Source: Streptococcus equi subsp. equi (GTDB lineage: Bacteria; Bacillota; Bacilli; Lactobacillales; Streptococcaceae). Taken from it: a stretch of DNA of 64,000 nt. Location of the stretch: NCBI GenBank assembly GCA_900637675.1, contig LR134389.1, forward strand, positions 124,001 through 188,000, given 5' to 3'. Positions 1 to 64,000 of this stretch are shown piece after piece. Both the position numbers and the translations under genes were made by a program. How positions within the stretch are numbered: the first letter of the stretch is position 1; every line of letters starts with the position of its first letter. The notes under the pieces were generated by a model. The model had not been told where the DNA came from and searched no databases. It saw only the letters and a list, made by a program, of their open reading frames with translations.

Positions 1-138
1 CTTGAGACAACTTATCAATCCCTTAATGAGCTCGAACAAGCAATCACTGAATACATCTTTTACTACAACAACAAACGCATTAAAGCAAAGCTAAAAGGAC
101 TTAGCCCTGTGCAATACAGAACTAAATCCTTTCACTAA
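1..138 (+). CDS. IS3-family transposase OrfB, C-terminal fragment
   Basis: The frame is open from base 1 to a TAA at 136-138 and gives the last 45 residues of the DDE transposase, ending [13 protein letters not shown], as in the other two copies. It covers the region after the catalytic glutamate. It is partial only because the window starts inside the gene. Confidence 0.9.
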   Translation, partial: LETTYQSLNELEQAITEYIFYYNNKRIKAKLKGLSPVQYRTKSFH

Positions 139-170
139 TATGTCGTGTCCAACTTTTGGGGGTCAGTACA
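1..170 (+). mobile_element. IS3-family element, right end (copy 1, partial)
   Basis: The window opens inside an insertion sequence. Its last 170 bases match the right end of the complete copy at 2648-4084, including the terminal inverted repeat that ends in GGGGGTCAGTACA. It lies in the same orientation as that copy, so ytxK and ackA sit between two direct copies. The left end and any target duplication are outside the window. Confidence 0.9.
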
Positions 171-187
171 CCTGGCTAGTGGTATTC

Positions 188-216
188 TTTTCATTTCAGC
201 CTTATTTTGATATGAT
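188..216 (+). promoter_or_regulatory. Extended -10 promoter of the ytxK-like gene
   Basis: A TGA-TATGAT extended -10 lies at 208-216, with a weak -35 (TTTTCA, 188-193) at 17 bp spacing. The predicted transcription start, about 222-224, coincides with the ATG at 223, and no Shine-Dalgarno sequence precedes that ATG. This points to a leaderless mRNA. Confidence 0.55.
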
Positions 217-222
217 AGACGT

Positions 223-1176
223 ATGAATTTTGAAAAGATTGAACAAGCCTATGAGCTTATATTAGAAAATAGCCAGCTGATTGAAAATGATTTAAAAACG
301 CATATCTATGATGCTATTGTTGAGCAGAATTCTTTTTATCTGGGAGCCCAAGGAGCAAGCCCTCAGGTTGCTAAAAATATTGAGACGTTGAAGGCCTTGC
401 AGTTAACCAAGGAGGAGTGGCGCCAGGCTTATCAGTTTGTTTTGATCAAGGCTGGGAAAACAGAGCCATTACAGGCCAACCACCAATTTACCCCAGACGC
501 GATCGGCTTTATCATGCTTTATATTTTGGAGACCTTGAGCTCACAAGAGTCACTTGATGTGCTTGAGATTGGCAGTGGAACAGGTAATTTAGCTCAAACT
601 ATTTTAAACCACTCACATAAGAGCATTGATTATTTAGGCATTGAGCTTGATGATTTACTAATTGATCTATCAGCTAGTATCGCTGAAATCATGGGGTCAT
701 CAGCCCAGTTTATTCAAGAGGATGCTATCAGACCTCAGCTGTTAAAAGAAAGTGATCTCATCATTAGCGATTTGCCAGTTGGTTTTTATCCTAACGACGA
801 TATTGCTAGCAGGTATCAGGTGGCTAGCTCAGATGAGCATACCTATGCCCATCATTTACTGATGGAGCAAGCCTTAAAGTACCTGAAAAAAGATGGCTTT
901 GCTATTTTCTTAGCACCGGTAAATCTTTTGAGCAGCCCACAAAGTCACCTCTTAAAACAATGGCTGAAGGGCTATGCTCAGGTTGTGGCCTTGATTACTT
1001 TGCCTGAGGCTGTGTTTGGAAATCCAGCTAATGCAAAATCGATTATTGTTCTTTGTAAGCAATCGAATCGCTTTGCAGAAACCTTTGTTTACCCCATTAG
1101 GGATTTGAAATCTGTTGATAATGTTCGTGATTTTATGGAAAACTTCAAAAATTGGAAACGGGATAATGTTATTTAA
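223..1176 (+). CDS. Class I SAM-dependent methyltransferase, YtxK-like
   Basis: A 317-residue protein of the YtxK/adenine-specific DNA methylase-like family, usually found between the comG operon and ackA in streptococci. The SAM-binding motif I (VLEIGSGTG) is at residues 113-121. The NPPY position reads DLPV (around residue 187), so DNA methylation itself is uncertain. The N-terminal ~90 residues are helical. ackA follows 59 bases downstream with its own promoter. The ATG at 223 has no ribosome binding site and appears leaderless. The physiological substrate is not known from the sequence. Confidence 0.85.
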   Translation: MNFEKIEQAYELILENSQLIENDLKTHIYDAIVEQNSFYLGAQGASPQVAKNIETLKALQLTKEEWRQAYQFVLIKAGKTEPLQANHQFTPDAIGFIMLYILETLSSQESLDVLEIGSGTGNLAQTILNHSHKSIDYLGIELDDLLIDLSASIAEIMGSSAQFIQEDAIRPQLLKESDLIISDLPVGFYPNDDIASRYQVASSDEHTYAHHLLMEQALKYLKKDGFAIFLAPVNLLSSPQSHLLKQWLKGYAQVVALITLPEAVFGNPANAKSIIVLCKQSNRFAETFVYPIRDLKSVDNVRDFMENFKNWKRDNVI

Positions 1177-1195
1177 GAGAATTTTTTGATATAAT
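1167..1195 (+). promoter_or_regulatory. Promoter of ackA
   Basis: A perfect TATAAT at 1190-1195 is preceded by TGA, making an extended -10. The -35 region around 1167-1172 is poor. It lies just after the ytxK-like stop codon and 41 bases before the ackA ATG. Confidence 0.65.
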
Positions 1196-1208
1196 AGAAA
1201 AGCATTGC

Positions 1209-1222
1209 AGAAAACGATTTCA
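1209..1222 (+). promoter_or_regulatory. cre-like CcpA site in the ackA leader
   Basis: AGAAAACGATTTCA matches the catabolite-responsive consensus TGWAANCGNTNWCA at 12 of 14 positions if Y/W flexibility is allowed. It lies downstream of the -10, in the 5' leader, where bound CcpA would more likely block than activate transcription. Carbon control of ackA by CcpA is known in Firmicutes; the site here is inferred. Confidence 0.45.
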
Positions 1223-1235
1223 AGAGAGGTAAAAC

Positions 1236-2434
1236 ATGTCAAAGACAATTGCAATTAATGCAGGAAGCTCCAGCTTAAAATGGCAGCTATATCAAATGCC
1301 AGAGGAAAAGGTATTAGCACAGGGAATTATCGAACGTATCGGTCTGACAGACTCAATCTCTACTGTTAAATACGATGGCAAAAAAGAAGAGCATATTCTT
1401 GATATTCCAGATCATACAGAGGCTGTTAAGCGCTTGTTGAATGATTTGATTCATTTTGGCATTATTGGTACGTATGACGAGATCACAGGTGTTGGGCACC
1501 GTATTGTTGCAGGTGGTGAATACTTCAAGGAATCTGTGGTTGTTGATGATAAGGTTGTTGAGCAGGTTGAGGAGTTAGCAGCCTTGGCACCCTTGCACAA
1601 TCCGGGGGCAGCAGCAGGTATTCGTGCCTTTCGTAAGATTTTGCCGGACATTACGAGTGTTTGTGTGTTTGATACTTCGTTTCATACCACAATGCAAAAG
1701 CATACCTACCTTTATCCAATTCCTCAAAAATATTATACAGATTATAAGGTTCGCAAGTACGGGGCGCATGGGACTAGCCATAAATATGTTGCTGAGGAAG
1801 CAGCAAAAATGCTGGGTCGCCCTCTAGACGAATTAAAGCTCATTACAGCCCATGTTGGTAATGGTGTGTCTATCACAGCCAATTATCATGGTCAGTCAGT
1901 GGATACCTCTATGGGCTTTACACCGCTTGCTGGTCCGATGATGGGGACACGCTCTGGTGATATTGATCCTGCTATTATTCCTTATTTGATTGCTCAGGAT
2001 CCTGAGCTAAAGGACGCAGCAGATGTGGTCAATATGCTTAACAAGCAATCTGGATTAGGTGGTGTGTCTGGTATTTCCAGTGATATGCGTGATATTGAGG
2101 CTGGCTTGCAGGCTAACAATCCAGATGCCGTCTTAGCTTACAATATCTTTATCGATCGTATCAAGAAATTTATCGGACAATACTTTGCGGTATTAAATGG
2201 TGCAGATGCCTTGGTCTTTACCGCAGGTATGGGTGAGAATGCTCCCTTGATGCGCCAAGATGTCGTCAATGGCTTGTCATGGTTTGGTATGGAAATTGAT
2301 CCAGAGAAAATGTGTTTGGTTATCGTGGTGATATTTCAACAGCAGCTTCAAAGGTGAAGGTGCTTGTCATCTCAACTGATGAAGAGCTGTGTATTGCGCG
2401 TGACGTTGAACGCTTGAAACAGACTATATCATAA
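1236..2434 (+). pseudogene. ackA: Acetate kinase, frameshifted near the C-terminus
   Basis: Acetate kinase interconverts acetyl phosphate plus ADP and acetate plus ATP at the end of the Pta-AckA pathway. The ASKHA fold is clear: N-terminal [14 protein letters not shown], central [16 protein letters not shown] and GTRSGDIDP. The frame reads normally to about residue 357 and then shifts at the A-run 2307-2310 (four A's where [12 protein letters not shown] needs five). Translation then ends at 2357 after 373 residues. The lost tail is intact in the next frame and runs to TAA at 2432-2434. A good ribosome binding site (GAGAGG) precedes ATG 1236. Loss of the last ~40 residues would remove part of the conserved C-terminal domain, so this is either a true null or a sequencing error. 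Confidence 0.85.
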
Positions 2435-2497
2435 TCTGATAATATACTCTTAGCTCAGCTGATCAGTTTTAAAGAGTCCAAAAAATACTTTTAATTG

Positions 2498-2550
2498 GTA
2501 CCGACCTCCAAAAGTTAGACTTAAAGGTTTAACGATTGGAGGTCGGTATT
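2498..2550. repeat. Relic of an IS3-family left end (12 bp inverted repeat)
   Basis: TACCGACCTCCA (2499-2510) and its exact inverse (2538-2549) flank AAAGTTAGAC. The layout copies the left terminus of the intact IS at 2648, where a CCAAAAGTTAGAC end is followed by an inverse arm just before orfA. No start codon or transposase follows, so this looks like a solitary end left by an older related element. It could also fold as a hairpin after ackA. Confidence 0.55.
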
Positions 2551-2592
2551 ATTATATAGCCAAATATTCTCAAGACAAAGACAGCCAAAAAA

Positions 2593-2614
2593 TGAGACGG
2601 TCGTAACCGTCTCA
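2593..2614 (-). terminator. Rho-independent terminator, minus strand
   Basis: A perfect 9 bp stem (TGAGACGGT/ACCGTCTCA) with loop CGTA. The A-run on its left gives the T-tract in minus-strand RNA. No minus-strand gene now reads into it, because the IS at 2648 was inserted beside it. Confidence 0.6.
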
Positions 2615-2700
2615 AAAAAGTTTAATTTAATTAAAAACATTCATTTATGACCCGCACCCCAAAAGTTAGACAGAAAATCTACCAATGGGGTGCTTTTTAT

Positions 2701-3189
2701 ATGAAATTAAGTTACGATGATAAATTAAGAATATATGAACTAAGAAAAAATGGGATGTCTTGTTCCCGCATTGGTCAACAGTATGATATTCAGGTTTCTA
2801 ATCTCAAATACATGGTAAAGCTTATGGACAGATATGGAGTTGAGATTGTTAGAAAGGGTAAAAATAAGTATTATCCTCCAGAATTAAAACAAGAAATAAT
2901 TGATAAAGTTCTTCTTGAAGGTCAGTCTCAACTGTCTGTCTCTCTTGAGTATGCTCTCCCAAATGCTGGTATGCTTCCCAATTGGATAGCGCAATACAAG
3001 AAAAACGGGTATACTATTCTTGAGAAACAAAGAGGGAGACCAACGAAGATGGGCCGTAAACCAAAGAAAACTTGGGAAGAAATGACAGAGCTAGAGCGCC
3101 TTCAGGAAGAGCTAGAATACCTTAGAACGGAGAATGCTTATCTAAAAAAGTTGAGGGAGCTTCGTTTACAGGACGAAGCCAGAGAATGA
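2701..3189 (+). CDS. IS3-family transposase OrfA
   Basis: A 162-residue helix-turn-helix protein that binds the IS ends. It begins [18 protein letters not shown]; a second HTH-like region follows and the C-terminus is a leucine-rich coiled coil ([19 protein letters not shown]) used for multimerisation. ATG 2701 is chosen because it follows the inverted-repeat leader and matches copy 3; an upstream in-frame ATG at 2647 lies outside the element. A -1 shift at A-AAA-AAG (3144-3150) would fuse it to OrfB, the usual way IS150-group elements make transposase. Confidence 0.9.
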
Positions 3190-4052
3190 GAAAGGCAGAA
3201 ACAATTAGAGAGATGGTCCAAGAAGGATTCCGATTAAACCTCCTACTTGAGATCGCTAAGATGGCTCGTTCAACCTATTATTATCAAGTCAAGCAATTGG
3301 ATAAGTCAGATAAAGATGAAGCAATCAACTCTGAAATCAAAGCGATTTATGAGGAGCATAAGGGAAACTATGGTTACCGTCGCATTCATTTAGAACTCAA
3401 GAATCGTGGGTTTATCGTCAATCACAAGAAAGTGCAACGCTTGATGAAAGAGATGAGATTAGCTGCTCGAATTCGTCGTAAACGCAGGTATTCCTCTTAC
3501 AAAGGCGAGACTGGTAAGAAGGCTGATAATCTGATTCAACGCCAGTTTGAAGCTGCTAAGCCATATGAAAAATGTTATACCGATGTGACAGAGTTTGCTT
3601 TACCAAACAACGATGAAAAACTTTATTTAGCGCCTGTTCTTGATGGCTACAACAGTGAGATTATTGATTTCACACTATCTAGGTCTCCAGACTTAAAACA
3701 GGTTCAAACCATGCTTGAGAAGGCTTTTCCAGATCAATCCTATCACGGAACGATTCTTCACAGTGACCAAGGGTGGCAATATCAACATCAGTCCTATCAT
3801 CATTTTTTAGAATCAAAGGGCATTCGTCCATCAATGTCTCGCAAGGGTAACAGCCCCGATAATGGGATGATGGAATCCTTCTTTGGTATTCTCAAATCTG
3901 AGATGTTTTACGGCCTTGAGACAACTTATCAATCCCTTAATGAGCTTGAACAAGCTATTACAGATTACATTTTTTACTACAACAACAAACGCATTAAAGC
4001 AAAGCTAAAAGGACTTAGCCCTGTGCAATACAGAACTAAATCCTTTCACTAA
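3186..4052 (+). CDS. IS3-family transposase OrfB (DDE integrase core)
   Basis: A 288-residue catalytic subunit overlapping orfA by ATGA. It contains the HTH_21 segment ([10 protein letters not shown]) and an rve core with the DDE triad in [18 protein letters not shown] and [12 protein letters not shown]. The full length and C-terminal KSFH ending agree with IS861/IS150 relatives. It acts on the element ends through a circular intermediate, judging by its family. Confidence 0.93.
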
Positions 4053-4239
4053 TATGTCGTGTCCAACTTTTGGGGGTCAGTACATTTATCAGTCTTTATT
4101 TTTTGTTATGTAAAAAGTATAGGTGGTTATGGCCGAATAGAAAACTAGTTTTGGAGTAAATGATAAGGATAAGCGATTGAAACAATATGCTATTGCTGTA
4201 TAAACTGACATTACAATAATAAAATAACAAATATAGTTC

Positions 4240-4830
4240 TTAAGCCCACGCATTTATACGACCGTTATTTGGGTGATAATCTCGAGCATCGACATATTGT
4301 GCTAGGGCATATCCGACATTATAGTAAATGTTTATTACTGAGAATGCAGCTCTAAGTAAACCGGAAATAAATCCGGTTAGTACACCAAGTCGTTGAGCTG
4401 CAGCTTTTGCAGCTCGGCTAAGTACAGCTCGAGCGGCAGCTACTCCATGTTTGGCAACGTACTTTCCGATGGTTGCATATCCACTAATTAACCCGCCTAC
4501 AATAACATCAAAAGCCCAAGCGAATTCATCTAAGGTTACTCCTTGCCCGTCCCATACACTAGCTCTAAAAGTGTATGGACTCATGGCTTTATACGCAATT
4601 TCACGCATTTCTTGTTCTGTTAAATTTGGATAAAGAGCTTTTTTCTCTTGGATTAATGTATCTAACTCACTTTTTGAAATTTCTAGAGGTTGTGATAATT
4701 TTTCTTCAATTACTTTTTCTTCCTGTTGAATTTTAGTCACTTCACTAGCATATACAATGGAAGGTACAGTGTTAGCAATGAGTAATAAGGACGCTATCAT
4801 TGCGATGATCAATTGTTTTACTTTTTTCAT
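4240..4830 (-). CDS. Secreted Ala/Gly-rich protein, possibly bacteriocin-like
   Basis: 196 residues. A Sec signal peptide (MKKVKQLIIAMIASLLLIA, cleavage near SIVYAS, residue ~29) is followed by an acidic, lysine-rich segment to about residue 100. After it comes a small-residue-rich amphipathic part with GGLISGYATIGKYVAKHG, RAAKAAAQRL and GVLTGFISGLL, ending in NNGRINAWA. The charged propeptide followed by a cationic membrane-active-looking tail suggests a large unmodified bacteriocin or similar toxin precursor, but I do not recognise the family. No transporter, immunity or processing gene is adjacent. An RBS (AAAGGAAA) precedes the start. Confidence 0.7.
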   Translation of the reverse strand: MKKVKQLIIAMIASLLLIANTVPSIVYASEVTKIQQEEKVIEEKLSQPLEISKSELDTLIQEKKALYPNLTEQEMREIAYKAMSPYTFRASVWDGQGVTLDEFAWAFDVIVGGLISGYATIGKYVAKHGVAAARAVLSRAAKAAAQRLGVLTGFISGLLRAAFSVINIYYNVGYALAQYVDARDYHPNNGRINAWA

Positions 4831-4941
4831 TTTGAATTTCCTTTCTGAAAACGATGGTGATCTACTAAGGGTTAATTAGCTTTACTCCTTTCTAACCAAG
4901 ATGGTAGTTATTTGTCATTTAATAAGATATCTTATAGTTTC

Positions 4942-4969
4942 ATTATATTATTAAAATAATAAAACACAA
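4942..4969 (-). promoter_or_regulatory. Probable promoter of the secreted protein gene
   Basis: On the minus strand TATAAT occupies 4947-4942, with TTGTGT (3 of 6) 16 bp upstream. The leader to the ATG at 4830 is about 105 bases. The promoter is back to back with the plus-strand promoter at 4993. Confidence 0.4.
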
Positions 4970-4978
4970 GTCTTTTTT

Positions 4979-5001
4979 GGTAACCGTTTTCGTGGTATAA
5001 T
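4979..5001 (+). promoter_or_regulatory. cre-like site overlapping an extended -10 promoter
   Basis: GGTAACCGTTTTCG (4979-4992) matches the cre consensus at 12 of 14 positions and sits directly upstream of TGG-TATAAT (4993-5001). CcpA bound here would cover the promoter. Transcription would run right toward the PTS regulator with a leader of about 345 bases. Confidence 0.5.
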
Positions 5002-5311
5002 AAAAGATTACCAGTTAACTATTAAGTCTGTAATCTTGTTTTAGGCTTATATCTAGAGTTATCACATGCTGATGAGGTCAATCAGTTTTTTTGATTATTT
5101 GGAACATTTTTGACGGTTATTACTCCAAAGAGCTTTAGCTTTGGCTTGGACTTAGGAAATCATGGGGACAATTGCTTAGCGGCAGAGATGGGCTTGTTTG
5201 CTCTTTATTGATAGTTAGGAGGAGCTGGTAGCCTGTTTAGATTGGCATCTTGAGCCCAAGGGCTGTTGATGATGTTGGATAAGAAATTGTGCCCAATGGG
5301 GACTAGTTTAT
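5002..5311. other. Intergenic leader with no recognised gene
   Basis: No open frame of useful length with a ribosome binding site is present in about 310 bases. I could not identify a BglG-type RAT hairpin or a terminator in it. If the promoter at 4993 is used, this stretch is the untranslated leader of the PTS operon. Confidence 0.4.
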
Positions 5312-5332
5312 TGTAACCGTTTTCGATAGAAT
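5312..5332 (+). promoter_or_regulatory. cre site and -10 upstream of the PTS regulator
   Basis: TGTAACCGTTTTCG (5312-5325) matches the cre consensus at 13 of 14 positions and shares 13 consecutive bases with the site at 4979. A TAGAAT -10 follows at 5327-5332 with no good -35. Glucose repression of the operon through CcpA is the natural reading. Confidence 0.6.
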
Positions 5333-5352
5333 GAATTTAGAAAGGAAATCAA

Positions 5353-7395
5353 ATGGTTGATAGCAAAGCAGTTGTCATTTTGATGACGTTGATGACTTAT
5401 CAAGACTTATCACTTTACGAGCTGAGTGTTAAGACAAAATTCACCATTAGAGAGATTAAGGACCGTATTGATGAGCTGAATGAGTTTTTGGCTCAGCATG
5501 AGCTCTCAGAGCTAGATGCAACAAGGTCTGGCTATCGGATCAGTCAGCAGCTTAAGGCTGAGTCAGATCATTTGTTTACGTTGATTAATGCTGAGCAGGT
5601 TTATCTTTCTCAGGCAGAGCGGATCAATCTTATCTATCTGTATACCTTTTGCCGCAGGGATTTTGTTTCAAATAGTCATTATCAGGACTTTTTAAAGGTC
5701 AGCAAGAACACAGCCTTGACAGATATTAAGGCCTTGCGGCAGAAGCTGGCAGATGTTGACTTGGAATTAAAGTATACCAGAGCAAGCGGCTATATCTTAG
5801 TTGGTGATGAGATTAATAAGCACCGGTTGGCTTTAGTAATGATTGCTACTTTGCTTAAATCTCCTATTGGCTTGTGGGCCTTGGACTATATTTTGGCTTC
5901 TTGGCACTATCAGGTGTCGTTTGAAGCGCTTGAAAAACGTGTGAGCCATTTTTATCAGACCTTTCAGATGTCTCCGATCCTTGATCGTCTGCAGGTCTGT
6001 TTGTACGCTGTCATCTTTATTTTATGTCGTTACCAAAGACGGGTTGATAGGGTCAAGCAAAGACAGGTAGTGGTTTCTGAGCAGCTGGATCAGCTAACGG
6101 CCCTTTTGGTGGCAGAAATAATGCAGCAATTGTCTCTTAAGTATCAGCTATTTGAAGCTGATGAGGCCTATTTTCAATTGCTGTTAGCGGGCTGCTTTGA
6201 GGGTGAGGGTACTGTTGGTGATGATTTCTTTGAATCACTAACCGTTGCGATTGTTGATCAAATGCAGGGGGTTGCTTTACTAAGCTTTAGTCAGGCAGAT
6301 CAGCTCAAGGAGAATTTGAAAAGGCATTTGATTCCAGCCTATTACCGTTTGCGCTATGGTTTGCCAAGTGATAATGATTATACCTTGCGGATTAAGGATA
6401 GTTATTCTGAGCTTTTTGACTTGGTAAAGCAGTCTCTGGAGCCTTTAGCCAAGGAGCTGGGTAGTCCTATACCAGATAGTGAAATTGCTTATTTTGTTCT
6501 TCATTTTGGAGGCTATTTAAAGCAGCAGGGAAGAGATTTTCATCGTCAAGCCTATCAGGCTGTGATTGTCTGTCCTAATGGTGTTAGTTCTTCTTTAATG
6601 ATCAAGGAGCATTTAAAGCTTTTATTTCCTGATATTGCTTTTCGGGGGCTTTCAAGGCTTGATCAGCTTGGGCAATTAGATAAGAGCGGCTATGATTTGG
6701 TTTTTTCAACGATACGATTAGAGACTGATAAGCCCTTTTATTTAGTCCCTATGATAATGACTGATGAGCAGGCTTTTCAGCTGGTCAGCTTGGTTAATCG
6801 TGATTTTCCAGATATTGGCTATCGGCTAGAGGTTGAAGAGCTGCTCCATCTTATCAGCTCATATGCGGTCATTCATCAAAAAGAAAAGCTGCGCTTTGCT
6901 TTGCAGCAATATTTAAGACAAGGTGTGAAAAGAAAGGATATTCGACCAGTGTTACAAGACTTAATTACCAAGAAAACCTATCAATCAACCTCAGAGCAAT
7001 TGGGGTGGAGAGAGGCTATTTATTTGGCGGCTCAGCCCTTGTTAGAGAGTGGGCAGATTCAAGCGAGCTACCCGGAGGCTATGATTGCTAAGGTTGAGGA
7101 GTTTGGTACTTTTATTAATCTAGGTAAGGGGATTGCTATCCCACATGCGAGGCCAGAGGATGGTGTGAATCAGGTAGGTATGTCGATGCTTGTTTTAGAG
7201 CACCCGATTTATTTGTTAGATGATCCTAAGCAGGAGATTCGTTTGTTAATTTGTATTGCTGCTATTGATAATGAAACACATCTAAAGGCCCTGTCTCGGC
7301 TGACGACCATTTTAAGAGACAATGAGCAGGTCAAGGCTTTACTTGCGTCTAAATCATTTGAGGATATTAAAACTATTATTGCAGAGGAGGCATAA
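5353..7395 (+). CDS. PRD-containing PTS regulator with EIIB and EIIA domains (BglG/MtlR type)
   Basis: A 680-residue transcription regulator. It has an N-terminal winged-helix/DeoR-like region (1-80), two PTS regulation domains (about 180-395), an EIIB-like domain with Cys407 in the loop VCPNGVSSS, and a C-terminal mannitol/fructose-type EIIA domain (about 540-680) with His598 in IPHARPEDG. Phosphorylation of the PRDs and EIIA/EIIB by the PTS controls activity in this family. It precedes the EIIB gene by one base and probably activates the downstream operon. No separate EIIA gene is present, so its EIIA domain may also serve transport. Confidence 0.88.
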   Translation: MVDSKAVVILMTLMTYQDLSLYELSVKTKFTIREIKDRIDELNEFLAQHELSELDATRSGYRISQQLKAESDHLFTLINAEQVYLSQAERINLIYLYTFCRRDFVSNSHYQDFLKVSKNTALTDIKALRQKLADVDLELKYTRASGYILVGDEINKHRLALVMIATLLKSPIGLWALDYILASWHYQVSFEALEKRVSHFYQTFQMSPILDRLQVCLYAVIFILCRYQRRVDRVKQRQVVVSEQLDQLTALLVAEIMQQLSLKYQLFEADEAYFQLLLAGCFEGEGTVGDDFFESLTVAIVDQMQGVALLSFSQADQLKENLKRHLIPAYYRLRYGLPSDNDYTLRIKDSYSELFDLVKQSLEPLAKELGSPIPDSEIAYFVLHFGGYLKQQGRDFHRQAYQAVIVCPNGVSSSLMIKEHLKLLFPDIAFRGLSRLDQLGQLDKSGYDLVFSTIRLETDKPFYLVPMIMTDEQAFQLVSLVNRDFPDIGYRLEVEELLHLISSYAVIHQKEKLRFALQQYLRQGVKRKDIRPVLQDLITKKTYQSTSEQLGWREAIYLAAQPLLESGQIQASYPEAMIAKVEEFGTFINLGKGIAIPHARPEDGVNQVGMSMLVLEHPIYLLDDPKQEIRLLICIAAIDNETHLKALSRLTTILRDNEQVKALLASKSFEDIKTIIAEEA

Positions 7396-7396
7396 A

Positions 7397-7684
7397 ATGG
7401 CATTAAGAATTGGTACAGCCTGTGGTTCAGGCTTAGGGTCTAGCTTTATGGTTCAGATGAATATCGAATCCGTATTAAAGGACTTGGGAGTAACCGGTGT
7501 TGAGGTGGAGCATTATGATCTTGGTGGCGCGGATCCCACAGCGGCAGATGTGTGGATTGTTGGGCGTGATTTGGCAGACTCGGCAGAGCATCTGGGAGAT
7601 GTGAGGATTTTAAATAGTATCATTGATATGGACGAATTGACTAGTCTGGTAAAGGCTATTTGCCAGGAAAAGGGGCTTGTTTAG
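7397..7684 (+). CDS. PTS EIIB component, ascorbate/lactose-type
   Basis: A 95-residue phosphocarrier. The active Cys9 lies in the P-loop GTACGSGLGSS; the rest is the usual Rossmann-like EIIB fold. ATG 7397 follows a strong GAGGAGG site, while longer upstream readings of the frame lie inside the regulator gene. It passes phosphate to a sugar held by the EIIC encoded next. The UlaB-like assignment follows from the UlaA-type EIIC. Confidence 0.88.
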   Translation: MALRIGTACGSGLGSSFMVQMNIESVLKDLGVTGVEVEHYDLGGADPTAADVWIVGRDLADSAEHLGDVRILNSIIDMDELTSLVKAICQEKGLV

Positions 7685-7696
7685 AAGGAGGATAAG

Positions 7697-9040
7697 ATGA
7701 CATTTTTACTTGATATTGTTAGCACACCAGCTATTTTGGTTGCCTTGATTGCTATTGTTGGTCTCTTACTTCAAAAAAAGCCTGCTCCTGACATTGTTAA
7801 GGGAGGCATTAAGACCTTTGTTGGGTTTTTAGTGGTTTCAGGTGGTGCAGGTATCGTGCAAGGCTCACTCAACCCTTTTGGAACGATGTTTGAGCATGCC
7901 TTTCATCTGTCTGGTGTTGTGCCAAATAATGAGGCTATTGTTGCAGTTGCTTTGACGACCTATGGGTCAGCGACAGCTCTGATTATGTTTACAGGAATGA
8001 TCTTTAATATTTTGATTGCTCGCTTTACCCGATTTAAGTATATCTTCTTGACAGGGCATCACACACTTTACATGGCCTGTATGATTGCTGTGATTATGTC
8101 TGTTGCAGGCTTGACGTCAGTGTCCTTGATTGTGTTTGGTGGGCTGGCCTTAGGGATTATCATGAGTGTTTCACCGGCTCTTGTGCAACGGTATATGATC
8201 CAGCTGACTGGTAACGATAAGGTCGCTTTGGGGCATTTTAGCTCTCTTGGTTATTGGTTAAGCGGTTTTGTAGGAGGTCTTGTTGGAGACAAAACCAAGT
8301 CAACAGAGGACATTGATTTTCCAAAGAGCCTTGCTTTTTTGCGTGATAGTACAGTAAGCATTACCTTATCAATGGCAATCATTTATTTGATTGTAGCTAT
8401 TTTTGCTGGTCCTACTTGGATTAGTAAGGAATTATCCTCTGGCACACATGGCTTGGTCTTTGCCTTGCAGTTGGCAGGACAGTTTGCTGCAGGCGTCTTT
8501 GTGATTTTAGCTGGTGTTCGTTTGATTCTGGGTGAAATTGTTCCAGCCTTCAAGGGCATTTCTGAAAAATTAGTGCCACATTCTAAGCCGGCCTTGGATT
8601 GCCCGATTGCCTATCCTTATGCCCCCAATGCAGTGCTGATTGGCTTTGTTTCTAGCTTTGTTGGTGGCCTTGTGAGCATGGCTGTGATGATCGTAAGTGG
8701 AACGACAGTGATTTTACCTGGCGTTGTGCCTCATTTCTTCTGTGGTGCCACAGCTGGTGTTATTGGGAATGCTTCTGGAGGTGTGCGCGGTGCAACTGTG
8801 GGAGCCTTTTTACAGGGTGTTCTTATTAGCTATCTTCCGATTTTCTTGATGCCTGTTTTAGGCGGCTTGGGCTTTGAGGGCTCAACCTTCTCAGATGCCG
8901 ATTTTGGCTTATCAGGTATTTTACTAGGAACACTTAACAGCATAGGTGGTGTGACAGCTATTGTGATTGGTATTTTTGTGATATTAGCTGGACTTGTTGG
9001 GCTTTCTGTTGTTGGAAAATCAGTAGCTAAGGAGGAATAA
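7697..9040 (+). CDS. PTS EIIC permease, UlaA (ascorbate) family
   Basis: A 447-residue polytopic membrane protein with about ten hydrophobic spans beginning at FLLDIVSTPAILVALIAIVG. It has the family features GGIKTFVGFLVVSGGAG and the H-x-T segment around TGHHTLYMACM. This family transports and phosphorylates L-ascorbate or related pentose-type acids and polyols. The transketolase genes downstream suggest the product enters the pentose phosphate pathway. The actual substrate cannot be read from the sequence. Confidence 0.88.
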   Translation: MTFLLDIVSTPAILVALIAIVGLLLQKKPAPDIVKGGIKTFVGFLVVSGGAGIVQGSLNPFGTMFEHAFHLSGVVPNNEAIVAVALTTYGSATALIMFTGMIFNILIARFTRFKYIFLTGHHTLYMACMIAVIMSVAGLTSVSLIVFGGLALGIIMSVSPALVQRYMIQLTGNDKVALGHFSSLGYWLSGFVGGLVGDKTKSTEDIDFPKSLAFLRDSTVSITLSMAIIYLIVAIFAGPTWISKELSSGTHGLVFALQLAGQFAAGVFVILAGVRLILGEIVPAFKGISEKLVPHSKPALDCPIAYPYAPNAVLIGFVSSFVGGLVSMAVMIVSGTTVILPGVVPHFFCGATAGVIGNASGGVRGATVGAFLQGVLISYLPIFLMPVLGGLGFEGSTFSDADFGLSGILLGTLNSIGGVTAIVIGIFVILAGLVGLSVVGKSVAKEE

Positions 9041-9042
9041 GC

Positions 9043-9900
9043 ATGGTTTTGAGTGATGAGCCTCTAACAGATGTGAAGCGATTCGCAGCAGAGATTCGTC
9101 TAAATACCTTGGAGACTCTTAATCATCTTGGCTTTGGTCATTATGGCGGTAGCTTGTCTATTGTAGAATTGCTGGCTGTGCTTTATGGAGAAATCATGCC
9201 CATGACACCAGAGCTCTTTGTCCAGTCAGATAGAGATTATCTGGTGTTATCAAAGGGACATGCGGGTCCTGCCCTCTATAGCACTCTCTACTTAAAGGGG
9301 TTTTTTGATAAGGCCTTTTTACAGTCTCTTAATACCAATGGAACAAGTCTGCCCTCGCACCCAGATCGTCTGTTAACGCCTGGTATTGACATGACGACAG
9401 GCTCTCTTGGTCAGGGAATTAGCGTAGCAACGGGCATTGCCTATGCTCAAGCGCTTGAGCAGTCACCACATTATACCTATGCAATCGTTGGTGATGGGGA
9501 ATTAAACGAGGGCCAATGCTGGGAGGCTATCCAGCTTGCGGCACACCAGCAGCTAAGTCATTTCATTGTCTTTGTTGATGACAATAAGAAGCAATTAGAT
9601 GGAACAACCGAGGCAATCTGTCGTCCAGGTGATTTTGTTGAAAAGTTTACGGCATTTGGCTTTGAAAGCTTACGTGTAGATGGTAGGGATGTTCAGGCTA
9701 TTTTTGAAGCCATCAGGGCTTTGCAGGCGTCATCAAGTCATAAGCCCAAGTGTATCGTCTTAGATACCGTCAAGGGTCAGGGTGTTAGCCAGCTAGAGTC
9801 AATGGCAGCTAACCACCATCTAAGACCAACAGCAGCCGAAAAGGAGATGCTTGCTGCCGCTGTCAGAAAGCTACGAGCTAGTTTGGAGGTGACAAGATGA
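9043..9900 (+). CDS. Transketolase, N-terminal subunit
   Basis: 285 residues: the thiamine-diphosphate-binding half of a split transketolase. The TPP motif GDGELNEGQCWEA with the downstream DDNKKQLDG is present, together with KGHAGPALYSTLY and TGSLGQGISVATG. The stop overlaps the start of the C-terminal subunit by ATGA, so the halves are made together. It is encoded directly after the PTS permease and presumably processes a ketopentose phosphate made from the imported substrate. Confidence 0.93.
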   Translation: MVLSDEPLTDVKRFAAEIRLNTLETLNHLGFGHYGGSLSIVELLAVLYGEIMPMTPELFVQSDRDYLVLSKGHAGPALYSTLYLKGFFDKAFLQSLNTNGTSLPSHPDRLLTPGIDMTTGSLGQGISVATGIAYAQALEQSPHYTYAIVGDGELNEGQCWEAIQLAAHQQLSHFIVFVDDNKKQLDGTTEAICRPGDFVEKFTAFGFESLRVDGRDVQAIFEAIRALQASSSHKPKCIVLDTVKGQGVSQLESMAANHHLRPTAAEKEMLAAAVRKLRASLEVTR

Positions 9901-10829
9901 CTCGAGCAAGTCAAGAAATGCGTCATGTTTACCGAGATTTCCTCATTGCAGCCAACCAAGAGCACCCTGAGGTAGTCGTCTTAGAGGCAGATTTATCAAG
10001 CTCAATGGCCACCAACCATTTGGATCAGGTGTTTGGCAAGCGCTATATTAATGTAGGCATTATGGAAGCAGAAATGGTCGGTCTGGCAGCAGGCCTGGCG
10101 ATTAAAGGCTATAAGCCTTACCTACACACCTTTGGTCCCTTTGCCTCACGTCGTGTGTTTGATCAGCTGTTTCTTTCATTAGCCTATGCCCAGCTAGGCG
10201 CAACGGTTATTGGCTCTGATGCCGGAGTTAGTGCGGAAATGAATGGCGGCACCCATATGCCCTTTGAGGATCTGGGACTGCTGCGCCTGATTCCAAGGGC
10301 TATTGTTTATGAGGTCAGTGATGACGTTCAATTTAAAGCTGTTTTAAAGGAAACCCTATCACTCGATGGCCTAAAATACATTCGAACCATTCGTAAAAAG
10401 CCAGAGGCTATTTATCAAGGGCATGAGGACTTTTCTAATGGCTATTGCCTATTGCGTCAAGGAAAAGACCTTGTGCTGGCTTGCTCAGGGATCATGGTCA
10501 AAAGGTGCTTAGAGGTAGCCGATAAAATGGCAGAGCAGGGCTACTCTATCGGTGTGATTGATGTTTTCAGGGTAAAGCCACTGGCCGATGAGCTAAAGGG
10601 TCTACTTACAGGCAGTCCTGTTCTAACCGTTGAAAATCATAATCGTATCGGTGGGCTTGGGAGTGCTATCTGTGAGCTACTGGCTCAGGAAAGTAATACT
10701 CCAGTTTACCGTATGGGGGTGGACGAACGTTTCGGTCAGGTCGGACAGATGGATTATCTATTAGAGGAATACCAGCTGACGCCAGCAGCTATTGAGCAGC
10801 AGGTTTTGAGGATTTTAGCGGCAGATTAG
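9897..10829 (+). CDS. Transketolase, C-terminal subunit
   Basis: 310 residues containing the pyrimidine-binding and C-terminal domains. IMEAEMVGLAAGLAIKGYKP carries the glutamate that activates TPP, followed by the GAxxAxxGSDAGVSAEMNGG-like region and the transketolase C-domain (TVENHNRIGGLGSAI). It forms the active enzyme with the preceding subunit. It is the last gene of the operon; I see no strong terminator immediately downstream. Confidence 0.92.
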   Translation: MTRASQEMRHVYRDFLIAANQEHPEVVVLEADLSSSMATNHLDQVFGKRYINVGIMEAEMVGLAAGLAIKGYKPYLHTFGPFASRRVFDQLFLSLAYAQLGATVIGSDAGVSAEMNGGTHMPFEDLGLLRLIPRAIVYEVSDDVQFKAVLKETLSLDGLKYIRTIRKKPEAIYQGHEDFSNGYCLLRQGKDLVLACSGIMVKRCLEVADKMAEQGYSIGVIDVFRVKPLADELKGLLTGSPVLTVENHNRIGGLGSAICELLAQESNTPVYRMGVDERFGQVGQMDYLLEEYQLTPAAIEQQVLRILAAD

Positions 10830-10847
10830 CTAAAAAAGCCTATCAGG

Positions 10848-10930
10848 TGTACCACACCCAAAAAGCTGGACCTTATAGATTAGGATTGAGCTTTGTATGA
10901 AACAGGGTTCAGTCCTTTTAGTTATGCGCT
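10848..10930 (-). repeat. Relic of an IS3-family right end
   Basis: The sequence starts TGTACCACACCCAAAAAGCTGG, close to the right inverted repeat of the intact IS copies. Read on the minus strand it encodes a decayed transposase C-terminus (KGLNPVSYKAQS then stop, compare [12 protein letters not shown]). An upstream in-frame stop shows decay. It is a remnant of an older, divergent family member. Confidence 0.6.
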
Positions 10931-11300
10931 TTCAGTCCCTTTCACTCTGTAGGCGTGAAATAATGATTGATAACTCTTGATTTCACCTTCTAATTTTAAT
11001 GTCATAGAAAAAGTTCTTAAGCTTTAGGTTTTATCTTCACCTTTGGGGTGCAATTCTTTTGTCAGGACTGATAGGGCCTTTTGCTATTACTGCTGAGTTT
11101 TTGGCATATTGTGAGGGCTGTTTTCATGAAGCTGGAGAAGAATCGTTTGATTTCTTAGTGATTGTTCAGTTTTTATGATTAATCTTACTGATAAAAGGAC
11201 CAAAGCAGCTAAGCGTTTACTATCTATGCCATGCGATACGAAGAATGAGCTTATTTTTGAACAGAAAGTTAATATAAAACGAGTATTTTGAACGATTTTT
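10931..11300. other. Intergenic region without a recognised gene
   Basis: About 370 bases with stops in all frames and no convincing ribosome binding site. It may contain further decayed IS sequence continuing from the relic at 10848, but I could not align it. Confidence 0.35.
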
Positions 11301-11309
11301 TGGTAAAAT
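11301..11309 (+). promoter_or_regulatory. Probable extended -10 of pepO
   Basis: TGG-TAAAAT lies 71 bases upstream of the pepO ATG, giving a leader of about 65 bases. No clear -35 is seen at proper spacing, as is common with extended -10 promoters. Confidence 0.4.
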
Positions 11310-11380
11310 GTAAGAGATTACATTATGAGGAGTAAAAGCTAGTCCTAACATAATGGTTTAATTTAAAAAAGGAGCAATTC

Positions 11381-13276
11381 ATGACAACATATCAAGAAGA
11401 TTTTTATCAAGCCGTCAATGGTCAATGGGCAGAAACAGCTGTTATCCCAGACGATAAGCCTCGTACAGGGGGCTTTTCAGACCTAGCAGATGAGATTGAG
11501 GACTTAATGCTGACCACAACAGATGCTTGGTTGGCTGGTGAGCATGTTCCCAATGACGCTATATTAGAAAACTTTGTCAAGTTTCACCGCTTGGTTGCAG
11601 ATTATGACAAGCGTGATCAGGTGGGCGTAGCGCCAGCCTTGGACTTAATTGAAGAATACAAGGCCTTAGGATCTTTTGCCGAGTTTGCTAGCAAGGTGGC
11701 TGATTATGAGCTAAATGGAAAACCAAATCAGTTTCCATTTAGTGTAGCACCAGACTTTATGAATGCTCAGTTAAATGTCCTTTGGGCAGAGGCACCAGGT
11801 CTTATCCTGCCAGATACCACTTACTATGCCAAAGACAATGACAAAGGCAAAGAGCTGCTTGCTATCTGGCGTGGCATGCAAGAGGAGCTATTGCCTAAAT
11901 TTGGCTTTTCACATGAAGAGGTTAAGGACTTGCTGGATAAGGTTATCACGCTTGATAAACAGCTGGCAGATTATGTCCTTTCTCGTGAGGAATATTCAGA
12001 GTATGCCAAGCTTTACCACCCTTATGACTGGGCCGAGTTTACCAAGCTAGTGCCAGAATTGCCTTTAGATAATATATTTACTGTGATTTTAGGTGAAGTA
12101 CCAGACAAGGTTGTTGTGCCAGAGGAGCGGTTCTGGACAGAATTTGCAGCTGACTATTATTCTGAGAAGAATTGGGAGCTGCTAAAAGCCTGGCTAGTGC
12201 TTACAGCAGCAGGTGCTTATCATGCTTATTTGACTGACGAGATTCGTGTGCTATCAGGAGTTTACAGTCGTGCCTTGTCAGGAACTCCACAGGCTATGGA
12301 CAAGAAAAAAGCAGCCTATTACTTAGCACAAGGACCATTTAATCAAGCTCTTGGGCTTTGGTATGCTGGTGAAAAATTTTCACCAGAGGCTAAGGCTGAT
12401 GTTGAACACAAGGTAGCTAAGATGATTGAGGTTTATAAATCTCGTCTTGAAACTGCGGATTGGCTTGCACCAGCAACACGTGAGAAAGCCATTACAAAGC
12501 TAAATGTTATCACCCCACACATTGGCTATCCGGAAAAATTACCAGAAACCTATGCTAAAAAGGTCATCGATGATAAGCTATCACTTGTTGAAAATGCTCA
12601 GAATTTAGCCAAAATTTCAATTGCTCATTCATGGAGCAAGTGGAATAAGCCTGTGGATCGTAGTGAATGGCACATGCCTGCCAACATGGTTAATGCTTAT
12701 TATGACCCACAGCAAAACCAAATTGTGTTCCCAGCAGCTATTCTGCAGGCGCCGTTTTATTCGTTGAGTCAAAGCTCATCAGCTAATTATGGTGGTATCG
12801 GTGCTGTTATTGCTCATGAAATTTCGCATGCCTTTGATACCAACGGTGCTTCCTTTGATGAGCATGGTAGCCTAAAGAATTGGTGGACAGACGAGGATTA
12901 TGCCGCCTTCAAGGAGCGTACCGATAAAATTGTAGAGCAATTTGATGGCCTTGACTCCTATGGTGCTAAAGTCAATGGTAAATTAACAGTGTCTGAAAAT
13001 GTTGCTGACCTAGGTGGTGTTGCCTGTGCCTTAGAGGCAGCTCAGTCAGAGCCAGATTTTTCTGCCAGAGATTTCTTTATCAACTTTGCCACCATCTGGC
13101 GTATGAAGGCGCGTGAGGAATTCATGCAAATGATGGCAAGTATTGACGTCCACGCACCTGGTCAATGGCGTACTAATGTGACCTTGACAAACTTTGATGA
13201 ATTCCACCAAGAATTTAACATTAAAGAAGGTGATCCAATGTGGCGTGCTCCAGAGGATCGTGTGATTATTTGGTAA
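11381..13276 (+). CDS. pepO: M13-family zinc endopeptidase PepO
   Basis: A 631-residue neprilysin-like oligopeptidase. The zinc motif HEISH is at residues 479-483 and the third ligand Glu539 lies in SENVADLGG. The N-terminal M13 domain starts right after the initiator and there is no signal peptide, as usual for streptococcal PepO (which can nevertheless reach the surface). It cleaves short peptides; in other streptococci it affects peptide signalling and host interaction. RBS AAAGGAG precedes ATG 11381. It is flanked by a long stem terminator. Confidence 0.95.
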   Translation: MTTYQEDFYQAVNGQWAETAVIPDDKPRTGGFSDLADEIEDLMLTTTDAWLAGEHVPNDAILENFVKFHRLVADYDKRDQVGVAPALDLIEEYKALGSFAEFASKVADYELNGKPNQFPFSVAPDFMNAQLNVLWAEAPGLILPDTTYYAKDNDKGKELLAIWRGMQEELLPKFGFSHEEVKDLLDKVITLDKQLADYVLSREEYSEYAKLYHPYDWAEFTKLVPELPLDNIFTVILGEVPDKVVVPEERFWTEFAADYYSEKNWELLKAWLVLTAAGAYHAYLTDEIRVLSGVYSRALSGTPQAMDKKKAAYYLAQGPFNQALGLWYAGEKFSPEAKADVEHKVAKMIEVYKSRLETADWLAPATREKAITKLNVITPHIGYPEKLPETYAKKVIDDKLSLVENAQNLAKISIAHSWSKWNKPVDRSEWHMPANMVNAYYDPQQNQIVFPAAILQAPFYSLSQSSSANYGGIGAVIAHEISHAFDTNGASFDEHGSLKNWWTDEDYAAFKERTDKIVEQFDGLDSYGAKVNGKLTVSENVADLGGVACALEAAQSEPDFSARDFFINFATIWRMKAREEFMQMMASIDVHAPGQWRTNVTLTNFDEFHQEFNIKEGDPMWRAPEDRVIIW

Positions 13277-13290
13277 TCATTGCTCATTAA

Positions 13291-13379
13291 AAAAAGACTA
13301 AGAGGCTTTGTACGGCCCTCCTATCGTTAGAACGTATAGTCTAGCTTGTGGAGGAAGGCATGCTTCTCTTAGTCTTTTT
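13291..13379. terminator. Long-armed inverted repeat, bidirectional terminator
   Basis: AAAAAGACTAAGAG (13291-13304) pairs exactly with CTCTTAGTCTTTTT (13366-13379), enclosing about 60 bases with further pairing potential (CCTCC with GGAGG). It ends pepO transcription on the plus strand and has A/T runs on both sides. The loop is longer than in a typical terminator. Confidence 0.65.
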
Positions 13380-13421
13380 GTGTTGGATAGGCTCGAAAAG
13401 CTCTTTTTTTAGGCGTAAAAA

Positions 13422-13459
13422 AAGATTGAAGATAGCTCTTAAAAGCTGTCCTCAATCTT
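13422..13459 (-). terminator. Terminator of the rpsB-tsf operon
   Basis: A 16-base stem with two mismatches (13422-13437 with 13444-13459) and a 6-base loop. The A-run at its left becomes a T-run in minus-strand RNA. It lies 17 bases beyond the tsf stop. Confidence 0.85.
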
Positions 13460-13475
13460 ATGACTTATGATTAGA

Positions 13476-14516
13476 CTAGTTGTTAAGCGCAGCTGCCATT
13501 GTAGCAGCAACCTCTGATTCAAAGTCGTTAGCTTTTTTCTCAATACCTTCACCGACTTCAAAGCGAGCAAAGCTAATCGCTTTAGCATTGACTGAGTCAA
13601 GGTATGCTTCAACCGTTTTGCTGTCGTCCATGATGTAAACCTGAGCAAGAAGAGTATAGGCTTGGTCAACCTTAGTGTTATCAAGCATGAAGCGATCCAT
13701 CTTACCTGGGATAATTTTGTCCCAGATCTTTTCAGGCTTACCTTCAGCAGCAAGCTCAGCCTTGATGTCTTCTTCAGCTTGCGCAATCACGTCAGCTGAT
13801 AATTGAGCCTTTGAACCATATTTCAAGAATGGAAGTGCTGGCTTGTTAACCATTGCACGTGATTCATTGTCAAGCTCAATAGCGTGGTTCAATTGTGCCA
13901 ACTCGTCCTTGATAAATTGTGGGTCAAGCTCAGTGTATGATAAAACAGTTGGCTTCATAGCTGCGACGTGCATTGATACTTGCTTGGCAAGTGCTTCGTC
14001 TCCGCCTTCAACAACAGTGATAACGCCAATACGGCCGCCATTGTGTTGGTAAGCGCCAAAGTGTTGGTCATCAGTTTTTTCAACTAGGGCAAAGCGACGG
14101 AATGAGATTTTTTCACCGATTGTAGCTGTTGCATTGACATAAGCATCAGCAAGTGTTTCACCAGAAGGCATGATAAGAGCAAGTGCTTCGTCGTTATTAG
14201 CTGGCTTACCTTCTGCGATAGCCTTTGCAGTTGCGTTTACCAATTCAACGAATTGAGCGTTTTTGGCAACGAAGTCAGTTTCAGCATTGACCTCAACAAC
14301 AGCAGCAACGTTACCATTAACATAAACACCTGTCAAGCCTTCAGCAGCAACGCGGTCAGCTTTTTTAGCGGCCTTTGCCATACCCTTTTCACGAAGAAGC
14401 TCAATAGCCTTTTCCATGTCGCCATCTGTTTCAACAAGTGCTTTTTTAGCGTCCATAACGCCGGCACCAGATTTTTCACGCAATTCTTTTACAAGCTTAG
14501 CTGTAATTTCTGCCAT
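13476..14516 (-). CDS. tsf: Translation elongation factor Ts
   Basis: 346 residues. EF-Ts recycles EF-Tu by exchanging GDP for GTP. The N-terminal UBA-like domain ([20 protein letters not shown]) and the TDFVAKN motif, which contacts EF-Tu, are clear. It has the long form typical of streptococci. ATG 14516 follows GGAGGAAATAAAA. It is co-directional with rpsB upstream, the conserved pairing. Confidence 0.97.
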
Positions 14517-14596
14517 TTTTATTTCCTCCAAAATTAGAATCGGTCCTCTTAAAGCTCGCTTTAGCAGAGCCTTTGACCTGCTGGGTTTTCTTACTT

Positions 14597-14635
14597 AAAA
14601 AATAACGAGATAGAGCGGAATGCTTTGCCCCGTTA
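14597..14635 (-). terminator. Possible attenuator between rpsB and tsf
   Basis: TAACG and CGTTA arms enclose a GC-rich centre and are followed by a T-run on the minus strand. A weak intercistronic terminator that would lower tsf relative to rpsB is plausible; the stem is short. Confidence 0.3.
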
Positions 14636-14683
14636 GACCATGTTATGAATAGCAAGAAGCTATCCTAGTTCAATAAGCCTGAC

Positions 14684-15454
14684 TTAAGCTTCGTTTGAAC
14701 CTTCAACAACCTCAACGATTTCTTCGATTGACTCTGCTTGAGTATCAGCTTCAAATGCAACCTCTGCGTCTTCACCTTGACGGCCTTCGATAACAGCATC
14801 AGCCAATTTAGCAGTGATTAATTTGACAGCGCGGATAGCGTCGTCGTTAGCTGGAATGATCACATCAATGTCATCTGGGTCAGCATTTGTATCAACCATT
14901 GCCACAACTGGAATACCAAGCTTCTTAGCTTCTTTAACAGCGATTTGTTCTTTGTGTGGGTCAACAACGTACATCACATCTGGGATACGAGGCATATCCT
15001 CAATACCACCTAAGAATTTTTCAAGACGTGCGCGTTGCTTGTTAAGAAGTGCAACCTCTTTCTTAGGAAGAACCTCAAAGGTTCCTTCTTCTTCCATGCG
15101 TTTGATTTCTTTCAAACGAGCGATACGCTTTTGGATAGTTCCCCAGTTTGTAAGAGTTCCACCCAACCAGCGGTGGTTGATGAAGTATTGACCTGCACGA
15201 GTAGCTTCGTCAGCAACTGCTTCAGCAGCTTGCTTTTTAGTACCAACAAACAAGATAACAGCGTCATTAGCTGCTGCATCACGAACAAACTCGTAAGCTT
15301 GATCAGCTAATTTTACAGTTTGTTGCAAGTCGATAACGTGGATACCGTTACGCTCTGTGAAGATGTATTTAGCCATCTTAGGGTTCCAGCGACGAGTTTG
15401 GTGACCAAAGTGAACACCAGCCTCAAGAAGTTGTTTCATTGAAATTACTGCCAT
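14684..15454 (-). CDS. rpsB: 30S ribosomal protein S2
   Basis: 256 residues starting [20 protein letters not shown], the conserved S2 beginning, followed by [13 protein letters not shown]2 binds the 30S subunit between head and body. ATG 15454 follows AAGGAG; the frame is open further upstream but that part has no family similarity. The acidic C-terminal tail is common in streptococci. It is first in the operon with tsf. Confidence 0.97.
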
Positions 15455-15491
15455 GAGTAGTTTCTCCTTTATAGAAATGTTTTTTTCCTCT

Positions 15492-15547
15492 CTTAGACGT
15501 CGGCTTGCAACTCCACCTGATGGCAACAGAATCACAATCGATCTAAG
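15492..15547 (-). promoter_or_regulatory. Structured rpsB leader, possible S2 autoregulatory RNA
   Basis: In the rpsB 5' UTR, CTTAGA (15547-15542 on the minus strand) pairs with TCTAAG (15497-15492), enclosing about 44 bases with a GGTGGAG element. The structure ends a little upstream of the RBS. Ribosomal protein leaders that bind their own product are common; no match to a described class is claimed. Confidence 0.4.
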
Positions 15548-15577
15548 ATGAGTATTTGTTGTCTGCACAACTACAAC

Positions 15578-15606
15578 AGTATACCAAAAAAAGCTAGTCA
15601 TAGCAA
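15578..15606 (-). promoter_or_regulatory. Promoter of rpsB-tsf
   Basis: On the minus strand TTGCTA is separated by 17 bp from TATACT, preceded by TGG. The predicted leader is about 115 bases and includes the structure at 15492-15547. Confidence 0.75.
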
Positions 15607-15873
15607 GCCTAAATACACTAAAACCCACGTCGTACGCATGAGGAAAATGCATGCCATTATTTTCTAACCATATGCATGTTTTCAATGCATTTTTGATATG
15701 TTGACGTTTTGACACGATCCATTTTTCAAGCGCAGCTTAGTTTTACTATCAATCTTTCTGAAAAAGAACACATGAATCATGAAAAGATATCAGAGAACAT
15801 AAGTTTCTTCAAGCATTTGGCGTACCCCAAATGCTTGATCTATCAGCCTTGCTGTTTATTAGGCCTCTAAAAA
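15607..15873. other. Intergenic region with a perfect 12 bp inverted repeat
   Basis: Between the rpsB promoter and the ahpF terminator lie about 270 bases with no recognised gene. Its one notable feature is TCAAGCATTTGG (15809-15820) with its exact inverse at 15827-15838 around CGTACC, without a T-run. Confidence 0.5.
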
Positions 15874-15910
15874 GCAAAAACCAGGGTAAACAGTTACCTT
15901 GGTTTTTTGC
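15874..15910. terminator. Terminator of ahpC-ahpF
   Basis: A stem of about 13 bp (CCAGGGTAA / TTACCTTGG extended by A/T pairs) five bases beyond the ahpF stop. It has T-tracts in both directions and so could act bidirectionally. Confidence 0.8.
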
Positions 15911-15914
15911 TAAC

Positions 15915-17447
15915 TTACTGACGAATCAGGTAATCAAATGCTCCAATAGCAGCAGTAGCACCTGACCCCATAGAAATAATAATTTGTTTGTAGGCTGAAT
16001 CTGTACAGTCGCCTGCGGCAAAGATACCTGGAATATTGGTTGAACCATATTTATCAACAATAATCTCGCCACGATCGGTTAAGCTGATACCGCTGTCTTT
16101 GAGCCAAGCTGTATTTGGCACCAAGCCAATCTGTACAAAGACTCCTTCAAGGTCAAGATGCTTTTCTTGATTGCTGTCACGCTCGATATAGTTAAGCCCT
16201 GTGACATGATCGTCCCCAACAATATCCTTTGTAGCAACATTTTTTAGAATAGTCATATTGTCTGTTTTAGCAGCGCGATCCTGTAGCACCTTGTCGGCCT
16301 TAAGCTCAGGTAAGAACTCAAGAACATAGACATGCTTAGCTAAGCCAGCTAAATCAAGTGCAGCCTCAAGTCCAGAGTTACCACCACCGATAACAGCAAC
16401 GTTTTTATCTTCAAAGAGAGGACCGTCACAGTGTGGGCAGTAGGTTACTCCTTTATTTTTAAACTCATTTTCGCCAGGAACATTGATACTGCGCCATTTT
16501 GCACCAAGCGCTAGAATAGCTGTTTTAGCCTTCAAGACAGCGCCATTAGCAAGAGTAACCTCAACAAGGTCTTTTTTCTCAATCGAAGTAGCCAGCTGGG
16601 CTTTGATGATGTCAACATCATAGGATTTAGTATGCTCCTCAACCTGGGCCATAAGCTTTGGTCCCTCTGTATACAGGGTTCCTATCATGTTTTCGATACC
16701 TACAGTTTCCATGACTTGACCACCAAAGGTCTCAGCCAAAAGACCTGTATTTAAGCCTTTACGAGCAGCATAGATGGCAGCACTATTTCCTGCAGGTCCT
16801 CCACCAATGACAAGGACGTCATAGACTCCTTTATCAGCAAAGGCCTCCTTAGATAGAGGTCCTGCGATTTGCTCAAGCAGCTGCTCAATAGTGGCGCGAC
16901 CAGAGGTGAATTCTTCTCCATTCAAAAAGACAGTTGGCACAGACATGATGCCCTTTGCCTTGACTTCCTCTTGGAACATACCACCCTCAACCATAGTATG
17001 TGAAATGTTCTTATTAAGAACAGCCATAATGTTCAAGGCTTGGACCACATCTGGGCAATTATGACACGTTAAGCTGACATAGGTTTCAAAGCTTAAAGGA
17101 CGGTCAATAGCCCTGATGCGGTCAATAATATCCTGCTCAATCTTTGGTGCACGTCCTGAAACCTGTAATAGAGCAAGGATAAAGGAGGCAAACTCGTGAC
17201 CTAGAGGCAGTCCAGCAAAGATCACTCCGCTGTCTTGACCTTTTTGGGTAATCTTAAAGCTTGGTTGACGTGTTAGGGTAGTCTCCTCAACAGTGATACG
17301 GTCTGACATGGCAGCAATTTCTTCAATGAAGTCCTTGACCTTTTGTGAGCTATCGTCACTACCAAGATAAGCTTGTAGGACTAAGTCAGATTCCAAAAGA
17401 TTAAGGTATTGAGCAAGCTGCTCTTTAATATCAGGACTTAATGCCAT
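15915..17447 (-). CDS. ahpF: Alkyl hydroperoxide reductase subunit F
   Basis: A 510-residue FAD/NADH peroxiredoxin reductase. Two thioredoxin-fold repeats fill residues 1-200 with redox CHNC (TCHNCPDVV); a thioredoxin-reductase-like part follows with GGGPAGNSAAIYAARKG (FAD), the CPHC disulfide in YCPHCDG and GGGNSGLEAA (NADH). It passes electrons from NADH to AhpC to detoxify peroxides. It lies 20 bases after ahpC on the same transcript. Confidence 0.96.
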   Translation of the reverse strand: MALSPDIKEQLAQYLNLLESDLVLQAYLGSDDSSQKVKDFIEEIAAMSDRITVEETTLTRQPSFKITQKGQDSGVIFAGLPLGHEFASFILALLQVSGRAPKIEQDIIDRIRAIDRPLSFETYVSLTCHNCPDVVQALNIMAVLNKNISHTMVEGGMFQEEVKAKGIMSVPTVFLNGEEFTSGRATIEQLLEQIAGPLSKEAFADKGVYDVLVIGGGPAGNSAAIYAARKGLNTGLLAETFGGQVMETVGIENMIGTLYTEGPKLMAQVEEHTKSYDVDIIKAQLATSIEKKDLVEVTLANGAVLKAKTAILALGAKWRSINVPGENEFKNKGVTYCPHCDGPLFEDKNVAVIGGGNSGLEAALDLAGLAKHVYVLEFLPELKADKVLQDRAAKTDNMTILKNVATKDIVGDDHVTGLNYIERDSNQEKHLDLEGVFVQIGLVPNTAWLKDSGISLTDRGEIIVDKYGSTNIPGIFAAGDCTDSAYKQIIISMGSGATAAIGAFDYLIRQ

Positions 17448-17467
17448 AGCTTTTCTCCTTTGCCTGC

Positions 17468-18028
17468 TTAAATTTTGCCGACAAGGTCAAGGCTAGGTGT
17501 TAGTGTTTCAGCCCCTTCTTTCCATTTGGCTGGGCATACTTCACCTGGGTGCTTACGAACGTACTGAGCAGCACGAATCTTATCAATCAAGCTGCTTGCA
17601 TCACGTCCGATACCATCAGCATTGATTTCCATCATTTGGATAACACCATCTGGATCAATAATGAAAGTACCGCGTTGAGCAAGTCCATCCTCACCAAGAA
17701 CATCAAAGGCTTGTGAAATAGCATGTGATGGGTCACCAATCATTGGGTAAGTGATTGTTCCGACAACATCTGAATCATCGTGCCATGCCTTATGAACAAA
17801 GTGTGTATCAGTAGATACAGAATAAACCTCAACACCTAAAGATTTTAGTATTTCATATTGCTCTTGAAGGTCACCTAGCTCTGTTGGGCAAACAAAAGAA
17901 AAGTCTGCTGGGTAGAAGCAAACAACTGCCCATTTCCCTTTAAGATCCTCATTAGTTACAGTGATAAATTTTCCATTGTGAAAAGCTTGGGCTGAAAATT
18001 CAGCAATTTCCTTTCCTACTAAAGACAT
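17468..18028 (-). CDS. ahpC: Peroxiredoxin AhpC
   Basis: A 186-residue typical 2-Cys peroxiredoxin. The peroxidatic Cys is in [12 protein letters not shown] and the resolving Cys in GEVCPAKW near the C-terminus. It reduces H2O2, organic peroxides and peroxynitrite and is recharged by AhpF. RBS AAGGAGGAC precedes the ATG at 18028. Confidence 0.97.
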
Positions 18029-18061
18029 GTCATGTCCTCCTTTTTTACATTTGATACCTGT

Positions 18062-18090
18062 ATTATAAGCTAAGAAATCTTATCTGTCCA
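18062..18090 (-). promoter_or_regulatory. Promoter of ahpC-ahpF
   Basis: On the minus strand TGGACA (5 of 6) and a perfect TATAAT are spaced by 17 bp, about 34 bases upstream of the ahpC ATG. No obvious PerR box overlaps it. Confidence 0.8.
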
Positions 18091-18300
18091 CTTGTAAACC
18101 CTAGATTTATCAAGGTTTTTGATGTTCTTTTCTAACAATTTCATATGTGAATTTAGTCACACTGTTTAAAACTATTCTAAATAATAGAAAACTCTGATAA
18201 TATCAAAGATTCTTGAAAATAAGTTTTTGAAATAATTTTAATATTATTAAAAATGATTTTCTGATTTAAACTCTAAAAAATAACATAAACCGAAAAAAGG
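18091..18300. other. AT-rich intergenic region
   Basis: No gene, promoter pair or strong repeat recognised between the ahpC promoter and the hairpin before tRNA-Cys. Composition is extremely AT-rich. Confidence 0.4.
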
Positions 18301-18330
18301 AGCAGCCTGCTAAAAAATAGCTGCTATTTT
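18301..18330. terminator. Hairpin before tRNA-Cys
   Basis: AGCAGC and GCTGCT arms around an A-rich loop, followed by ATTTTTAT on the plus strand and CCTTTTTT on the minus. It isolates the tRNA promoter from upstream transcription. Confidence 0.5.
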
Positions 18331-18334
18331 TATC

Positions 18335-18363
18335 TTGACGAATGCTATCAACTAGGGTAAAAT
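18335..18363 (+). promoter_or_regulatory. tRNA-Cys promoter
   Basis: TTGACG and TAAAAT, each 5 of 6, with a 17 bp spacer, ending 12 bases before the tRNA. Confidence 0.8.
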
Positions 18364-18375
18364 AGTTCTTGTTAT

Positions 18376-18446
18376 GGCGGTATAGCCAAGTGGTAAGGCA
18401 CGGCTCTGCAAAAGCTTGATCGTCGGTTCAAATCCGTCTACCGCCT
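18376..18446 (+). tRNA. tRNA-Cys (GCA)
   Basis: A 71-base cloverleaf. The acceptor GGCGGTA pairs with TACCGCC, followed by discriminator T. The anticodon loop CTGCAAA holds GCA, and GGTTCAAATCC forms the T loop. CCA is not encoded. The last 17 bases belong to the attL core, so the prophage supplies an identical 3' end and the tRNA stays intact. Confidence 0.95.
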
Positions 18447-18447
18447 T
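18430..18447 (+). other. attL core
   Basis: 18 bases identical to 55098-55115, covering the T-arm and acceptor 3' end of tRNA-Cys. The sequence diverges on both sides of the match. Confidence 0.92.
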
Positions 18448-18463
18448 TTATATACAAACGAAG

Positions 18464-18505
18464 CCTTGATTAACCTCGCGAAAACGTTGTTAAATCAAGG
18501 TTTTT
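18464..18505 (+). terminator. Terminator after tRNA-Cys (phage-supplied)
   Basis: CCTTGATT-AAC pairs with GTT-AAATCAAGG and is followed by a T-run. It lies inside the prophage; the original chromosomal terminator is now beyond attR at 55122. Confidence 0.75.
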
Positions 18506-18547
18506 ATTTTTTGCGACAGGATAAAAAAAGAGAAAAAAAGAAATAAA

Positions 18548-18568
18548 GTCGGTCAAAAATCGGTCAAA
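18548..18568. repeat. Left arm-type repeat, twin TCGGTCAAA
   Basis: GTCGGTCAAAAATCGGTCAAA overlaps the 3' end of the integrase gene. It is 20/21 identical and in the same orientation as 55045-55065 near attR. Two tandem 10 bp units flanking the core on both sides fit integrase arm-binding sites. Confidence 0.6.
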
Positions 18569-19620
18569 TGTCCGAAGATGTCTTTTATTACCTGATTGTT
18601 CTTTTCTTTGAGTTTATCTAGCTGATGGGCATACACTTTTAAAGTGATGTTTAGGTTCTCATGCCCAAGCAACTGCGATATGGATATTAGGTCAACGCCC
18701 TTTAGGATTAAAAAAGATGCGTAAGTATGACGTAGAGAGTGATTACGCACAGGACGACCAACAATTTTTTTAACTAATCTATTGCAGAGTGAGTTAGAAG
18801 CTCCGTAGAGCACCCTATTTAGCTTATTTTCTTTATAATAATTTTCTTTAAATGCTTTGAGCAATTTTATAGTTTGCTGATCAATGGGAATTTGTCTTTT
18901 TGATTGCTCGTTTTTTGTTTCCTTAAATTCTTGAGTTTTTGAGTAATCAAACGATTTATTGATATCTATAAATCCCTTTTCAAAGTCTATGTCACTCCAA
19001 GTTATCCCGGTCGCTTCGGCGAATCGTAGTCCAGTCACTGCTATGATGTATAGAGTAAAGTAGGAAATATACTGGTATTTCTCACTCGTTACTTTGATAA
19101 GATTAAGGTATTCATCTTCTTCAAGGAAATCAAATTCTTTTGCTCTAGCTTCTTTTTGAGATTTTACAATCGCACCTTCGGCAAAATTTGTTTTGATAAG
19201 CCCATCTCTAACAGCGACTTTAACAGCCCCTTTGATTTGATAGTGGAATTTTTCAAGCGTTTCTTGGGCATATTTACTAGCAAAAACATTCATTTTCTTT
19301 TGGTAAAGTGTATGTGTTACTTTATTAAGCTTGATATCGCCAAAATATTTTTTGATGTGCTTAAGATTTTTAGTGTAAGTTTCCCAAGTTTTATCGACAA
19401 CATGAGGGCGTTTGTAAATTTCTGCCCAATCCTTGCAAAAATCATAAAGTGATATATCATCAATATCTTTATTTAGCTCAGCCTCGACTTTAATCGCAGC
19501 TGCAGAAGCCAATGCTTTTGTCTTAAAACCACCTTTGGATTTTTCCCTTTTGTTCCCCTGACTATCTGTGTAGTAAATACGATAAGACCACTTGTCGCCG
19601 CGTTTTCTAAATTTTGCCAT
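18553..19620 (-). CDS. int: Tyrosine recombinase integrase
   Basis: 355 residues. An N-terminal AP2-like arm-binding domain (SYRIYYTDSQGNKREKSKGG) is followed by a SAM-like core-binding domain (about 60-160) and the catalytic domain with TGLRFAEATG, HSLRHTYASF and LLGHENLNITLKVYAH, which includes the nucleophilic tyrosine. It reads toward attL, the usual position. It recombines attP with the tRNA-Cys 3' end. A good Met start at 19620 follows a GAGG-type site. Confidence 0.95.
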   Translation of the reverse strand: MAKFRKRGDKWSYRIYYTDSQGNKREKSKGGFKTKALASAAAIKVEAELNKDIDDISLYDFCKDWAEIYKRPHVVDKTWETYTKNLKHIKKYFGDIKLNKVTHTLYQKKMNVFASKYAQETLEKFHYQIKGAVKVAVRDGLIKTNFAEGAIVKSQKEARAKEFDFLEEDEYLNLIKVTSEKYQYISYFTLYIIAVTGLRFAEATGITWSDIDFEKGFIDINKSFDYSKTQEFKETKNEQSKRQIPIDQQTIKLLKAFKENYYKENKLNRVLYGASNSLCNRLVKKIVGRPVRNHSLRHTYASFLILKGVDLISISQLLGHENLNITLKVYAHQLDKLKEKNNQVIKDIFGHLTDF

Positions 19621-19649
19621 TGTTAATTACCTCATTTTTATGTTAAAAT
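19620..19649 (+). promoter_or_regulatory. Plus-strand promoter opposite the integrase start
   Basis: TTGTTA (4 of 6), an 18 bp spacer and TGT-TAAAAT. It would start a short transcript near 19656 that runs into two terminators (19666 and 19702). No protein frame follows, so a small RNA is the likely product. Confidence 0.45.
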
Positions 19650-19665
19650 GGGTACAGTAAAGAGA

Positions 19666-19687
19666 CCTACTGCGAAGCAGGTTTTTT
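19666..19687 (+). terminator. Terminator 1 of putative small RNA
   Basis: CTGC-GAA-GCAG with imperfect flanking pairs (ACC/GGT) and TTTTTT on the plus strand. It follows the promoter at 19620 by only about 15 bases. Confidence 0.55.
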
Positions 19688-19701
19688 ACTATACAGGATT
19701 T

Positions 19702-19744
19702 GCCTCACGCTCGCACCGACCAAAGTTGAGCGTGGGGCTTTTTT
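19702..19744 (+). terminator. Terminator 2 of putative small RNA
   Basis: GCCTCACGCTC (19702-19712) pairs with GAGCGTGGGGC (19728-19738), one mismatch, followed by a T-run. It is strong and plus-strand only, although both neighbouring genes read on the minus strand. Confidence 0.75.
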
Positions 19745-19780
19745 AATAAAATAAAAAGTAACTGCCAAAGACAGTTACTT
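19745..19780 (-). terminator. Terminator of the repressor/PemK operon
   Basis: AAGTAACTG and CAGTTACTT form a perfect 9 bp stem with loop TCTTTGG on the minus strand, followed by a T-rich tract. It ends leftward transcription before the integrase. Confidence 0.75.
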
Positions 19781-19812
19781 GATGGTGTACGCTAGGTACT
19801 CAGTGTGACGCT

Positions 19813-19829
19813 TTGTGCCAAAGACACAA
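19813..19829 (-). other. Second hairpin with the same TCTTTGG loop
   Basis: TTGTG and CACAA arms present the same 7-base loop, read TCTTTGG on the minus strand, as the hairpin at 19756-19780. The repeat of a loop but not of its stem suggests a recognised RNA element rather than chance, but this is inference. Confidence 0.4.
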
Positions 19830-19887
19830 TCGCTAGGTGGGAGCTAGTCCCTCAGTAACTGTATTATCACATTTTTTTGCAAAAAAG

Positions 19888-20130
19888 TCAAATAGTGTGG
19901 ATAAAATTATTAATAATCATTTTATCAATTTTTGTTAGGGTATCATCTGAGACCCTGATTTTACCGATAGGGTCAAATCTATTTATTTCCATAATACGAT
20001 TTTTACTAATTGTTCTTATATCAAGACATTTAGCATACGAAACCTTGTTGTATTTTTCGTACGCTTTAGCAACTTCTTTAATCTCCTCTGCGATTTTAAA
20101 ATATACCCATTTCTGTTTTTCGTACTGCAT
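19888..20130 (-). CDS. Small phage protein downstream of the PemK-like gene
   Basis: 80 residues, lysine/isoleucine-rich and predicted mostly helical (KIAEEIKEVAKAYEKYNKVS); no domain recognised. Its ATG overlaps the stop of the PemK-like gene (TAATG), so the two are translated together. By position it could be an antitoxin or accessory factor. Not recognised as a known antitoxin family. Confidence 0.65.
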   Translation of the reverse strand: MQYEKQKWVYFKIAEEIKEVAKAYEKYNKVSYAKCLDIRTISKNRIMEINRFDPIGKIRVSDDTLTKIDKMIINNFIHTI

Positions 20131-20573
20131 TAACTCGTCATGAGTTTTAGATTTTCCGTTGTGTTTTTAATCCTCTCGGCTCTATATCTATAAAACCCCT
20201 CTTGTTTTTGCGCAAGGGTCTTGTCTAGATACTCCTTAGACTTTTGAGAAATAAAACCGTCAAGCTTAACAGAAAATTTATTACCTTTTGAACTAACGGG
20301 GATAACAGTCAAAACCCCATTTTTAAAACTGTCTTTTTTATTTAGGACAATAGCAAAATGATGGCCGCTTAATTCAGACCCCACATTAACTCCAAAATCA
20401 ACAAATACGAGAGCACCACGTTTATAAATCTTGTGATTTTGGGACGGTTCTATGACCTCTTTTTCAAAATATGTCGCCTCAGATAAAACCCAGTCTGGGA
20501 GAAATCTAAATTTTGATATTTTTGAATTTGATACAAATTTAAATTTTCGGGCTGCCTTATCTATTTTACCCAT
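20130..20573 (-). CDS. PemK/MazF-like toxin-family protein
   Basis: 147 residues with the MazF/PemK beta-barrel pattern: YKRGALVFVDFGVNVGSE, GHHFAIVLN and LTVIPVSSKG. Members cleave mRNA at short motifs. An N-terminal ~50 residues of basic sequence precede the barrel. It sits between the repressor and integrase and shares their leftward transcription, so it is expressed in the lysogen. A classical upstream antitoxin is absent; the 80-residue protein after it is the only partner in sight. A role in prophage maintenance or exclusion of other phages is inferred. Confidence 0.75.
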   Translation of the reverse strand: MGKIDKAARKFKFVSNSKISKFRFLPDWVLSEATYFEKEVIEPSQNHKIYKRGALVFVDFGVNVGSELSGHHFAIVLNKKDSFKNGVLTVIPVSSKGNKFSVKLDGFISQKSKEYLDKTLAQKQEGFYRYRAERIKNTTENLKLMTS

Positions 20574-20583
20574 TATATGATCT

Positions 20584-21330
20584 CTAACCCTCTCTATAAA
20601 TATCTACAACCTCCCCAATGGTTCTGATGCTGTCATCTTCAGACAAATAAATTTCTTCGTAGCTATTGTTGAGGCTTTGCAAGTACCAAGCGCCGTCATA
20701 ATCACGCTTGAGTTTTTTTACAAAATTTTTACCATTGACTTGGAATATCCCTATATCATTCATATTGACTTGGCTAGATACCTTGATGAATAGCAAATCG
20801 TTGTCTTGAATAAGTGGTTCCATTGAATCACCAGCTACTTTTGCAATAGTATCATACTCATCGGGGACATCATCAGCACGTAGTTTAACTTCCATATGTA
20901 AATTGTCTTCTTGGTATGCCCCAAGACCAGCGGCAACCAATCCCTCAACGTAGTCAGTGATATAATCTTCTGTCTCCTCAGATTTTTTATCGAATATAGA
21001 AACAACTTTATTTTGTTCTTCCAATTGTTCGTTAGCGAAGCTGAGGACTTTTTCTTGTCTAGGTTGTTCTAGTTGTTTCGAAGTTACTATGATTTCTTGC
21101 AACGTTTGAGTTTGTACTGGCGTCGGAGTATCGCTCCAGCCCATAAAATATGCAGGGTTTGTATTAAGTATTTTTGAAATTTTTTCCAAAACCTCTGTTG
21201 GTACTTTTAAAATTTCTCCCTTTTCATACCTATAGATGGTGGTTTTGGAGACCCCGAGTTTTTTAGCCAGCTCTTCGACGCTAACGTTTACTTCTAGTCT
21301 GCGCTGTTTCAACTTAGCTCCTATGTCCAT
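20584..21330 (-). CDS. CI-like phage repressor (HTH plus S24 peptidase)
   Basis: 248 residues. The N-terminal HTH_3 (LAKKLGVSKTTIYRYEKGE, ~20-40) is followed by a linker and a C-terminal LexA/S24 domain with the catalytic Ser in AGDSMEPLIQ and the Lys in FVKKLKRD. It keeps the prophage silent and is inactivated by RecA-stimulated self-cleavage. It faces the Cro-like gene across an operator region with GTTGC palindromes. Confidence 0.94.
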   Translation of the reverse strand: MDIGAKLKQRRLEVNVSVEELAKKLGVSKTTIYRYEKGEILKVPTEVLEKISKILNTNPAYFMGWSDTPTPVQTQTLQEIIVTSKQLEQPRQEKVLSFANEQLEEQNKVVSIFDKKSEETEDYITDYVEGLVAAGLGAYQEDNLHMEVKLRADDVPDEYDTIAKVAGDSMEPLIQDNDLLFIKVSSQVNMNDIGIFQVNGKNFVKKLKRDYDGAWYLQSLNNSYEEIYLSEDDSIRTIGEVVDIYREG

Positions 21331-21359
21331 AATCGGCTCCTTATCATCTTTATGTTTAT

Positions 21360-21404
21360 AGTATATTACAAGCTTTGCAAAATTGCAACAAAAAGATGTT
21401 GCAA
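21360..21404 (-). promoter_or_regulatory. Repressor promoter and operator
   Basis: On the minus strand TTGCAA (21388-21383), 17 bp and TATACT (21365-21360) form the repressor promoter. The inverted repeat TTGCAAC...GTTGCAA (21383-21404, 8 bp gap) overlaps its -35, so repressor or Cro bound here would control it. Confidence 0.7.
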
Positions 21405-21420
21405 AAACGAAAAAAAGATG

Positions 21421-21449
21421 TTGACTTTTAAAACTCGAAGAGATATAAT
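21421..21449 (+). promoter_or_regulatory. Early rightward promoter
   Basis: TTGACT, a 17 bp spacer and a perfect TATAAT, 45 bases upstream of the Cro-like gene. It is the strongest promoter in the lysogeny region and the natural lytic promoter. Confidence 0.85.
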
Positions 21450-21460
21450 GTGATTATAAA

Positions 21461-21476
21461 GTTGCAAAGACGCAAC
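21461..21476. promoter_or_regulatory. Operator palindrome GTTGC-N6-GCAAC
   Basis: The palindrome lies just downstream of the early promoter, between it and the Cro-like gene. The same half-sites occur at 21383-21404 and 21701-21716, so they are likely repressor sites. Confidence 0.6.
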
Positions 21477-21493
21477 TAGAAAGGAGAGGTTTC

Positions 21494-21709
21494 ATGGTTA
21501 ATGTCCAAAAATTAAAAGGTGTGATTGTTGAAAAAGGGACTACTCAACAAGCTGTTGCAGATAGTATCGGAATTGATAGAAGTACCTTCTACCGTAAGAT
21601 GAAGAGCGGCGGAGCTTTTACGTTAGATGAAGCAGGAAATATTGCACGAGCTATCTCGCTTACAAAAGAAGAAGCAATAGAAATTTTTTTTAGCAACGTA
21701 GTTGCGTAA
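21494..21709 (+). CDS. Cro-like regulator
   Basis: A 71-residue HTH protein (TTQQAVADSIGIDRSTFYRK) divergent from the repressor. By position and size it is the Cro-type protein that turns off repressor synthesis in lytic growth. RBS GAAAGGAGAGG precedes ATG 21494. Confidence 0.88.
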   Translation: MVNVQKLKGVIVEKGTTQQAVADSIGIDRSTFYRKMKSGGAFTLDEAGNIARAISLTKEEAIEIFFSNVVA

Positions 21710-21716
21710 ATGCAAC
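21693..21716. promoter_or_regulatory. Third operator-like palindrome
   Basis: GCAAC-GTA-GTTGC (21693-21705) overlaps GTTGC-N6-GCAAC (21701-21716) at the end of the Cro-like gene. It uses the same half-sites as the operators upstream, possibly a roadblock or looping site. Confidence 0.5.
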
Positions 21717-21743
21717 TGCAAAAACTAACGATGGGAGAAAAGT

Positions 21744-21893
21744 ATGCCAGAGGATTTAATCAAACAACTAGAAGCTGGTTCAGAATTTCTAGCAAAGACA
21801 TGTTTACATAGCAAGATTATTATCACGGTGGATGGTATTCGGCTTGTGGAAACAAAAGAGTTCCACCCAGTGAGCGGAACTCTACTAGATTAG
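21744..21893 (+). CDS. Small phage protein, unknown
   Basis: 49 residues (begins MPEDLIKQLEAGSEFLAK) after GGGAGAAAAGT. No domain recognised. Its last 4 bases overlap the convergent KTSC gene stop. Confidence 0.65.
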   Translation: MPEDLIKQLEAGSEFLAKTCLHSKIIITVDGIRLVETKEFHPVSGTLLD

Positions 21894-22090
21894 ACAATAC
21901 GTGTATAAGTGTGTATCTTAGCTAATCTATGAATATTTGAGCCAACAGACCCAACAAGAACAGAACGGTATTCCGTTTGGCTTACATTGTGATAATGGTA
22001 AATAGAACCATTATTAAACTCAACTTCCAAAGTGTTATTTTCCCAACCAACACTTCGGACGTTACTAGATGAAACGTATTGACGTTGCAT
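21890..22090 (-). CDS. KTSC-domain protein
   Basis: 66 residues matching the KTSC domain (SSNVRSVGWENNTLEVEFNN, YHYHNVS), a small fold found in phage and plasmid proteins and linked to lysyl-tRNA synthetase-like C-termini. ATG 22090 has an excellent RBS (AAAGGAGGAAAAGTT); the longer reading lacks one. It is the only minus-strand gene inside the rightward early operon and has its own TATAAT at 22135-22130. It may be expressed in the lysogen. Confidence 0.82.
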   Translation of the reverse strand: MQRQYVSSSNVRSVGWENNTLEVEFNNGSIYHYHNVSQTEYRSVLVGSVGSNIHRLAKIHTYTRIV

Positions 22091-22150
22091 AACTTTTCCT
22101 CCTTTCCACGATGATAGCTTTATTATAGCACGCAAGGAGAATACAAAAAA

Positions 22151-22170
22151 AGTCCGACGGGAATCGGACT
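22151..22170 (-). terminator. Hairpin upstream of the KTSC gene
   Basis: AGTCCGA and TCGGACT form a 7 bp stem next to an A-run, a minus-strand terminator shape. It would insulate the KTSC promoter from leftward transcripts. With no gene reading into it, its function is unclear. Confidence 0.5.
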
Positions 22171-22200
22171 CGACAATAATATTTATGAGGTAATTTTATC

Positions 22201-22485
22201 ATGGATAGTAGATTATTACAAATGCTTGATGAGTTTGAGGCGGGTCTGATAGACCGTAAAATCAAAGTCATAGGCATGCTTAATAACGAAACGGAAATTT
22301 ATCCGCTAGAGCTTAACAAAAAGCAAATCAGTAAGATGCTGGGAGTTGATCCTAAAACATTTGACGTAAGATTTAATAGCCACAAAGATTTTCCGCGCAT
22401 CGAAACGGGAGGTCGGGAAAAATACCCACGAGATTTAGTTATTGAGTGGTATAGCAAAAACTGGGAAAGGACGGGGATAAGATGA
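22201..22485 (+). CDS. Excisionase-like DNA-binding protein
   Basis: 94 residues with a winged-helix/MerR-like motif (NKKQISKMLGVDPKTFDVR, ending YPRDLVIEWYSK). Such proteins in this position in streptococcal phages are annotated as excisionase or DUF771-like DNA binders. The start follows TGAGG. It overlaps the next gene by ATGA. Confidence 0.7.
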   Translation: MDSRLLQMLDEFEAGLIDRKIKVIGMLNNETEIYPLELNKKQISKMLGVDPKTFDVRFNSHKDFPRIETGGREKYPRDLVIEWYSKNWERTGIR

Positions 22486-22628
22486 TTAAAAAACTATTTA
22501 ACTTTATTTTTGCAAAGCCAAAAGAAGAATCAAGGCAACCTTATCAACAACCGAGAGGTTTTCTGGATTTTGAAACAGGCAGACGCATTGAAATCGACCC
22601 AAAAACACAAAAGGAGTATTTTGTATGA
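22482..22628 (+). CDS. Small phage protein, unknown
   Basis: 48 residues beginning MIKKLFNFIFAKPKEESRQP and ending DPKTQKEYFV; it overlaps both neighbours by ATGA. A hydrophobic N-terminus and a charged remainder. No function assigned. Confidence 0.65.
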   Translation: MIKKLFNFIFAKPKEESRQPYQQPRGFLDFETGRRIEIDPKTQKEYFV

Positions 22629-22738
22629 TGCATCAGATAAAGCTTTCGCTAAGAAATTTTGTTGAGACTGGAGAGATTGACAACATCTTCGACATTTTTA
22701 GAATTTTAGATTTCTACTTTCGGGAGGTGGTTAGCTGA
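22625..22738 (+). CDS. Very small phage protein, unknown
   Basis: 37 residues (MMHQIKLSLRNFVETG...) overlapping the previous gene by ATGA. Its end contains the ribosome binding site (GGGAGGTGG) for the next start. Confidence 0.5.
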   Translation: MMHQIKLSLRNFVETGEIDNIFDIFRILDFYFREVVS

Positions 22739-22759
22739 TGCAGTACATTTTTCAAGACG

Positions 22760-23077
22760 TTGAGAGGGAGTTACACGAGCGTTAGTAATGAGTTTGTCAA
22801 CGATAAAAAACTTTATAACAAGGAAAAGGGATTGTTGTTGACCATTCTTAGCAATAGCGATGAGTGGCGAGTATATCCGGAGGAATTGGCTAAACGTTGC
22901 AGAGATAGTGTTGACGCTGTCAGAACTCAGCTAAAAGCACTTGAGAAAGCTGGATACATCAGAAGTTATCGGAAGTCGCTTGGCGGGCGATATGGTACCG
23001 AAACCCATAGATTTTGCTCAGACACAAAAATAAGTGATGAGGTTTTTCAAGAGCTGCTTAAAGAATTAAATTGCTAA
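22760..23077 (+). CDS. Replisome organiser, N-terminal winged-helix half
   Basis: 105 residues. YTSVSNEFVNDKKLYNKEKG and LLLTILSNSDEWRVYPEELA match the DNA-binding domain of phage DnaD-like replication initiators. The start is uncertain: TTG 22760 has no good RBS, whereas ATG 22738 has one but hits a stop after 15 codons in another frame, so the 5' end may be frameshifted. The gene stops as soon as the 15 bp repeats begin. The DnaD-type C-terminal half is a separate frame at 23239. Confidence 0.7.
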   Translation: MRGSYTSVSNEFVNDKKLYNKEKGLLLTILSNSDEWRVYPEELAKRCRDSVDAVRTQLKALEKAGYIRSYRKSLGGRYGTETHRFCSDTKISDEVFQELLKELNC

Positions 23078-23149
23078 TGTGCAAATTGCTAATGTGCAAA
23101 TTGCTAATGTGCAAATTGCTAATGTGCAAATTGCTAATGTGCAAATTGC
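23068..23149. repeat. Five 15 bp tandem repeats, iteron-like
   Basis: The unit AAATTGCTAATGTGC occurs five times without interruption, plus a partial sixth. Units are identical. They lie between the two halves of the replication initiator and are followed by an AT-rich stretch, which is how lambda-type phages arrange their origin. Confidence 0.9.
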
Positions 23150-23235
23150 CTAACTAATAAATACTAACACTAAATAAATACTAAATAATAATAAATACTA
23201 ACAAACAATAAGCATCATCATCAACAGCAGGAGGA
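23150..23235. other. AT-rich candidate DNA unwinding element
   Basis: About 70 bases composed almost only of A, T and C with repeated AAATACTAA-like words, directly after the iteron-like repeats. Together with 23068-23149 this is the best candidate phage replication origin. Confidence 0.5.
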
Positions 23236-23238
23236 GCT

Positions 23239-23622
23239 ATGGACGAAAAAAAGCTTTTTGAAAATTTTCAACTAACTTTCGGAAGAATGATATCGCCATT
23301 TGAAATAGAAGATATTCAAAAGTGGATTCACCAGGATAATATGCCGATTGATGTTGTTAACCTTGCTTTAAGAGAAGCGGTAGAAAACAACAAGATCAAT
23401 TGGAAGTATATCAACAAAATTTTGGTGGAGTGGCATAAAGCTGGAGATACGACGATTGAGAAGGTCAAAGAGAGGTTGCAGAGATTTGAGGATAGCAAAG
23501 AACAACGACATGCAACTATCTCAAATGTTCCTAGCTGGTCAAATCCAGACTACCAAGGCCCGACATACGATGATTTAAAAGTAAATCCAAGCGAGGTGTC
23601 AGATGGCGCAGGAGATTTTTGA
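23239..23622 (+). CDS. DnaD-domain replication protein (C-terminal half)
   Basis: 127 residues with the DnaD/DnaB_2 pattern (FGRMISPFEIEDIQKWI, ALREAVENNKINWKYINKIL, and the YxxxIL..W end motif). It loads the helicase in Gram-positive replication. A strong RBS (AGGAGGAGCT) allows independent translation. In many relatives this domain is fused to the winged helix encoded at 22760. Confidence 0.85.
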   Translation: MDEKKLFENFQLTFGRMISPFEIEDIQKWIHQDNMPIDVVNLALREAVENNKINWKYINKILVEWHKAGDTTIEKVKERLQRFEDSKEQRHATISNVPSWSNPDYQGPTYDDLKVNPSEVSDGAGDF

Positions 23623-23836
23623 TGGATTTAATGCCTTAATCAATAAAATGTATGGCAGACAATCTAGCATAGAGACCTTTAACCGATTTGTCGAGTATTG
23701 TCAAAAAAGGAGAGAGGAAAACGGGGTTGAGCCTGTATTAAATCCGATCAATCTTTTTGCATTCGGCGTTGGAATCACAACGGAAGAAGCTAATAAATTA
23801 AGAATAAAACGCTACAAACAGGAGAATGGATTATGA
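23603..23836 (+). CDS. Phage protein, unknown
   Basis: 77 residues (MAQEIFDGFNALINKMYGRQ...), overlapping the DnaD-domain gene by 20 bases and the next gene by ATGA. Helical, no recognised domain. The operon position suggests a replication accessory, an inference only. Confidence 0.7.
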   Translation: MAQEIFDGFNALINKMYGRQSSIETFNRFVEYCQKRREENGVEPVLNPINLFAFGVGITTEEANKLRIKRYKQENGL

Positions 23837-23973
23837 CAAAACAGTACAGAGAGACACTTGTCTGGTATCGAGCAAGCCACAAAGAGCGTGAGAAGCTACT
23901 TGATTTTGGACTAGTTGATAAATCACAGTACATGAAGCTATTGCGCCAATTGCGGAAAAAATATGCGATTTAG
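23833..23973 (+). CDS. Small basic phage protein
   Basis: 46 residues (MTKQYRETLVWYRASHKERE...) rich in K and R, coupled by ATGA to the upstream gene. No recognised domain. Confidence 0.6.
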   Translation: MTKQYRETLVWYRASHKEREKLLDFGLVDKSQYMKLLRQLRKKYAI

Positions 23974-23981
23974 GAGGAAAT

Positions 23982-24188
23982 ATGACACCAGAAGAAGCAG
24001 AAAAAGCAAAAATCAGAGCTAAAAAAGAAATTGAAGTTTTTAGCATATACCTTGAACAGGCGATTGATACTTTTGGCAGCATGCTAGGCCCCCAGGAAGT
24101 CTTTTTGGCAGCAGGGTTTGCCTACCTTGGTGCAGGTCAGACTGACATACATGCGGCCATCGAGGGGTTATATGAGCAAATCCAATGA
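23982..24188 (+). CDS. Phage protein, unknown
   Basis: 68 residues, strongly helical and acidic (PEEAEKAKIRAKKEIEVF). RBS AGGAGG is followed closely by ATG 23982. It overlaps the next gene by 17 bases. Confidence 0.65.
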   Translation: MTPEEAEKAKIRAKKEIEVFSIYLEQAIDTFGSMLGPQEVFLAAGFAYLGAGQTDIHAAIEGLYEQIQ

Positions 24189-24348
24189 TTTTAATTTTAG
24201 CGATGACTGGGAAAGCAACTATTTCGAGGTCCAAGCTTTGCTAGGGCAAGAGATAGACAAGCTCCAAAACAGGGTCATAGCGCTAAGCCAGGAAAACAAT
24301 AGATTAAAAGCAGAGAATTGGCAACTAAAACACAGAAAGAGGAAATGA
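24172..24348 (+). CDS. Small coiled-coil phage protein
   Basis: 58 residues; the second half is a heptad-patterned coil (LQNRVIALSQENNRLKAENW). ATG 24172 after GAGGGG is preferred over the longer reading, which would overlap far into the previous gene. Just upstream of recT. Confidence 0.65.
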   Translation: MSKSNDFNFSDDWESNYFEVQALLGQEIDKLQNRVIALSQENNRLKAENWQLKHRKRK

Positions 24349-24349
24349 A

Positions 24350-25255
24350 ATGGCAAGTGAAATTGTAACAATTCAAAAAGATATCACTGATATCGTTAAT
24401 TCAAAAATTAGTATGCTTCGGAACGAAGGTCTTGTAATTGCCCCAAATTATGCTCCAGCAAATGCTTTAAAATCAGCGTTTTTTAAAATTTTAAAGACCA
24501 AAGACAGAAACAAGCGTGCTGCCCTTGAGGTTTGCACAAAAGATTCGATTGCAAACTCACTTCTTGAAATGGTAACACAAGGTTTATCACCAGCAAAAAA
24601 CCAATGCTATTTTATCGTTTATGGGAATGAGCTCCAACTGCAAAGATCATATTTCGGAACAATGGCAGTTTTATTGCAGCAGAAAAAAATTAAATCAATT
24701 AAGTCAGAAGTTATTTATGAAGGTGACGATTTTGAGCTTGAAATTGTAGATGGTGAAAAGAAATTCAAAAAGCATGATACTCATTGGAAAAATCAAGACA
24801 ATCCAATTGAAGGGGCTTATTGCATTATTGAGGATATAGATGGTAACGCTAAGCTAACACTGATGACAAAAAAAGAGATTGATAAAGCGTGGTCTAAGAC
24901 AAAGACTGGTGGAGGGACACAAAAAGAATTCCCTCAGGAAATGGCCAAAAAAACAGTTATCAACAGAGCTGCTAAGTTTTTTATCAACATCAGTGATGAC
25001 AGTGATATTTTGGCAGATTCTATTAACAAGACCACCGCAGATGAATATATTGACGATCGTCAAGTTAAAGATGTAACGGAAACACAGTCACCTGCACAGA
25101 CACTACTCGATAACATGAAGCATGACGAGCAAATGAGCAATGTCGAAACGATTCAAAGTGAACAATTGATGCATGATCCAGAAACAGGAGAAATCATTGA
25201 TGCAGAGGTTGTTGAGGCGGACCTAAAGGAATCTGATATGGAGGAGCCATTCTAA
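24350..25255 (+). CDS. RecT-family single-strand annealing protein
   Basis: 301 residues. RecT promotes annealing and strand exchange during phage recombination. Conserved features include DSIANSLLEMVTQGLSP, KNQCYFIVYGNELQLQRSYF and the TKKEIDKAWSKTK segment; the acidic C-terminal tail probably binds SSB or nuclease. It overlaps the following gene by one base and works with the PD-(D/E)XK nuclease at 26459. Confidence 0.92.
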   Translation: MASEIVTIQKDITDIVNSKISMLRNEGLVIAPNYAPANALKSAFFKILKTKDRNKRAALEVCTKDSIANSLLEMVTQGLSPAKNQCYFIVYGNELQLQRSYFGTMAVLLQQKKIKSIKSEVIYEGDDFELEIVDGEKKFKKHDTHWKNQDNPIEGAYCIIEDIDGNAKLTLMTKKEIDKAWSKTKTGGGTQKEFPQEMAKKTVINRAAKFFINISDDSDILADSINKTTADEYIDDRQVKDVTETQSPAQTLLDNMKHDEQMSNVETIQSEQLMHDPETGEIIDAEVVEADLKESDMEEPF

Positions 25256-26466
25256 TGAGCGAAAATTTAACACTTTTTGAAAATTTAAATGACATTAAAC
25301 CAGCCGAACCCGCTGAGCTGAGTTTTGATTTTGAGTTTACTCCAGCCGAAATCAAAATCAAAGGGAAAGAGAAGCTCGAAGAGATTTTAGCAGCCTACGC
25401 TAAAAAATACGATGGCTACACAGTGACAGCCGAAACCTTTGAAGACGATGCAAAGGTTAGAGCAAAACTCAACACTTTGCAGAAAGATATTAATAACTCT
25501 GTAAAAACAAAACTCGCAGAATACAATAACCCTCTTGATGATGTTAAGCAGTGGGTTAACTCAATTATTGAGCCAATCAAAAAAATTACAAAAACGATTG
25601 ATGAGGGTGTTAAACACTTTGAAGAAATCGAACGTCAGAAGCGTGCAAATACAATCAAAGAAACCTTTGAAGCTGCTATCGCTGAAACAGGTGTAGATAT
25701 TGATATCCGATTATTCGAATCCAATTTTGACACCATGTCAGCCAAAGGGTATTTTATGGCCGACAATGTTCGGGTTAATACTGCTACCAAAAAGGCCATT
25801 AACGAGTTGGTTGCTGAAGAAGTAGCAAAAAAACAGGAACGTGAGCAGGCGCTTATCCAAATTTCAGAAGCTGCTGCCAAAGCGGATTTTGGACCAGCTA
25901 TCTATATCAAACGATTTGAAAATGGCGCACAACTGGCAGATATCTTACAAGCAATCGCTGACGATAAGCTGCTTGCTGACAAGGTGCGCGAAGAAGAAAA
26001 ACTCAAAGCAGAACTATCTAAGCGAGTAGAAGAAATGACAGCCCTGGCACAACGCGAAGGGTTGCAACCAGGCAAATATGTAAAATTGCTTGAAGATGGC
26101 GAGTCTGCTTTAGTCGTTTTTGAAACTCTGATGGACGATTCTAAAAAAATGCAGGCCAAGATAGCACAAAAAAACGCAGAAGCGCATCAGCAACAAACAG
26201 AACATACCGAATATATGTCTGAGGCCTCAAATTCGGGGGTAAACGAGCTCGAAACAGACAAGGTGATAAATAATATCATCAAACAAGAAAATGCCTTAGA
26301 AGCCAAAATAGAGCCGAATAAGAGCGTCACAAAATGGCAAGGCGATTTTAAAATCACTTTCCCGGATTCAGAAACAGCTAAACTATTTGGCGGGCAAGGC
26401 GGATTATACGAAAAGCATAGCGTGATTGTTGAAAAATTAGGTGAATGGGTGAAGATTAATGACTAA
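25255..26466 (+). CDS. DUF1351-family recombination-module protein
   Basis: 403 residues, largely coiled coil, with the DUF1351 start pattern (DFEFTPAEIKIKGKEKLEEI). Such genes lie between recT and its nuclease in many streptococcal phages. The biochemical role is unknown. It overlaps both neighbours, supporting joint expression. Confidence 0.8.
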   Translation: MSENLTLFENLNDIKPAEPAELSFDFEFTPAEIKIKGKEKLEEILAAYAKKYDGYTVTAETFEDDAKVRAKLNTLQKDINNSVKTKLAEYNNPLDDVKQWVNSIIEPIKKITKTIDEGVKHFEEIERQKRANTIKETFEAAIAETGVDIDIRLFESNFDTMSAKGYFMADNVRVNTATKKAINELVAEEVAKKQEREQALIQISEAAAKADFGPAIYIKRFENGAQLADILQAIADDKLLADKVREEEKLKAELSKRVEEMTALAQREGLQPGKYVKLLEDGESALVVFETLMDDSKKMQAKIAQKNAEAHQQQTEHTEYMSEASNSGVNELETDKVINNIIKQENALEAKIEPNKSVTKWQGDFKITFPDSETAKLFGGQGGLYEKHSVIVEKLGEWVKIND

Positions 26467-27295
26467 ATTAACCGAAGAAAATTATTATCAAGACCGAGAA
26501 TGGTTGTCTAACTCAAGATTTAAGGCTTTCCTTGATTGTGAGGCTAAAGCTTTAGCTGTCGAAAACAACGAGTGGGAAGATACCAGAGATGAGACACCGC
26601 TTTTGGTTGGTAACTACCTTCACAGCTATTTCGAAAGTCCTGAAGCTCATGAGAAATTCAAAGCCGAGAATGGAGCTAAGATGATTTCCAGTCGTGGAGT
26701 TACAAAAGGGGAACTCAAAAAAGATTACAAAGTAGCGCAAAACATGATTGAAACGCTAGAAACTGATGAGATATTTAATCTCATGTACCATGGCCAATCT
26801 GGTGATAATGTTTTGAAAGAAATGATCATATACGGGGAAATCTTAGGCATAAAAGTTAAAGGAAAAGTTGATTCAATCAATTTAACAAAAGGTTATTTTT
26901 GTGACTTAAAAACGATGAAAAGCATACACAGCGACGAATGGAGTAATGACTTGCGTAAGCGTGTACCTGGTGTAGCAGCTAACATTATCGGGTTTAAATA
27001 CCATATCCAGATGGGGCTCTATCAAGAATTACTCAGACAGATGACTGGAAAAACGTTTCAACCGCTAATCATTGCAATCAGCAAAGAGAATGTACCAGAT
27101 AAGGAACTTATCGAACTTGGCCAAACGTGGCTAGATGAAGGGTTGCAACTTTTTGAAAACAATGTGGAGCATGTGCACGAAGTCATCATTGGTAAAGCTG
27201 AAGCTAAGTCGTGTGGACGTTGTGATTACTGTCGAAGTCAGAAAAAGCTTAATAGGGTGGTTGATCTCGATGATTTGATTGCAGGAATTTTTTAG
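26459..27295 (+). CDS. PD-(D/E)XK exonuclease, RecT partner
   Basis: 278 residues. A lambda-exo/RecE-like nuclease core is marked by GKVDSI and FCDLKTMKS (the D...D-x-K catalytic set). A cysteine cluster near the C-terminus (CGRCDYCRS) may bind Fe-S or Zn, as in some AddB/RecE-type nucleases. It makes the single strands used by RecT. Confidence 0.85.
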   Translation: MTKLTEENYYQDREWLSNSRFKAFLDCEAKALAVENNEWEDTRDETPLLVGNYLHSYFESPEAHEKFKAENGAKMISSRGVTKGELKKDYKVAQNMIETLETDEIFNLMYHGQSGDNVLKEMIIYGEILGIKVKGKVDSINLTKGYFCDLKTMKSIHSDEWSNDLRKRVPGVAANIIGFKYHIQMGLYQELLRQMTGKTFQPLIIAISKENVPDKELIELGQTWLDEGLQLFENNVEHVHEVIIGKAEAKSCGRCDYCRSQKKLNRVVDLDDLIAGIF

Positions 27296-27304
27296 GAGAT
27301 CTTA

Positions 27305-27430
27305 TTGTATTGCAAAGTGAAGCTCGGCCTTTGCAGCAACAAATATTTTCCGAGCGAGAAAGGAAAATTGCAATATCGTCAAGTTAACAGGATTGATGAT
27401 ATAAAGAGTTGCTACACTCGTCCTTGCTAA
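27305..27430 (+). CDS. Possible small cysteine-rich protein
   Basis: A 41-residue frame from TTG 27305, six bases after AGGAG, with four cysteines (including GLCSNKYF and CYTRPC). It ends in the loop of a 12 bp hairpin (27412-27460). Coding status uncertain. Confidence 0.35.
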   Translation: MYCKVKLGLCSNKYFPSEKGKLQYRQVNRIDDIKSCYTRPC

Positions 27431-27460
27431 TGCTCACACACAATTTTAGGGCGAGTGTGG
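27412..27460 (+). other. 12 bp hairpin before the next phage gene
   Basis: CTACACTCGTCC pairs fully (with G-U pairs) with GGGCGAGTGTGG around a 25-base loop. No T-run of terminator quality follows. It may be an attenuator or mRNA-processing structure. Confidence 0.45.
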
Positions 27461-27479
27461 ATTTTAAAAAGGTGAAAAT

Positions 27480-27821
27480 ATGGAACAAATCAAAATTACA
27501 GGAACTGACACAATATTAATTTTAGATAGAGTAGATAGGGACTTTGTCATTGAGGGTAATCTAGCTGAAAGATGGCGTTTTACTAGCAAGTTTATAAAGA
27601 TTGACGATGAGCTATCGCTGGACGAGGACGGCGAATTGTTTGAGATAGTTTATGACTTAATGCTAGAAGCAAAACCTCACAACGTGATTAATCTAACATC
27701 ATCATATTTTGCTAAAGAACATAAGAAAGACACAGATGAAATCATAAAAGTATTTGCTTTTATCGAAGATAACAAGAAGAATATTTTTGAAACCCTTGGC
27801 ATTCGCGGGGTGCTTGAATGA
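27480..27821 (+). CDS. Phage protein, unknown
   Basis: 113 acidic residues (MEQIKITGTDTILILDRVDR...) with no recognised domain. RBS AAAAGGTG; overlaps the RuvC-like gene by ATGA. Confidence 0.7.
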   Translation: MEQIKITGTDTILILDRVDRDFVIEGNLAERWRFTSKFIKIDDELSLDEDGELFEIVYDLMLEAKPHNVINLTSSYFAKEHKKDTDEIIKVFAFIEDNKKNIFETLGIRGVLE

Positions 27822-28330
27822 GCAATCTAGTATTATCGCTAGACATCTCAACTTCTGGTACAGGTTGGGCCTTATTTAAAGGCTCAGACCTTATCCAGAG
27901 TGGTGTCTTAAAACATAAGAGCGACTCTTATTTCGAACGTGGACGATATATGGCTAGCCAATTAAGAGCTATCCAGTCACGAGCACTAAAAAAATACGAT
28001 TGCCACTTTAGTACAATCGCAGTCGAAAAAAACTCAGTAATGGGTCAAAATCAACAATCTATGTTAAAAATTGGCATTGTGACAGGAATTATCTTAGGAC
28101 GATTGATAGCTGATAATGTCGTGTTTATCAATGTATCAACATGGCGTAAGCACTGGAAGTTTAGCTACAAAGACCGCTCGAAAAAAGCGATGAAAGCACA
28201 ATCGAAAGAAAAAGCTCTCGAATATTGCGGAAAAACAGTAAAAGATGATGAGGCAGACGCTATTTTGATTGGTGCATATTACGTCAACCAAGGTCGTTTT
28301 GATGGATTGGAGACACATGACTACTACTAA
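27818..28330 (+). CDS. RuvC-like Holliday junction resolvase
   Basis: 170 residues with an RNase H-fold nuclease pattern: LSLDISTSGTGWALF (first Asp), TIAVEKNSVMGQN (Glu) and KDDEADAILIGAYY (final Asp pair). Phage members cut branched DNA before packaging. Located in the late part of the replication/recombination block. Confidence 0.87.
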   Translation: MSNLVLSLDISTSGTGWALFKGSDLIQSGVLKHKSDSYFERGRYMASQLRAIQSRALKKYDCHFSTIAVEKNSVMGQNQQSMLKIGIVTGIILGRLIADNVVFINVSTWRKHWKFSYKDRSKKAMKAQSKEKALEYCGKTVKDDEADAILIGAYYVNQGRFDGLETHDYY

Positions 28331-28511
28331 AAAACACGTTGTAAGAGTTTACAACAAAGGCATTACAGCAACCCACGCAGTTACTGATAAAAATTTATTT
28401 ACAGAGTATACATTTGCGACGCAGCAAGATGCCGAGAATTATATCAGAGACTTAGAGCTAAACGGATCTAAGTGTGCCATTGAGTATTATGAGAGGAGAT
28501 TTGCAAAATGA
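28317..28511 (+). CDS. Small phage protein, unknown
   Basis: 64 residues (MTTTKKHVVRVYNKGITATH...). The ATG at 28317 overlaps the resolvase end; the upstream longer frame lacks an RBS. Beta-rich with a basic C-terminus. No domain recognised. Confidence 0.65.
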   Translation: MTTTKKHVVRVYNKGITATHAVTDKNLFTEYTFATQQDAENYIRDLELNGSKCAIEYYERRFAK

Positions 28512-28825
28512 AAGAACAGACGCTTGCAGAATGGAAAGCTGAGGGTGTTAGCTTATTTGGCAAAGATATTGAGCAGCATATTTTTAAATGCCCAAATTGC
28601 GGCAGGGGAAATAAAGTTAGCGAGTTTAGAGAGTATGTCGATAGTCCAGATAAAGCGGCAGTTAATTGTATTGGTAGATATAATCCACAGCTTGGTTGTA
28701 ACTGGGCGGCCTACGGTCTATTTGGCACGATGGGAAAAGGTAGAGTGATTAAATTACCAAATGGTAAAAGCGCGGAAGTATTTGACTTTGAGGAGGTGAT
28801 TGAATGCTGGATACAGAAACATTAG
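28508..28825 (+). CDS. Phage zinc-ribbon-like protein
   Basis: 105 residues. CPNCGRGNKV plus later Cys residues (AVNCIGR, LGCNWAAY) look like a metal ribbon. Overlaps both neighbours. Found in streptococcal phages in this position; function unknown. Confidence 0.7.
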   Translation: MKEQTLAEWKAEGVSLFGKDIEQHIFKCPNCGRGNKVSEFREYVDSPDKAAVNCIGRYNPQLGCNWAAYGLFGTMGKGRVIKLPNGKSAEVFDFEEVIECWIQKH

Positions 28826-29004
28826 AAGCAGTATATGATGCTTTGCAGCTATCCTTGCCAAAAATAATCGGTATGCTTAAAGCAGCACCCGCGACCAGAG
28901 ATGATGCTTACAAAGAGGGTGTACTCGATGGCGCGAATTTGATAGCTGATACTGTAATAAAAGCTATCGGACAAATGATCGATCCGGAGGCTGATCATGG
29001 CTAA
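28804..29004 (+). CDS. Phage protein, unknown
   Basis: 66 residues (MLDTETLEAVYDALQLSLPK...), helical. RBS GAGGTGATTGA. Its end overlaps the next gene by 8 bases. Confidence 0.65.
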   Translation: MLDTETLEAVYDALQLSLPKIIGMLKAAPATRDDAYKEGVLDGANLIADTVIKAIGQMIDPEADHG

Positions 29005-29224
29005 AGACGACTTTTTAACAGGTTTTGTACTTACACTTTTAGCTGCTTGCATTTTTGCTGCGGGATTTGCGATTGGGCATGATTATAGCAGTGAGCACTA
29101 CGAGCAAAAAATCACAGATTTACAAATACAGCTGGTAAGCACGCAGCAGCAGCTTAAGCAATCTCGTGAGCAAAACCAGAGACAGACTAAGCGGCTAGCG
29201 GATTTGACAGGTAATGGGGGATAG
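28997..29224 (+). CDS. Small membrane coiled-coil protein (DUF1372-like)
   Basis: 75 residues: one N-terminal membrane span (FVLTLLAACIFAAGFAIG) followed by a coiled coil rich in Q (LVSTQQQLKQSREQNQRQ). Resembles DUF1372 phage proteins. Probably anchored facing out or in the periplasm-like space; role unknown. Confidence 0.7.
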   Translation: MAKDDFLTGFVLTLLAACIFAAGFAIGHDYSSEHYEQKITDLQIQLVSTQQQLKQSREQNQRQTKRLADLTGNGG

Positions 29225-29227
29225 GGT

Positions 29228-29371
29228 ATGATCGACGAAATTTTAAAAAGACTTAATAAAGAATTTGACAATGATCTGTATAATTACGAACAAGAAAGAT
29301 ACGCTGGTTATATGGACGCAATAGGTGTAGCAATTGAAATTGTTGAAGAAGTTAAGCGAGGTACAAAATGA
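29228..29371 (+). CDS. Small acidic phage protein
   Basis: 47 residues (MIDEILKRLNKEFDNDLYNY...), coupled to the next gene by ATGA. No recognised domain. Confidence 0.65.
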   Translation: MIDEILKRLNKEFDNDLYNYEQERYAGYMDAIGVAIEIVEEVKRGTK

Positions 29372-29948
29372 ACATCGAAGAAGCGATAAAGTATTTTGAA
29401 GATAAGAGAAAAGATTATATTGTATCACCAAGTGTAATACATGTATCGACTGTTGAGGTCATAAATATTTTAAAACAAATTAAGTTAGATAAACCAAAGC
29501 CAGAAATTCCGCAGTTTGTCGCTGATTGGATAGAGAAACACAAAGCAGATTATATTACGTGGGAAAAAACTGATAAAGCAGATTTTGTTTTTAGGTGTAT
29601 TAATGACCTCTTTAATTTCGGTGCAGATATGCATACCTATGACTTTGATGTGTCTTATGAGATATCAAAATGGACGCAAGAACATGCCTACGGTTTTATT
29701 GTTGCTGTTTTGTTCGGCTACACAGTCAAAAAGAAAAGCTGTATATTGTTGAGATCCCTAATCCTAATAGTGGCATAGAACACAAACATATTGCACTAGC
29801 AAGGTTAGCGAATGGAAAACTTGGATTTTCAGAGATCATAGATACTGATTTTTATTCAAGAGAAGATGTCCGACTCACCGAGTCAGAAATCCGCAAAGAT
29901 TTTGATTGGGTATGGAGAGAGGAGTTTCCTAAAGAGGTGACGGAATGA
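29368..29948 (+). pseudogene. DUF1642-family phage protein with a frameshift
   Basis: The first frame gives 136 residues, with the family's N-terminal part and QFVADWIEKHKADYITW, to GYTVKKKS before an off-family tail. The remaining family sequence (EKLYIVEIPNPNS...LTESEIRKDFDWVW) continues in the -1 frame to 29948. The break lies at GTCAAAAAGAAAAG near 29728; one extra A, or a -1 slip after AAA-AAG, restores VKKEKLYIV exactly. DUF1642 function is unknown. Mutation, sequencing error and programmed frameshifting remain possible. Confidence 0.75.
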
Positions 29949-30112
29949 GCAGAGATAAAACCAGAATCAGGAACATTGTGAAGTCCATGAAACAGTTAGG
30001 TGCTAGCGAAGAAGAGACAGACGAATACATGTATCTATGCGTGTTTAAAAAGCCTCACGTCATAGCTCAAATCCGTAAAAAGGCTAAGATTTTCAGAGGC
30101 GAAGGGTGGTAA
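29945..30112 (+). CDS. Small basic phage protein
   Basis: 55 residues (MSRDKTRIRNIVKSMKQLGA...), coupled by ATGA to the DUF1642 frame. Helical. No domain recognised. Confidence 0.65.
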   Translation: MSRDKTRIRNIVKSMKQLGASEEETDEYMYLCVFKKPHVIAQIRKKAKIFRGEGW

Positions 30113-30115
30113 CAG

Positions 30116-30346
30116 ATGGCATATTTACGAGAAGAAAGAGAAACAGTTATTCATTACGACGAATTGGATGACTGCTGGACTTTTGAAACTAACGTCCGTA
30201 GGCATATTACGAAAATAGAAAAACGCATCGAACTGTACGAGATTCTCTCAGAGGAATTCGATGACCGAGGAAGGCGTATCTATATCTGTGCGAAAATGAA
30301 GACAGGAACTGTCAGTCCCTTTGCGAAACCACCAAGAAGGAAATAG
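30116..30346 (+). CDS. Phage protein, unknown
   Basis: 76 residues (MAYLREERETVIHYDELDDC...), three bases after the previous stop, with GGTGG upstream. Mixed charge; no domain recognised. Confidence 0.65.
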   Translation: MAYLREERETVIHYDELDDCWTFETNVRRHITKIEKRIELYEILSEEFDDRGRRIYICAKMKTGTVSPFAKPPRRK

Positions 30347-30724
30347 CTATAGAATCGATTTTAAGCTTCAAAAACATGGCAAGAACGCACTTCTGGGAAC
30401 GTGAAACACCTAGCTAATATAAATGTACCCTAGAACAATTTAAATCGAAAAAATGATTAGCTACATAGGTTTTAATCGGCTTATGTGGCATAGACCGAAA
30501 TTAAACACAGAAGGATGTGATGACAATCTCCTTACACCCAAAAAATCTAACGCTGGTTATCGGTCACCAGCTATTATCCAAGGCGCTAATACTGACATCG
30601 TGTGCCTGAGCTGGCTTATAAAAAACGAAAGAGAGGGCTTTTCTCCACACAAAAAGACGTCCACACGGAACGCCTCCTTGGTTAAATTTAAGCTTAAATA
30701 AATTATACCATACTGGGGGCTTTC
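30347..30724 (+). other. Gap between early genes and arpU
   Basis: A 378-base stretch. One frame (30453-30701, 82 codons) is open but lacks an RBS. A 29-codon frame (30520-30609) with AAGGATGTG before its ATG is also possible. A minus-strand frame runs through the same place. None has recognisable similarity, so I leave them uncalled. Confidence 0.4.
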
Positions 30725-31159
30725 ATGACGTTTTTTCCAGAGATTGATATCCAAAAAACAAAATCCAATGCTAAGCGTAAATTGAAAGAGTATCCACGCT
30801 GGCGGCGGATAGCTAACGATGTAGATACTCAAAAAGTTACAGCTACTTACTCATTTGAGCCAAGGCAACCTCATGGAGTCCCTAGCAAGCCTGTAGAGAG
30901 GTTAGCACTTAATCGTGTGTCAGCAGAGCAGGAGCTAGATGCGATTGAGCAAGCTGTCAGCATGATACTAGAGCCAGAGAGGCGCAGGATTTTGTACGAC
31001 AAATACTTATCACCTTATAAAAAAGCGGATAAGGTTATTTATACAGAATTATGTATGTCAGAGAGCTTTTACTATGATACGCTCGATATCGCTTTGTTAG
31101 CTTTTGCAGAGCTATATAGAGAGGGGTCTCTGATTGTCGAGCAAGGAGTTTTTAGCTAG
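30725..31159 (+). CDS. ArpU-family late transcription regulator
   Basis: 144 residues with the ArpU/RinA pattern: FPEIDIQKTKSNAKRKLKEYPRWRR-type start, and a sigma-like C-terminal helix-turn-helix (ELCMSESFYYDTLDIALLAFAELY). Homologues activate late phage genes. Located just before the late region with a palindrome at 31183. Confidence 0.88.
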   Translation: MTFFPEIDIQKTKSNAKRKLKEYPRWRRIANDVDTQKVTATYSFEPRQPHGVPSKPVERLALNRVSAEQELDAIEQAVSMILEPERRRILYDKYLSPYKKADKVIYTELCMSESFYYDTLDIALLAFAELYREGSLIVEQGVFS

Positions 31160-31182
31160 TTTTTATACAGTAATATAATAGT

Positions 31183-31215
31183 TTTTGTACAAAATAGCGT
31201 GTTAATATAGTATCA
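31183..31215 (+). promoter_or_regulatory. Possible late promoter with palindrome
   Basis: TTTTGTACAAAA (31183-31194) is a perfect palindrome directly after arpU, followed 15-17 bp later by TATAGT/TAGTAT -10-like words. Activation by ArpU is an inference from position. Confidence 0.35.
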
Positions 31216-31314
31216 TAGCAAAATAACAAAAAGAGATAACCTTTTAACTACGATCAAATTTAGGCGTTAAATGAGTTATATTGCATGGCATAATAGTCGT
31301 GTAAGTCGCTACTA

Positions 31315-31338
31315 GTCATCACATTGTGGTGGCTTTTT
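31315..31338 (+). terminator. Terminator/attenuator before the methyltransferase
   Basis: GTCATCAC and GTGGTGGC form an 8 bp stem (two G-U pairs) with loop ATT and a TTTTT tail, 24 bases ahead of the methyltransferase ATG. Confidence 0.55.
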
Positions 31339-31361
31339 ATTATGTAAAAAGGATTTTAAAA

Positions 31362-32525
31362 ATGGAATTTATAAACAAAAAATTAAGTGAAATAAAGCCT
31401 TACAAAAACAATCCGAGAAACAATAACGAAGCTGTTAAACCTGTCGCTGAATCCATTAAAGAGTTCGGCTTTAAAGTGCCTATTGTCGTTGACCAAAACG
31501 GCGAAATCGTAAACGGCCACACTCGCTATAAAGCAGCCAAGAAATTAGGTTTAGAAACAGTTCCTGTTATTGTGGCGGACGACCTGTCAGACGAACAAAT
31601 CAAAGCTTTTAGACTTGTCGACAACAAAGTCGGTGAGATTGCAACTTGGGATTTAGATTTGTTAAACGAAGAATTAAACGACATTTTAGATCTTGATATG
31701 TCTGTTTTTGGATTTGATGTTGATTTAGCAGCTGCCTTTGAAGAAATTGACAAGGAATTAGACAATTTTGACAATACTCTACCTGCAGAGCCAAAAAGTA
31801 AATTTGGTCAAATTTATCAATTGGGCCGTCACAGGCTTATGTGCGGAGACGGCACCAATCAAAGTGATGTTAAAAAGTTGATGGGAGGTGAGTTGGCCGA
31901 CTTGCTAATAACAGATCCACCGTACAATGTCGCTTACCAAGGTAAAACAAAAGATGCGTTAACAATCCAAAACGATAATATGGATAGTAATGCTTTCAGA
32001 CAATTTTTAGGAGAGGCCTTTAAAGCTGCGGATTCTGTTATTAAACCGGGGGCGGTTTTTTATATTTGGCATGCAGACTCCGAGGGTTATAATTTTCGTG
32101 GTGCTTGTTTAGATGTTGGTTGGACTGTTCGTCAATGTTTGATTTGGAACAAAAATGCAATGGTCCTCGGCCGCCAAGACTATCACTGGAAGCACGAGCC
32201 ATGTTTATACGGTTGGAAAGACGGAGCCAGTCATTTATGGGCCAGTGATCGCAAACAGACAACTGTCATTGATTTTGATAAACCGCAGCGAAACGGAGAT
32301 CACCCAACAATGAAGCCTGTCGGGCTTTTTGATTATCAAATAAAAAACAACACCAAGGGACATGATATCGTTCTCGATCTGTTCGGAGGTTCAGGAACCA
32401 CGCTGATTGCTTGCGAGTCAAACGGAAGGTGTGCTAGGTTAATGGAGTGCGATCCTAAATATGTTGATGTTATTATAAAACGCTGGGAAGAATTAACCGG
32501 AGAAAGTGTTATACAATTAAACTAA
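31362..32525 (+). CDS. ParB-like nuclease domain fused to DNA methyltransferase
   Basis: 387 residues. A ParB/Srx-like N-terminus (KPYKNNPRNNNEAV, ... NGHTRYKAAKKLGLETVPVI, 1-110) is joined to an N4/N6 methyltransferase with the catalytic DPPY at 185-188 and the SAM motif FGGSGTT starting at 341. The catalytic motif precedes the SAM motif, as in beta-class enzymes. No matching restriction gene is nearby, so it probably protects phage DNA or marks packaging sites. ATG 31362 is used because of AAAGGA; an earlier ATG lacks an RBS. Confidence 0.9.
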   Translation: MEFINKKLSEIKPYKNNPRNNNEAVKPVAESIKEFGFKVPIVVDQNGEIVNGHTRYKAAKKLGLETVPVIVADDLSDEQIKAFRLVDNKVGEIATWDLDLLNEELNDILDLDMSVFGFDVDLAAAFEEIDKELDNFDNTLPAEPKSKFGQIYQLGRHRLMCGDGTNQSDVKKLMGGELADLLITDPPYNVAYQGKTKDALTIQNDNMDSNAFRQFLGEAFKAADSVIKPGAVFYIWHADSEGYNFRGACLDVGWTVRQCLIWNKNAMVLGRQDYHWKHEPCLYGWKDGASHLWASDRKQTTVIDFDKPQRNGDHPTMKPVGLFDYQIKNNTKGHDIVLDLFGGSGTTLIACESNGRCARLMECDPKYVDVIIKRWEELTGESVIQLN

Positions 32526-32641
32526 AAAATTCCTTAAAATCGTTGACTTAATAGTGTTTCAGAAAAAGATATCAAAAATAACTTTTTTATCAAGATGATC
32601 AAGCCTTTATTATTAATTGGCTAGGACTATAAAATAATTTT

Positions 32642-32662
32642 AAAAGGGCGAAAGCCTTTTTT
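32642..32662 (+). terminator. Terminator after the methyltransferase
   Basis: GGGC-GAAA-GCC tetraloop stem extended by A-T pairs, with a T-run, 27 bases upstream of the small terminase gene. Confidence 0.7.
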
Positions 32663-32688
32663 GTATCTAAAGGTAAGGAAGTGAGGCG

Positions 32689-33165
32689 ATGGCAAATGAA
32701 GAAAATTTGATACCAAACTCCAAACGAACCCCGAGCGAACTCCGAGAAATTGCAAAAAAAGGAGGCATAGCTTCCGGCAAAGCTAGGAGGGAAAAAGCGA
32801 ATTTGAGAAAAGCTGTGGAGCTGGTGTTAGGATCAACTGTACCAAGTGCCATGCTTAGAGAACAATTAGAACAATTGGATATTTCCCCCACGAATCAATC
32901 AGCTATTGCACTCAAGCTTGTGGAAAATGCTTTAAAGGGTGATGTTAGATCTGCAGAGCTATTAGCTAAAATCACAACTACAGAGGTCAAAGATAGCCTG
33001 GATAGAAAAGAGCAAAGACAGCGAATTAAGGCTGCGGAGCTTGCCACAGACGAACAACGAACGCGCATCGAGCTGCTTAAAGTCAAGCTCGATGCTGAAA
33101 AAGGTGCTAAGCCTGATACAAGCCTCATGGAGGCTCTTCTCGACGCTGTGGAAGGAGGTGATTAG
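32689..33165 (+). CDS. Terminase small subunit
   Basis: 158 residues. A KGG-type DNA-binding start (ELREIAKKGGIASGKARREK) is followed by helical, charged oligomerisation sequence. It recognises the packaging site and regulates the large subunit. Encoded two bases before the start of the broken large terminase gene. Confidence 0.8.
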   Translation: MANEENLIPNSKRTPSELREIAKKGGIASGKARREKANLRKAVELVLGSTVPSAMLREQLEQLDISPTNQSAIALKLVENALKGDVRSAELLAKITTTEVKDSLDRKEQRQRIKAAELATDEQRTRIELLKVKLDAEKGAKPDTSLMEALLDAVEGGD

Positions 33166-33167
33166 CC

Positions 33168-34461
33168 TTGGAGATTATCTTTTCAAACAAACAAAAAGAC
33201 ATCATTAGACGCCCTTTTAACTACGAATTAGAAGTCAACGAGGGCACTTGACACCTCGTAGTGGAAAGACGACCGCAGGTCACTTTAGATATGCAAGATA
33301 TCTAATTGAGTCGGAGGACGAAAACCACCTCGTGACAGCTTATAATCAAGAACAAGCTTATCGTTTGTTTATTGATGGAGACGGTACAGGTTTGATGCAC
33401 ATCTTTGACGGCAGCTGCGAGATCAAGCACGATGAGCGAGGAGATCACCTACTGATTGCGACACCAAAAGGCAATAAGCGTGTCTATTACAAGGGCGGAG
33501 GTAAAGTTAACTCAGTTGGTGCTATTACCGGTATGTCTTTAGGCTCAGTAGTCTTTTGTGAGATTAATCTACTGCATATGGACTTTATCCAGGAGTGTTT
33601 TAGGCGTACCTGGGCGGCTAAACTGCGTTATCACTTAGCAGACCTTAACCCTCCTGCGCCACAGCACCCAGTAATAAAAGATGTCTTTGATGTGCAAAAT
33701 ACACGATGGACTCATTGGACCATGGACGATAATCCAATATTAACTGCGGAGCGTAAGCAAAATATTATCAACAGTCTTAAAAAAATCCATATCTTTACAA
33801 ACGCGACGTGCTTGGTCAGCGTGTCATGCCTCAAGGAGTTATCTATGGTTTATTTGACCTTGATAAAAATGTCTTAGATGTCCTGATTGGTGAACCTGTG
33901 GAGATGTATTTTTGCGCGGACGGAGGTCAATCAGACGCGACATCTATGTCTTGCAACATCGTAACGAGAGTTAGAGATAATGGAAAAGTTAACTTCCATC
34001 TTAATCGTGTTGCCCATTATTATCACAGTGGTGCAGATACTGGTCAGGTCAAAGCCATGTCAACATACGCCAGAGAACTTAAGGCTTTCATGGACTGGTG
34101 TGTTAAAAAATATCAGCTTCGATATTCGGATGTCTTCATCGACCCTGCGTGTAAGGCTTTGCGGGAGGAATTGCATGCTATTGGTGTTCTGACGACTGGA
34201 GCACCGAATAATGCTCATGATGTGAGTAGTAAGGCTAAAGGCATCGAAGTTGGGATAGAACGTGGCCAGACTTTGATTTCAGACGGTGATTTTTATCTAG
34301 TAAATCACAAAGAGGAAAAATATGATCATTATCATTTCCTGAAGGAATTGGGGCTTTATAGCCGCGATGATAAAGGTAAACCAATAGACGCAAACAACCA
34401 CGCAATGGACGAATTCAGATACTCGGTCAATGTCTTTGTAGGACGATACAAAATGAAATAG
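33168..34461 (+). pseudogene. Terminase large subunit, two frameshifts
   Basis: Packaging ATPase/nuclease split into three frames. MEIIFSNKQ... (TTG 33168) stops at TGA 33249-33251 just where Walker A should follow; the continuation TPRSGKTTAGHF is in another frame from 33248, consistent with a 5-base insertion (TTGAC). At 33779-33785 a run of seven A's, where eight are needed, shifts the frame again; the nuclease part (LGQRVMPQGVIYGLFDL..., 33808-34461) resumes in the third frame. All segments otherwise keep strong family similarity. As sequenced no full-length terminase can be made. Confidence 0.88.
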
Positions 34462-34470
34462 GAGGTAGTC

Positions 34471-35970
34471 ATGTTTAGAAACCTCTGGACTAAAATAAAA
34501 GGGGTGATGCAAAAAATGGGATTGATAAAAGGCTTAAAAGATTTGAGTCTACACCGCAAAATTGAACTATCTGATAAACACTATGATAGTATCCAAATTT
34601 GGAAAGAGTTGTATCAAGGCTATCACGATAAAATACACGATTACTATGAGAAATCTATCTTAGATGGTCGTAAAAAGAAGAAGCGTTTGACTTTGAATAT
34701 GCCTAAAGTTGTGACCTCAGAGCTTGCTACATTGATTTTTAATGAAAAATGTGAAATTAACATTGGTTCTGAAAATGAGAGTTTGACAAAGCTCATCACT
34801 GAAACGTTAGAGAAAAATAATTTTACTCAGGAGTTTCAACGCTTCTTAGAATATAGTTTCGCCTTGGGAGGTATGGCAATCAAAGCATATCTCAAAAAGG
34901 ACGGTACTATCGGTCTTAATTTTGTACAAGCTGATAGTTTTATTCCGATTTCGTGGGATAATGCCGGGATTAGCGAGGCAGTATTTGTTGACACGCAGTA
35001 TCGTGGAAAATACAAGTACACGCATTTGGAGTGGCATACTTGGGAAAGTGAGTTGTATGTAGTTGCTCACGAGTTGTTTAGAACTGACAAGTCAAATGAT
35101 GATGTTGGCATTCGCGTACCGATAACAGAGATTTATCCAGATTTAAAATCACGAGTAGTCATCGAAAAACTATCAAGACCGCTATTTGTTTACCTCAAAC
35201 CTAATTCGGCAAACAACATTGATCTATCAAGTCCGCTAGGGATTTCAATCTATCACAATTCGTTTGATACCTTGCGAGCGATTGATATTGCCTACGATAG
35301 CTTTGAGCGTGAGTTTCGACTTGGCCGTAAGAGGATATTGGTTCCAGCGACTGCCATTCGTACTGTAGTGGATAGCGAGGGGAATTTCCACCGCTATTTT
35401 GACGCAACAGACGAAACATATGAGGCTTTCCACACAGGTGAAGACAGCAAAATTCAAGATATCAAAGATATTAGTGTTGAATTGCGAGTTGATGAACATA
35501 TTGCAGCTATTAACGCACTGTTGAACTTACTTAGTATGCAGATTGGCTTTAGCCCAGGTTCTTTCAGTTTCGATGGAGTATCGGGTGTCAAGACAGCCAC
35601 CGAGGTTATCTCTGAGAATTCTAAGACATTCCGCACGAAGCAATCTCATGAAACGATGGTAGAAGCAACATTGAAAAATCTTGTTGCGATTATCGTTGAT
35701 TTTGGGGATCTTTATGGTTTGATCGAGGGTGAGAGTAAGTATAATGTAACTGTAACGTTTGACGACTCTATTGCGCAGGACAGAACCCAGGACGCTCAGT
35801 ATTATATAGGGTTGGTCGCAGCTGGGTTAATCAGCAAGAAAAAAGCTATGATGAAGCTGTTTAATCTGTCAGAAGAAGATGCAGAGTTGGAAATCCAAAC
35901 TATCCACGAGGAAAGCCGGACAACAAACGATATGTCAATTGATTTATTTGGTTTGGACGGTGATGCTTAG
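34471..35970 (+). CDS. Portal protein (SPP1 gp6-like)
   Basis: 499 residues. The dodecameric portal forms the DNA channel at one capsid vertex. Family pattern: NMPKVVTSELATLIFNEKCE, GIKTATEV-like SGVKTATEVISENSKTF and an acidic, helical C-terminus. RBS AGGAGG precedes ATG 34471; it overlaps the minor capsid gene by one base. Confidence 0.9.
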   Translation: MFRNLWTKIKGVMQKMGLIKGLKDLSLHRKIELSDKHYDSIQIWKELYQGYHDKIHDYYEKSILDGRKKKKRLTLNMPKVVTSELATLIFNEKCEINIGSENESLTKLITETLEKNNFTQEFQRFLEYSFALGGMAIKAYLKKDGTIGLNFVQADSFIPISWDNAGISEAVFVDTQYRGKYKYTHLEWHTWESELYVVAHELFRTDKSNDDVGIRVPITEIYPDLKSRVVIEKLSRPLFVYLKPNSANNIDLSSPLGISIYHNSFDTLRAIDIAYDSFEREFRLGRKRILVPATAIRTVVDSEGNFHRYFDATDETYEAFHTGEDSKIQDIKDISVELRVDEHIAAINALLNLLSMQIGFSPGSFSFDGVSGVKTATEVISENSKTFRTKQSHETMVEATLKNLVAIIVDFGDLYGLIEGESKYNVTVTFDDSIAQDRTQDAQYYIGLVAAGLISKKKAMMKLFNLSEEDAELEIQTIHEESRTTNDMSIDLFGLDGDA

Positions 35971-37580
35971 TGGATTATGATACTCATATCCAGCTGTCTT
36001 TTGACTTAATAGAGCTTTATTCTGATGTCGAACGTGAATTGTTGACGTCAATAGGTCGCAGGTTTGCAAAACACTATGACGAAATGGTAGCTGGCGACAT
36101 CATGGATTGGCAAATTAGGCAATTACTCGAAGTTGGAGAGCTGAGAAAAGAGCACATCGAAATCATGCGAAAAAGTGCACGCGTGAGTCGTGAGCGTATG
36201 ATTGAGATGCTGACGGAGGCAGGTTATACCTCCGCAGGAAGGTATGAGGATTTTTTTAAAGAGGCATACGTTAAAGGTTTAATCAAGCTCAATCCATCTG
36301 CTGCAGACAACAGCATGAGGTTGTTGCGAGTGTTAAATACTTACATCAATCAAGCTGAGGACACACTTAATCTTGTCAATACGACCATGTTACAGTCTGG
36401 CCAAGATACTTTTTTAGATACAGTCAATCAAGTTGTTGCTTATGTTTCTACAGGTATCAAGACCCCACAAGTTGCTATGCGTGACGCTCTAAAAAATGCT
36501 GGTCAAAAGGGCCTTACAGTCTTTCGTGCTAAAAATGGCGCCCAGTGGTCAACGGAGACTTATCTCAATATGATCACTCGGACGATGAACTCTAACATTT
36601 CTAACGCTATGGAAGATGAGCGTAGGCATGAGTATGGTGTTGATTACATCGAGGTATCTAGCCATGCTGGCGCACGTCCAAGGTGTGCTCCTTATCAAGG
36701 TCGGATATATTACGATGGTGTCGGAGATGATCCGCTAGAGAAATACCCGCACTTCTCAGAGACTTCTTATGGCGAAGCTGCTGGATTGTTTGGCGTTAAT
36801 TGCGGTCATCATAAATATCCTTACGTCCCAGGTATGAGTAAACAGACCTTTTTCCCTTACAGTAAAAGCGAAAACGATAAAACCTATGCAGAGTCGCAGG
36901 TACAACGTAAATTAGAACGGGAAGTTAAGCAGCTGAAACGGGAACGAGCAATTCTAACTGCTGCGAAGGACAAAGAGGGGGCTAAATTAGCTTCTCAACG
37001 CTTGGAGAACAAGTGGCAGGAATTGCGTCAGTTTACTGCTCAAACAGGCAGAACGAGACGATACGACCGCGAGAAATCGCTAAATACTATTTTGTCTGAG
37101 GACAAGAAAAAAGCCATTGTCAAAGATAATTTGAAAATCAGAGATGAGTATCGAGCGATTAAGAAAGCTATCCCTGAAGTAGCTCCTAAAAATCTTGAAA
37201 CCTATTATGATATGCGTTATAATGGTGGCAAGATATACGAGGATTTAGTTAGGGATTACAAAGACTATATAAGATGGTCTAAAGCTGAATTTCCTACTAA
37301 AAAATCTTTTGAAGGGCATATTGATAGTCACTTAAAAGAGTTTCCAGGATTGACTGGTAAACAATATCAGAAAAAGGCTGCTGACTTATTATCTAGACCG
37401 ATAACTGATAATATTTTAGGTTATGATACAGATTCTAGACGTGTTAGGTATGACTTAGAAAATAACATTTTTGCTTTAGGGCGCGTTAAACAAGGTACGA
37501 TTACGACTATGCTGAAACCAAAGGAAGGGGTTGATTACTTTGACAATGACTGGAAAAGAGAGTTTGATAATCTTAAATGA
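35970..37580 (+). CDS. Minor capsid protein with C-terminal nuclease-toxin-like domain
   Basis: 536 residues. Residues 1-340 are SPP1 gp7/phage minor capsid protein 2 (ITRTMNSNISNAMEDERRHE, HAGARPRCAPYQGRIYYDG, GVNCGHHKYPYVPG). After a charged linker, residues about 400-536 form an extra domain with His450 (FEGHIDSH), RRVRYD (490-495) and GTITTMLKP (509-517). The H...R-Y-D...N-x-F...T pattern matches the barnase/EndoU/ColicinE5/RelE-like (BECR) nuclease domains attached to phage head proteins. It probably enters with or is carried on the virion. The overlapping downstream gene is CPCC-like. Start is TTG/GTG-type at 35970 (TAG-TGG overlap), with no better Met upstream. Confidence 0.85.
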   Translation: MDYDTHIQLSFDLIELYSDVERELLTSIGRRFAKHYDEMVAGDIMDWQIRQLLEVGELRKEHIEIMRKSARVSRERMIEMLTEAGYTSAGRYEDFFKEAYVKGLIKLNPSAADNSMRLLRVLNTYINQAEDTLNLVNTTMLQSGQDTFLDTVNQVVAYVSTGIKTPQVAMRDALKNAGQKGLTVFRAKNGAQWSTETYLNMITRTMNSNISNAMEDERRHEYGVDYIEVSSHAGARPRCAPYQGRIYYDGVGDDPLEKYPHFSETSYGEAAGLFGVNCGHHKYPYVPGMSKQTFFPYSKSENDKTYAESQVQRKLEREVKQLKRERAILTAAKDKEGAKLASQRLENKWQELRQFTAQTGRTRRYDREKSLNTILSEDKKKAIVKDNLKIRDEYRAIKKAIPEVAPKNLETYYDMRYNGGKIYEDLVRDYKDYIRWSKAEFPTKKSFEGHIDSHLKEFPGLTGKQYQKKAADLLSRPITDNILGYDTDSRRVRYDLENNIFALGRVKQGTITTMLKPKEGVDYFDNDWKREFDNLK

Positions 37581-37767
37581 TTTAGAATATGTCCATTGTC
37601 CTGTTTGTGGAACTTTGACCGAGGTTTATGATATTTGCGATACTTGTAAATGGCAGAATACCGGTGAGACAAATATTGATGGCGGTCCTAATTATATTAC
37701 ACTTGAGGAAGCACGACGAAGGTGGGCAAATGGTGAACCTTTGCGCAACTTTTTTAAAGACCAATAA
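37546..37767 (+). CDS. CPCC-family cysteine-rich protein, putative immunity protein
   Basis: 73 residues starting in the last 35 bases of the capsid-toxin gene. CPVCG (residues ~16) and CDTCKWQN form a zinc ribbon, followed by DGGPNYITLEEARRRWANGE, the signature of CPCC proteins, which occur next to polymorphic toxins. Possible TTG starts at 37531 and 37540 exist. A terminator follows at once, so it ends a transcription unit with the toxin-bearing gene. Neutralising the BECR-like domain is an inference. Confidence 0.72.
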   Translation: MTGKESLIILNDLEYVHCPVCGTLTEVYDICDTCKWQNTGETNIDGGPNYITLEEARRRWANGEPLRNFFKDQ

Positions 37768-37770
37768 TAC

Positions 37771-37796
37771 AAGCACTGTAACAGTGCTTTTTTTTG
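37771..37796 (+). terminator. Terminator after the CPCC gene
   Basis: AAGCACTG and CAGTGCTT form a perfect stem with loop TAA and an eight-base T-run, in the middle of the head gene operon. Readthrough must occur for capsid expression, or the downstream genes have their own promoter. Confidence 0.85.
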
Positions 37797-37819
37797 TACT
37801 CAAAAAAGGAGAGAGTAAA

Positions 37820-38104
37820 ATGAACAAACGAATTGAAAAGAAGCGTCGCACACAAATGATGTTAGACAGAATCTTGCGCATTGTAGAATTGATGTCGCAA
37901 GCAACTGACGACAACTTTGCTATCTTGGAAAAGCGCTTAGAAAAAGCTGAAAAACGTAACGAAGAGCTTATGGAAATCATCTTAGTAAACGTTAAAGAGG
38001 TAAATAACCGCTTTGACGAGCTAGAAATCTGCCAGAAGATTGTTGAAGATGATGTCGCAGAGCTCAAAAAAGCTAAGAAAAAAGGCTGGTTCAGCCGGAA
38101 ATAA
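37820..38104 (+). CDS. Coiled-coil phage protein
   Basis: 94 residues with a long coil (NFAILEKRLEKAEKRNEEL) and a basic C-terminus (KKKGWFSRK). ATG 37820 after AAAGGAGAG. Not recognised; lies between head genes. Confidence 0.7.
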   Translation: MNKRIEKKRRTQMMLDRILRIVELMSQATDDNFAILEKRLEKAEKRNEELMEIILVNVKEVNNRFDELEICQKIVEDDVAELKKAKKKGWFSRK

Positions 38105-38189
38105 CTTAATCGTGTCGAATTCGATGCGGTTTTATTTTGCCCTGCCGCATGGCGATAAACTAGGTAAAAATAAAAGAAAGAGGTCTAAA

Positions 38190-38429
38190 ATGGCTGTTAT
38201 TATCGTACAAACACGAGGCGGAGATATTGAAGTTCCCACCCCATTACCAGCAATGCAAGCTAATAAAGCGATTCAAAGTCAATTATTCGATAAGGAGCTG
38301 ACTTTTTTATGCGTGGATAATCATGCTTTTGCTAAAACTGAGGTTTTACACGTTTTGGTCGAAACAGAAGAAGATGAAGAATTACCACAGTCAAAACATA
38401 AGGAGGAAGAAACATGCTACATGGATTAA
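38190..38429 (+). CDS. Phage protein, unknown
   Basis: 79 residues (MAVIIVQTRGGDIEVPTPLP...), acidic C-terminus. ATG 38190 after AAAGAGG is preferred to the longer reading. It overlaps the scaffold gene by 16 bases. Confidence 0.65.
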   Translation: MAVIIVQTRGGDIEVPTPLPAMQANKAIQSQLFDKELTFLCVDNHAFAKTEVLHVLVETEEDEELPQSKHKEEETCYMD

Positions 38430-39016
38430 AACACCGTTTGTTTAAACTAGCCCCAGATACTGGAGCAGGCGGAGGCGCTGAAGTTACTAGCGAGACTAAC
38501 GCTGAAGCTGGACGAGTTGAGCAAACAGTATCGCAACAACAAGCTGATCCGGTTGATACTGAGGCAATCAAAAATCAAGCAATTAATGAGGTTCTAAGTC
38601 AACTAGGTGTTTCTTCGGTAGAAGATGCCAAAGCAAATCTAGCTTCTTGGAATGAATATCAAGAAGGTCAGAAAACAGAGCTTCAAAAAATTCAAGATAG
38701 TTTGACTGTGGCTAATAACTCTTTGGCTGAGCGCGACACTATGATTGCTAGCTTACAAGCTCAGTTAGCTGCTGCTCAAATGGGAGTGCCTGCGGAAAAC
38801 ACCTCCGATGTTATCACTTTGGCCAATAGTTTGGTCCACGATAAAACAGACATCAATGCAGCGATTACTACCGTACTTGAGAAATATCCTCATTTCAAAG
38901 GAGGTGATGCCGATGTAGCTGATAAACCTAACTTTGTGACTCAAACTCAGAGTCAAACGGAAACGACGGAAGACGCTTTTTTTAAAGCGTTAGGACTAAC
39001 AATTAAGGAGGACTAA
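38414..39016 (+). CDS. Capsid scaffold protein
   Basis: 200 residues, helical and acidic with Q-rich coil (EYQEGQKTELQKIQDSL), located directly before the major capsid gene as scaffolds of this phage type are. It directs procapsid assembly and then leaves. Confidence 0.8.
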   Translation: MLHGLKHRLFKLAPDTGAGGGAEVTSETNAEAGRVEQTVSQQQADPVDTEAIKNQAINEVLSQLGVSSVEDAKANLASWNEYQEGQKTELQKIQDSLTVANNSLAERDTMIASLQAQLAAAQMGVPAENTSDVITLANSLVHDKTDINAAITTVLEKYPHFKGGDADVADKPNFVTQTQSQTETTEDAFFKALGLTIKED

Positions 39017-39017
39017 T

Positions 39018-39890
39018 ATGTCAATCAATTATATTACTAAACATGAAGGAATATTCGAAAAGAAACTAATGCAAGGCGCTTTGACGTCTAACTTAGAGAC
39101 ACCAAAAGTCAACTGGTTAGGTGCAAAGTCTTTTGAGCTACCAACCATCTCGGTGACTGGCTATAAGGCGCACACACGCTCAAAAGGGTATAACGCAGGT
39201 ACTGTATCTAACGATAAAAATACTTATACGCTCGGCTTTGATCGTGACGTAGAGTTTTTTGTGGATAAGGCAGACGTCGATGAGACTAACCAAGAGCTGT
39301 CTATGGCTAACATCTCAAACACTTTTATCACAGAGCATGCAACGCCAGAAGTTGACGCTTATCGCTTTTCGAAGATTGCCACAAATGCGATCGATAATAG
39401 CCATTTTAAGCAGGAAGATGACTACTCTACTACTAATGTTTATGAGCGCTTAAAAGCTGCTATTTTGCCTATTCGCAAGTACGGAGCTGGCAATATCATT
39501 ATCTATGTCTCCAGTGAGATTATGGACTTTTTGGAGCGCTCAAAGGACTTTACACGCTCAATCGCGACAACATCACCGCAAGGGATTGATACTCGTGTGA
39601 CATCTCTTGACGGAGTGCAGCTCATAGAGGTTTGGGACGATGCCCGCTTTAAGACTAAATTTGATTTTACGACAGGCTTTGTCAAAGATGGCAGCGGTAA
39701 AGACATTAACTTTTTGATTGTGGCCAAGCCTGCGGTTATTGCAAAAGCTAAATTTAACTCTATTTATCTTTTTGCACCAGGTCAGCACACCGAAGGGGAC
39801 GGGTATCTATATCAAAATCGCTTGTATCACGACCTTTTTGTGCTTAAATCTAAACAAGATGGGGTTTATGTATCCCATAAATCAGCTTAG
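39018..39890 (+). CDS. Major capsid protein
   Basis: 290 residues, one base after the scaffold gene with AAGGAGG. Sequence such as KVNWLGAKSFELPTISVTGY and TYTLGFDRDVEFFVDKADVD is typical of the coat proteins of Sfi11/SPP1-like streptococcal phages. It forms the icosahedral shell with an HK97-type fold by family inference. Confidence 0.88.
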   Translation: MSINYITKHEGIFEKKLMQGALTSNLETPKVNWLGAKSFELPTISVTGYKAHTRSKGYNAGTVSNDKNTYTLGFDRDVEFFVDKADVDETNQELSMANISNTFITEHATPEVDAYRFSKIATNAIDNSHFKQEDDYSTTNVYERLKAAILPIRKYGAGNIIIYVSSEIMDFLERSKDFTRSIATTSPQGIDTRVTSLDGVQLIEVWDDARFKTKFDFTTGFVKDGSGKDINFLIVAKPAVIAKAKFNSIYLFAPGQHTEGDGYLYQNRLYHDLFVLKSKQDGVYVSHKSA

Positions 39891-39900
39891 GAGGTTAACG

Positions 39901-40149
39901 ATGAAAACATACGAGAAGGACAATCAAGTCTATAAAGTACAAGAAGGCAGCGAGCTGGAAATTCAGCTGATTGCCGACGGCTTTAAAGAAATTATTGAAG
40001 CAAACGAAAAGGAAACTGATATCACTAAAATGAAGCTTGATAAGCTAAAGGCTTATGCTGAAAATGAAGGCATTATAATTCCTGAAGATATTAAGAAAAA
40101 AGAAGATGTTTTAGCTTTTATTAAGGAACAGCAGCAGAGAGGTGAGTAG
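39901..40149 (+). CDS. HeH/SAP-like small head protein
   Basis: 82 residues. Residues ~40-75 (MKLDKLKAYAENEGIIIPED) resemble the HeH/SAP helix-extended-loop-helix motif of DNA-binding Rho-N/LEM type. RBS GGAGG precedes. It sits between capsid and connector genes. Confidence 0.7.
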   Translation: MKTYEKDNQVYKVQEGSELEIQLIADGFKEIIEANEKETDITKMKLDKLKAYAENEGIIIPEDIKKKEDVLAFIKEQQQRGE

Positions 40150-40151
40150 TG

Positions 40152-40538
40152 ATGCTCACCTTTGATTTTTACAATAAGGGATATTGTGGCTCACAGCTGA
40201 ATGAAGAAAAGTTCGGGGAGCTGTCAAAACGTGCTGAGCGTAAAATTTTGGCACTTATTGGCTTGAAAAAGGAGCAAGTGAAGAATTTGCCACTTGATAT
40301 TTTAGAGGCGGTAAAAATGGCTGTCTGCGCCCAAATTGAGTATCTTAACGCAATAGGCGTTGAAAGTGCTATCGGAGTAACCTCTGTAACCCAAGCTAAA
40401 GTCGGCAATTTTAGTTACACAGACGGAAAGAAAGCGACTGTATCAGCTAGTGTTGGCTCTGTTGGTGTTAGCCCTGACGTGCTAGACTATCTGCTTCCGA
40501 GTGGATTGTTATACAAGGGGGTGAATACGAGATGGTAA
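40152..40538 (+). CDS. Head-tail connector protein
   Basis: 128 residues, alpha-helical gp6/gp15-like adaptor (DILEAVKMAVCAQIEYLNAI). Binds the portal to make the neck, by position. ATG 40152 chosen over GTG 40149, which overlaps the previous stop. Confidence 0.8.
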   Translation: MLTFDFYNKGYCGSQLNEEKFGELSKRAERKILALIGLKKEQVKNLPLDILEAVKMAVCAQIEYLNAIGVESAIGVTSVTQAKVGNFSYTDGKKATVSASVGSVGVSPDVLDYLLPSGLLYKGVNTRW

Positions 40539-40876
40539 AAGAAGTCAAACCTATCCCTAAAGAGTTATTAGTTGACACAGTTACTTATCTAGCAGTTGGC
40601 AACAAAGACAGCTGGGGAGCAGAAACGGTAGTATCTACAGAATTGTCACAGGTGTTAGTACAACCTAGAAGCAGTATCCAACGTGGGCAACAAAACGAGA
40701 GTAATAGCTACGAGTTGTTACTCTTTTTTGATTGTGTAAACTCGTTACCAGTAGATCATCAGTTTAAGGTTGACGACAAAATTAGTTATCTAGGAAAAGA
40801 GTATCGTATCGCAAGTGTTGAGGTACTAAAAGCTTTTGACCAGTCGCCACATCACTATGAGGTGATGCTAGAATGA
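40532..40876 (+). CDS. Head closure (minor capsid) protein
   Basis: 114 residues, mainly beta, second in the four-gene neck cassette. HHYEVMLE end and QPRSSIQRGQQNESNSYELL core are usual in streptococcal phage head-closure proteins. Overlaps the next gene by ATGA. Confidence 0.75.
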   Translation: MVKEVKPIPKELLVDTVTYLAVGNKDSWGAETVVSTELSQVLVQPRSSIQRGQQNESNSYELLLFFDCVNSLPVDHQFKVDDKISYLGKEYRIASVEVLKAFDQSPHHYEVMLE

Positions 40877-41226
40877 TAGGTTTTAAGGTTGAAGTCATCT
40901 TTAACGCTAGTAAATTGATTGCCAAGAGTGAAGCATCTGCAAAGACAGCTCGCTTTGCTTTAAGTGGTCAAATCAAAAAGGATAGTGACAAGTATATTCC
41001 TGCTCGTGAGTGGAATCTGCGAGATAGCGGAAGAGTAACTGAACGCTCAGTATCTTGGCATACACCGTACGCTAGACGACTCTACTACAATCCTCAGTAT
41101 AACTTTAGCAAGGATAAGAATCCGAATGCACAAGGCAAGTGGTTTGAGGTTGCTAAAGCAAATCATGCAGAGCATTGGTATGAGCTAACAAAGAAAGCCT
41201 ATGGTGCTGAGTTTAGAGGAGATTAA
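40873..41226 (+). CDS. Minor capsid / tail completion protein (gp10-like)
   Basis: 117 residues with YIPAREWNLRDSGRV and SWHTPYARRLYYNPQYNF, the minor-capsid pattern of this phage type. Third gene of the neck cassette. Confidence 0.8.
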   Translation: MIGFKVEVIFNASKLIAKSEASAKTARFALSGQIKKDSDKYIPAREWNLRDSGRVTERSVSWHTPYARRLYYNPQYNFSKDKNPNAQGKWFEVAKANHAEHWYELTKKAYGAEFRGD

Positions 41227-41228
41227 TC

Positions 41229-41597
41229 ATGACATTTATTGATTTTTTGCTCAGAAAAGTTCAAGAAGTGAGCGGAGCGGAACCGGTCCTTGGCATTATG
41301 GGGAATAGTGATAAGGTTGCTATTATCCCTATGGCTGGAAATTTTGACAATCGAGCTCTTGACGAAAGTAAGATTAGGATTTTTACTTTCCAAGTTTTGG
41401 CCAAGAGTAAAAAACAGCAGGAAGCTTTTTTGACAACAGAAAACTTGGTCAATGGTCTAGACGGTCTATCAAATGAGCCGTTTACTGGAGGATATCTCAT
41501 TAAGCTGGAGTGTACGACGACCACTAACTTTGTTGAAAAAGATAGTGACAAAAATTATTTATATACAGCTCTTTTCAGAGCAGAATTAGGAGGATAA
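41229..41597 (+). CDS. Tail terminator-like minor capsid protein
   Basis: 122 residues preceding the major tail gene by three bases. It resembles the tail completion protein that caps tail tubes in siphoviruses (QAFLTTENLVNGLDGLSNEP). Position is the main evidence. Confidence 0.75.
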   Translation: MTFIDFLLRKVQEVSGAEPVLGIMGNSDKVAIIPMAGNFDNRALDESKIRIFTFQVLAKSKKQQEAFLTTENLVNGLDGLSNEPFTGGYLIKLECTTTTNFVEKDSDKNYLYTALFRAELGG

Positions 41598-41600
41598 GAA

Positions 41601-42098
41601 ATGGCAGCAGATAAGCCAACATTTTATTTACAATCCGAGCATAAGCTCGAAATTTCAGAAGATGGGAAAACCTGGATGCGCTTAGCTGGTGGTATCAGCG
41701 AGTTAGAACCAGACGGGAACGAAGAAGTATCACAAGATGCCTATCTTGACGGCTCTGAATCTGATGTTACAGGAGGTCAGCTTGTACTAGCCTTGACAGG
41801 ACATCGTTTAGTAGGTGATAAGGCTCAAGATTGGATCTATGCACGTCAATTCCAATATGGGGGCAAACGTCGTGGTTTTACGCGTTGGACATTACCTGGT
41901 GGTAAAACACAGTTTACCTTTGCATCTACATTTGCAAATATCAAAGGTCCATCAGGAGCGGCTAACGGTAAAGGTGAAATTGAATTTGAAATCCATTCAA
42001 ACGAAACACTTGTACCTAATAAAGTAGTTGTAGAAGTCACTAAGACAAACAAAGAACTTGCGTCTGAAGCACTTGGTTTAGAACGTCAAGAGCGATAA
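41601..42098 (+). CDS. Major tail protein
   Basis: 165 residues (FYLQSEHKLEISEDGKTWMR, YGGKRRGFTRWTLPGGKTQF), the tail tube subunit. RBS AGGAGGATAAG. It precedes the tail assembly chaperone pair, the standard order. Confidence 0.87.
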   Translation: MAADKPTFYLQSEHKLEISEDGKTWMRLAGGISELEPDGNEEVSQDAYLDGSESDVTGGQLVLALTGHRLVGDKAQDWIYARQFQYGGKRRGFTRWTLPGGKTQFTFASTFANIKGPSGAANGKGEIEFEIHSNETLVPNKVVVEVTKTNKELASEALGLERQER

Positions 42099-42117
42099 GT
42101 AGAAAGGATAGTCAGCA

Positions 42118-42525
42118 ATGGTGAGACAGTTTGAATTTAAGAAAACGGTTGAAGAAATTGAGATTGCAGGGGAAATCTACTTACTGCCTCTTGATGATGA
42201 TAACCTCTTACGTATCCAACGTGACTTTATTAGTTACGGAAAAGAGATCGAAGAACTCCAAAAAGTTGAGGTAGAAAAAGGAGATCCAGACGATCTGGCG
42301 GATAATCATAAGCAACAGCTTTTAGTAATGAAAAAGGTCATCGAGTCACCATTTGGAGAAGGGAGTTTTGAGAAACTTTACGAAGCATCAGGGCACTCTT
42401 TAATGAATATGGTTGACTTATTGGATTATCTTGTTGAGTTAGTCGCTGAAAAAGTTGAGCAAAATAAGGCTCGTGCCACTAAAGCAAAAGAGAAGTATTA
42501 CTCCTCGAAGCGCAAGAAAAAGTAG
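42118..42525 (+). CDS. Tail assembly chaperone
   Basis: 135 residues, acidic then very basic at the end (YYSSKRKKK). It and the next gene occupy the place of the gpG/gpGT chaperones before the tape measure. No slippery sequence for a fusion was evident at the junction. Confidence 0.75.
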   Translation: MVRQFEFKKTVEEIEIAGEIYLLPLDDDNLLRIQRDFISYGKEIEELQKVEVEKGDPDDLADNHKQQLLVMKKVIESPFGEGSFEKLYEASGHSLMNMVDLLDYLVELVAEKVEQNKARATKAKEKYYSSKRKKK

Positions 42526-42532
42526 GTAGCTT

Positions 42533-43150
42533 ATGAAGTTGACAGAAACATATGAAGTTCTTGCTGATGCTTTTGAATTTGGCGGTCATATCGTAACTGT
42601 TGACTTGGCTTTTGATGTCGTGTTGCGAGTCATGGAGCTTCTTGCTGACGAAGAAGTCAATGACTACGCTAAAATTGTCTGGACTTTGGATATGCTCTTG
42701 CCATATTTTGATCGTACGGAGTTAAGTTTTGATGAAGAATTTGAAATTTTCGAATATATCCTAAAGACGTTTATCTATGAACAAGAAGACGGAGAAGATG
42801 ACAGTTTAGGAGGAATGTCACAAACGAAAACAATGCATTTTGAAAAGGATGCAGAGTTAATCTTTGCGTCCTTTTTTCAAAGTTATCATCTTGACCTATT
42901 TGAACAACAGGGAAAATTGCACTGGCGAAAATTTATGTCACTGCTCATGAATCTGCATAAAGACACTCCTTTTAAGGAAGTTGTCAGCTATCGTGTCATG
43001 AAAGTGCCTAATAAAGATGAAGCATCGGAAGAGTATATCAAACACGTCAAGAAGATGAAGCGTATCTATTCGCTAGAAGACGAATCTGAGCATCAAGCGC
43101 TAAATGATGACAAGCTTTCAGCGTTAGCAGCAAGGTTTGGAGGTGAGTAG
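42533..43150 (+). CDS. Gp15-family tail protein
   Basis: 205 residues of the bacteriophage Gp15 family (VDLAFDVVLRVMELLADEEV, LHWRKFMSLLMNLHKDTPFK). Expected to guide tape-measure folding. It ends on the base before the tape measure ATG. Confidence 0.82.
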   Translation: MKLTETYEVLADAFEFGGHIVTVDLAFDVVLRVMELLADEEVNDYAKIVWTLDMLLPYFDRTELSFDEEFEIFEYILKTFIYEQEDGEDDSLGGMSQTKTMHFEKDAELIFASFFQSYHLDLFEQQGKLHWRKFMSLLMNLHKDTPFKEVVSYRVMKVPNKDEASEEYIKHVKKMKRIYSLEDESEHQALNDDKLSALAARFGGE

Positions 43151-45598
43151 ATGGCAGATGGTAGTGTTATTATTGATACCCTGCTAAAGACTGAGAAATT
43201 TAACCAAGGTGTAGGGAAACTACAAGGTAAATTAGCTGGATTAGGATCAAAGTTGACCAGCATTGGTACCGGTCTAACTCTAGGCTTAACTGCTCCTATT
43301 GTAGGAATCGGAGCGGCATCGCTCAGCACGTTTACTACATTTGAAAGTCAAATGAATCGTGTTAAGGCGATTTCTGGAGCAACAGCAAGTGAGTTCAGAA
43401 AACTAGAAGACCAGGCTATCAAACTTGGAGCGTCCTCTGTATTTAGTGCGACAGAAGTAGCACAAGCTCAAGAAATGATGGCTTCTGCAGGTTTTAAAGT
43501 CGTCGATATCTTAAAAGCAATGCCGGGGGTTATGTCTCTAGCTGCTGTATCTGGTGGGGATATGGCATTAGCAAGCGAGGCAGCCGCAACAGCTGTCAAT
43601 ATGTTTGGACTTGAAGCTAAAGACGCAGCCCATGTTGCAGATGTTTTTGCACAAGCTGCTGCGGATACTAACGCAGAAGTTGGAGATATGGCAGAAGCCC
43701 TAAAATACGCCGGACCTGTTGCTGGGGCTTTAGGGATTAGCTTGGAAGAAACCGCGGCAGCAATTGGTATCATGTCTAATGCAGGCATTAAAGGGTCACA
43801 AGCAGGAACAACTTTGAGGACAAGCCTTTCACGACTTACGGATCCAACTAAAAAGATGCGAGGAATCATGTCCGAATTAGGACTTGAATTTTTCGATGTT
43901 AATGGAAAAATGAAGTCCTTATCTGGTATTACCAAAGAACTTCAAACCAAAATGGGTGATTTAACTGATAGTCAAAAGAGTGCAGCTATCTCTACTTTGT
44001 TTGGTAAAGAAGCAATGTCTGGAATGCTTGCCCTAGTTAATTCTGCTCCTGGCGCATTAGACAAGCAAACACAAGCACTTATCAATTCAAATGGTGCTGC
44101 TAAAGAAATGGCAGACACCATGAATAGTGGTGTCAAGGGATCGATTGAGGAGCTTAAAGGTTCGCTTGAGACTGCTGGAATCTCCATAGGTAAAATATTG
44201 GCGCCAGCCCTAACGTCGGTTATCGGGGCGATAACAAGCCTTGTGAATTGGTTCAATAACCTAAGTCCGACAATGCAAAACGTGGTAGTTGTACTCGGAA
44301 GTTTACTTGCTGCCATTGGACCGGTTGTCCTTATTATAGGGGTTGTTACTACTCAGATAGCAGCTTTCCAGCAAGGCGTCGGACTAGTCTTTAATGCTGT
44401 CAAAGGATTACAAGCTGCTTTTGCCTTTTTGACGAGTCCTATAGGGTTAGTCATCGTAGCCATAGGTGCACTAATTGCCGTATTTGTTTATTTGTGGAAT
44501 ACAAACGAACAATTTAGAACGAAGATCATTGAGATTTGGACGGCTATTTCGAACTTTTTACAGCCCATCATACAATTTATTGGTAATTTCATAAGGGAAA
44601 CGTGGACTCAATTAGCTACTTTTTGGAACGAAAATCAAGCAACTATTATGACAATAGCCCAGACAACTTGGTCATTTATCCAGACGATATTTACAACAGC
44701 AATTGAAATGATAAAATTGGCCGTTAGTGTTTTTTTAGGGTTATTGCAATCAACGTGGTCTGTAACTTTTAATTCTCTTAAGGTTATCGCACAGGTCGCA
44801 TGGGCTTTTATTTCCAATGTTTTCAAGGGAAGTTTAGGGTCCATACTTGCGGTTGCATCTGCTATATTTGAGCAAATTAAATCAACGATTGATCTTGCGA
44901 TGAAAATTATTCAAAATATCATCAAAATCATACTATCCGCGATAGAAGGTGATTGGGACGGTGTATTAGAAGGTATCAAAGGAATTGTTTCCGCATTTGG
45001 AGATTTTATTCAATCAACTTTCTCAAATATGATGGATACTGCTAAACGCTTAGTCGGAGCTGGAATAGATACCGTAAAAGGAATTTTCGATTCTTTGTGG
45101 AATATTGACTTGTTCGGAGCCGGTCAAGCGATTATTAATGGATTCTTAAATGGTTTGCGGTCTATGTGGGGAGCTGTCACAGATTTCGTTGGCGGTATTG
45201 CAAGCTGGATTGCAGCAAACAAAGGTCCCATCTCATATGATAGGGTACTATTGAAGCCGCATGGAAAAGCTATTATGGACGGACTCGGTAATAGCATGAA
45301 AACTAACTTTAAGGACATTCAGAAAGATGTTTCTGGCATGGCTGACGATTTAACAAGAAGTTTTCAAATCAAAAGGTTCAACGGTTTTTTGCCAGAAAAG
45401 TATACTACTAAGCTTGATGAGCTTAAAAAATATGCGCAAGCCACGCTTGGCGGAATGATTTTAGCCCCTAACATGGCAGTTCAACCGACAGTCGTTGTTA
45501 ACATCAGCAATGAAGCAGATAGCGATATCATCAGGCAAAAAGTCAATGCTAAGAATGCACAAGATGCTATTATTAATCAGTTATTCAAGAAAGGGTAA
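43151..45598 (+). CDS. Tail tape measure protein
   Basis: 815 residues. The TP901-type tape-measure domain (FNQGVGKLQGKLAGLGSKL, ~140-350) is followed by hydrophobic helices (VVVLGSLLAAIGPVVLIIG; PIGLVIVAIGALIAVFVYL) and repeated Trp-rich amphipathic helices. Length sets the tail length (short, about 120 nm by the usual scale). No lysozyme domain is seen at the C-terminus. Confidence 0.93.
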   Translation: MADGSVIIDTLLKTEKFNQGVGKLQGKLAGLGSKLTSIGTGLTLGLTAPIVGIGAASLSTFTTFESQMNRVKAISGATASEFRKLEDQAIKLGASSVFSATEVAQAQEMMASAGFKVVDILKAMPGVMSLAAVSGGDMALASEAAATAVNMFGLEAKDAAHVADVFAQAAADTNAEVGDMAEALKYAGPVAGALGISLEETAAAIGIMSNAGIKGSQAGTTLRTSLSRLTDPTKKMRGIMSELGLEFFDVNGKMKSLSGITKELQTKMGDLTDSQKSAAISTLFGKEAMSGMLALVNSAPGALDKQTQALINSNGAAKEMADTMNSGVKGSIEELKGSLETAGISIGKILAPALTSVIGAITSLVNWFNNLSPTMQNVVVVLGSLLAAIGPVVLIIGVVTTQIAAFQQGVGLVFNAVKGLQAAFAFLTSPIGLVIVAIGALIAVFVYLWNTNEQFRTKIIEIWTAISNFLQPIIQFIGNFIRETWTQLATFWNENQATIMTIAQTTWSFIQTIFTTAIEMIKLAVSVFLGLLQSTWSVTFNSLKVIAQVAWAFISNVFKGSLGSILAVASAIFEQIKSTIDLAMKIIQNIIKIILSAIEGDWDGVLEGIKGIVSAFGDFIQSTFSNMMDTAKRLVGAGIDTVKGIFDSLWNIDLFGAGQAIINGFLNGLRSMWGAVTDFVGGIASWIAANKGPISYDRVLLKPHGKAIMDGLGNSMKTNFKDIQKDVSGMADDLTRSFQIKRFNGFLPEKYTTKLDELKKYAQATLGGMILAPNMAVQPTVVVNISNEADSDIIRQKVNAKNAQDAIINQLFKKG

Positions 45599-45601
45599 AA
45601 C

Positions 45602-46363
45602 ATGTTCAGTATAGAGTTTTTAGACGGAGAGCGACTAAGCGCCGATGAACGAGGATGGAAAGTTAAAGAGATGTCCTCATCAGGACTTGAACAAAACGTC
45701 GTTAGCGAGTCTCCTAAAATGCGTTCTGGTCGCCTTGTTTATGGTCTTTATCATGGCATCAAAACTTATCAACTTGTTTTTACAAAAATCATTAAAGATA
45801 CCCTTGATTATAGCCGTTTAGTAGATGAAGTTAATTACTATTTTTTACGTGATGAACCATACTATCTTTACCGCGACTTTAGAAAGAAAGCTGATCGGGT
45901 GGACTTGCCGAAGAAGCGGGCGAAGGTGTTTACTAAGTCAATCGACCATCAAAAAAATGGGCTTAAAGTTGAATTTACAGCTAAGCTGGAATCTTATGAA
46001 CTACCCTACGAAGAAGATACTGAGGTTCAGCGGGTCACTTGGACGGCAACACATTCATGGCACAATAAGGGAGGGCATCGCCTTGACCCTCGTTATTGCC
46101 CAATGAAGATGACCATAACAGTATCAGGTTCAGGAGCTGAACTTAAGGTGCTATTTAACGGTCAGCCTTATTTTTGGTATAAAAAATCAGTTAAACAAGG
46201 GGATATCTTTATCATTGATGGGACGGACGTTGAAAAAAATAGATACAATTGTTTTGAAGATTGCCATAAGCAAACCTCTTTTTTAAAAACAGGAAATAAC
46301 AGAATAGATATTCAAGGAGCTTCGTGTGAAGCTCTTTTTGAATATAGACTACTGTATTTGTAG
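45602..46363 (+). CDS. Distal tail protein (Dit)
   Basis: 253 residues, siphovirus tail protein family (LVYGLYHGIKTYQLVFTKI, FYLRDEPYYLYRDFRKK-like segment). Forms the hub joining tube and baseplate. Directly before Tal. Confidence 0.87.
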   Translation: MFSIEFLDGERLSADERGWKVKEMSSSGLEQNVVSESPKMRSGRLVYGLYHGIKTYQLVFTKIIKDTLDYSRLVDEVNYYFLRDEPYYLYRDFRKKADRVDLPKKRAKVFTKSIDHQKNGLKVEFTAKLESYELPYEEDTEVQRVTWTATHSWHNKGGHRLDPRYCPMKMTITVSGSGAELKVLFNGQPYFWYKKSVKQGDIFIIDGTDVEKNRYNCFEDCHKQTSFLKTGNNRIDIQGASCEALFEYRLLYL

Positions 46364-46373
46364 GAGGGTTAGT

Positions 46374-48371
46374 ATGCAGGTAAAAACAAAGCAAGGTGTT
46401 TTTTATGTTAACGCAGACTACACCGTCGTCGAAAAACAAGGTGACTATCCTAAGCTAACTTGTACTATTCCTATTAAGGGAAATGAGACTTGGATAGCAG
46501 ATTGCCAAGAACTTGACCGCTTATACCCAGCTGGGGAACAAGATGAATTTATTATTATCAATCCTATTAAAGTCACTAAGGGGAGTTCGTATGATTTGGA
46601 AATTACAGCGATAGGAGCCTTTCATTTTGAATTTGTAAAGGCTCGTCTATATGAAGAACTACCAGAACGAATGTATACTTTAGATTACTTGCTCGATCTC
46701 CTGTTTAAAGACAGCCGATTCAGTTATAAGCTACAAGGTGATTATTCTACTAGAAGGTTCAGTGGCTTCGGAGATGATAACAAACTGACTTTATTCCATC
46801 ATTTAATGGAACGATTTCAAACAGAATTTAAAGTTGTTGGCAAGGTCGTTTTAGTTAACACAAAAGTAGGTAAAGATACAGGATTTCAGTTCCGCTATCT
46901 TAGAAATATCAAGGATACAAAGTACTCGGTAGACGTAACTAACCTGATGACATACGTTAAAGGATATGGAGCCTGGTTTGATGAAAATGACCATTCAAAG
47001 GGAAGATTAATTGTTGATTATGAGAGCCCCTTATCCAAAGAGTATGGCAAACTTGATGGTAAGCCCGTTGTTGATGAACGAATGAGTTTAAAAGAAAGTC
47101 TTATCAAAAAATGTAAGCTAGCCGTAGATCGCTCTGTATCTGTCAGCTTAACAACGACTTTAGTCTCTTTAAAACAACAGGATTATCAAGGTGCGGCGAG
47201 AATAGGAGACTCTATTTGGTTTATTGACGAACGTATATCTATTGAAAAAAAGATTCGGTTCAGCGTAGTAACAACTTACTACAATGCATATGATGATATT
47301 TTAAAGCAGGACGTTACTTTAGGTGATAAAGATACCTACTCTCGATATCAAAGTTTAGAAAACTCTTCTCAAACAGAGACAAATGATTTTCAAAAAACGA
47401 TGAGTAGCAAACTTGCAGAAGTTCAAGATGATGTTAAAAAGACGCATATTTTAGTATCTGGCACTACTAGGATTTTCTTTTCTACAGAGTTTCCTCAGGA
47501 TAATCCTAAGGGAACTATAAAAGAAGATGACATTTTGTACCGTAATCACGATGGGACAACATTGATGTACAGGTGGAATGGTGTTCAATGGGAATTAGTC
47601 CCGTTGGTAAACGATCCAGATCGTTGGCGTGAGGAACTGGAGAAACAAATCTCTGAGGCTGTCGAAAAGCTCAAACAAGAGCAAAAAGTAATCAACCAGA
47701 GAACCGATAAAGAGCTCGAAGAGTTTAGAGATACGCTCAAAAACCTATCTTTACCAGAGGAAGCCATCAAAAAGATAACAGAGGCCATCAAAGTTGATGA
47801 TATCCCGTCGATTAAACAGTCATTTGACGAGCTCAAAAATGAAGTCAGCAAAGCCTCCGAAACCTCTCGTATTAACGCTGAGATTATCGGCACGAACGGT
47901 AAGACCCGCTATAACAAAAATCTCCTTGTTGGCGACCCTAACCGCACCAAGACCTATGATCAGGATTTTGTGGAGCTCGAGGCCAACGACGGTGGTTTTA
48001 GACGCGGCGAGACCTACACAATCAGCTTTAGCCAGACGTGTGAGTTGCTAAAAAAAGTGGCTATTACACTGACGCAGCCGCATAACAAAGGTCTCAAGCT
48101 AGTGCTGACACCTACCAAAGCTAAGATGGAGGCGCAGACCTTTGACCTAACCAAGGACATAGAGGTTATCAGCGTCTATCCTTTGAGCTACAGAGCTGTT
48201 TTAACAGGTGACTGGTATAAATCTAAGCAGATGGATTTTAATGCGGCAGAAGTGCAGGATTTAGCTCTGGAGATGTCTTATAGAGACGTTGTCGATAGCA
48301 ATAATGCTAGTTTGATTTTGGATTGGTCCCCAAATCCAGATGTTATTTTTGATGGAAATGGAGGTAGTTAA
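46374..48371 (+). CDS. Tail-associated lysin/endopeptidase (Tal)
   Basis: 665 residues. Residues 1-330 are the phage tail endopeptidase-like structural domain (YDLEITAIGAFHFEFVKARL); then a coiled coil (~425-510) and a beta C-terminus. It forms the tail tip. ATG 46374 follows AGGAGGGTTAGT; the longer reading overlaps the Dit gene. Overlaps hylP by one base. Confidence 0.87.
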   Translation: MQVKTKQGVFYVNADYTVVEKQGDYPKLTCTIPIKGNETWIADCQELDRLYPAGEQDEFIIINPIKVTKGSSYDLEITAIGAFHFEFVKARLYEELPERMYTLDYLLDLLFKDSRFSYKLQGDYSTRRFSGFGDDNKLTLFHHLMERFQTEFKVVGKVVLVNTKVGKDTGFQFRYLRNIKDTKYSVDVTNLMTYVKGYGAWFDENDHSKGRLIVDYESPLSKEYGKLDGKPVVDERMSLKESLIKKCKLAVDRSVSVSLTTTLVSLKQQDYQGAARIGDSIWFIDERISIEKKIRFSVVTTYYNAYDDILKQDVTLGDKDTYSRYQSLENSSQTETNDFQKTMSSKLAEVQDDVKKTHILVSGTTRIFFSTEFPQDNPKGTIKEDDILYRNHDGTTLMYRWNGVQWELVPLVNDPDRWREELEKQISEAVEKLKQEQKVINQRTDKELEEFRDTLKNLSLPEEAIKKITEAIKVDDIPSIKQSFDELKNEVSKASETSRINAEIIGTNGKTRYNKNLLVGDPNRTKTYDQDFVELEANDGGFRRGETYTISFSQTCELLKKVAITLTQPHNKGLKLVLTPTKAKMEAQTFDLTKDIEVISVYPLSYRAVLTGDWYKSKQMDFNAAEVQDLALEMSYRDVVDSNNASLILDWSPNPDVIFDGNGGS

Positions 48372-49429
48372 TGTCAGAGACTATATCAGCTATAGTTGTG
48401 CATAAAAGCATGACAAAAAACGAGTGGGAGTCTAGTGACATCATTTTGCCACAAGGCCAGCTCGTCTATGAGTCTGACACAGGCCATAGTAAATTTGGCG
48501 ACGGTAAAAATAGATATGTAGATTTGATCTATCAAGGTGGGCCACCAGGCCCTGCTGGCAAGCCTGGAACGACAGATTATAATCAACTCCAAAATAAACC
48601 AAATCTAGATGCGTTTGCACAAAAAAAAGAAACTGATAGTAAAATCACCAAATTAGCATCAAGCAAAGCAGATAAAAGCGCTGTTTACTTAAAAGCAGAG
48701 TCAAAAATAGAGCTAGACAAAAAATTGAGTTTGACAGGTGGCGTTATGACAGGCCAACTACGGCTTAAACCTAATAGTGGTATTAAGCACTCATCTTCCG
48801 TAGGAGGAGCGATTAACATTGATATGTCTAAATCAACAGGTGCTGCTATGGTGATGTATACAAATAAAGATACTACTGATGGACCATTGATGATTTTACG
48901 CTCTGACAAAGATACGTTTGATCAGTCAGCTCAATTTGTGGATTACAGCGGTAAGACTAATGCTGTAAATATTGTAATGCGCCAGCCAAGCGCACCTAAT
49001 TTTTCTTCGGCACTTAATATAACCAGTGCCAACGAAGGCGGTAGTGCGATGCAAATTAGAGGCATCGAAAAAGCGTTGGGAACGCTCAAAATTACTCATG
49101 AGAACCCAAGTCTTGGAGCGGATTATGATGAAAACGCTGCAGCGTTATCTATTGATATTGTCAAAAAGGCAAACGGTGCAGGAACAGCCGCTCAGGGAAT
49201 CTACATTAACTCAACCTCAGGCACAACAGGAAAGTTGCTTAGAATTAGAAACGAAAATAAAGACAAATTTTATGTAAATCCAGATGGTGGCTTTTGGTCA
49301 TGTGCAAATTCGACTGTAGCTGGTAATCTAACAGTTAACGATCCAACATCTGAAAAACATGCTGCGACTAAAAAATACGTAGATGAAAAAATTGCTGAGT
49401 TAAAAAAACTTATACAAAAAACAGATTAA
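48371..49429 (+). CDS. hylP: Phage hyaluronidase HylP-type
   Basis: A 352-residue tail-fibre hyaluronate lyase that lets phage cross the host's hyaluronic acid capsule. An N-terminal tail-binding part is followed by a short collagen-like Gly-X-Y run (GGPPGPAGKPG, ~56-66), then the triple-stranded beta-helix (VGGAINIDMSKSTGAAMVMY; SADY-type DYDENAAALSID) and a C-terminal coil (DEKIAELKKLI). Homologous to S. pyogenes HylP1. Unlike the longest HylP forms it keeps only about three Gly-X-Y triplets. Its presence implies a capsulated host. Confidence 0.93.
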   Translation: MSETISAIVVHKSMTKNEWESSDIILPQGQLVYESDTGHSKFGDGKNRYVDLIYQGGPPGPAGKPGTTDYNQLQNKPNLDAFAQKKETDSKITKLASSKADKSAVYLKAESKIELDKKLSLTGGVMTGQLRLKPNSGIKHSSSVGGAINIDMSKSTGAAMVMYTNKDTTDGPLMILRSDKDTFDQSAQFVDYSGKTNAVNIVMRQPSAPNFSSALNITSANEGGSAMQIRGIEKALGTLKITHENPSLGADYDENAAALSIDIVKKANGAGTAAQGIYINSTSGTTGKLLRIRNENKDKFYVNPDGGFWSCANSTVAGNLTVNDPTSEKHAATKKYVDEKIAELKKLIQKTD

Positions 49430-49438
49430 GGAGGATAA

Positions 49439-51343
49439 ATGAGTAGAGACCCAACACTAACATTAGACGAGTCAAAACTCGTCATAGGACCAGACGGCCG
49501 CATGCACTATACGTTTACCGCAGATGACGACAATCAAAAAGTCAGGCTAAAAAGCAACTGTCTAGGTACAGCGCATTTTAACCAGCTGATGATCGAGCGA
49601 GGGGATAAAGCAACGGACTATGTGGCCCCTGTCGTTGTGGAGGGCAGCGGGCAGTCGACAGGTGTGTTTAAAAGCCTAGAGGAGTTGCTTAGTGGCTTAC
49701 AGTCTATTAATTTAGAGCTGACAGATACCAAAAACTCAAATCTGTGGTCAAAAATCAAGCTGACGACAAACGGCATGTTACGTGAGTATCATCGCGACCA
49801 TATCTCGACTGAGATTGTTGAGACAGCCGATGGTATTGCCAAACGGATTAGTGATGATACTGGCCAAAAGCTGGCACTAATCAATGAGACCATCAAAGGT
49901 GTTAAGCGTGAGTATCAAGACGCAGACGAGCGCTTATCCGCAAGCTACCAAGCTGGCATTGAGGGCCTAAAAGCCCAGCTGGCCAATGATAAAATCGGCC
50001 TGCAAGCTGAGATTAAGCTGTCCGCTCAAGGCTTGTCGCAAAAGTACGACGATGAGCTGCGCAAGCTGTATGCTAAGATTACCACCACCTCATCAGGCAC
50101 GACCGAAGCCTACGAAAGCAAGCTTGAGGGCTTGCGGGCAGAGTTTACAAGATCTAACCAAGGCCTGCGCACTGAGATAGAGTCGCAGATCAGCGGACTA
50201 AGGTCTGTACAGCAATCCACTGCTAGTCAAATCTCACAAGAGATCAAGGATAGGACAGGCGCTATTAGTCGTGTGCAGCAGGACTTAGCCAGCTATCAGC
50301 GGCGATTGCAGGATACTGAGAAGAATTACTCTAGCTTAACCCAGACCGTCAGCGGTCTGCAAAGCGATGTCGGCTCACCAACAGGTAAAATCCAATCACG
50401 CCTTACTCAACTAGCAGGACAAATTGAGCAGCGGGTTACTAGAGATGGTGTCATGAGCATTATTAGTGGCGCTGGAGACAGCATTAAGCTAGCGATCCAA
50501 AAGGCTGGTGGGATTGATGCTAAGATGAGCGCTAAAGAGATTATCTCAGCCATTAATCTTAACGGCTATGGCGTCCGAATCTCCGGTGAGCGTATTGCGC
50601 TGGACGGTAATACGACCGTTAACGGGGCTTTTGGGGCTAAACTTGGTGAGTTTATCAAGCTCAAAGCCGATCAGATTATTGGTGGTACGATTGACGCCGC
50701 TAAGATTAGAGTGATCAATCTTAACGCTAGCAGCATCGTTGGCTTAGACGCTAACTTTATCAGGGCTAAAATCGAGCATACGATCACTAGCTTGCTTGAG
50801 GGTAAAGTTATCAGAGCTCGCAACGGAGCAATGCTGATTGATTTAAACTCGGCTAAAATGGATTTTAATAGCAATGCCACCATTAACTTTAACAACAAGG
50901 ACAATGCGCTGGTCCGTAAAGACGGGACGCACACAGCCTTTGTGCATTTTAGCAATGCCACGCCAAAAAATTACACAGGATCAGCGCTTTATGCCTCAAT
51001 CGGGATAACCTCGTCTGGTGACGGGATTAACAGTGCGTCGAGTGGTCGTTTTTGCGGTGCTAGGTTTTTTAGGTATGCGCGAGGTTACGAGCATACTGCA
51101 TTAGTCGATCAGGCCGAAATCTACGGTGATGATATTGTCTTTAGCGACGATTTTAACATCGATCGTGGCTTTAAGATGCGGCCTAGCCTAATGCCAAAAA
51201 TGGTCGATCTCAATAAGATGTACCAGGCCATTTTAGCTCTTGGCCGCTGCTGGCTACACGCTAATAATACAGCGTGGACCTTTAACTCAGACACTACCAG
51301 CGCAATTATCAGAGAGTATAACTCTTACATCAACGGATTATAG
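49439..51343 (+). CDS. gp58-like tail fibre/baseplate protein
   Basis: 634 residues of the gp58 family of streptococcal phages, always next to HylP. A long coiled-coil body with repeated helical units (ADERLSASYQAGIEGLKAQL; SQISGLRSVQQSTASQ) is followed by a beta C-terminal domain probably contacting the cell surface. RBS AAGGAGGATAA. Confidence 0.9.
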   Translation: MSRDPTLTLDESKLVIGPDGRMHYTFTADDDNQKVRLKSNCLGTAHFNQLMIERGDKATDYVAPVVVEGSGQSTGVFKSLEELLSGLQSINLELTDTKNSNLWSKIKLTTNGMLREYHRDHISTEIVETADGIAKRISDDTGQKLALINETIKGVKREYQDADERLSASYQAGIEGLKAQLANDKIGLQAEIKLSAQGLSQKYDDELRKLYAKITTTSSGTTEAYESKLEGLRAEFTRSNQGLRTEIESQISGLRSVQQSTASQISQEIKDRTGAISRVQQDLASYQRRLQDTEKNYSSLTQTVSGLQSDVGSPTGKIQSRLTQLAGQIEQRVTRDGVMSIISGAGDSIKLAIQKAGGIDAKMSAKEIISAINLNGYGVRISGERIALDGNTTVNGAFGAKLGEFIKLKADQIIGGTIDAAKIRVINLNASSIVGLDANFIRAKIEHTITSLLEGKVIRARNGAMLIDLNSAKMDFNSNATINFNNKDNALVRKDGTHTAFVHFSNATPKNYTGSALYASIGITSSGDGINSASSGRFCGARFFRYARGYEHTALVDQAEIYGDDIVFSDDFNIDRGFKMRPSLMPKMVDLNKMYQAILALGRCWLHANNTAWTFNSDTTSAIIREYNSYINGL

Positions 51344-51351
51344 GAGACAAC

Positions 51352-51783
51352 ATGGATTTAACAGTACAAAACAAAGACTTAAATACGCTCTATAGCGTAC
51401 TAGACAAAATTAAGGTTACTAACATGAGAGTTAATCGCGGCCGCGCTAAGCTACTGTCTAAAGTCGAGGCTAAGCTAAGAGAGTACGCTAAGGACGAGGT
51501 TGATATTATCGATCAATACGCTGCTAAAAACGACAAAGGCAAGTGGATTGTCGATGACAAAGGCAACGCTAAATTAGCTGATGTCACAAAAGTAGCTGAG
51601 CTTAACGACTTTTTAGACGAGTTAGCCAACGAGCCTATTGTCATCAAAGGCCATGAGTACTCTAAGCGATTTATCGACTTTTTGGAGTATCTGGCCGAGG
51701 CCGAAGATGAGTTTACAGGGGCCGAAATCATCTTAATCGACAACATTTTAGAGCAGTACGAAGCAAATAAAAAAGGAGAGTAA
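51352..51783 (+). CDS. DUF1617-family phage protein
   Basis: 143 residues (KDLNTLYSVLDKIKVTNMRVN..., FDELANEPIVIKGHEY-like region), the DUF1617 pattern. It lies in the conserved strip between gp58 and holin in S. pyogenes-type phages. Function unknown. Confidence 0.82.
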   Translation: MDLTVQNKDLNTLYSVLDKIKVTNMRVNRGRAKLLSKVEAKLREYAKDEVDIIDQYAAKNDKGKWIVDDKGNAKLADVTKVAELNDFLDELANEPIVIKGHEYSKRFIDFLEYLAEAEDEFTGAEIILIDNILEQYEANKKGE

Positions 51784-51786
51784 ATT

Positions 51787-52398
51787 ATGCGCAATTGGAA
51801 AGTCACAGGTAAATACCCACAGTATGATGGTACAGGAGCAGTCGCAAGCACTCATATTATTATCGCAGCCGAAGACGGAGCTGTTATCCCACAACTCATT
51901 AAGCAGGACCTGACGTCCACTAGCGACACAGAGATTATCAAGGCCGCTTTGGACGAGTTTAAAAAATCTGAGTACGTGGAAATCGCTATGGGCGAAGCAG
52001 TGCAAAAAGTGGACGACTTGGAAAAGTTGAGTCAAGATACCGCTAAGACAGCAACAACTGCACAAACAGCTGCTGGACTGGCCAGAGCAGCTGCAGAGCG
52101 CACACAAAAAATGATTAACTTGCAAACTATCCATATGTTGACTAGTGATAGCAAAATCGAGCCTGATATTTACAAAGGCCTTTTGGAGCTTATTGCGCCG
52201 GCCAAAAAAGGGCAATATCAAGAGCATGATGTCTTTACTGTTGTAGATGAGTCTCACGAGGACTTGGCCGGCGAGGGTAAACTTGTCTTTGTGTATGTTA
52301 ACGAGGCCTTTGAGTACGACAAGCAAACGCTCAAAGACTTGGAGTCTGAGGACAAAGTCACAGTCATTAAATATGCGGACTTAGTTAAAGGCAAATAG
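51787..52398 (+). CDS. DUF1366-family phage protein
   Basis: 203 residues; N-terminal YPQYDGTGAVASTHIIIAAE is characteristic of DUF1366. Central Ala/Thr coil (QDTAKTATTAQTAAGLARAA). Precedes the holin gene by 11 bases. Function unknown. Confidence 0.82.
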   Translation: MRNWKVTGKYPQYDGTGAVASTHIIIAAEDGAVIPQLIKQDLTSTSDTEIIKAALDEFKKSEYVEIAMGEAVQKVDDLEKLSQDTAKTATTAQTAAGLARAAAERTQKMINLQTIHMLTSDSKIEPDIYKGLLELIAPAKKGQYQEHDVFTVVDESHEDLAGEGKLVFVYVNEAFEYDKQTLKDLESEDKVTVIKYADLVKGK

Positions 52399-52409
52399 TG
52401 AGGTGATCC

Positions 52410-52781
52410 ATGTTTATTTTTTTAAGACAATTAATCCAGACTCAAGACGGTAAAATCCTATTTACTTTAGGAGCGATTGCAGTCGCAATGATGATTGATT
52501 TTTTAACGGGTACCGTTGCAGCAAAAATTAACCCCAACATTGATTTTAGGAGCAAAGAGGGGATTAATGGTATTTTGCGCAAAATTTGCTCAATTGCCCT
52601 GATGATCTTTTTTATCCCTTTGTCGATTTTACTGCCAAATGATACAGGAGTAGCCTTTTTGTATGTCATGTACGTTGGCTATCTGCTCTTTGAGCTAAAA
52701 TCAATCTTAGAAAATCTAAACAAAATGGGGATTGATGTCGCACTGTTTAAGCAATTTATTGATATGTTTAGTAAAAAATAG
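52410..52781 (+). CDS. Holin (toxin secretion/phage lysis family)
   Basis: 123 residues with three or four hydrophobic spans (FTLGAIAVAMMIDFLTGTVA, ICSIALMIFFIPLSILL, VAFLYVMYVGYLLFE), the Phage_holin_4 pattern. Forms membrane holes that release the endolysin at the end of infection. Confidence 0.9.
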   Translation: MFIFLRQLIQTQDGKILFTLGAIAVAMMIDFLTGTVAAKINPNIDFRSKEGINGILRKICSIALMIFFIPLSILLPNDTGVAFLYVMYVGYLLFELKSILENLNKMGIDVALFKQFIDMFSKK

Positions 52782-52790
52782 GAGGATCTC

Positions 52791-52913
52791 ATGCGAGCAA
52801 TCACACGATTAGCAATAGTCCTAGCAATCACAATACTATATTTACCGCTATCTGTGATTGCTCTGATTGTTTATCCGTTTTATGTAATTTTTAAAGGAGA
52901 GAATAAATGGTAG
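52791..52913 (+). CDS. Small membrane protein of the lysis cassette
   Basis: 40 residues, almost entirely one or two membrane spans (RLAIVLAITILYLPLSVIAL), after AGGAGGATCTC. Its end overlaps the endolysin start by 7 bases. A second holin or antiholin is possible from position only. Confidence 0.7.
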   Translation: MRAITRLAIVLAITILYLPLSVIALIVYPFYVIFKGENKW

Positions 52914-54124
52914 TAGATACCGAAAAAGCCATAGAGTGGATGGGCTTAAAAGAGGGCCACGTTAGTTACTCAATGGACTATCGCAATGGTCCTGATAGCT
53001 ATGACTGCTCAAGTGCTATTTGTAGCGCTTTGATTTACGCAGGCGCTAGCAATCCTGGTTGGCTACTCAATACTGAGTACATGCACGATTGGTTGATTGC
53101 TAATGGCTATGTACTAATCGCCGAAAATGAGGACTGGGAGAGTCAACGGGCCGACATTGCTATTTGGGGCTTACGTGGCCAGTCTGCTGGCGCTGGTGGT
53201 CATGTCGTCATGTTTATTGACGCAGATAATATTATCCACTGTAACTACGCTCGCAACAATATCACAATTGACAACTATAACCAAACAGCAGCAGCTAGCG
53301 GGTGGATGTACTCTTATGTTTATCGTTATGCAGGGACGCAATCCCAACCAGCAACAAGTAAAAGCGTTGATGAGCTAGTTCAAGAGGTTTTAGCTGGATT
53401 GCATGGAAGTGGTGAGCAGCGCAAAATCTCGCTTGGAGCTAATTATGACGCTGTACAAACTAAGGTTAACGAGCTGCTCAAACAACCCAAAGTAGCAGAG
53501 CAAAGCCCAGCAGTAAAACAAGATGGAGATTTGTTATTTAACGGTGCTGTGCTTAAAAAATCGGTGTTAGATACGATTTTGACCAAATGCAAAGAGCATG
53601 ACATTTTGCCAAGCTATGCTATTACTGTGTTGCATTTTGAGGGTTTGTGGGGACAATCTACTGTTGGTCGTACTGATAATAATTGGGGCGGCATGACGTG
53701 GACTGGCCAAAGCAACCGTCCAAGTGGTGTAACCGTTACTCAAGGTAAAGCAAGGCCGGCTGTGGAGGGTGGCCACTATATGCACTATGCCTCTGTAGAC
53801 GACTTTTTGACAGACTGGTTTTACCTTTTGAGAGCTGGTGGCTCTTATAAAGTTTCGGGTGCTAAAACCTTTAGTGAGGCAGTCAAGGGTATGTTTAAGG
53901 TCGGTGGTGCTAAATACGATTATGCAGCAGTCGGTTATGATAACTACATGGTAGGCATGTCTAGCCGCCTAAAAGCTATCGAGGCCGAAAATGGTCCGCT
54001 TGATAAGTATGATCAACAGACCGTCACTGATGTCGGTCAGCCTGACAATATTGATGTTGTCATTGATAGTATTGAGATCACTATTAATGGTGTTACTTAC
54101 ACCGCAACTAAAAAACCAATTTAG
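52907..54124 (+). CDS. Endolysin with amidase/peptidase and glucosaminidase domains
   Basis: 405 residues. The N-terminal Amidase_5/NlpC-like domain (1-150) has the catalytic Cys in DSYDCSSAICSAL and His in GGHVVMFID. A linker follows, then a glucosaminidase domain (~225-360; DILPSYAITVLHFEGLWGQS, RTDNNWGGMTW) and a C-terminal tail. The two-domain layout resembles the lambdaSa2-type lysin. It cuts host peptidoglycan for release. Confidence 0.92.
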   Translation: MVVDTEKAIEWMGLKEGHVSYSMDYRNGPDSYDCSSAICSALIYAGASNPGWLLNTEYMHDWLIANGYVLIAENEDWESQRADIAIWGLRGQSAGAGGHVVMFIDADNIIHCNYARNNITIDNYNQTAAASGWMYSYVYRYAGTQSQPATSKSVDELVQEVLAGLHGSGEQRKISLGANYDAVQTKVNELLKQPKVAEQSPAVKQDGDLLFNGAVLKKSVLDTILTKCKEHDILPSYAITVLHFEGLWGQSTVGRTDNNWGGMTWTGQSNRPSGVTVTQGKARPAVEGGHYMHYASVDDFLTDWFYLLRAGGSYKVSGAKTFSEAVKGMFKVGGAKYDYAAVGYDNYMVGMSSRLKAIEAENGPLDKYDQQTVTDVGQPDNIDVVIDSIEITINGVTYTATKKPI

Positions 54125-54146
54125 GAGGTAAAGCTCCGAGATAAGA

Positions 54147-54180
54147 TAAAACCGCTCAGATTAGTTCTGGGCGGTTTTTT
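54147..54180 (+). terminator. Terminator of the phage late operon
   Basis: AAACCGCTCAGA and TCTGGGCGGTTT pair with one G-U and are followed by TTTTTT, just after the endolysin gene. Confidence 0.9.
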
Positions 54181-54199
54181 TGTGTTATTAATATCCAAT

Positions 54200-54385
54200 T
54201 TAAACATTTATTTCTTCGGCGAGTTCTGTTAATTTACTGGCAATTTCAAATGTAATGTTTTTCATTTTAATGTTTCCATTTTTTATTCGGGATATTTTAG
54301 ATTGAGCTATTCCTGTTTTCTCGGCAATATAAACCTGAGTTTTGTTTTCTAGTAATTGTTTTATTTTCTTTTCGTCTGCTTTCAT
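54200..54385 (-). CDS. Small HTH regulator in the cargo position
   Basis: A 61-residue XRE-like HTH protein (KTQVYIAEKTGIAQSKISRI). ATG 54385 after AAAGGGGGAAAA is chosen rather than the upstream ATG. Second gene of a minus-strand pair driven by a consensus promoter containing a palindrome. Probably an autoregulator or antitoxin-like subunit. Confidence 0.75.
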   Translation of the reverse strand: MKADEKKIKQLLENKTQVYIAEKTGIAQSKISRIKNGNIKMKNITFEIASKLTELAEEINV

Positions 54386-54411
54386 TTTTCCCCCTTTGCT
54401 TGACATATTTA

Positions 54412-54690
54412 TTACAGCTCTTCCAATCGATCTTGCGCTGGTAGTATGTCTTCCTCATACCAGTACGTTGTGTCTGTTAAAACGTCTTCGTCCCCATATT
54501 CAGCAAAGCTCAAAAGATTTCCGTACTTGCCTTTACCACGTCTTAATCTGTGCTCGTTTCTCAAAGCATCGTAAACTTTTATAATGTCCTCATCTGATAA
54601 TCTACCTGTTTCGACATTTACATCTACAAACTTTTCCACGTCGTAAAAGTCATGTCCGTTGTCAAATTGACCTACAAAATTTAATTCCAT
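54412..54690 (-). CDS. Acidic cargo protein paired with the HTH gene
   Basis: 92 residues, acidic with RHS-like basic patch (NEHRLRRGKGKYGNLLSFAE). No domain recognised. It is first in the two-gene unit. A toxin/antitoxin, exclusion or lysogenic-conversion role is possible; none can be assigned. Confidence 0.65.
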   Translation of the reverse strand: MELNFVGQFDNGHDFYDVEKFVDVNVETGRLSDEDIIKVYDALRNEHRLRRGKGKYGNLLSFAEYGDEDVLTDTTYWYEEDILPAQDRLEEL

Positions 54691-54725
54691 TTTTTTACCT
54701 CGTTTGTTTTATCTTTATGATTATA

Positions 54726-54754
54726 TTATATACAATATTGTATAGTTTGTCAAC
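54726..54754 (-). promoter_or_regulatory. Consensus promoter with perfect operator palindrome
   Basis: TTGACA, 17 bp and TATAAT, both perfect, on the minus strand. The 16 bp palindrome TATACAATATTGTATA (54730-54745) fills the spacer, so a dimeric HTH protein bound there would shut it off. It controls the pair 54690-54200. Confidence 0.85.
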
Positions 54755-54862
54755 AGAAAAGATAAACTTTTTTAAAATTATTTTTTAGTCCATTAAACCA
54801 GACTTAATTTAAAAAGTCCTTTTTACGAGACTTTTACGAATAATAAGATAAGGAGGTGCTTT

Positions 54863-55075
54863 GTGTTAACATACGACGAGTTTAAGCAGGCTATTGATCA
54901 TGGTTATATCACAGGAGACACAGTAGCGATTGTGCGTAAAAACGGACAGATATTTGATTATGTGCTGCCAGGGGAGGAAGTGCAGCCTTGGGAAGTGGTG
55001 ACCGAGGAAAAAGTAGAAAATGTGCTGAGGGAGTTAGATTGGCGGTCGGTCAAAAGTCGGTCAAAGTTACTCTAA
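54863..55075 (+). CDS. prx: Paratox (Prx)
   Basis: 70 residues starting with GTG 54863 after AGGAGG. YDEFKQAIDHGYITGDTVAIVRKNGQIFDYV is close to S. pyogenes paratox, which binds ComR and blocks natural competence. The usual ~60-residue form is extended by KSRSKLL because the reading frame runs through the right arm repeat. In S. pyogenes prx accompanies toxin genes; here none is next to it. Confidence 0.88.
   Translation: MLTYDEFKQAIDHGYITGDTVAIVRKNGQIFDYVLPGEEVQPWEVVTEEKVENVLRELDWRSVKSRSKLL
55045..55065. repeat. Right arm-type repeat, twin TCGGTCAAA
   Basis: GTCGGTCAAAAGTCGGTCAAA, 20/21 identical and same orientation as 18548-18568. It lies 33 bases from the attR core, inside the end of prx. 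After excision both would flank the core in attP. Confidence 0.6.
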
Positions 55076-55097
55076 AGCACTGATATCAATGCATCTA

Positions 55098-55115
55098 AAA
55101 TCCGTCTACCGCCTT
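55098..55115 (+). other. attR core
   Basis: 18-base copy of the attL core. No tRNA body precedes it, so it is only the tRNA-Cys 3' end displaced by integration. Confidence 0.92.
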
Positions 55116-55121
55116 AGATTG

Positions 55122-55155
55122 TTAAAGCAAGGTCAGCATGACTTTGCTTTTTTAC
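55122..55155 (+). terminator. Original chromosomal tRNA-Cys terminator
   Basis: AAAGCAAGGTCA and TGACTTTGCTT pair around GCA with a T-run, directly after attR. It separates prx from csp. Confidence 0.8.
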
Positions 55156-55201
55156 ATTTTAGCAGGTGGAGTAGAAAAGCTGTCATTGTGAGGGGTATGT
55201 G

Positions 55202-55230
55202 TTGACAGTGGCTGCCATTCGTGTTACACT
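55202..55230 (+). promoter_or_regulatory. Promoter of csp
   Basis: Perfect TTGACA, 17 bp spacer and TGT-TACACT extended -10. It leaves an untranslated leader of about 90 bases, typical of cold shock mRNAs. Confidence 0.85.
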
Positions 55231-55326
55231 GAGCGAGTAAATTAGTTTTTGAATTAGTAGTTGTGTTTTGGCATCTTTATTTCTCTCTATGTTTACAAAT
55301 GCGTTATAGAAAGGAAGTGGATGACT

Positions 55327-55530
55327 ATGGCACAAGGTACAGTCAAGTGGTTTAATGCTGAAAAGGGCTTTGGCTTTATTTCAACTGAAAATGGTCAAGA
55401 TGTTTTTGCACATTTTTCAGCAATCCAGTCTGACGGCTTTAGATCGTTAGACGAGGGACAAAGGGTGACGTTTGATGTTGAAGACGGACAGCGCGGTCCT
55501 CAGGCAGTAAATATCACTAAATTGTCTTAA
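55327..55530 (+). CDS. Cold shock protein
   Basis: A 67-residue CspA-family RNA chaperone with both RNP motifs (KGFGFIS and DVFAHFS) and the start [19 protein letters not shown] 55327 gives the family length; ATG 55321, two codons upstream, is an alternative. It prevents mRNA structure on cold shift. Confidence 0.95.
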
Positions 55531-55547
55531 TCTAGTGAGCAGATAAT

Positions 55548-55583
55548 AGGGGATGGGTGTTGTTGATAGCACCTGTCCTTTTA
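55548..55583 (+). terminator. Terminator of csp
   Basis: GG-ATGGGTG and CACCTGTCC arms with a TTTT tail, 18 bases after the csp stop; the stem has internal mismatch. Confidence 0.5.
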
Positions 55584-55602
55584 CATTCTAGTGATTTCCA
55601 TT

Positions 55603-55631
55603 TGCTTTTAGTGACTGCTATTTGATATAAT
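55603..55631 (+). promoter_or_regulatory. Promoter of ctsR-clpC
   Basis: TGA-TATAAT extended -10 at 55623-55631 with weak TTGCTT 17 bp upstream. Confidence 0.7.
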
Positions 55632-55634
55632 GTT

Positions 55635-55651
55635 AGTCAGTTTTAGTCAAA
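55635..55651 (+). promoter_or_regulatory. CtsR operator
   Basis: AGTCAGT-TTT-AGTCAAA fits the CtsR heptad repeat (A/GGTCAAA-N3-A/GGTCAAA) and sits on the transcription start of ctsR-clpC. Binding of CtsR would close an autoregulatory loop. Confidence 0.8.
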
Positions 55652-55699
55652 TAAAGGCTTAAAGCAGCAAATGAATCGTTTTAGCAAAGGAGTGACGGC

Positions 55700-56161
55700 A
55701 TGCCAACAAAAAATACTTCCGATAGTATCGAAGAATATATCAAAGAATTGTTAGCCCAATCAGGAATCGCAGAGATCAAGCGCTCCATGCTGGCGGATTC
55801 CTTTCAAGTAGTACCAAGCCAGATTAATTATGTGATCAAGACCCGTTTTACAGAAAGCAGAGGCTATGAGGTAGAAAGTAAGCGTGGTGGTGGTGGCTAC
55901 ATTCGTATTGCTAAGGTTCATTTTTCGGATAAGCACCACCTGATTGGTACGTTGATCGCTTCTATTGATGATTGTTTAAGCGAGCAGGCCTTTACAGATT
56001 CGATTCAGCTGCTTTTTGATGAGCAACTGTTAACAGAGCGCGAAGGAAACATTATCTTAGCTGTAGCTTCTAATGATGTTTTGGGACATCAAGCACCAGA
56101 AATTCGTGCTCGTATGCTTTATCGCCTATTGCAACGAATTGATAGAAAGGGAAGCAATTAG
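55700..56161 (+). CDS. ctsR: Transcriptional repressor CtsR
   Basis: 153 residues, class III heat-shock repressor. N-terminal HTH with glycine-rich wing (YEVESKRGGGGYIRI) that senses temperature, and the C-terminal dimerisation domain. Represses clp genes and itself through the site at 55635. RBS AAAGGAGTG. Directly precedes clpC. Confidence 0.95.
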   Translation: MPTKNTSDSIEEYIKELLAQSGIAEIKRSMLADSFQVVPSQINYVIKTRFTESRGYEVESKRGGGGYIRIAKVHFSDKHHLIGTLIASIDDCLSEQAFTDSIQLLFDEQLLTEREGNIILAVASNDVLGHQAPEIRARMLYRLLQRIDRKGSN

Positions 56162-58602
56162 TGATGATTTATTCATTAAAGATGCAAGACATTTTTAATC
56201 AGGCTCAATTTCAAGCAGAGCGCTTTGATAGTCCTTACCTTGAGACCTGGCATATTTTATTAGCTATGGTAGCTGTTGACCATTCCTTAGCGGCCATGGT
56301 GTTAAGCGAATTTGAACGAAAGATTAGGGCTGAAGAGTATGAGGCTGCTGCTATTTTAGCCATGGGAAAAAGTCCCAAAGAGGTGACTTCTGTCCAATTC
56401 AAGCCACAATCCAAGGCCTTATCAGAAATACTAGCATTTGCTCATGCTATCTGTCAGGTTATCAATGAGCATGAGGTTGGCTCAGAGCATGTACTCTTTG
56501 CTATTTTGCTCAATCCGGATATTATGGCCAGTCGTCTGTTAGAATTGGCAGGCTACAGGCTCAAGGATTCTGGCAAGGGAGAGCCTAGGTTTGCGGATTT
56601 ACGTAAGGCTATTGAGCTAAATGCCGGCTATAGCAAGGAAACTATTAAGGCGATTCATGAGTTGCGTAAGCCTAAAAAGAGTAAATCAGTAGGCACCTTT
56701 TCTGAAATGATGAAGCCACAGAGTACAGCTGGTGAGCTATCAGACTTTACAAGAGACCTGACAGAGATGGCAAGACAGGGCTTATTAGAGCCAGTCATCG
56801 GACGAGAAAAAGAGGTGTCACGTATGGTTCAGGTGCTTTGTCGTAAGACGAAAAATAATCCTGTTCTTGTTGGTGATGCGGGTGTCGGAAAAACTGCTCT
56901 AGCTTATGGCTTAGCGCAGCGAATTGCTAATGGAGCCATTCCTTATGAATTACAAGACATGCGTGTCTTGGAGCTTGACATGATGAGTGTGGTTGCAGGT
57001 ACCCGTTTTCGTGGGGATTTTGAAGAGCGCATGAATCAACTCATTGACGATATTGAAGCAGATGGTAAGATCATTTTGTTTGTCGATGAGCTACATACCA
57101 TTATGGGATCAGGAAGTGGTATTGACAGCACACTTGATGCCGCTAATATTCTAAAGCCAGCCCTTTCTCGCGGTACCCTGCATATGGTTGGCGCTACAAC
57201 TCAAGAGGAATATCAAAAGCACATTGAAAAGGACGCAGCCCTTTCTCGTCGCTTTGCCAAGATATTGATTGAGGAGCCTAGTGTTGAGGACGCTTATCAG
57301 ATTTTGCTTGGCTTGAAGCCTTCCTATGAACAGTACCATAATGTAACAATCTCTGATACAGCTGTCCATACTGCTGTGAAGCTGGCTCGGCGCTATTTGA
57401 CAAGTAAGCAGCTTCCAGACTCAGCGATTGATCTGCTTGATGAAGCCAGTGCGATGGTGCAAAGTATGGTTAAAAAGACGCAGCCTGACTTTATAACACC
57501 GCTTGATCAAGCCCTGCTTGATGGTGATATGAGCAAGGTGTCAGCCCTTTTAGTCAAAGAGGATAAGCAACCAAAGCTAAAACCAACAGCAGTTACTGAA
57601 GATGATATGTTACACACCTTAAGCAAGCTATCAGGTATTCCCCTAGAAAAACTAACTCAGGCGGATAGTAAAAAATACCTGAATCTGGAAAAGGAATTGC
57701 ATAAGCGTGTTGTTGGTCAGGAAATGGCTGTTTCTGCTATTGCACGAGCCATTCGTCGTAACCAGTCAGGCATTCGCACAGGCAGGCGTCCGATTGGCTC
57801 CTTTATGTTTCTTGGTCCAACTGGTGTCGGAAAAACAGAGCTAGCAAAGGCCTTGGCCGAATTACTCTTTGATGATGAGTCAGCCCTTATTCGTTTTGAT
57901 ATGTCTGAGTACATGGAAAAATTTGCAGCCTCCCGTCTTAATGGGGCTCCTCCTGGCTATGTTGGCTATGATGAGGGAGGAGAGCTAACCGAAAAGGTTA
58001 GAAATAAGCCTTATGCCGTTCTTCTTTTTGATGAGGTTGAAAAGGCTCACCCAGACATCTTTAATATCCTGCTGCAGGTCCTTGATGATGGTATGTTAAC
58101 AGATAGTCGTGGATGTAAGGTTGATTTTTCAAACACGATTATTATCATGACGAGCAACCTAGGAGCAACTGCTCTAAGAGATGATAAGACGGTTGGATTT
58201 GGCGCTAAAGCGATCGGTCATGACCATCAAGCAATGGAAAAGCGTATTTTAGAGGAATTGAAAAAGGCTTATCGGCCTGAATTTATCAACAGAATTGATG
58301 AAAAGGTGGTCTTCCATAGCCTAACACAGGAAAACATGCGTGATGTGGTGAAAATTATGGTTAAGCCGCTGATTGCAGCCTTGGCAGAAAAGCATATTAG
58401 CCTTAAGTTCCAGCCATCAGCTCTCAAGTACTTGTCTGAAGCTGGTTACGATGTTGAAATGGGCGCTCGCCCACTTCGTCGCACCTTGCAAACAGAGGTT
58501 GAGGACAGGTTAGCAGAATTAATGCTGTCAGGAGAGTTATCAAGCGGTCAAAGCCTCAAGATTGGTGTATCACGTGGAAAACTAGCTTTTGATATCGCTT
58601 AA
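56161..58602 (+). CDS. clpC: ATP-dependent Clp protease ATPase ClpC
   Basis: An 813-residue AAA+ unfoldase. Clp_N repeats occupy ~1-150; the first ATPase Walker A GDAGVGKT is at about 241-248 and the second GPTGVGKT at 552-559 with Walker B LLFDEVEKAH; a ClpB_D2-small domain ends it. With ClpP it degrades misfolded or tagged proteins. Start is GTG 56161 or ATG 56164; the GTG is better spaced from AAAGGGA and overlaps the ctsR stop by one base. Confidence 0.93.
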   Translation: MMIYSLKMQDIFNQAQFQAERFDSPYLETWHILLAMVAVDHSLAAMVLSEFERKIRAEEYEAAAILAMGKSPKEVTSVQFKPQSKALSEILAFAHAICQVINEHEVGSEHVLFAILLNPDIMASRLLELAGYRLKDSGKGEPRFADLRKAIELNAGYSKETIKAIHELRKPKKSKSVGTFSEMMKPQSTAGELSDFTRDLTEMARQGLLEPVIGREKEVSRMVQVLCRKTKNNPVLVGDAGVGKTALAYGLAQRIANGAIPYELQDMRVLELDMMSVVAGTRFRGDFEERMNQLIDDIEADGKIILFVDELHTIMGSGSGIDSTLDAANILKPALSRGTLHMVGATTQEEYQKHIEKDAALSRRFAKILIEEPSVEDAYQILLGLKPSYEQYHNVTISDTAVHTAVKLARRYLTSKQLPDSAIDLLDEASAMVQSMVKKTQPDFITPLDQALLDGDMSKVSALLVKEDKQPKLKPTAVTEDDMLHTLSKLSGIPLEKLTQADSKKYLNLEKELHKRVVGQEMAVSAIARAIRRNQSGIRTGRRPIGSFMFLGPTGVGKTELAKALAELLFDDESALIRFDMSEYMEKFAASRLNGAPPGYVGYDEGGELTEKVRNKPYAVLLFDEVEKAHPDIFNILLQVLDDGMLTDSRGCKVDFSNTIIIMTSNLGATALRDDKTVGFGAKAIGHDHQAMEKRILEELKKAYRPEFINRIDEKVVFHSLTQENMRDVVKIMVKPLIAALAEKHISLKFQPSALKYLSEAGYDVEMGARPLRRTLQTEVEDRLAELMLSGELSSGQSLKIGVSRGKLAFDIA

Positions 58603-58640
58603 TGCATGACTTTGCTTGATATTAAGCTAAGAGCTTTGAG

Positions 58641-58676
58641 AGAGTCTGAGACAAAAAGTTTCTCAGGCTCTTTTTG
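58641..58676 (+). terminator. Terminator of clpC
   Basis: AGAGTCTGAGA and TCTCAGGCTCT arms with one mismatch, followed by TTTTT. Confidence 0.85.
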
Positions 58677-58811
58677 TCGTATGGTGATGAAGTACTAGAG
58701 TGAGAGTTTAAAGCGTAGCAGACAGATAGGATTTAATTTTAATCGAATTTAGCGAAAAATAGGTATTTTGAAGATTTAGCTACCAATTTAGCTGCCAAAA
58801 TAGTATCTCAT

Positions 58812-58840
58812 TTGACTATTTTTCTTAGCTGAGATATAAT
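58812..58840 (+). promoter_or_regulatory. Promoter of antisense antitoxin RNA
   Basis: TTGACT, 17 bp and a perfect TATAAT. It drives a short non-coding transcript toward the 3' end of the Hol-Tox gene. Confidence 0.8.
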
Positions 58841-58846
58841 GAAAAT

Positions 58847-58962
58847 AGAAAAAGGACAGTTGCTCAAAACAACTACCCAATGCAGAACCGTTTAAGACGG
58901 TAGCTTGTTTTTAGTTAAAAAATAACCGTTACTCGCTAAAGTTAGACGGTTATTTTTTATTG
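58847..58962 (+). ncRNA. Antisense RNA antitoxin (RatA-like arrangement)
   Basis: Predicted RNA of about 115 nt from the promoter at 58812 to the terminator formed by AATAACCGT (58921-58929) and ACGGTTATT (58946-58954). An inner hairpin ACCGTTTAAGACGGT is present. It overlaps the end of the convergent toxin mRNA, which shares the terminator. The layout copies txpA/ratA of Bacillus subtilis. Confidence 0.7.
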
Positions 58963-59054
58963 CTCATTTTTACGATAATAACAACTAAGCCAATGAGTGA
59001 AAGTAGAAAACTACCGAACCCAAGCATGAGTTGCATTGCCTCGTAAACGGACAA
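58950..59054 (-). CDS. Holin-like toxin peptide (Hol-Tox), type I TA toxin
   Basis: 34 residues: MSVYEAMQLMLGFGSFLLSL plus IGLVVIIVKMSNKK, one membrane span with a basic tail, matching the Putative Holin-like Toxin family. Starts with TTG 59054 eight bases after AAGGAG. High expression would depolarise the membrane; the antisense RNA at 58847 is expected to prevent it. A frame of 36 codons (59095-58985) with a strong GGTGGTGG site starts upstream in another frame and overlaps it, and could govern its translation. Confidence 0.82.
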   Translation of the reverse strand: MSVYEAMQLMLGFGSFLLSLIGLVVIIVKMSNKK

Positions 59055-59151
59055 TATTCGCTCCTTTCTCTTTGGATTTTAGCACTTACAGTCATAAGCA
59101 CCACCACCTTTCAGAAATTAGAGCCACCGCCTTAACTTTTCTGCAGAAACC

Positions 59152-59160
59152 ATTATACCA
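59152..59160 (-). promoter_or_regulatory. Promoter of the Hol-Tox gene
   Basis: TGG-TATAAT extended -10 on the minus strand; no clear -35. The mRNA would have a ~90 nt leader and end at the bidirectional hairpin near 58920, about 230 nt in all. Confidence 0.6.
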
Positions 59161-59333
59161 TAGTCATACGAAATAGCTGTCTGATGTTGAAAATTCAGAT
59201 GGCTTTTTTGTGTCCTTTGCTTGCAGGGAAGAAATATACCCTAAAATCGTTTTTAAGCGATTGTTTGTTGAGATGGTATATTTTTTATCGAATACGACAT
59301 AAAAATTGAATATGGTTATTCTATGACTTCTGA
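59161..59333. other. Intergenic region
   Basis: No gene seen between the Hol-Tox promoter and the duplicated leader of the lipase locus. AT-rich. Confidence 0.4.
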
Positions 59334-59530
59334 TTTATTGTATACTATTATTAGAAATTGAAAGGAGAACTTTCATGAAAAAGTCGACCAAAGCTTTTAT
59401 TGCTTTAATGATTCTCATAGGAGGGTTGCTTATGGTATTTAGTTTGAATGGTAAAATCACAGAAGAACAACAAAAAAAGGATTTGGAAACCAGCATTGCT
59501 AAGCTGCTTGTTCATGACTATGAAGGGGTT
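59334..59530 (+). repeat. Direct duplication, copy A (leader and 5' end)
   Basis: The leader with TATACT and AAAGGAGAA and the first ~50 codons of the membrane protein are nearly identical to 59989-60185, offset 655 bases. Identity falls gradually afterwards. A recent tandem duplication of the membrane-protein/lipase unit is indicated. Confidence 0.88.
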
Positions 59531-59809
59531 AAAACCATTAAATTTCAAGGATGGGGACATTCTCGTGAAACGGGTTCGTGGGGAACGACGGTGATTATTA
59601 ATGAGAGTAATCAAATGAGTTTTTCTTTTTCTAGTATAAAAACTTTAGAAGATATAGGAAGCACAAGATATAATCCCAATACTTTTAAATTGGTAGAAAA
59701 ACCTGAAACTGATTCTAAACCAAGAATTATGGATAGGATGAACGAGATTAATGCGACCTCTCTTGCAGGTGTTACTGTTATCTATTCAAATAACAATCAG
59801 GAGGATTAA
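59375..59809 (+). CDS. Membrane-anchored protein, putative lipase immunity (copy A)
   Basis: 144 residues: short N-terminus, one membrane span (AFIALMILIGGLLMVFSL), then an extracytoplasmic domain of ~115 residues (LLVHDYEGVKTIKFQGWGHS; RETGSWGTTVIIN). No lipobox cysteine. Paralogue of the protein at 60030. By analogy with the lipoprotein immunity proteins next to TslA it could protect the cell surface from the lipase; this is inference. Confidence 0.75.
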   Translation: MKKSTKAFIALMILIGGLLMVFSLNGKITEEQQKKDLETSIAKLLVHDYEGVKTIKFQGWGHSRETGSWGTTVIINESNQMSFSFSSIKTLEDIGSTRYNPNTFKLVEKPETDSKPRIMDRMNEINATSLAGVTVIYSNNNQED

Positions 59810-59810
59810 T

Positions 59811-59942
59811 ATGGCGATATCCGATAGTAGCTATAATGAGTTAGCAAGACAGACCTATAATATCGAACTAAGGAAAGCTAAATTTAATGATGTCCCTATT
59901 GTTTTAATGGAAAGATTATTAGCAGGAGAATTTAACTTATAA
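59811..59942 (+). pseudogene. Collapsed lipase gene remnant
   Basis: 43 codons after GGAGGATTAAT. Residues 1-32 (MAISDSSYNELARQTYNIEL...) match the N-terminus of the intact lipase, and the final MERLLAGEFNL matches its extreme C-terminus (QQLAGEFRAWQ). About 390 codons are missing, so an internal deletion reduced the upstream lipase copy to its two ends. Confidence 0.78.
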
Positions 59943-59988
59943 CAGATAACATTATAGAAAAACTGTTTAGCTTTATTTTTTACTCATT

Positions 59989-60185
59989 TTTATTGTATAC
60001 TATTATTAGAAATTGAAAGGAGAACTTTCATGAAAAAGTCGACCAAAGCTTTTATTGCTTTAATGATTCTAATAGGAGGGCTGCTTATGGTTTTTAGTTT
60101 GAATGGCAAAAGAACAGAGGAACAACAAAAAAAGGATTTAGAAACTAGTATTGCTAAACTGCTGGTTCATGACTATGAAGATGTC
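59989..60185 (+). repeat. Direct duplication, copy B (leader and 5' end)
   Basis: Second copy of the unit at 59334-59530, with the same leader, RBS and first codons. Confidence 0.88.
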
Positions 60186-60461
60186 AAAGAAGTTAAGTTT
60201 ACAGGCTGGGGACGTTCTCGGGAAACAGGTTCGTGGGGAACGATAGTAGTTATAAATGGAGAAAATGAAATAGGCTTTTCGTTTGATGGTTTGTCAGGAT
60301 TAGCGGATATTAGTGGGCGCTCTTATCATCCAGATACTTTTAAGTTAGTTGAGAAAAATAGTCTGGAAGAAATGGGGCCTGTGAAATATAGAATTAAAGA
60401 CATTGAAAAAGTTTCTTTAGAGGGAGTGTCAATTACGTATTCTCGTGAGAAAAGGAGTTAA
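60030..60461 (+). CDS. Membrane-anchored protein, putative lipase immunity (copy B)
   Basis: 143 residues. The span and first ~50 residues match copy A almost exactly; the C-terminal half diverges (GENEIGFSFDGLSGLADISG), as expected if specificity changed after duplication. Ends one base before the lipase ATG, so the pair is co-translated. Outward-facing immunity function is inferred. Confidence 0.75.
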   Translation: MKKSTKAFIALMILIGGLLMVFSLNGKRTEEQQKKDLETSIAKLLVHDYEDVKEVKFTGWGRSRETGSWGTIVVINGENEIGFSFDGLSGLADISGRSYHPDTFKLVEKNSLEEMGPVKYRIKDIEKVSLEGVSITYSREKRS

Positions 60462-60462
60462 T

Positions 60463-61752
60463 ATGATGATATCCGATAGTAGTTATAAGAAGTTGTCAGA
60501 ACAGGTCTATAATGTCGAACCTAGTAAAGCTAAGTCAAATGATGCCCCTATTGTTTTAAAGGGAAATCGTCTTATCGATGATAAGACGGGTAAGCAATAC
60601 CGAGTCCTCTTAGTTCAGGATAATAACAACGATGCCCATAAAATCAATGACAACGGTATGCAAGCAATGGCTGTAGCCCCTATTGTTCAAGGTGATGTCG
60701 ATACCTCCCAGGTTGTGATTGCCTATGCAGGGACAAATGCTGCGGATTCCAGAGATCTTGATACGGATTGGCAGCTGCTCATTCGGGGCAATCAAGATGA
60801 TTTAGTCAGCGGCAATCTTGATGGCGGCAATTTTGTTATTGCCGAAAACCAATTACGATCTGCTCAAAAGTTTTATCAACAAGTCAAAAGAAAGTACCCT
60901 CATTCTGCCTTAACAACCACAGGTCACTCTCTCGGAGCTTATCTAGCACTAATAGTCGCCGCAGAACATAAGATCCCAGCAACAACCTTTAATGGTCCAG
61001 ACCCTGTTCGCGGCATGTCAGCTGAAGCTATCACATGGGTTAAGGCTAATAGCAATATGTACAATAATTTCCGCATTAATTTTGATGGCATTGGCAATTT
61101 TGGTGCCTATTTTGGAACTGATGATTTGGCTATTTCTCGGAATGTCGATGCTATGCTCTTATCAGCCAACCCCTTGTATTATCACGATTTAGGAGCTTAT
61201 CGTTTTAATCAAAAGGGTCAGATTGTAGATAGAGACGGTAAGCTCATTGGAACACAATACCTTGTGAGTCGGGCCTATTTAACTGTCCTTGCCTCAAAAA
61301 AGCGTATGTCAAGCTACAATCAGCTCAAAAAACACTGGCAGTCTACCGGTAAGGGGATCAGTAGTTCTGAGGAGCTCTTTTTAGATGCGGCACAGGGAAT
61401 GATCCTAGGCTCGTCCATGGCTAAGGTTGCTCGAGAGGGGGCTGATGAGGCACTGGATCATAAAACGGTTGCCGACGCAAAGCTTATGGAAGTGTGGTCG
61501 GCGATTGATTTTAACGCTTTTCATGAGCTGCCCTATTATGAGGTGCAAGCCTTGTTTGCTTCTTATGGGATCACTTATGACCGCTTCGTCCGAGACTTTC
61601 AGGACTATACTCAATCCAAGGTCAGCAAGCTGTCAGCCTTGGCCACAGACTTTGAAAACCTGAATAGAGATATTCAGACAGTTATTGATAGCAAGCTTGA
61701 AACGGATCAACAGTTAGCAGGAGAGTTTAGAGCATGGCAGACAGAATTGTAG
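60463..61752 (+). CDS. TslA-like lipase, putative type VII secretion substrate
   Basis: 429 residues. An alpha/beta-hydrolase domain (about 40-290) has the nucleophile Ser156 in TTGHSLGAYLALIVAAEH and a later YYHDLGAYRF that may hold the His. The last ~130 residues are helical (DYTQSKVSKLSALATDFENL; RDIQTVIDSKLETDQ) without enzymatic motif, and no signal peptide is present. An N-terminal lipase with a C-terminal LXG-like helical targeting region is the reverse order of LXG toxins and matches S. aureus TslA. ATG 60463 follows AAAGGAG and agrees with the start in the remnant copy. Three helical partner genes follow. Confidence 0.8.
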   Translation: MMISDSSYKKLSEQVYNVEPSKAKSNDAPIVLKGNRLIDDKTGKQYRVLLVQDNNNDAHKINDNGMQAMAVAPIVQGDVDTSQVVIAYAGTNAADSRDLDTDWQLLIRGNQDDLVSGNLDGGNFVIAENQLRSAQKFYQQVKRKYPHSALTTTGHSLGAYLALIVAAEHKIPATTFNGPDPVRGMSAEAITWVKANSNMYNNFRINFDGIGNFGAYFGTDDLAISRNVDAMLLSANPLYYHDLGAYRFNQKGQIVDRDGKLIGTQYLVSRAYLTVLASKKRMSSYNQLKKHWQSTGKGISSSEELFLDAAQGMILGSSMAKVAREGADEALDHKTVADAKLMEVWSAIDFNAFHELPYYEVQALFASYGITYDRFVRDFQDYTQSKVSKLSALATDFENLNRDIQTVIDSKLETDQQLAGEFRAWQTEL

Positions 61753-61916
61753 AGGAAGTGGCTATCTATCGTAAGCTGCGGGAGATGGATGATGCCGAGC
61801 AGGACTTTCTGCGCCAGAAAAAAGGCTATCAGAAGCGTGAAGACAGCTTATCCGAAAGAAGACATGTCTTAGATGATTTGATCAACTCTGAGTACCAGAA
61901 GATGAGTGTTTTTTGA
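61734..61916 (+). CDS. Small helical protein 1, putative targeting partner
   Basis: 60 residues, all helical and charged (DDAEQDFLRQKKGYQKREDS). It overlaps the lipase end by 19 bases. Similar in size and character to the Lap/Tla partners that bind the helical targeting domain of type VII substrates. Confidence 0.68.
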   Translation: MADRIVEEVAIYRKLREMDDAEQDFLRQKKGYQKREDSLSERRHVLDDLINSEYQKMSVF

Positions 61917-62125
61917 AGCGTTTAGACCTATCTGCCAATGCTGCGTCAGATTTTTTCAAGGAACTAGATCGCTTAAAGGATCAATCCAACGCAGAGTTTC
62001 ACCTCCAGCGGGCAGCTCTTGAAGAGGAGCGAGCACAGTCAACCAAGACTTTTCGTCAAGAGCAGGATCAAAGAGAGACAGAGTTATTAGATATGAGGAG
62101 AGCTTATGCTAATACCAATAACTGA
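61913..62125 (+). CDS. Small helical protein 2, putative targeting partner
   Basis: 70 residues, TTG start at 61913 overlapping the previous stop; helical (SANAASDFFKELDRLKDQSN; HLQRAALEEERAQSTKTFRQ). No clear independent RBS, so coupling is likely. Confidence 0.62.
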   Translation: MKRLDLSANAASDFFKELDRLKDQSNAEFHLQRAALEEERAQSTKTFRQEQDQRETELLDMRRAYANTNN

Positions 62126-62396
62126 GTATTATATCGAAGAAGAATACGCCTATGCCCTGAGGCTAATGCGTCAAATGCTGGAGCGTCAAAGGATTGCCAC
62201 AGTGGCTAGGCTTGCGAACAGCCAAGGTGAAGCGATCAAAAAAACGTTTAAAGACCAGATCAAAGCGACTGCCAGCCAAACTAAGGAAAGCCTTCAGATC
62301 ATGGAAGGGCAGCTAGATACGGCCATAAAAGGAGCGGTCAGAGATCAGCTGGAGCAGGTCGTAAAGAAGAAGCTGCCAAAATACAACAAGCTATAG
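62106..62396 (+). CDS. Small helical protein 3, unknown
   Basis: 96 residues, helical, basic end (VVKKKLPKYNKL). ATG 62106 after GGAGAGC, overlapping the previous gene by 20 bases. Last gene before the IS; the locus may once have continued. Confidence 0.65.
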   Translation: MLIPITEYYIEEEYAYALRLMRQMLERQRIATVARLANSQGEAIKKTFKDQIKATASQTKESLQIMEGQLDTAIKGAVRDQLEQVVKKKLPKYNKL

Positions 62397-62591
62397 TCAA
62401 ATGGTGTCATTTATAAGAGACCGTAGGGGTTCAATCAATACCTACCAAGCAAGTATGATCAAAAAAGGCGATCAGCCTCCAGAGCTTTTGTCCTGTTATT
62501 TTTAAAAGGGGATAATTGTATACAGAGTGACCGATAGCTAAAGACGAGAGAGGACCAGTGTACTGACCCCCCAAAAGTTGGACACGACATA

Positions 62592-63395
62592 TTAGTGAAA
62601 GGATTTAGTTCTGTATTGCACAGGGCTAAGTCCTTTTAGCTTTGCTTTAATGCGTTTGTTGTTGTAGTAAAAAATGTAATCTGTAATAGCTTGTTCAAGC
62701 TCATTAAGGGATTGATAAGTTGTCTCAAGGCCGTAAAACATCTCAGATTTGAGAATACCAAAGAAGGACTCCATCATCCCATTATCTGGACTATTTCCCT
62801 TGCGAGACATGGATGGACGAATGCCTTTAGTCTCCAAAAAGTGATGATAAGACTGATGTTGATATTGCCAGCCTTGATCGCTGTGGAGAATCGTTCCATT
62901 GTACGAATCCGCTGGAAAAGCCTTCTCAAGCATGGTTTGTACTTGCTTCAAGTCAGGCGATCGAGACAGGGTGAAATCAATAATCTCACTGTTATAGCCG
63001 TCAAGAACAGGCGATAGATAGAGTTTCCCCTCAGGTAAGGTAAATTCCGTCACATCGGTATAGCACTTCTCGTAGGGCTTAGAACCTTCAAACTGACGTT
63101 TAATCAGATTATCAGCCTTTTTGCCAACCTCACCTTTGTAAGAAGAATACTTGCGCTTACGACGGATACGAGCTTTTAAGCCCATGACAGTCATCAAACG
63201 TTGTACTTTTTTGTGATTGACGATAAAACCACGATTTCTTAGTTCCAGATGAATGCGACGATAGCCATAATTGCCATGATGTTCATCATAGATGCCTTGA
63301 ATGAGCTCCTTTAAGTCCATGTCCTTATCTTCTTGAGCTAGTTGCTTGACTTGATAATAATAGGTTGACCGCGATAAATCAAGGATTTCAAGCAA
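62592..63395 (-). CDS. IS3-family transposase OrfB (copy 3)
   Basis: 267 residues from the first Met in frame; the frame is open further upstream and joins orfA through the A-AAA-AAG slip site at 63485-63491. DDE motifs [18 protein letters not shown] and [12 protein letters not shown] are intact. Its last ~190 residues equal copy 2 except for a few positions. Confidence 0.92.
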   Translation of the reverse strand: MLEILDLSRSTYYYQVKQLAQEDKDMDLKELIQGIYDEHHGNYGYRRIHLELRNRGFIVNHKKVQRLMTVMGLKARIRRKRKYSSYKGEVGKKADNLIKRQFEGSKPYEKCYTDVTEFTLPEGKLYLSPVLDGYNSEIIDFTLSRSPDLKQVQTMLEKAFPADSYNGTILHSDQGWQYQHQSYHHFLETKGIRPSMSRKGNSPDNGMMESFFGILKSEMFYGLETTYQSLNELEQAITDYIFYYNNKRIKAKLKGLSPVQYRTKSFH

Positions 63396-63418
63396 AGTTG
63401 CTAGAGAAAATTGACCGA

Positions 63419-63934
63419 TTAATTCTTGGATGATTTCTGTTGCTCTTTGAGCTTTGCTTCGTCCCTCAACCGGTATTCTCTCAGCTTTTTTAGCACAGCA
63501 TTCTCCGCTCTAAGGTAGTCTAATTCTTTTTGGAGTCGCTCCAACTCTGTCATTTGTTCTAAAGTCTTCTTTGGTTGACGTCCCATCTTTGGTGGCCTCC
63601 CTCTTCTTTTCTCAAGAATAGTATAGCCGTTTTTCTTGTATTGCGCTATCCACCTTGAAAGCATACTAGAATTTGGTAAAGCATAGTCTAAGGACGTCTG
63701 TTTTTGAGATTGACCATCAATCAGAACTTTATCTATTATCTCTTGCTTCAGTTCTGGAGAATAATAACTATTCTTACCTTTTTGGACAATGGCTAACCCA
63801 TACCTGTCAATCAGGCGAATCATGTATTTGAGGTCAGATTCTGCAATACTAAACTTTTCTGATAAGCATTTAATGGACTTTCCAATGTGCCGTAGCTCAT
63901 AGATTTGAACCTTGTCTTCATAACTCAATGTCAT
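63419..63934 (-). CDS. IS3-family transposase OrfA (copy 3)
   Basis: 171 residues starting [23 protein letters not shown] plus leucine-rich coil. Start 63934 chosen by match with copy 2; another Met five codons upstream is possible. Clearly diverged from copy 2 OrfA. Confidence 0.9.
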
Positions 63935-64000
63935 AAAAATAGCCCCCAATTGTTAGATTTTATGTCTAACTTTTGGGGGGCAGTTCACTTAGGGATAATC

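What the first reader, a model, noticed from the sequence alone, without database searches (positions are those of the whole stretch)
59375..62396. TslA-like lipase locus with membrane-anchored putative immunity genes and three helical partners
Seen: a 429-residue protein with a GHSLG lipase motif at residue 156, no signal peptide, and a helical C-terminus, preceded by single-span outward-facing proteins and followed by overlapping small helical genes. Known: S. aureus TslA is a type VII-secreted lipase with N-terminal enzyme and C-terminal targeting region, small helical Tla partners and a lipoprotein immunity factor. Inferred: a streptococcal version that uses a transmembrane anchor instead of a lipoprotein for immunity. 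No EssC or EsxA gene is in the window.
Basis: partly seen in the sequence, partly recalled or inferred. Interest (0 to 1): 0.85.

Follow-up and report, generated by a model that had tools for sequence, protein, structure and literature searches.

The report
Stranded streptococcal type VII lipase cassette
A Streptococcus that looks like the horse pathogen S. equi carries a cousin of a known staphylococcal antibacterial lipase cassette, with a membrane-anchored rather than lipid-anchored shield protein, but its export machinery and one helper gene are broken here.

Summary
The locus is real: a divergent member of the TslA ("reverse" type VII lipase) kind. Profile comparison with presumed staphylococcal Tsl loci links the lipase (E 9e-33, helical tail included) and both small helical genes (E 6e-8, 6e-7); crossed controls fail.

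Two corrections. There are two helical partners, not three: the 60-aa and 70-aa ORFs are halves of one gene, a single ORF in 48 of 58 cassettes but interrupted here and in at least two others. And this genome keeps essC but lacks esxA, esaA and the start of essA beside an IS copy, as published for S. equi (PMC2654543, passages). The cassette is probably stranded here.

New is the branch: in 53 of 54 cassettes with an identified upstream gene it is membrane-anchored without lipobox, in a family not detectably related to TilA/DUF576. Its ectodomain co-varies mainly with the enzyme domain; both partners co-vary with the helical tail. Immunity genes and lipase 5' stubs pile up upstream. Lipase homologues co-occur with EssC (86 of 106 versus 30 of 229 genomes). 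Activity, immunity and secretion are untested.

The parts
59334..59374 (+). upstream segment repeated identically before the second immunity gene (59989-60029)
   Evidence: blastn: start of the alignment identical
59375..59809 (+). membrane-anchored immunity-family protein, copy 1 (144 aa)
   Evidence: 64% identical to copy 2, one N-terminal hydrophobic span, no lipobox
59811..59942 (+). 43-codon stub matching the lipase N-terminus (relic of an immunity + lipase-start unit)
   Evidence: such stubs recur in relatives
60030..60461 (+). membrane-anchored immunity-family protein, copy 2 (143 aa), directly upstream of the lipase
   Evidence: model: helix 5-24 as anchor, low confidence there; then helix 30-48 and a beta sheet
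60463..61752 (+). Tsl-type lipase, 429 aa: lipase domain (about 1-265) plus helical tail (about 270-428)
61734..61916 (+). first half of partner 1 (Tla1-like); frame lost in a T-rich stretch near its end
61913..62125 (+). second half of partner 1, separate frame
62106..62396 (+). partner 2 (Tla2-like), 96 aa, uninterrupted
62592..63949 (-). IS3-type element bounding the cassette; one of 40 near-identical copies; another copy abuts the broken type VII locus

Best explanation
The locus is a divergent streptococcal form of the Tsl cassette: immunity - lipase - partner 1 - partner 2. Inferred working in relatives with an intact system: the two small helical proteins bind the helical C-terminal tail of the lipase and form a composite targeting signal for the type VIIb exporter; outside, the N-terminal lipase domain attacks phospholipids of competing bacteria; the producer is shielded by a protein tethered by one N-terminal membrane span whose ectodomain faces outward and binds the enzyme domain. 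The enzyme half and its immunity gene appear to exchange as a unit, leaving older immunity genes and lipase 5' stubs upstream. In this genome export probably does not work: esxA and esaA are missing, essA lost its start, and partner 1 is frameshifted; lipase and shields remain as stranded genes. Shown: homologies, gene order, co-variation, interrupted genes. Inferred: enzyme activity, export, immunity, orientation, module exchange.
For: Lipase profile versus six DUF576-linked Tsl proteins of unnamed, presumably staphylococcal genomes: hhalign 99.9%, E 9e-33, aligning lipase core and tail. Partner 1 vs Tla1 94.7%, E 6e-8; partner 2 vs Tla2 92%, E 6e-7; crossed controls 0.1% and 0.7%. Model: alpha/beta hydrolase whose 11 PDB matches at E 0.001 or better are fungal lipases or feruloyl esterases and one T6SS lipase effector (9cys), followed by helices 270-294, 301-347, 372-428. 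Over 335 Streptococcaceae genomes: EssC above cut-off in 86 of 106 with a lipase hit vs 30 of 229 without; WXG100 in 93 of 106 vs 37 of 229. 31 of 114 tallied lipase places lie within 25 kb of an essC or WXG100 gene. Upstream gene membrane-anchored without lipobox in 53 of 54 cassettes where one was found. Partial Mantel on 40 cassettes: immunity ectodomain with enzyme domain 0.56 (with tail 0.19); partner 1 with tail 0.72 (enzyme 0.00); partner 2 with tail 0.81 (enzyme -0.14). Own genome: EssC intact, no WXG100, EsaA only as a weak match elsewhere, EssA matched only from residue 47. TslA facts from PMC10730906 (abstract and sections 6, 7, 9, 12 read).
Against: 10 of 106 genomes with a lipase hit have neither EssC (fragments counted) nor WXG100, two of them (G172, G178) with cassette-like loci. 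TM-scores of the PDB matches are low (0.24-0.31 by model length). The G-x-L motif of TslA is not exact in the window (K297-G298-I299; relatives mostly G-G-L). Three of six yardstick lipases have no partner genes directly behind them (L153-L155). Immunity homology to TilA is not shown. The immunity ectodomain co-varies most with lipase residues 1-100, the stretch next to the gene, so linkage alone could explain it. Co-occurrence p-values ignore relatedness. A genome that lacks esxA may never use the locus.
Confidence: 0.8

Rival explanations
1. A pure relic (compatible with the family assignment): a decaying cassette in a host-restricted lineage with no current role.
For: Partner 1 frameshifted; a second copy at 1563 kb has lipase and partner 1 both interrupted and no partner 2 ORF was listed; type VII genes lost beside an IS; the IS is present in 40 copies; esaA absent from all 26 S. 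equi tested but present in 138 of 140 S. zooepidemicus (PMC2654543, passages).
Against: Lipase, both immunity genes and partner 2 in the window are uninterrupted, as are lipase and both partners at 1039772 and 1858587.
Confidence: 0.5
2. The immunity genes are kept for defence: in a strain that no longer exports its lipase they still protect against lipases of related type VII-armed streptococci.
For: Two uninterrupted anchored genes in the window and three at 1858587; additional immunity copies are common in the family.
Against: No test of selection was made; uninterrupted lipases remain too.
Confidence: 0.3
3. The split partner 1 is functional as two peptides (a TTG start overlaps the first stop), or the frame is sometimes bypassed at the T-rich stretch, so that three products work together.
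For: The two ORFs overlap by four bases and together cover the whole gene. Two other loci also have partner 1 interrupted near its middle: L125 (Cerasibacillus, an in-frame stop) and L092 (a Streptococcaceae MAG, frameshift).
Against: 48 of 58 cassettes have one ORF and the own paralogue reads through this join. L125 and L092 also have a shortened or interrupted partner 2, i.e. general decay or sequence error. My choice of 70-160 aa ORFs favoured unsplit copies.
Confidence: 0.12
4. A lipase acting inside the cell or on host tissue, not an antibacterial type VII toxin.
For: Only homology, not activity, was shown; such lipases have many roles.
Against: Cassette order, partner homology, an anchored neighbour co-varying with the enzyme domain, immunity arrays; TslA of S. 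aureus was not required in a mouse abscess model (section heading only).
Confidence: 0.07

Closest known systems
TilA-TslA-TlaA1-TlaA2 cassette of Staphylococcus aureus (Tsl1 family, PMC10730906)
   Same: N-terminal lipase, C-terminal helical tail, two small helical genes downstream, immunity gene directly upstream, tandem immunity copies; lipase and both partner families homologous by profile to DUF576-linked loci
   Different: Immunity is a ~110-residue ectodomain on a membrane span, not a DUF576 lipoprotein, with no shown homology; partner 1 is split and the exporter incomplete in this genome
TipC, immunity to the LXG toxin TelC in Streptococcus intermedius (PMC6193138, passages)
   Same: Streptococcal type VII immunity protein with an N-terminal membrane span, with a divergent copy nearby
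   Different: Different toxin class; ectodomain about 180 residues (23-203/204); TipC does not appear in the 50 of 536 fold matches listed for the window protein
SA1320 family (NCBIfam NF047388)
   Same: Shares the lipase domain (E 5e-17, residues 83-259; 29 of 38 sequences of A4 match)
   Different: Score 61.5 is far below the family cut-off of 230; the family profile is 644 positions long and is matched only over positions 2-159

Membership tests
Tsl1 (TslA) reverse type VII lipases | N-terminal lipase domain with serine catalytic site | tested here: met
   Ser156, Asp208, His241 invariant in 38 sequences; Pfam Lipase_3 exactly at its cut-off of 22 bits; fold matches lipases; E 9e-33 to DUF576-linked Tsl
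Tsl1 (TslA) reverse type VII lipases | Helical C-terminal targeting tail | tested here: met
   Helices 270-294, 301-347, 372-428; tail aligned; targeting itself untested
Tsl1 (TslA) reverse type VII lipases | G-x-L motif in the tail turn | tested here: inconclusive
   Window reads T-G-K-G-I-S-S; relatives mostly G-G-L-S-S; in the paper the Leu change impaired secretion and the Gly changes did not
Tsl1 cassette | Two small helical partner genes (Tla1, Tla2) downstream | tested here: inconclusive
   Both families present and homologous, but partner 1 is frameshifted in this genome
TilA-type cassette | DUF576 lipoprotein immunity upstream | tested here: not met
   No DUF576 match in the genome (own row); no lipobox; profile comparison 20%, covering only the span and the stretch after it
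Tsl1 (TslA) reverse type VII lipases | Type VIIb machinery in the same genome | tested here: not met
   Own genome: EssC present but no WXG100, EsaA only as a sub-cut-off match elsewhere, EssA truncated. Over the family it is met in 86 of 106 genomes for EssC
Tsl1 (TslA) reverse type VII lipases | EssC-dependent secretion, phospholipase A activity, neutralisation by the immunity protein | not testable with these tools
   Needs bench work

The most novel reading that the evidence does not exclude
Reverse type VII lipases form a mirror-image polymorphic toxin system: the variable enzyme half and its membrane-anchored immunity gene are swapped as one 5' module onto a constant 3' module (tail plus two partners), by recombination in the conserved lipase 5' region, so that displaced immunity genes with lipase stubs accumulate upstream, the reverse of the downstream orphan arrays of ordinary polymorphic toxins (the latter recalled, not looked up). 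Two unrelated immunity families serve one toxin family: DUF576 lipoproteins, and this short anchored family, which itself swaps between span and lipobox.
Probability: 0.55. Interest if true: 0.65.

Novelty: new variant of a known kind. Interest (0 to 1): 0.55.

Why it matters
It carries a characterised staphylococcal toxin class into a large part of the streptococci (106 of 335 sampled Streptococcaceae genomes have a homologue of the lipase, some of the lipase domain only), gives it a second immunity family with a different anchor, and offers a natural experiment: a lineage that lost parts of its exporter but keeps toxin and shield genes. The co-variation result proposes, from sequence alone, which part of the toxin each neighbour gene goes with, and this can be tested directly.

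Tried and rejected
Rejected: 'three partners' (halves of one gene).

Rejected as unproven: immunity as a DUF576/TilA homologue. DUF576 is not among the 25 of 77 Pfam families shown for 37 members; the solved-structure search by sequence gave 7 matches, best E 0.22; no fold match at E 0.001, best 0.42; profile comparison 20%. Pfam gave weak DUF1310 (12 of 37 members, best E 0.0016) and DUF1433 (5 of 37, best 0.0018) matches, not pursued. NCBIfam models of rickettsial Rlip (4 of 38, best E 2e-6) and XopAP (2 of 38, best 0.0045) also match lipases; I take this as the shared lipase domain (listing only). Partners: no Pfam family is common among those shown (25 of 86 and 25 of 61); for partner 1 the commonest is DUF3958, 4 of 30, best E 0.012, and WXG100 matches 2 of 30, best 0.0032. 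Viral contigs gave four partial matches.

Linkage: splitting the lipase into five pieces showed that the immunity ectodomain tracks residues 1-100 best, so physical linkage is not excluded.

Not found in print: no paper on streptococcal TslA relatives or on membrane-anchored immunity to them turned up in the searches (open-licence PubMed Central full text only; most hits seen as listings). PMC12558993 (abstract and passages) names TslA only for Staphylococcus, Enterococcus and Listeria; PMC11217815 (passages) adds reverse lipases in Neobacillus and Paenibacillus; PMC10765036 (passages) summarises TslA; PMC13253547 holds none of 'lipase', 'TslA', 'reverse'.

Limits: no complex prediction; one genome per species, so S. 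zooepidemicus could not be compared; the species of the window genome is inferred, not given; a cleaved signal peptide of the immunity proteins was not excluded.
Full report
What is there. Window 59375-62396 on the + strand holds two 143-144 aa proteins with one N-terminal hydrophobic span, a 43-codon lipase stub between them, a 429-aa lipase, and small helical ORFs, between two genes that I read as ctsR and clpC (by eye, not searched) and an IS3-type element. The lipase starts at ATG 60463, right after the second anchored protein. The unit 'anchored protein + lipase start' is tandemly repeated (76% over 587 columns, with identical sequence just upstream).

Two partners, one broken. In 48 of 58 cassettes the lipase is followed by one ORF of 88-140 aa, and in 43 of 58 by a second of 85-118 aa. 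The window's 60-aa and 70-aa ORFs match profile positions 1-60 and 59-130 of the first (an alignment of 28 of the 33 partner-1 references). The genome's own 90%-identical copy at 1563 kb reads through the same place, although that copy is itself interrupted elsewhere. The other nine cassettes without a partner-1 ORF are mixed: L125 and L092 have partner 1 interrupted near its middle, L066 ends at the contig end, L077 and L107 have weak or partial matches, L105 only partner 2, and L079 (first copy), L085 and L088 nothing recognisable. The 'three helical partners' are thus best read as a frameshift in a T-rich stretch just before 61916; a functional split is a minor rival.

Family. Streptococcal and staphylococcal forms are far apart, so I used DUF576 (PF04507) as a landmark: 10 of 398 sampled genomes of the class carry it. 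Around it (nine of the ten genomes) lie lipase genes; in L146, L151 and L152 they are followed directly by genes of about 110 and 95 aa, in L150 the lipase is in two pieces but both small genes follow, and in L153-L155 no such genes lie directly behind the lipase. Profile comparisons (single comparisons, not database searches): lipase 99.9%, E 9e-33, tail included; partner 1 vs Tla1 94.7%, E 6e-8; partner 2 vs Tla2 92%, E 6e-7; crossed partner comparisons 0.1% and 0.7%.

Fold. The lipase model (38-sequence alignment, mean pLDDT 82.8) is an alpha/beta hydrolase plus a tail of long helices. Foldseek against the PDB gives 11 matches at E 0.001 or better: fungal lipases and feruloyl esterases and the T6SS lipase effector 9cys; TM-scores by model length are low, 0.24-0.31. 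The anchored protein (37 sequences, pLDDT 85.7, about 56-63 over the first 30 residues) has a helix and a small beta sheet after the span and no PDB match at E 0.001. Some lipase relatives carry GYSQ in place of GHSL around the serine (L055, L057, L058).

Immunity anchor. Of 58 full-length cassettes (made non-redundant by the lipase tail only, so near-duplicates remain; window included), 54 have an upstream gene by my length and distance limits; 53 of these have a hydrophobic span without lipobox, 1 has a lipobox. Among 200 distinct immunity-family ORFs, 157 are span-only, 37 match a lipobox pattern (a few doubtful) and 6 have no clear span. In one array (L054) similar ectodomains come with either a Cys or a Tyr at the lipobox position. 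Listeria, Enterococcus and Lactococcus members are span-anchored too, so this is not a streptococcal peculiarity. Homology to DUF576 is not shown: 20%, E 0.001, over the span and the stretch after it.

Who goes with whom. On the 40 of 58 cassettes with all three neighbours (the window drops out because partner 1 is split), partial Mantel correlations were: immunity ectodomain with enzyme domain 0.56, with tail 0.19 (both p 0.001); partner 1 with tail 0.72 (p 0.001), with enzyme 0.00 (p 0.51); partner 2 with tail 0.81 (p 0.001), with enzyme -0.14 (p 0.99). Removing near-duplicates (32 left) changed little. Against a purely functional reading, the immunity ectodomain tracks lipase residues 1-100, next to it, most strongly (r 0.69). 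The stubs (48 distinct, in 30 of the 136 sequences scanned, some overlapping or cut by contig ends) cover mainly that region.

Type VII link. Over 335 Streptococcaceae genomes, 106 have a lipase hit, 116 an EssC above cut-off, 130 a WXG100. EssC: 86 of 106 vs 30 of 229; WXG100: 93 of 106 vs 37 of 229; 10 of 106 have neither, EssC fragments counted. Fisher p-values (2e-34, 2e-37) ignore kinship, and the 106 include hits to the lipase domain alone. 31 of 114 tallied places are within 25 kb of a listed essC/WXG100 place. In the S. cuniculi contig the 55%-identical cassette lies about 5 kb from esxA and 8 kb from essC, start to start.

This genome. EssC is intact (562200-566024). WXG100: 0 matches among 13 candidates. 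EsaA: only weak matches at 2212 kb, not at the locus. EssA matches from residue 47 on, directly beside an IS copy. The IS has 40 near-identical copies. PMC2654543 (passages) reports for S. [quoted passage not shown] equi but 138 of 140 S. zooepidemicus. I infer that the genome is S. equi subsp. equi. EsxA is required for export of LXG toxins in S. intermedius (PMC13355648, abstract); whether reverse lipases need it is unknown.

Verdict. A new variant of a known kind: a Tsl-type lipase cassette with a different, span-anchored immunity family, common in streptococci, probably not exported in this strain.

Noticed in passing
window 58837-59167: RatA antitoxin RNA (RF01776, 58837-58924 +) facing an rli28 match (RF01492, 58985-59167 -): looks like a type I toxin-antitoxin locus between clpC and the cassette; by eye the - strand holds a short hydrophobic peptide frame.
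   Followed up: partly
L038 (Streptococcus phage phi-SsuFJNP8_rum, MN270261) 5562-7998: A complete cassette (145 aa anchored, 447 aa lipase 53% identical, 132 aa, 96 aa) lies just upstream of the terminase genes of a S. suis phage record, so the system can ride on phages.
   Followed up: partly
L046 8077-11538 (G303, type VII locus): A long lipase frame with one stop inside and a different C-terminus sits between essA and esaB with two lipoprotein-type immunity genes and stubs; lipase frames of about 790 aa occur near esxA/essC in other genomes such as G078, G228, G230, G314.
   Followed up: no
G000 1039772-1040962 (L039) and 1858587-1859777 (L040): Two more cassettes of the family with uninterrupted lipase and both partners in the same genome; L040 has three anchored immunity genes, L039 none found upstream.
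   Followed up: partly
L125 7277-7882 and L092 1149-1674: Partner 1 is interrupted near its middle in two unrelated loci as well (in-frame stop; frameshift), close to where the window's copy breaks; decay, sequence error or a tolerated split cannot be told apart.
   Followed up: partly
L113-L115, L119-L122, L127: The lipase domain also appears in Leifsonia (Actinomycetota) loci; their gene context was not examined.
   Followed up: no
L005 16050-17380: Behind the own essC lie a 109-aa protein, two small ORFs of 144 and 107 aa and a short ORF ahead of transposase-like remnants, as if an LXG-type toxin locus had also been cut short (families not tested).
   Followed up: no
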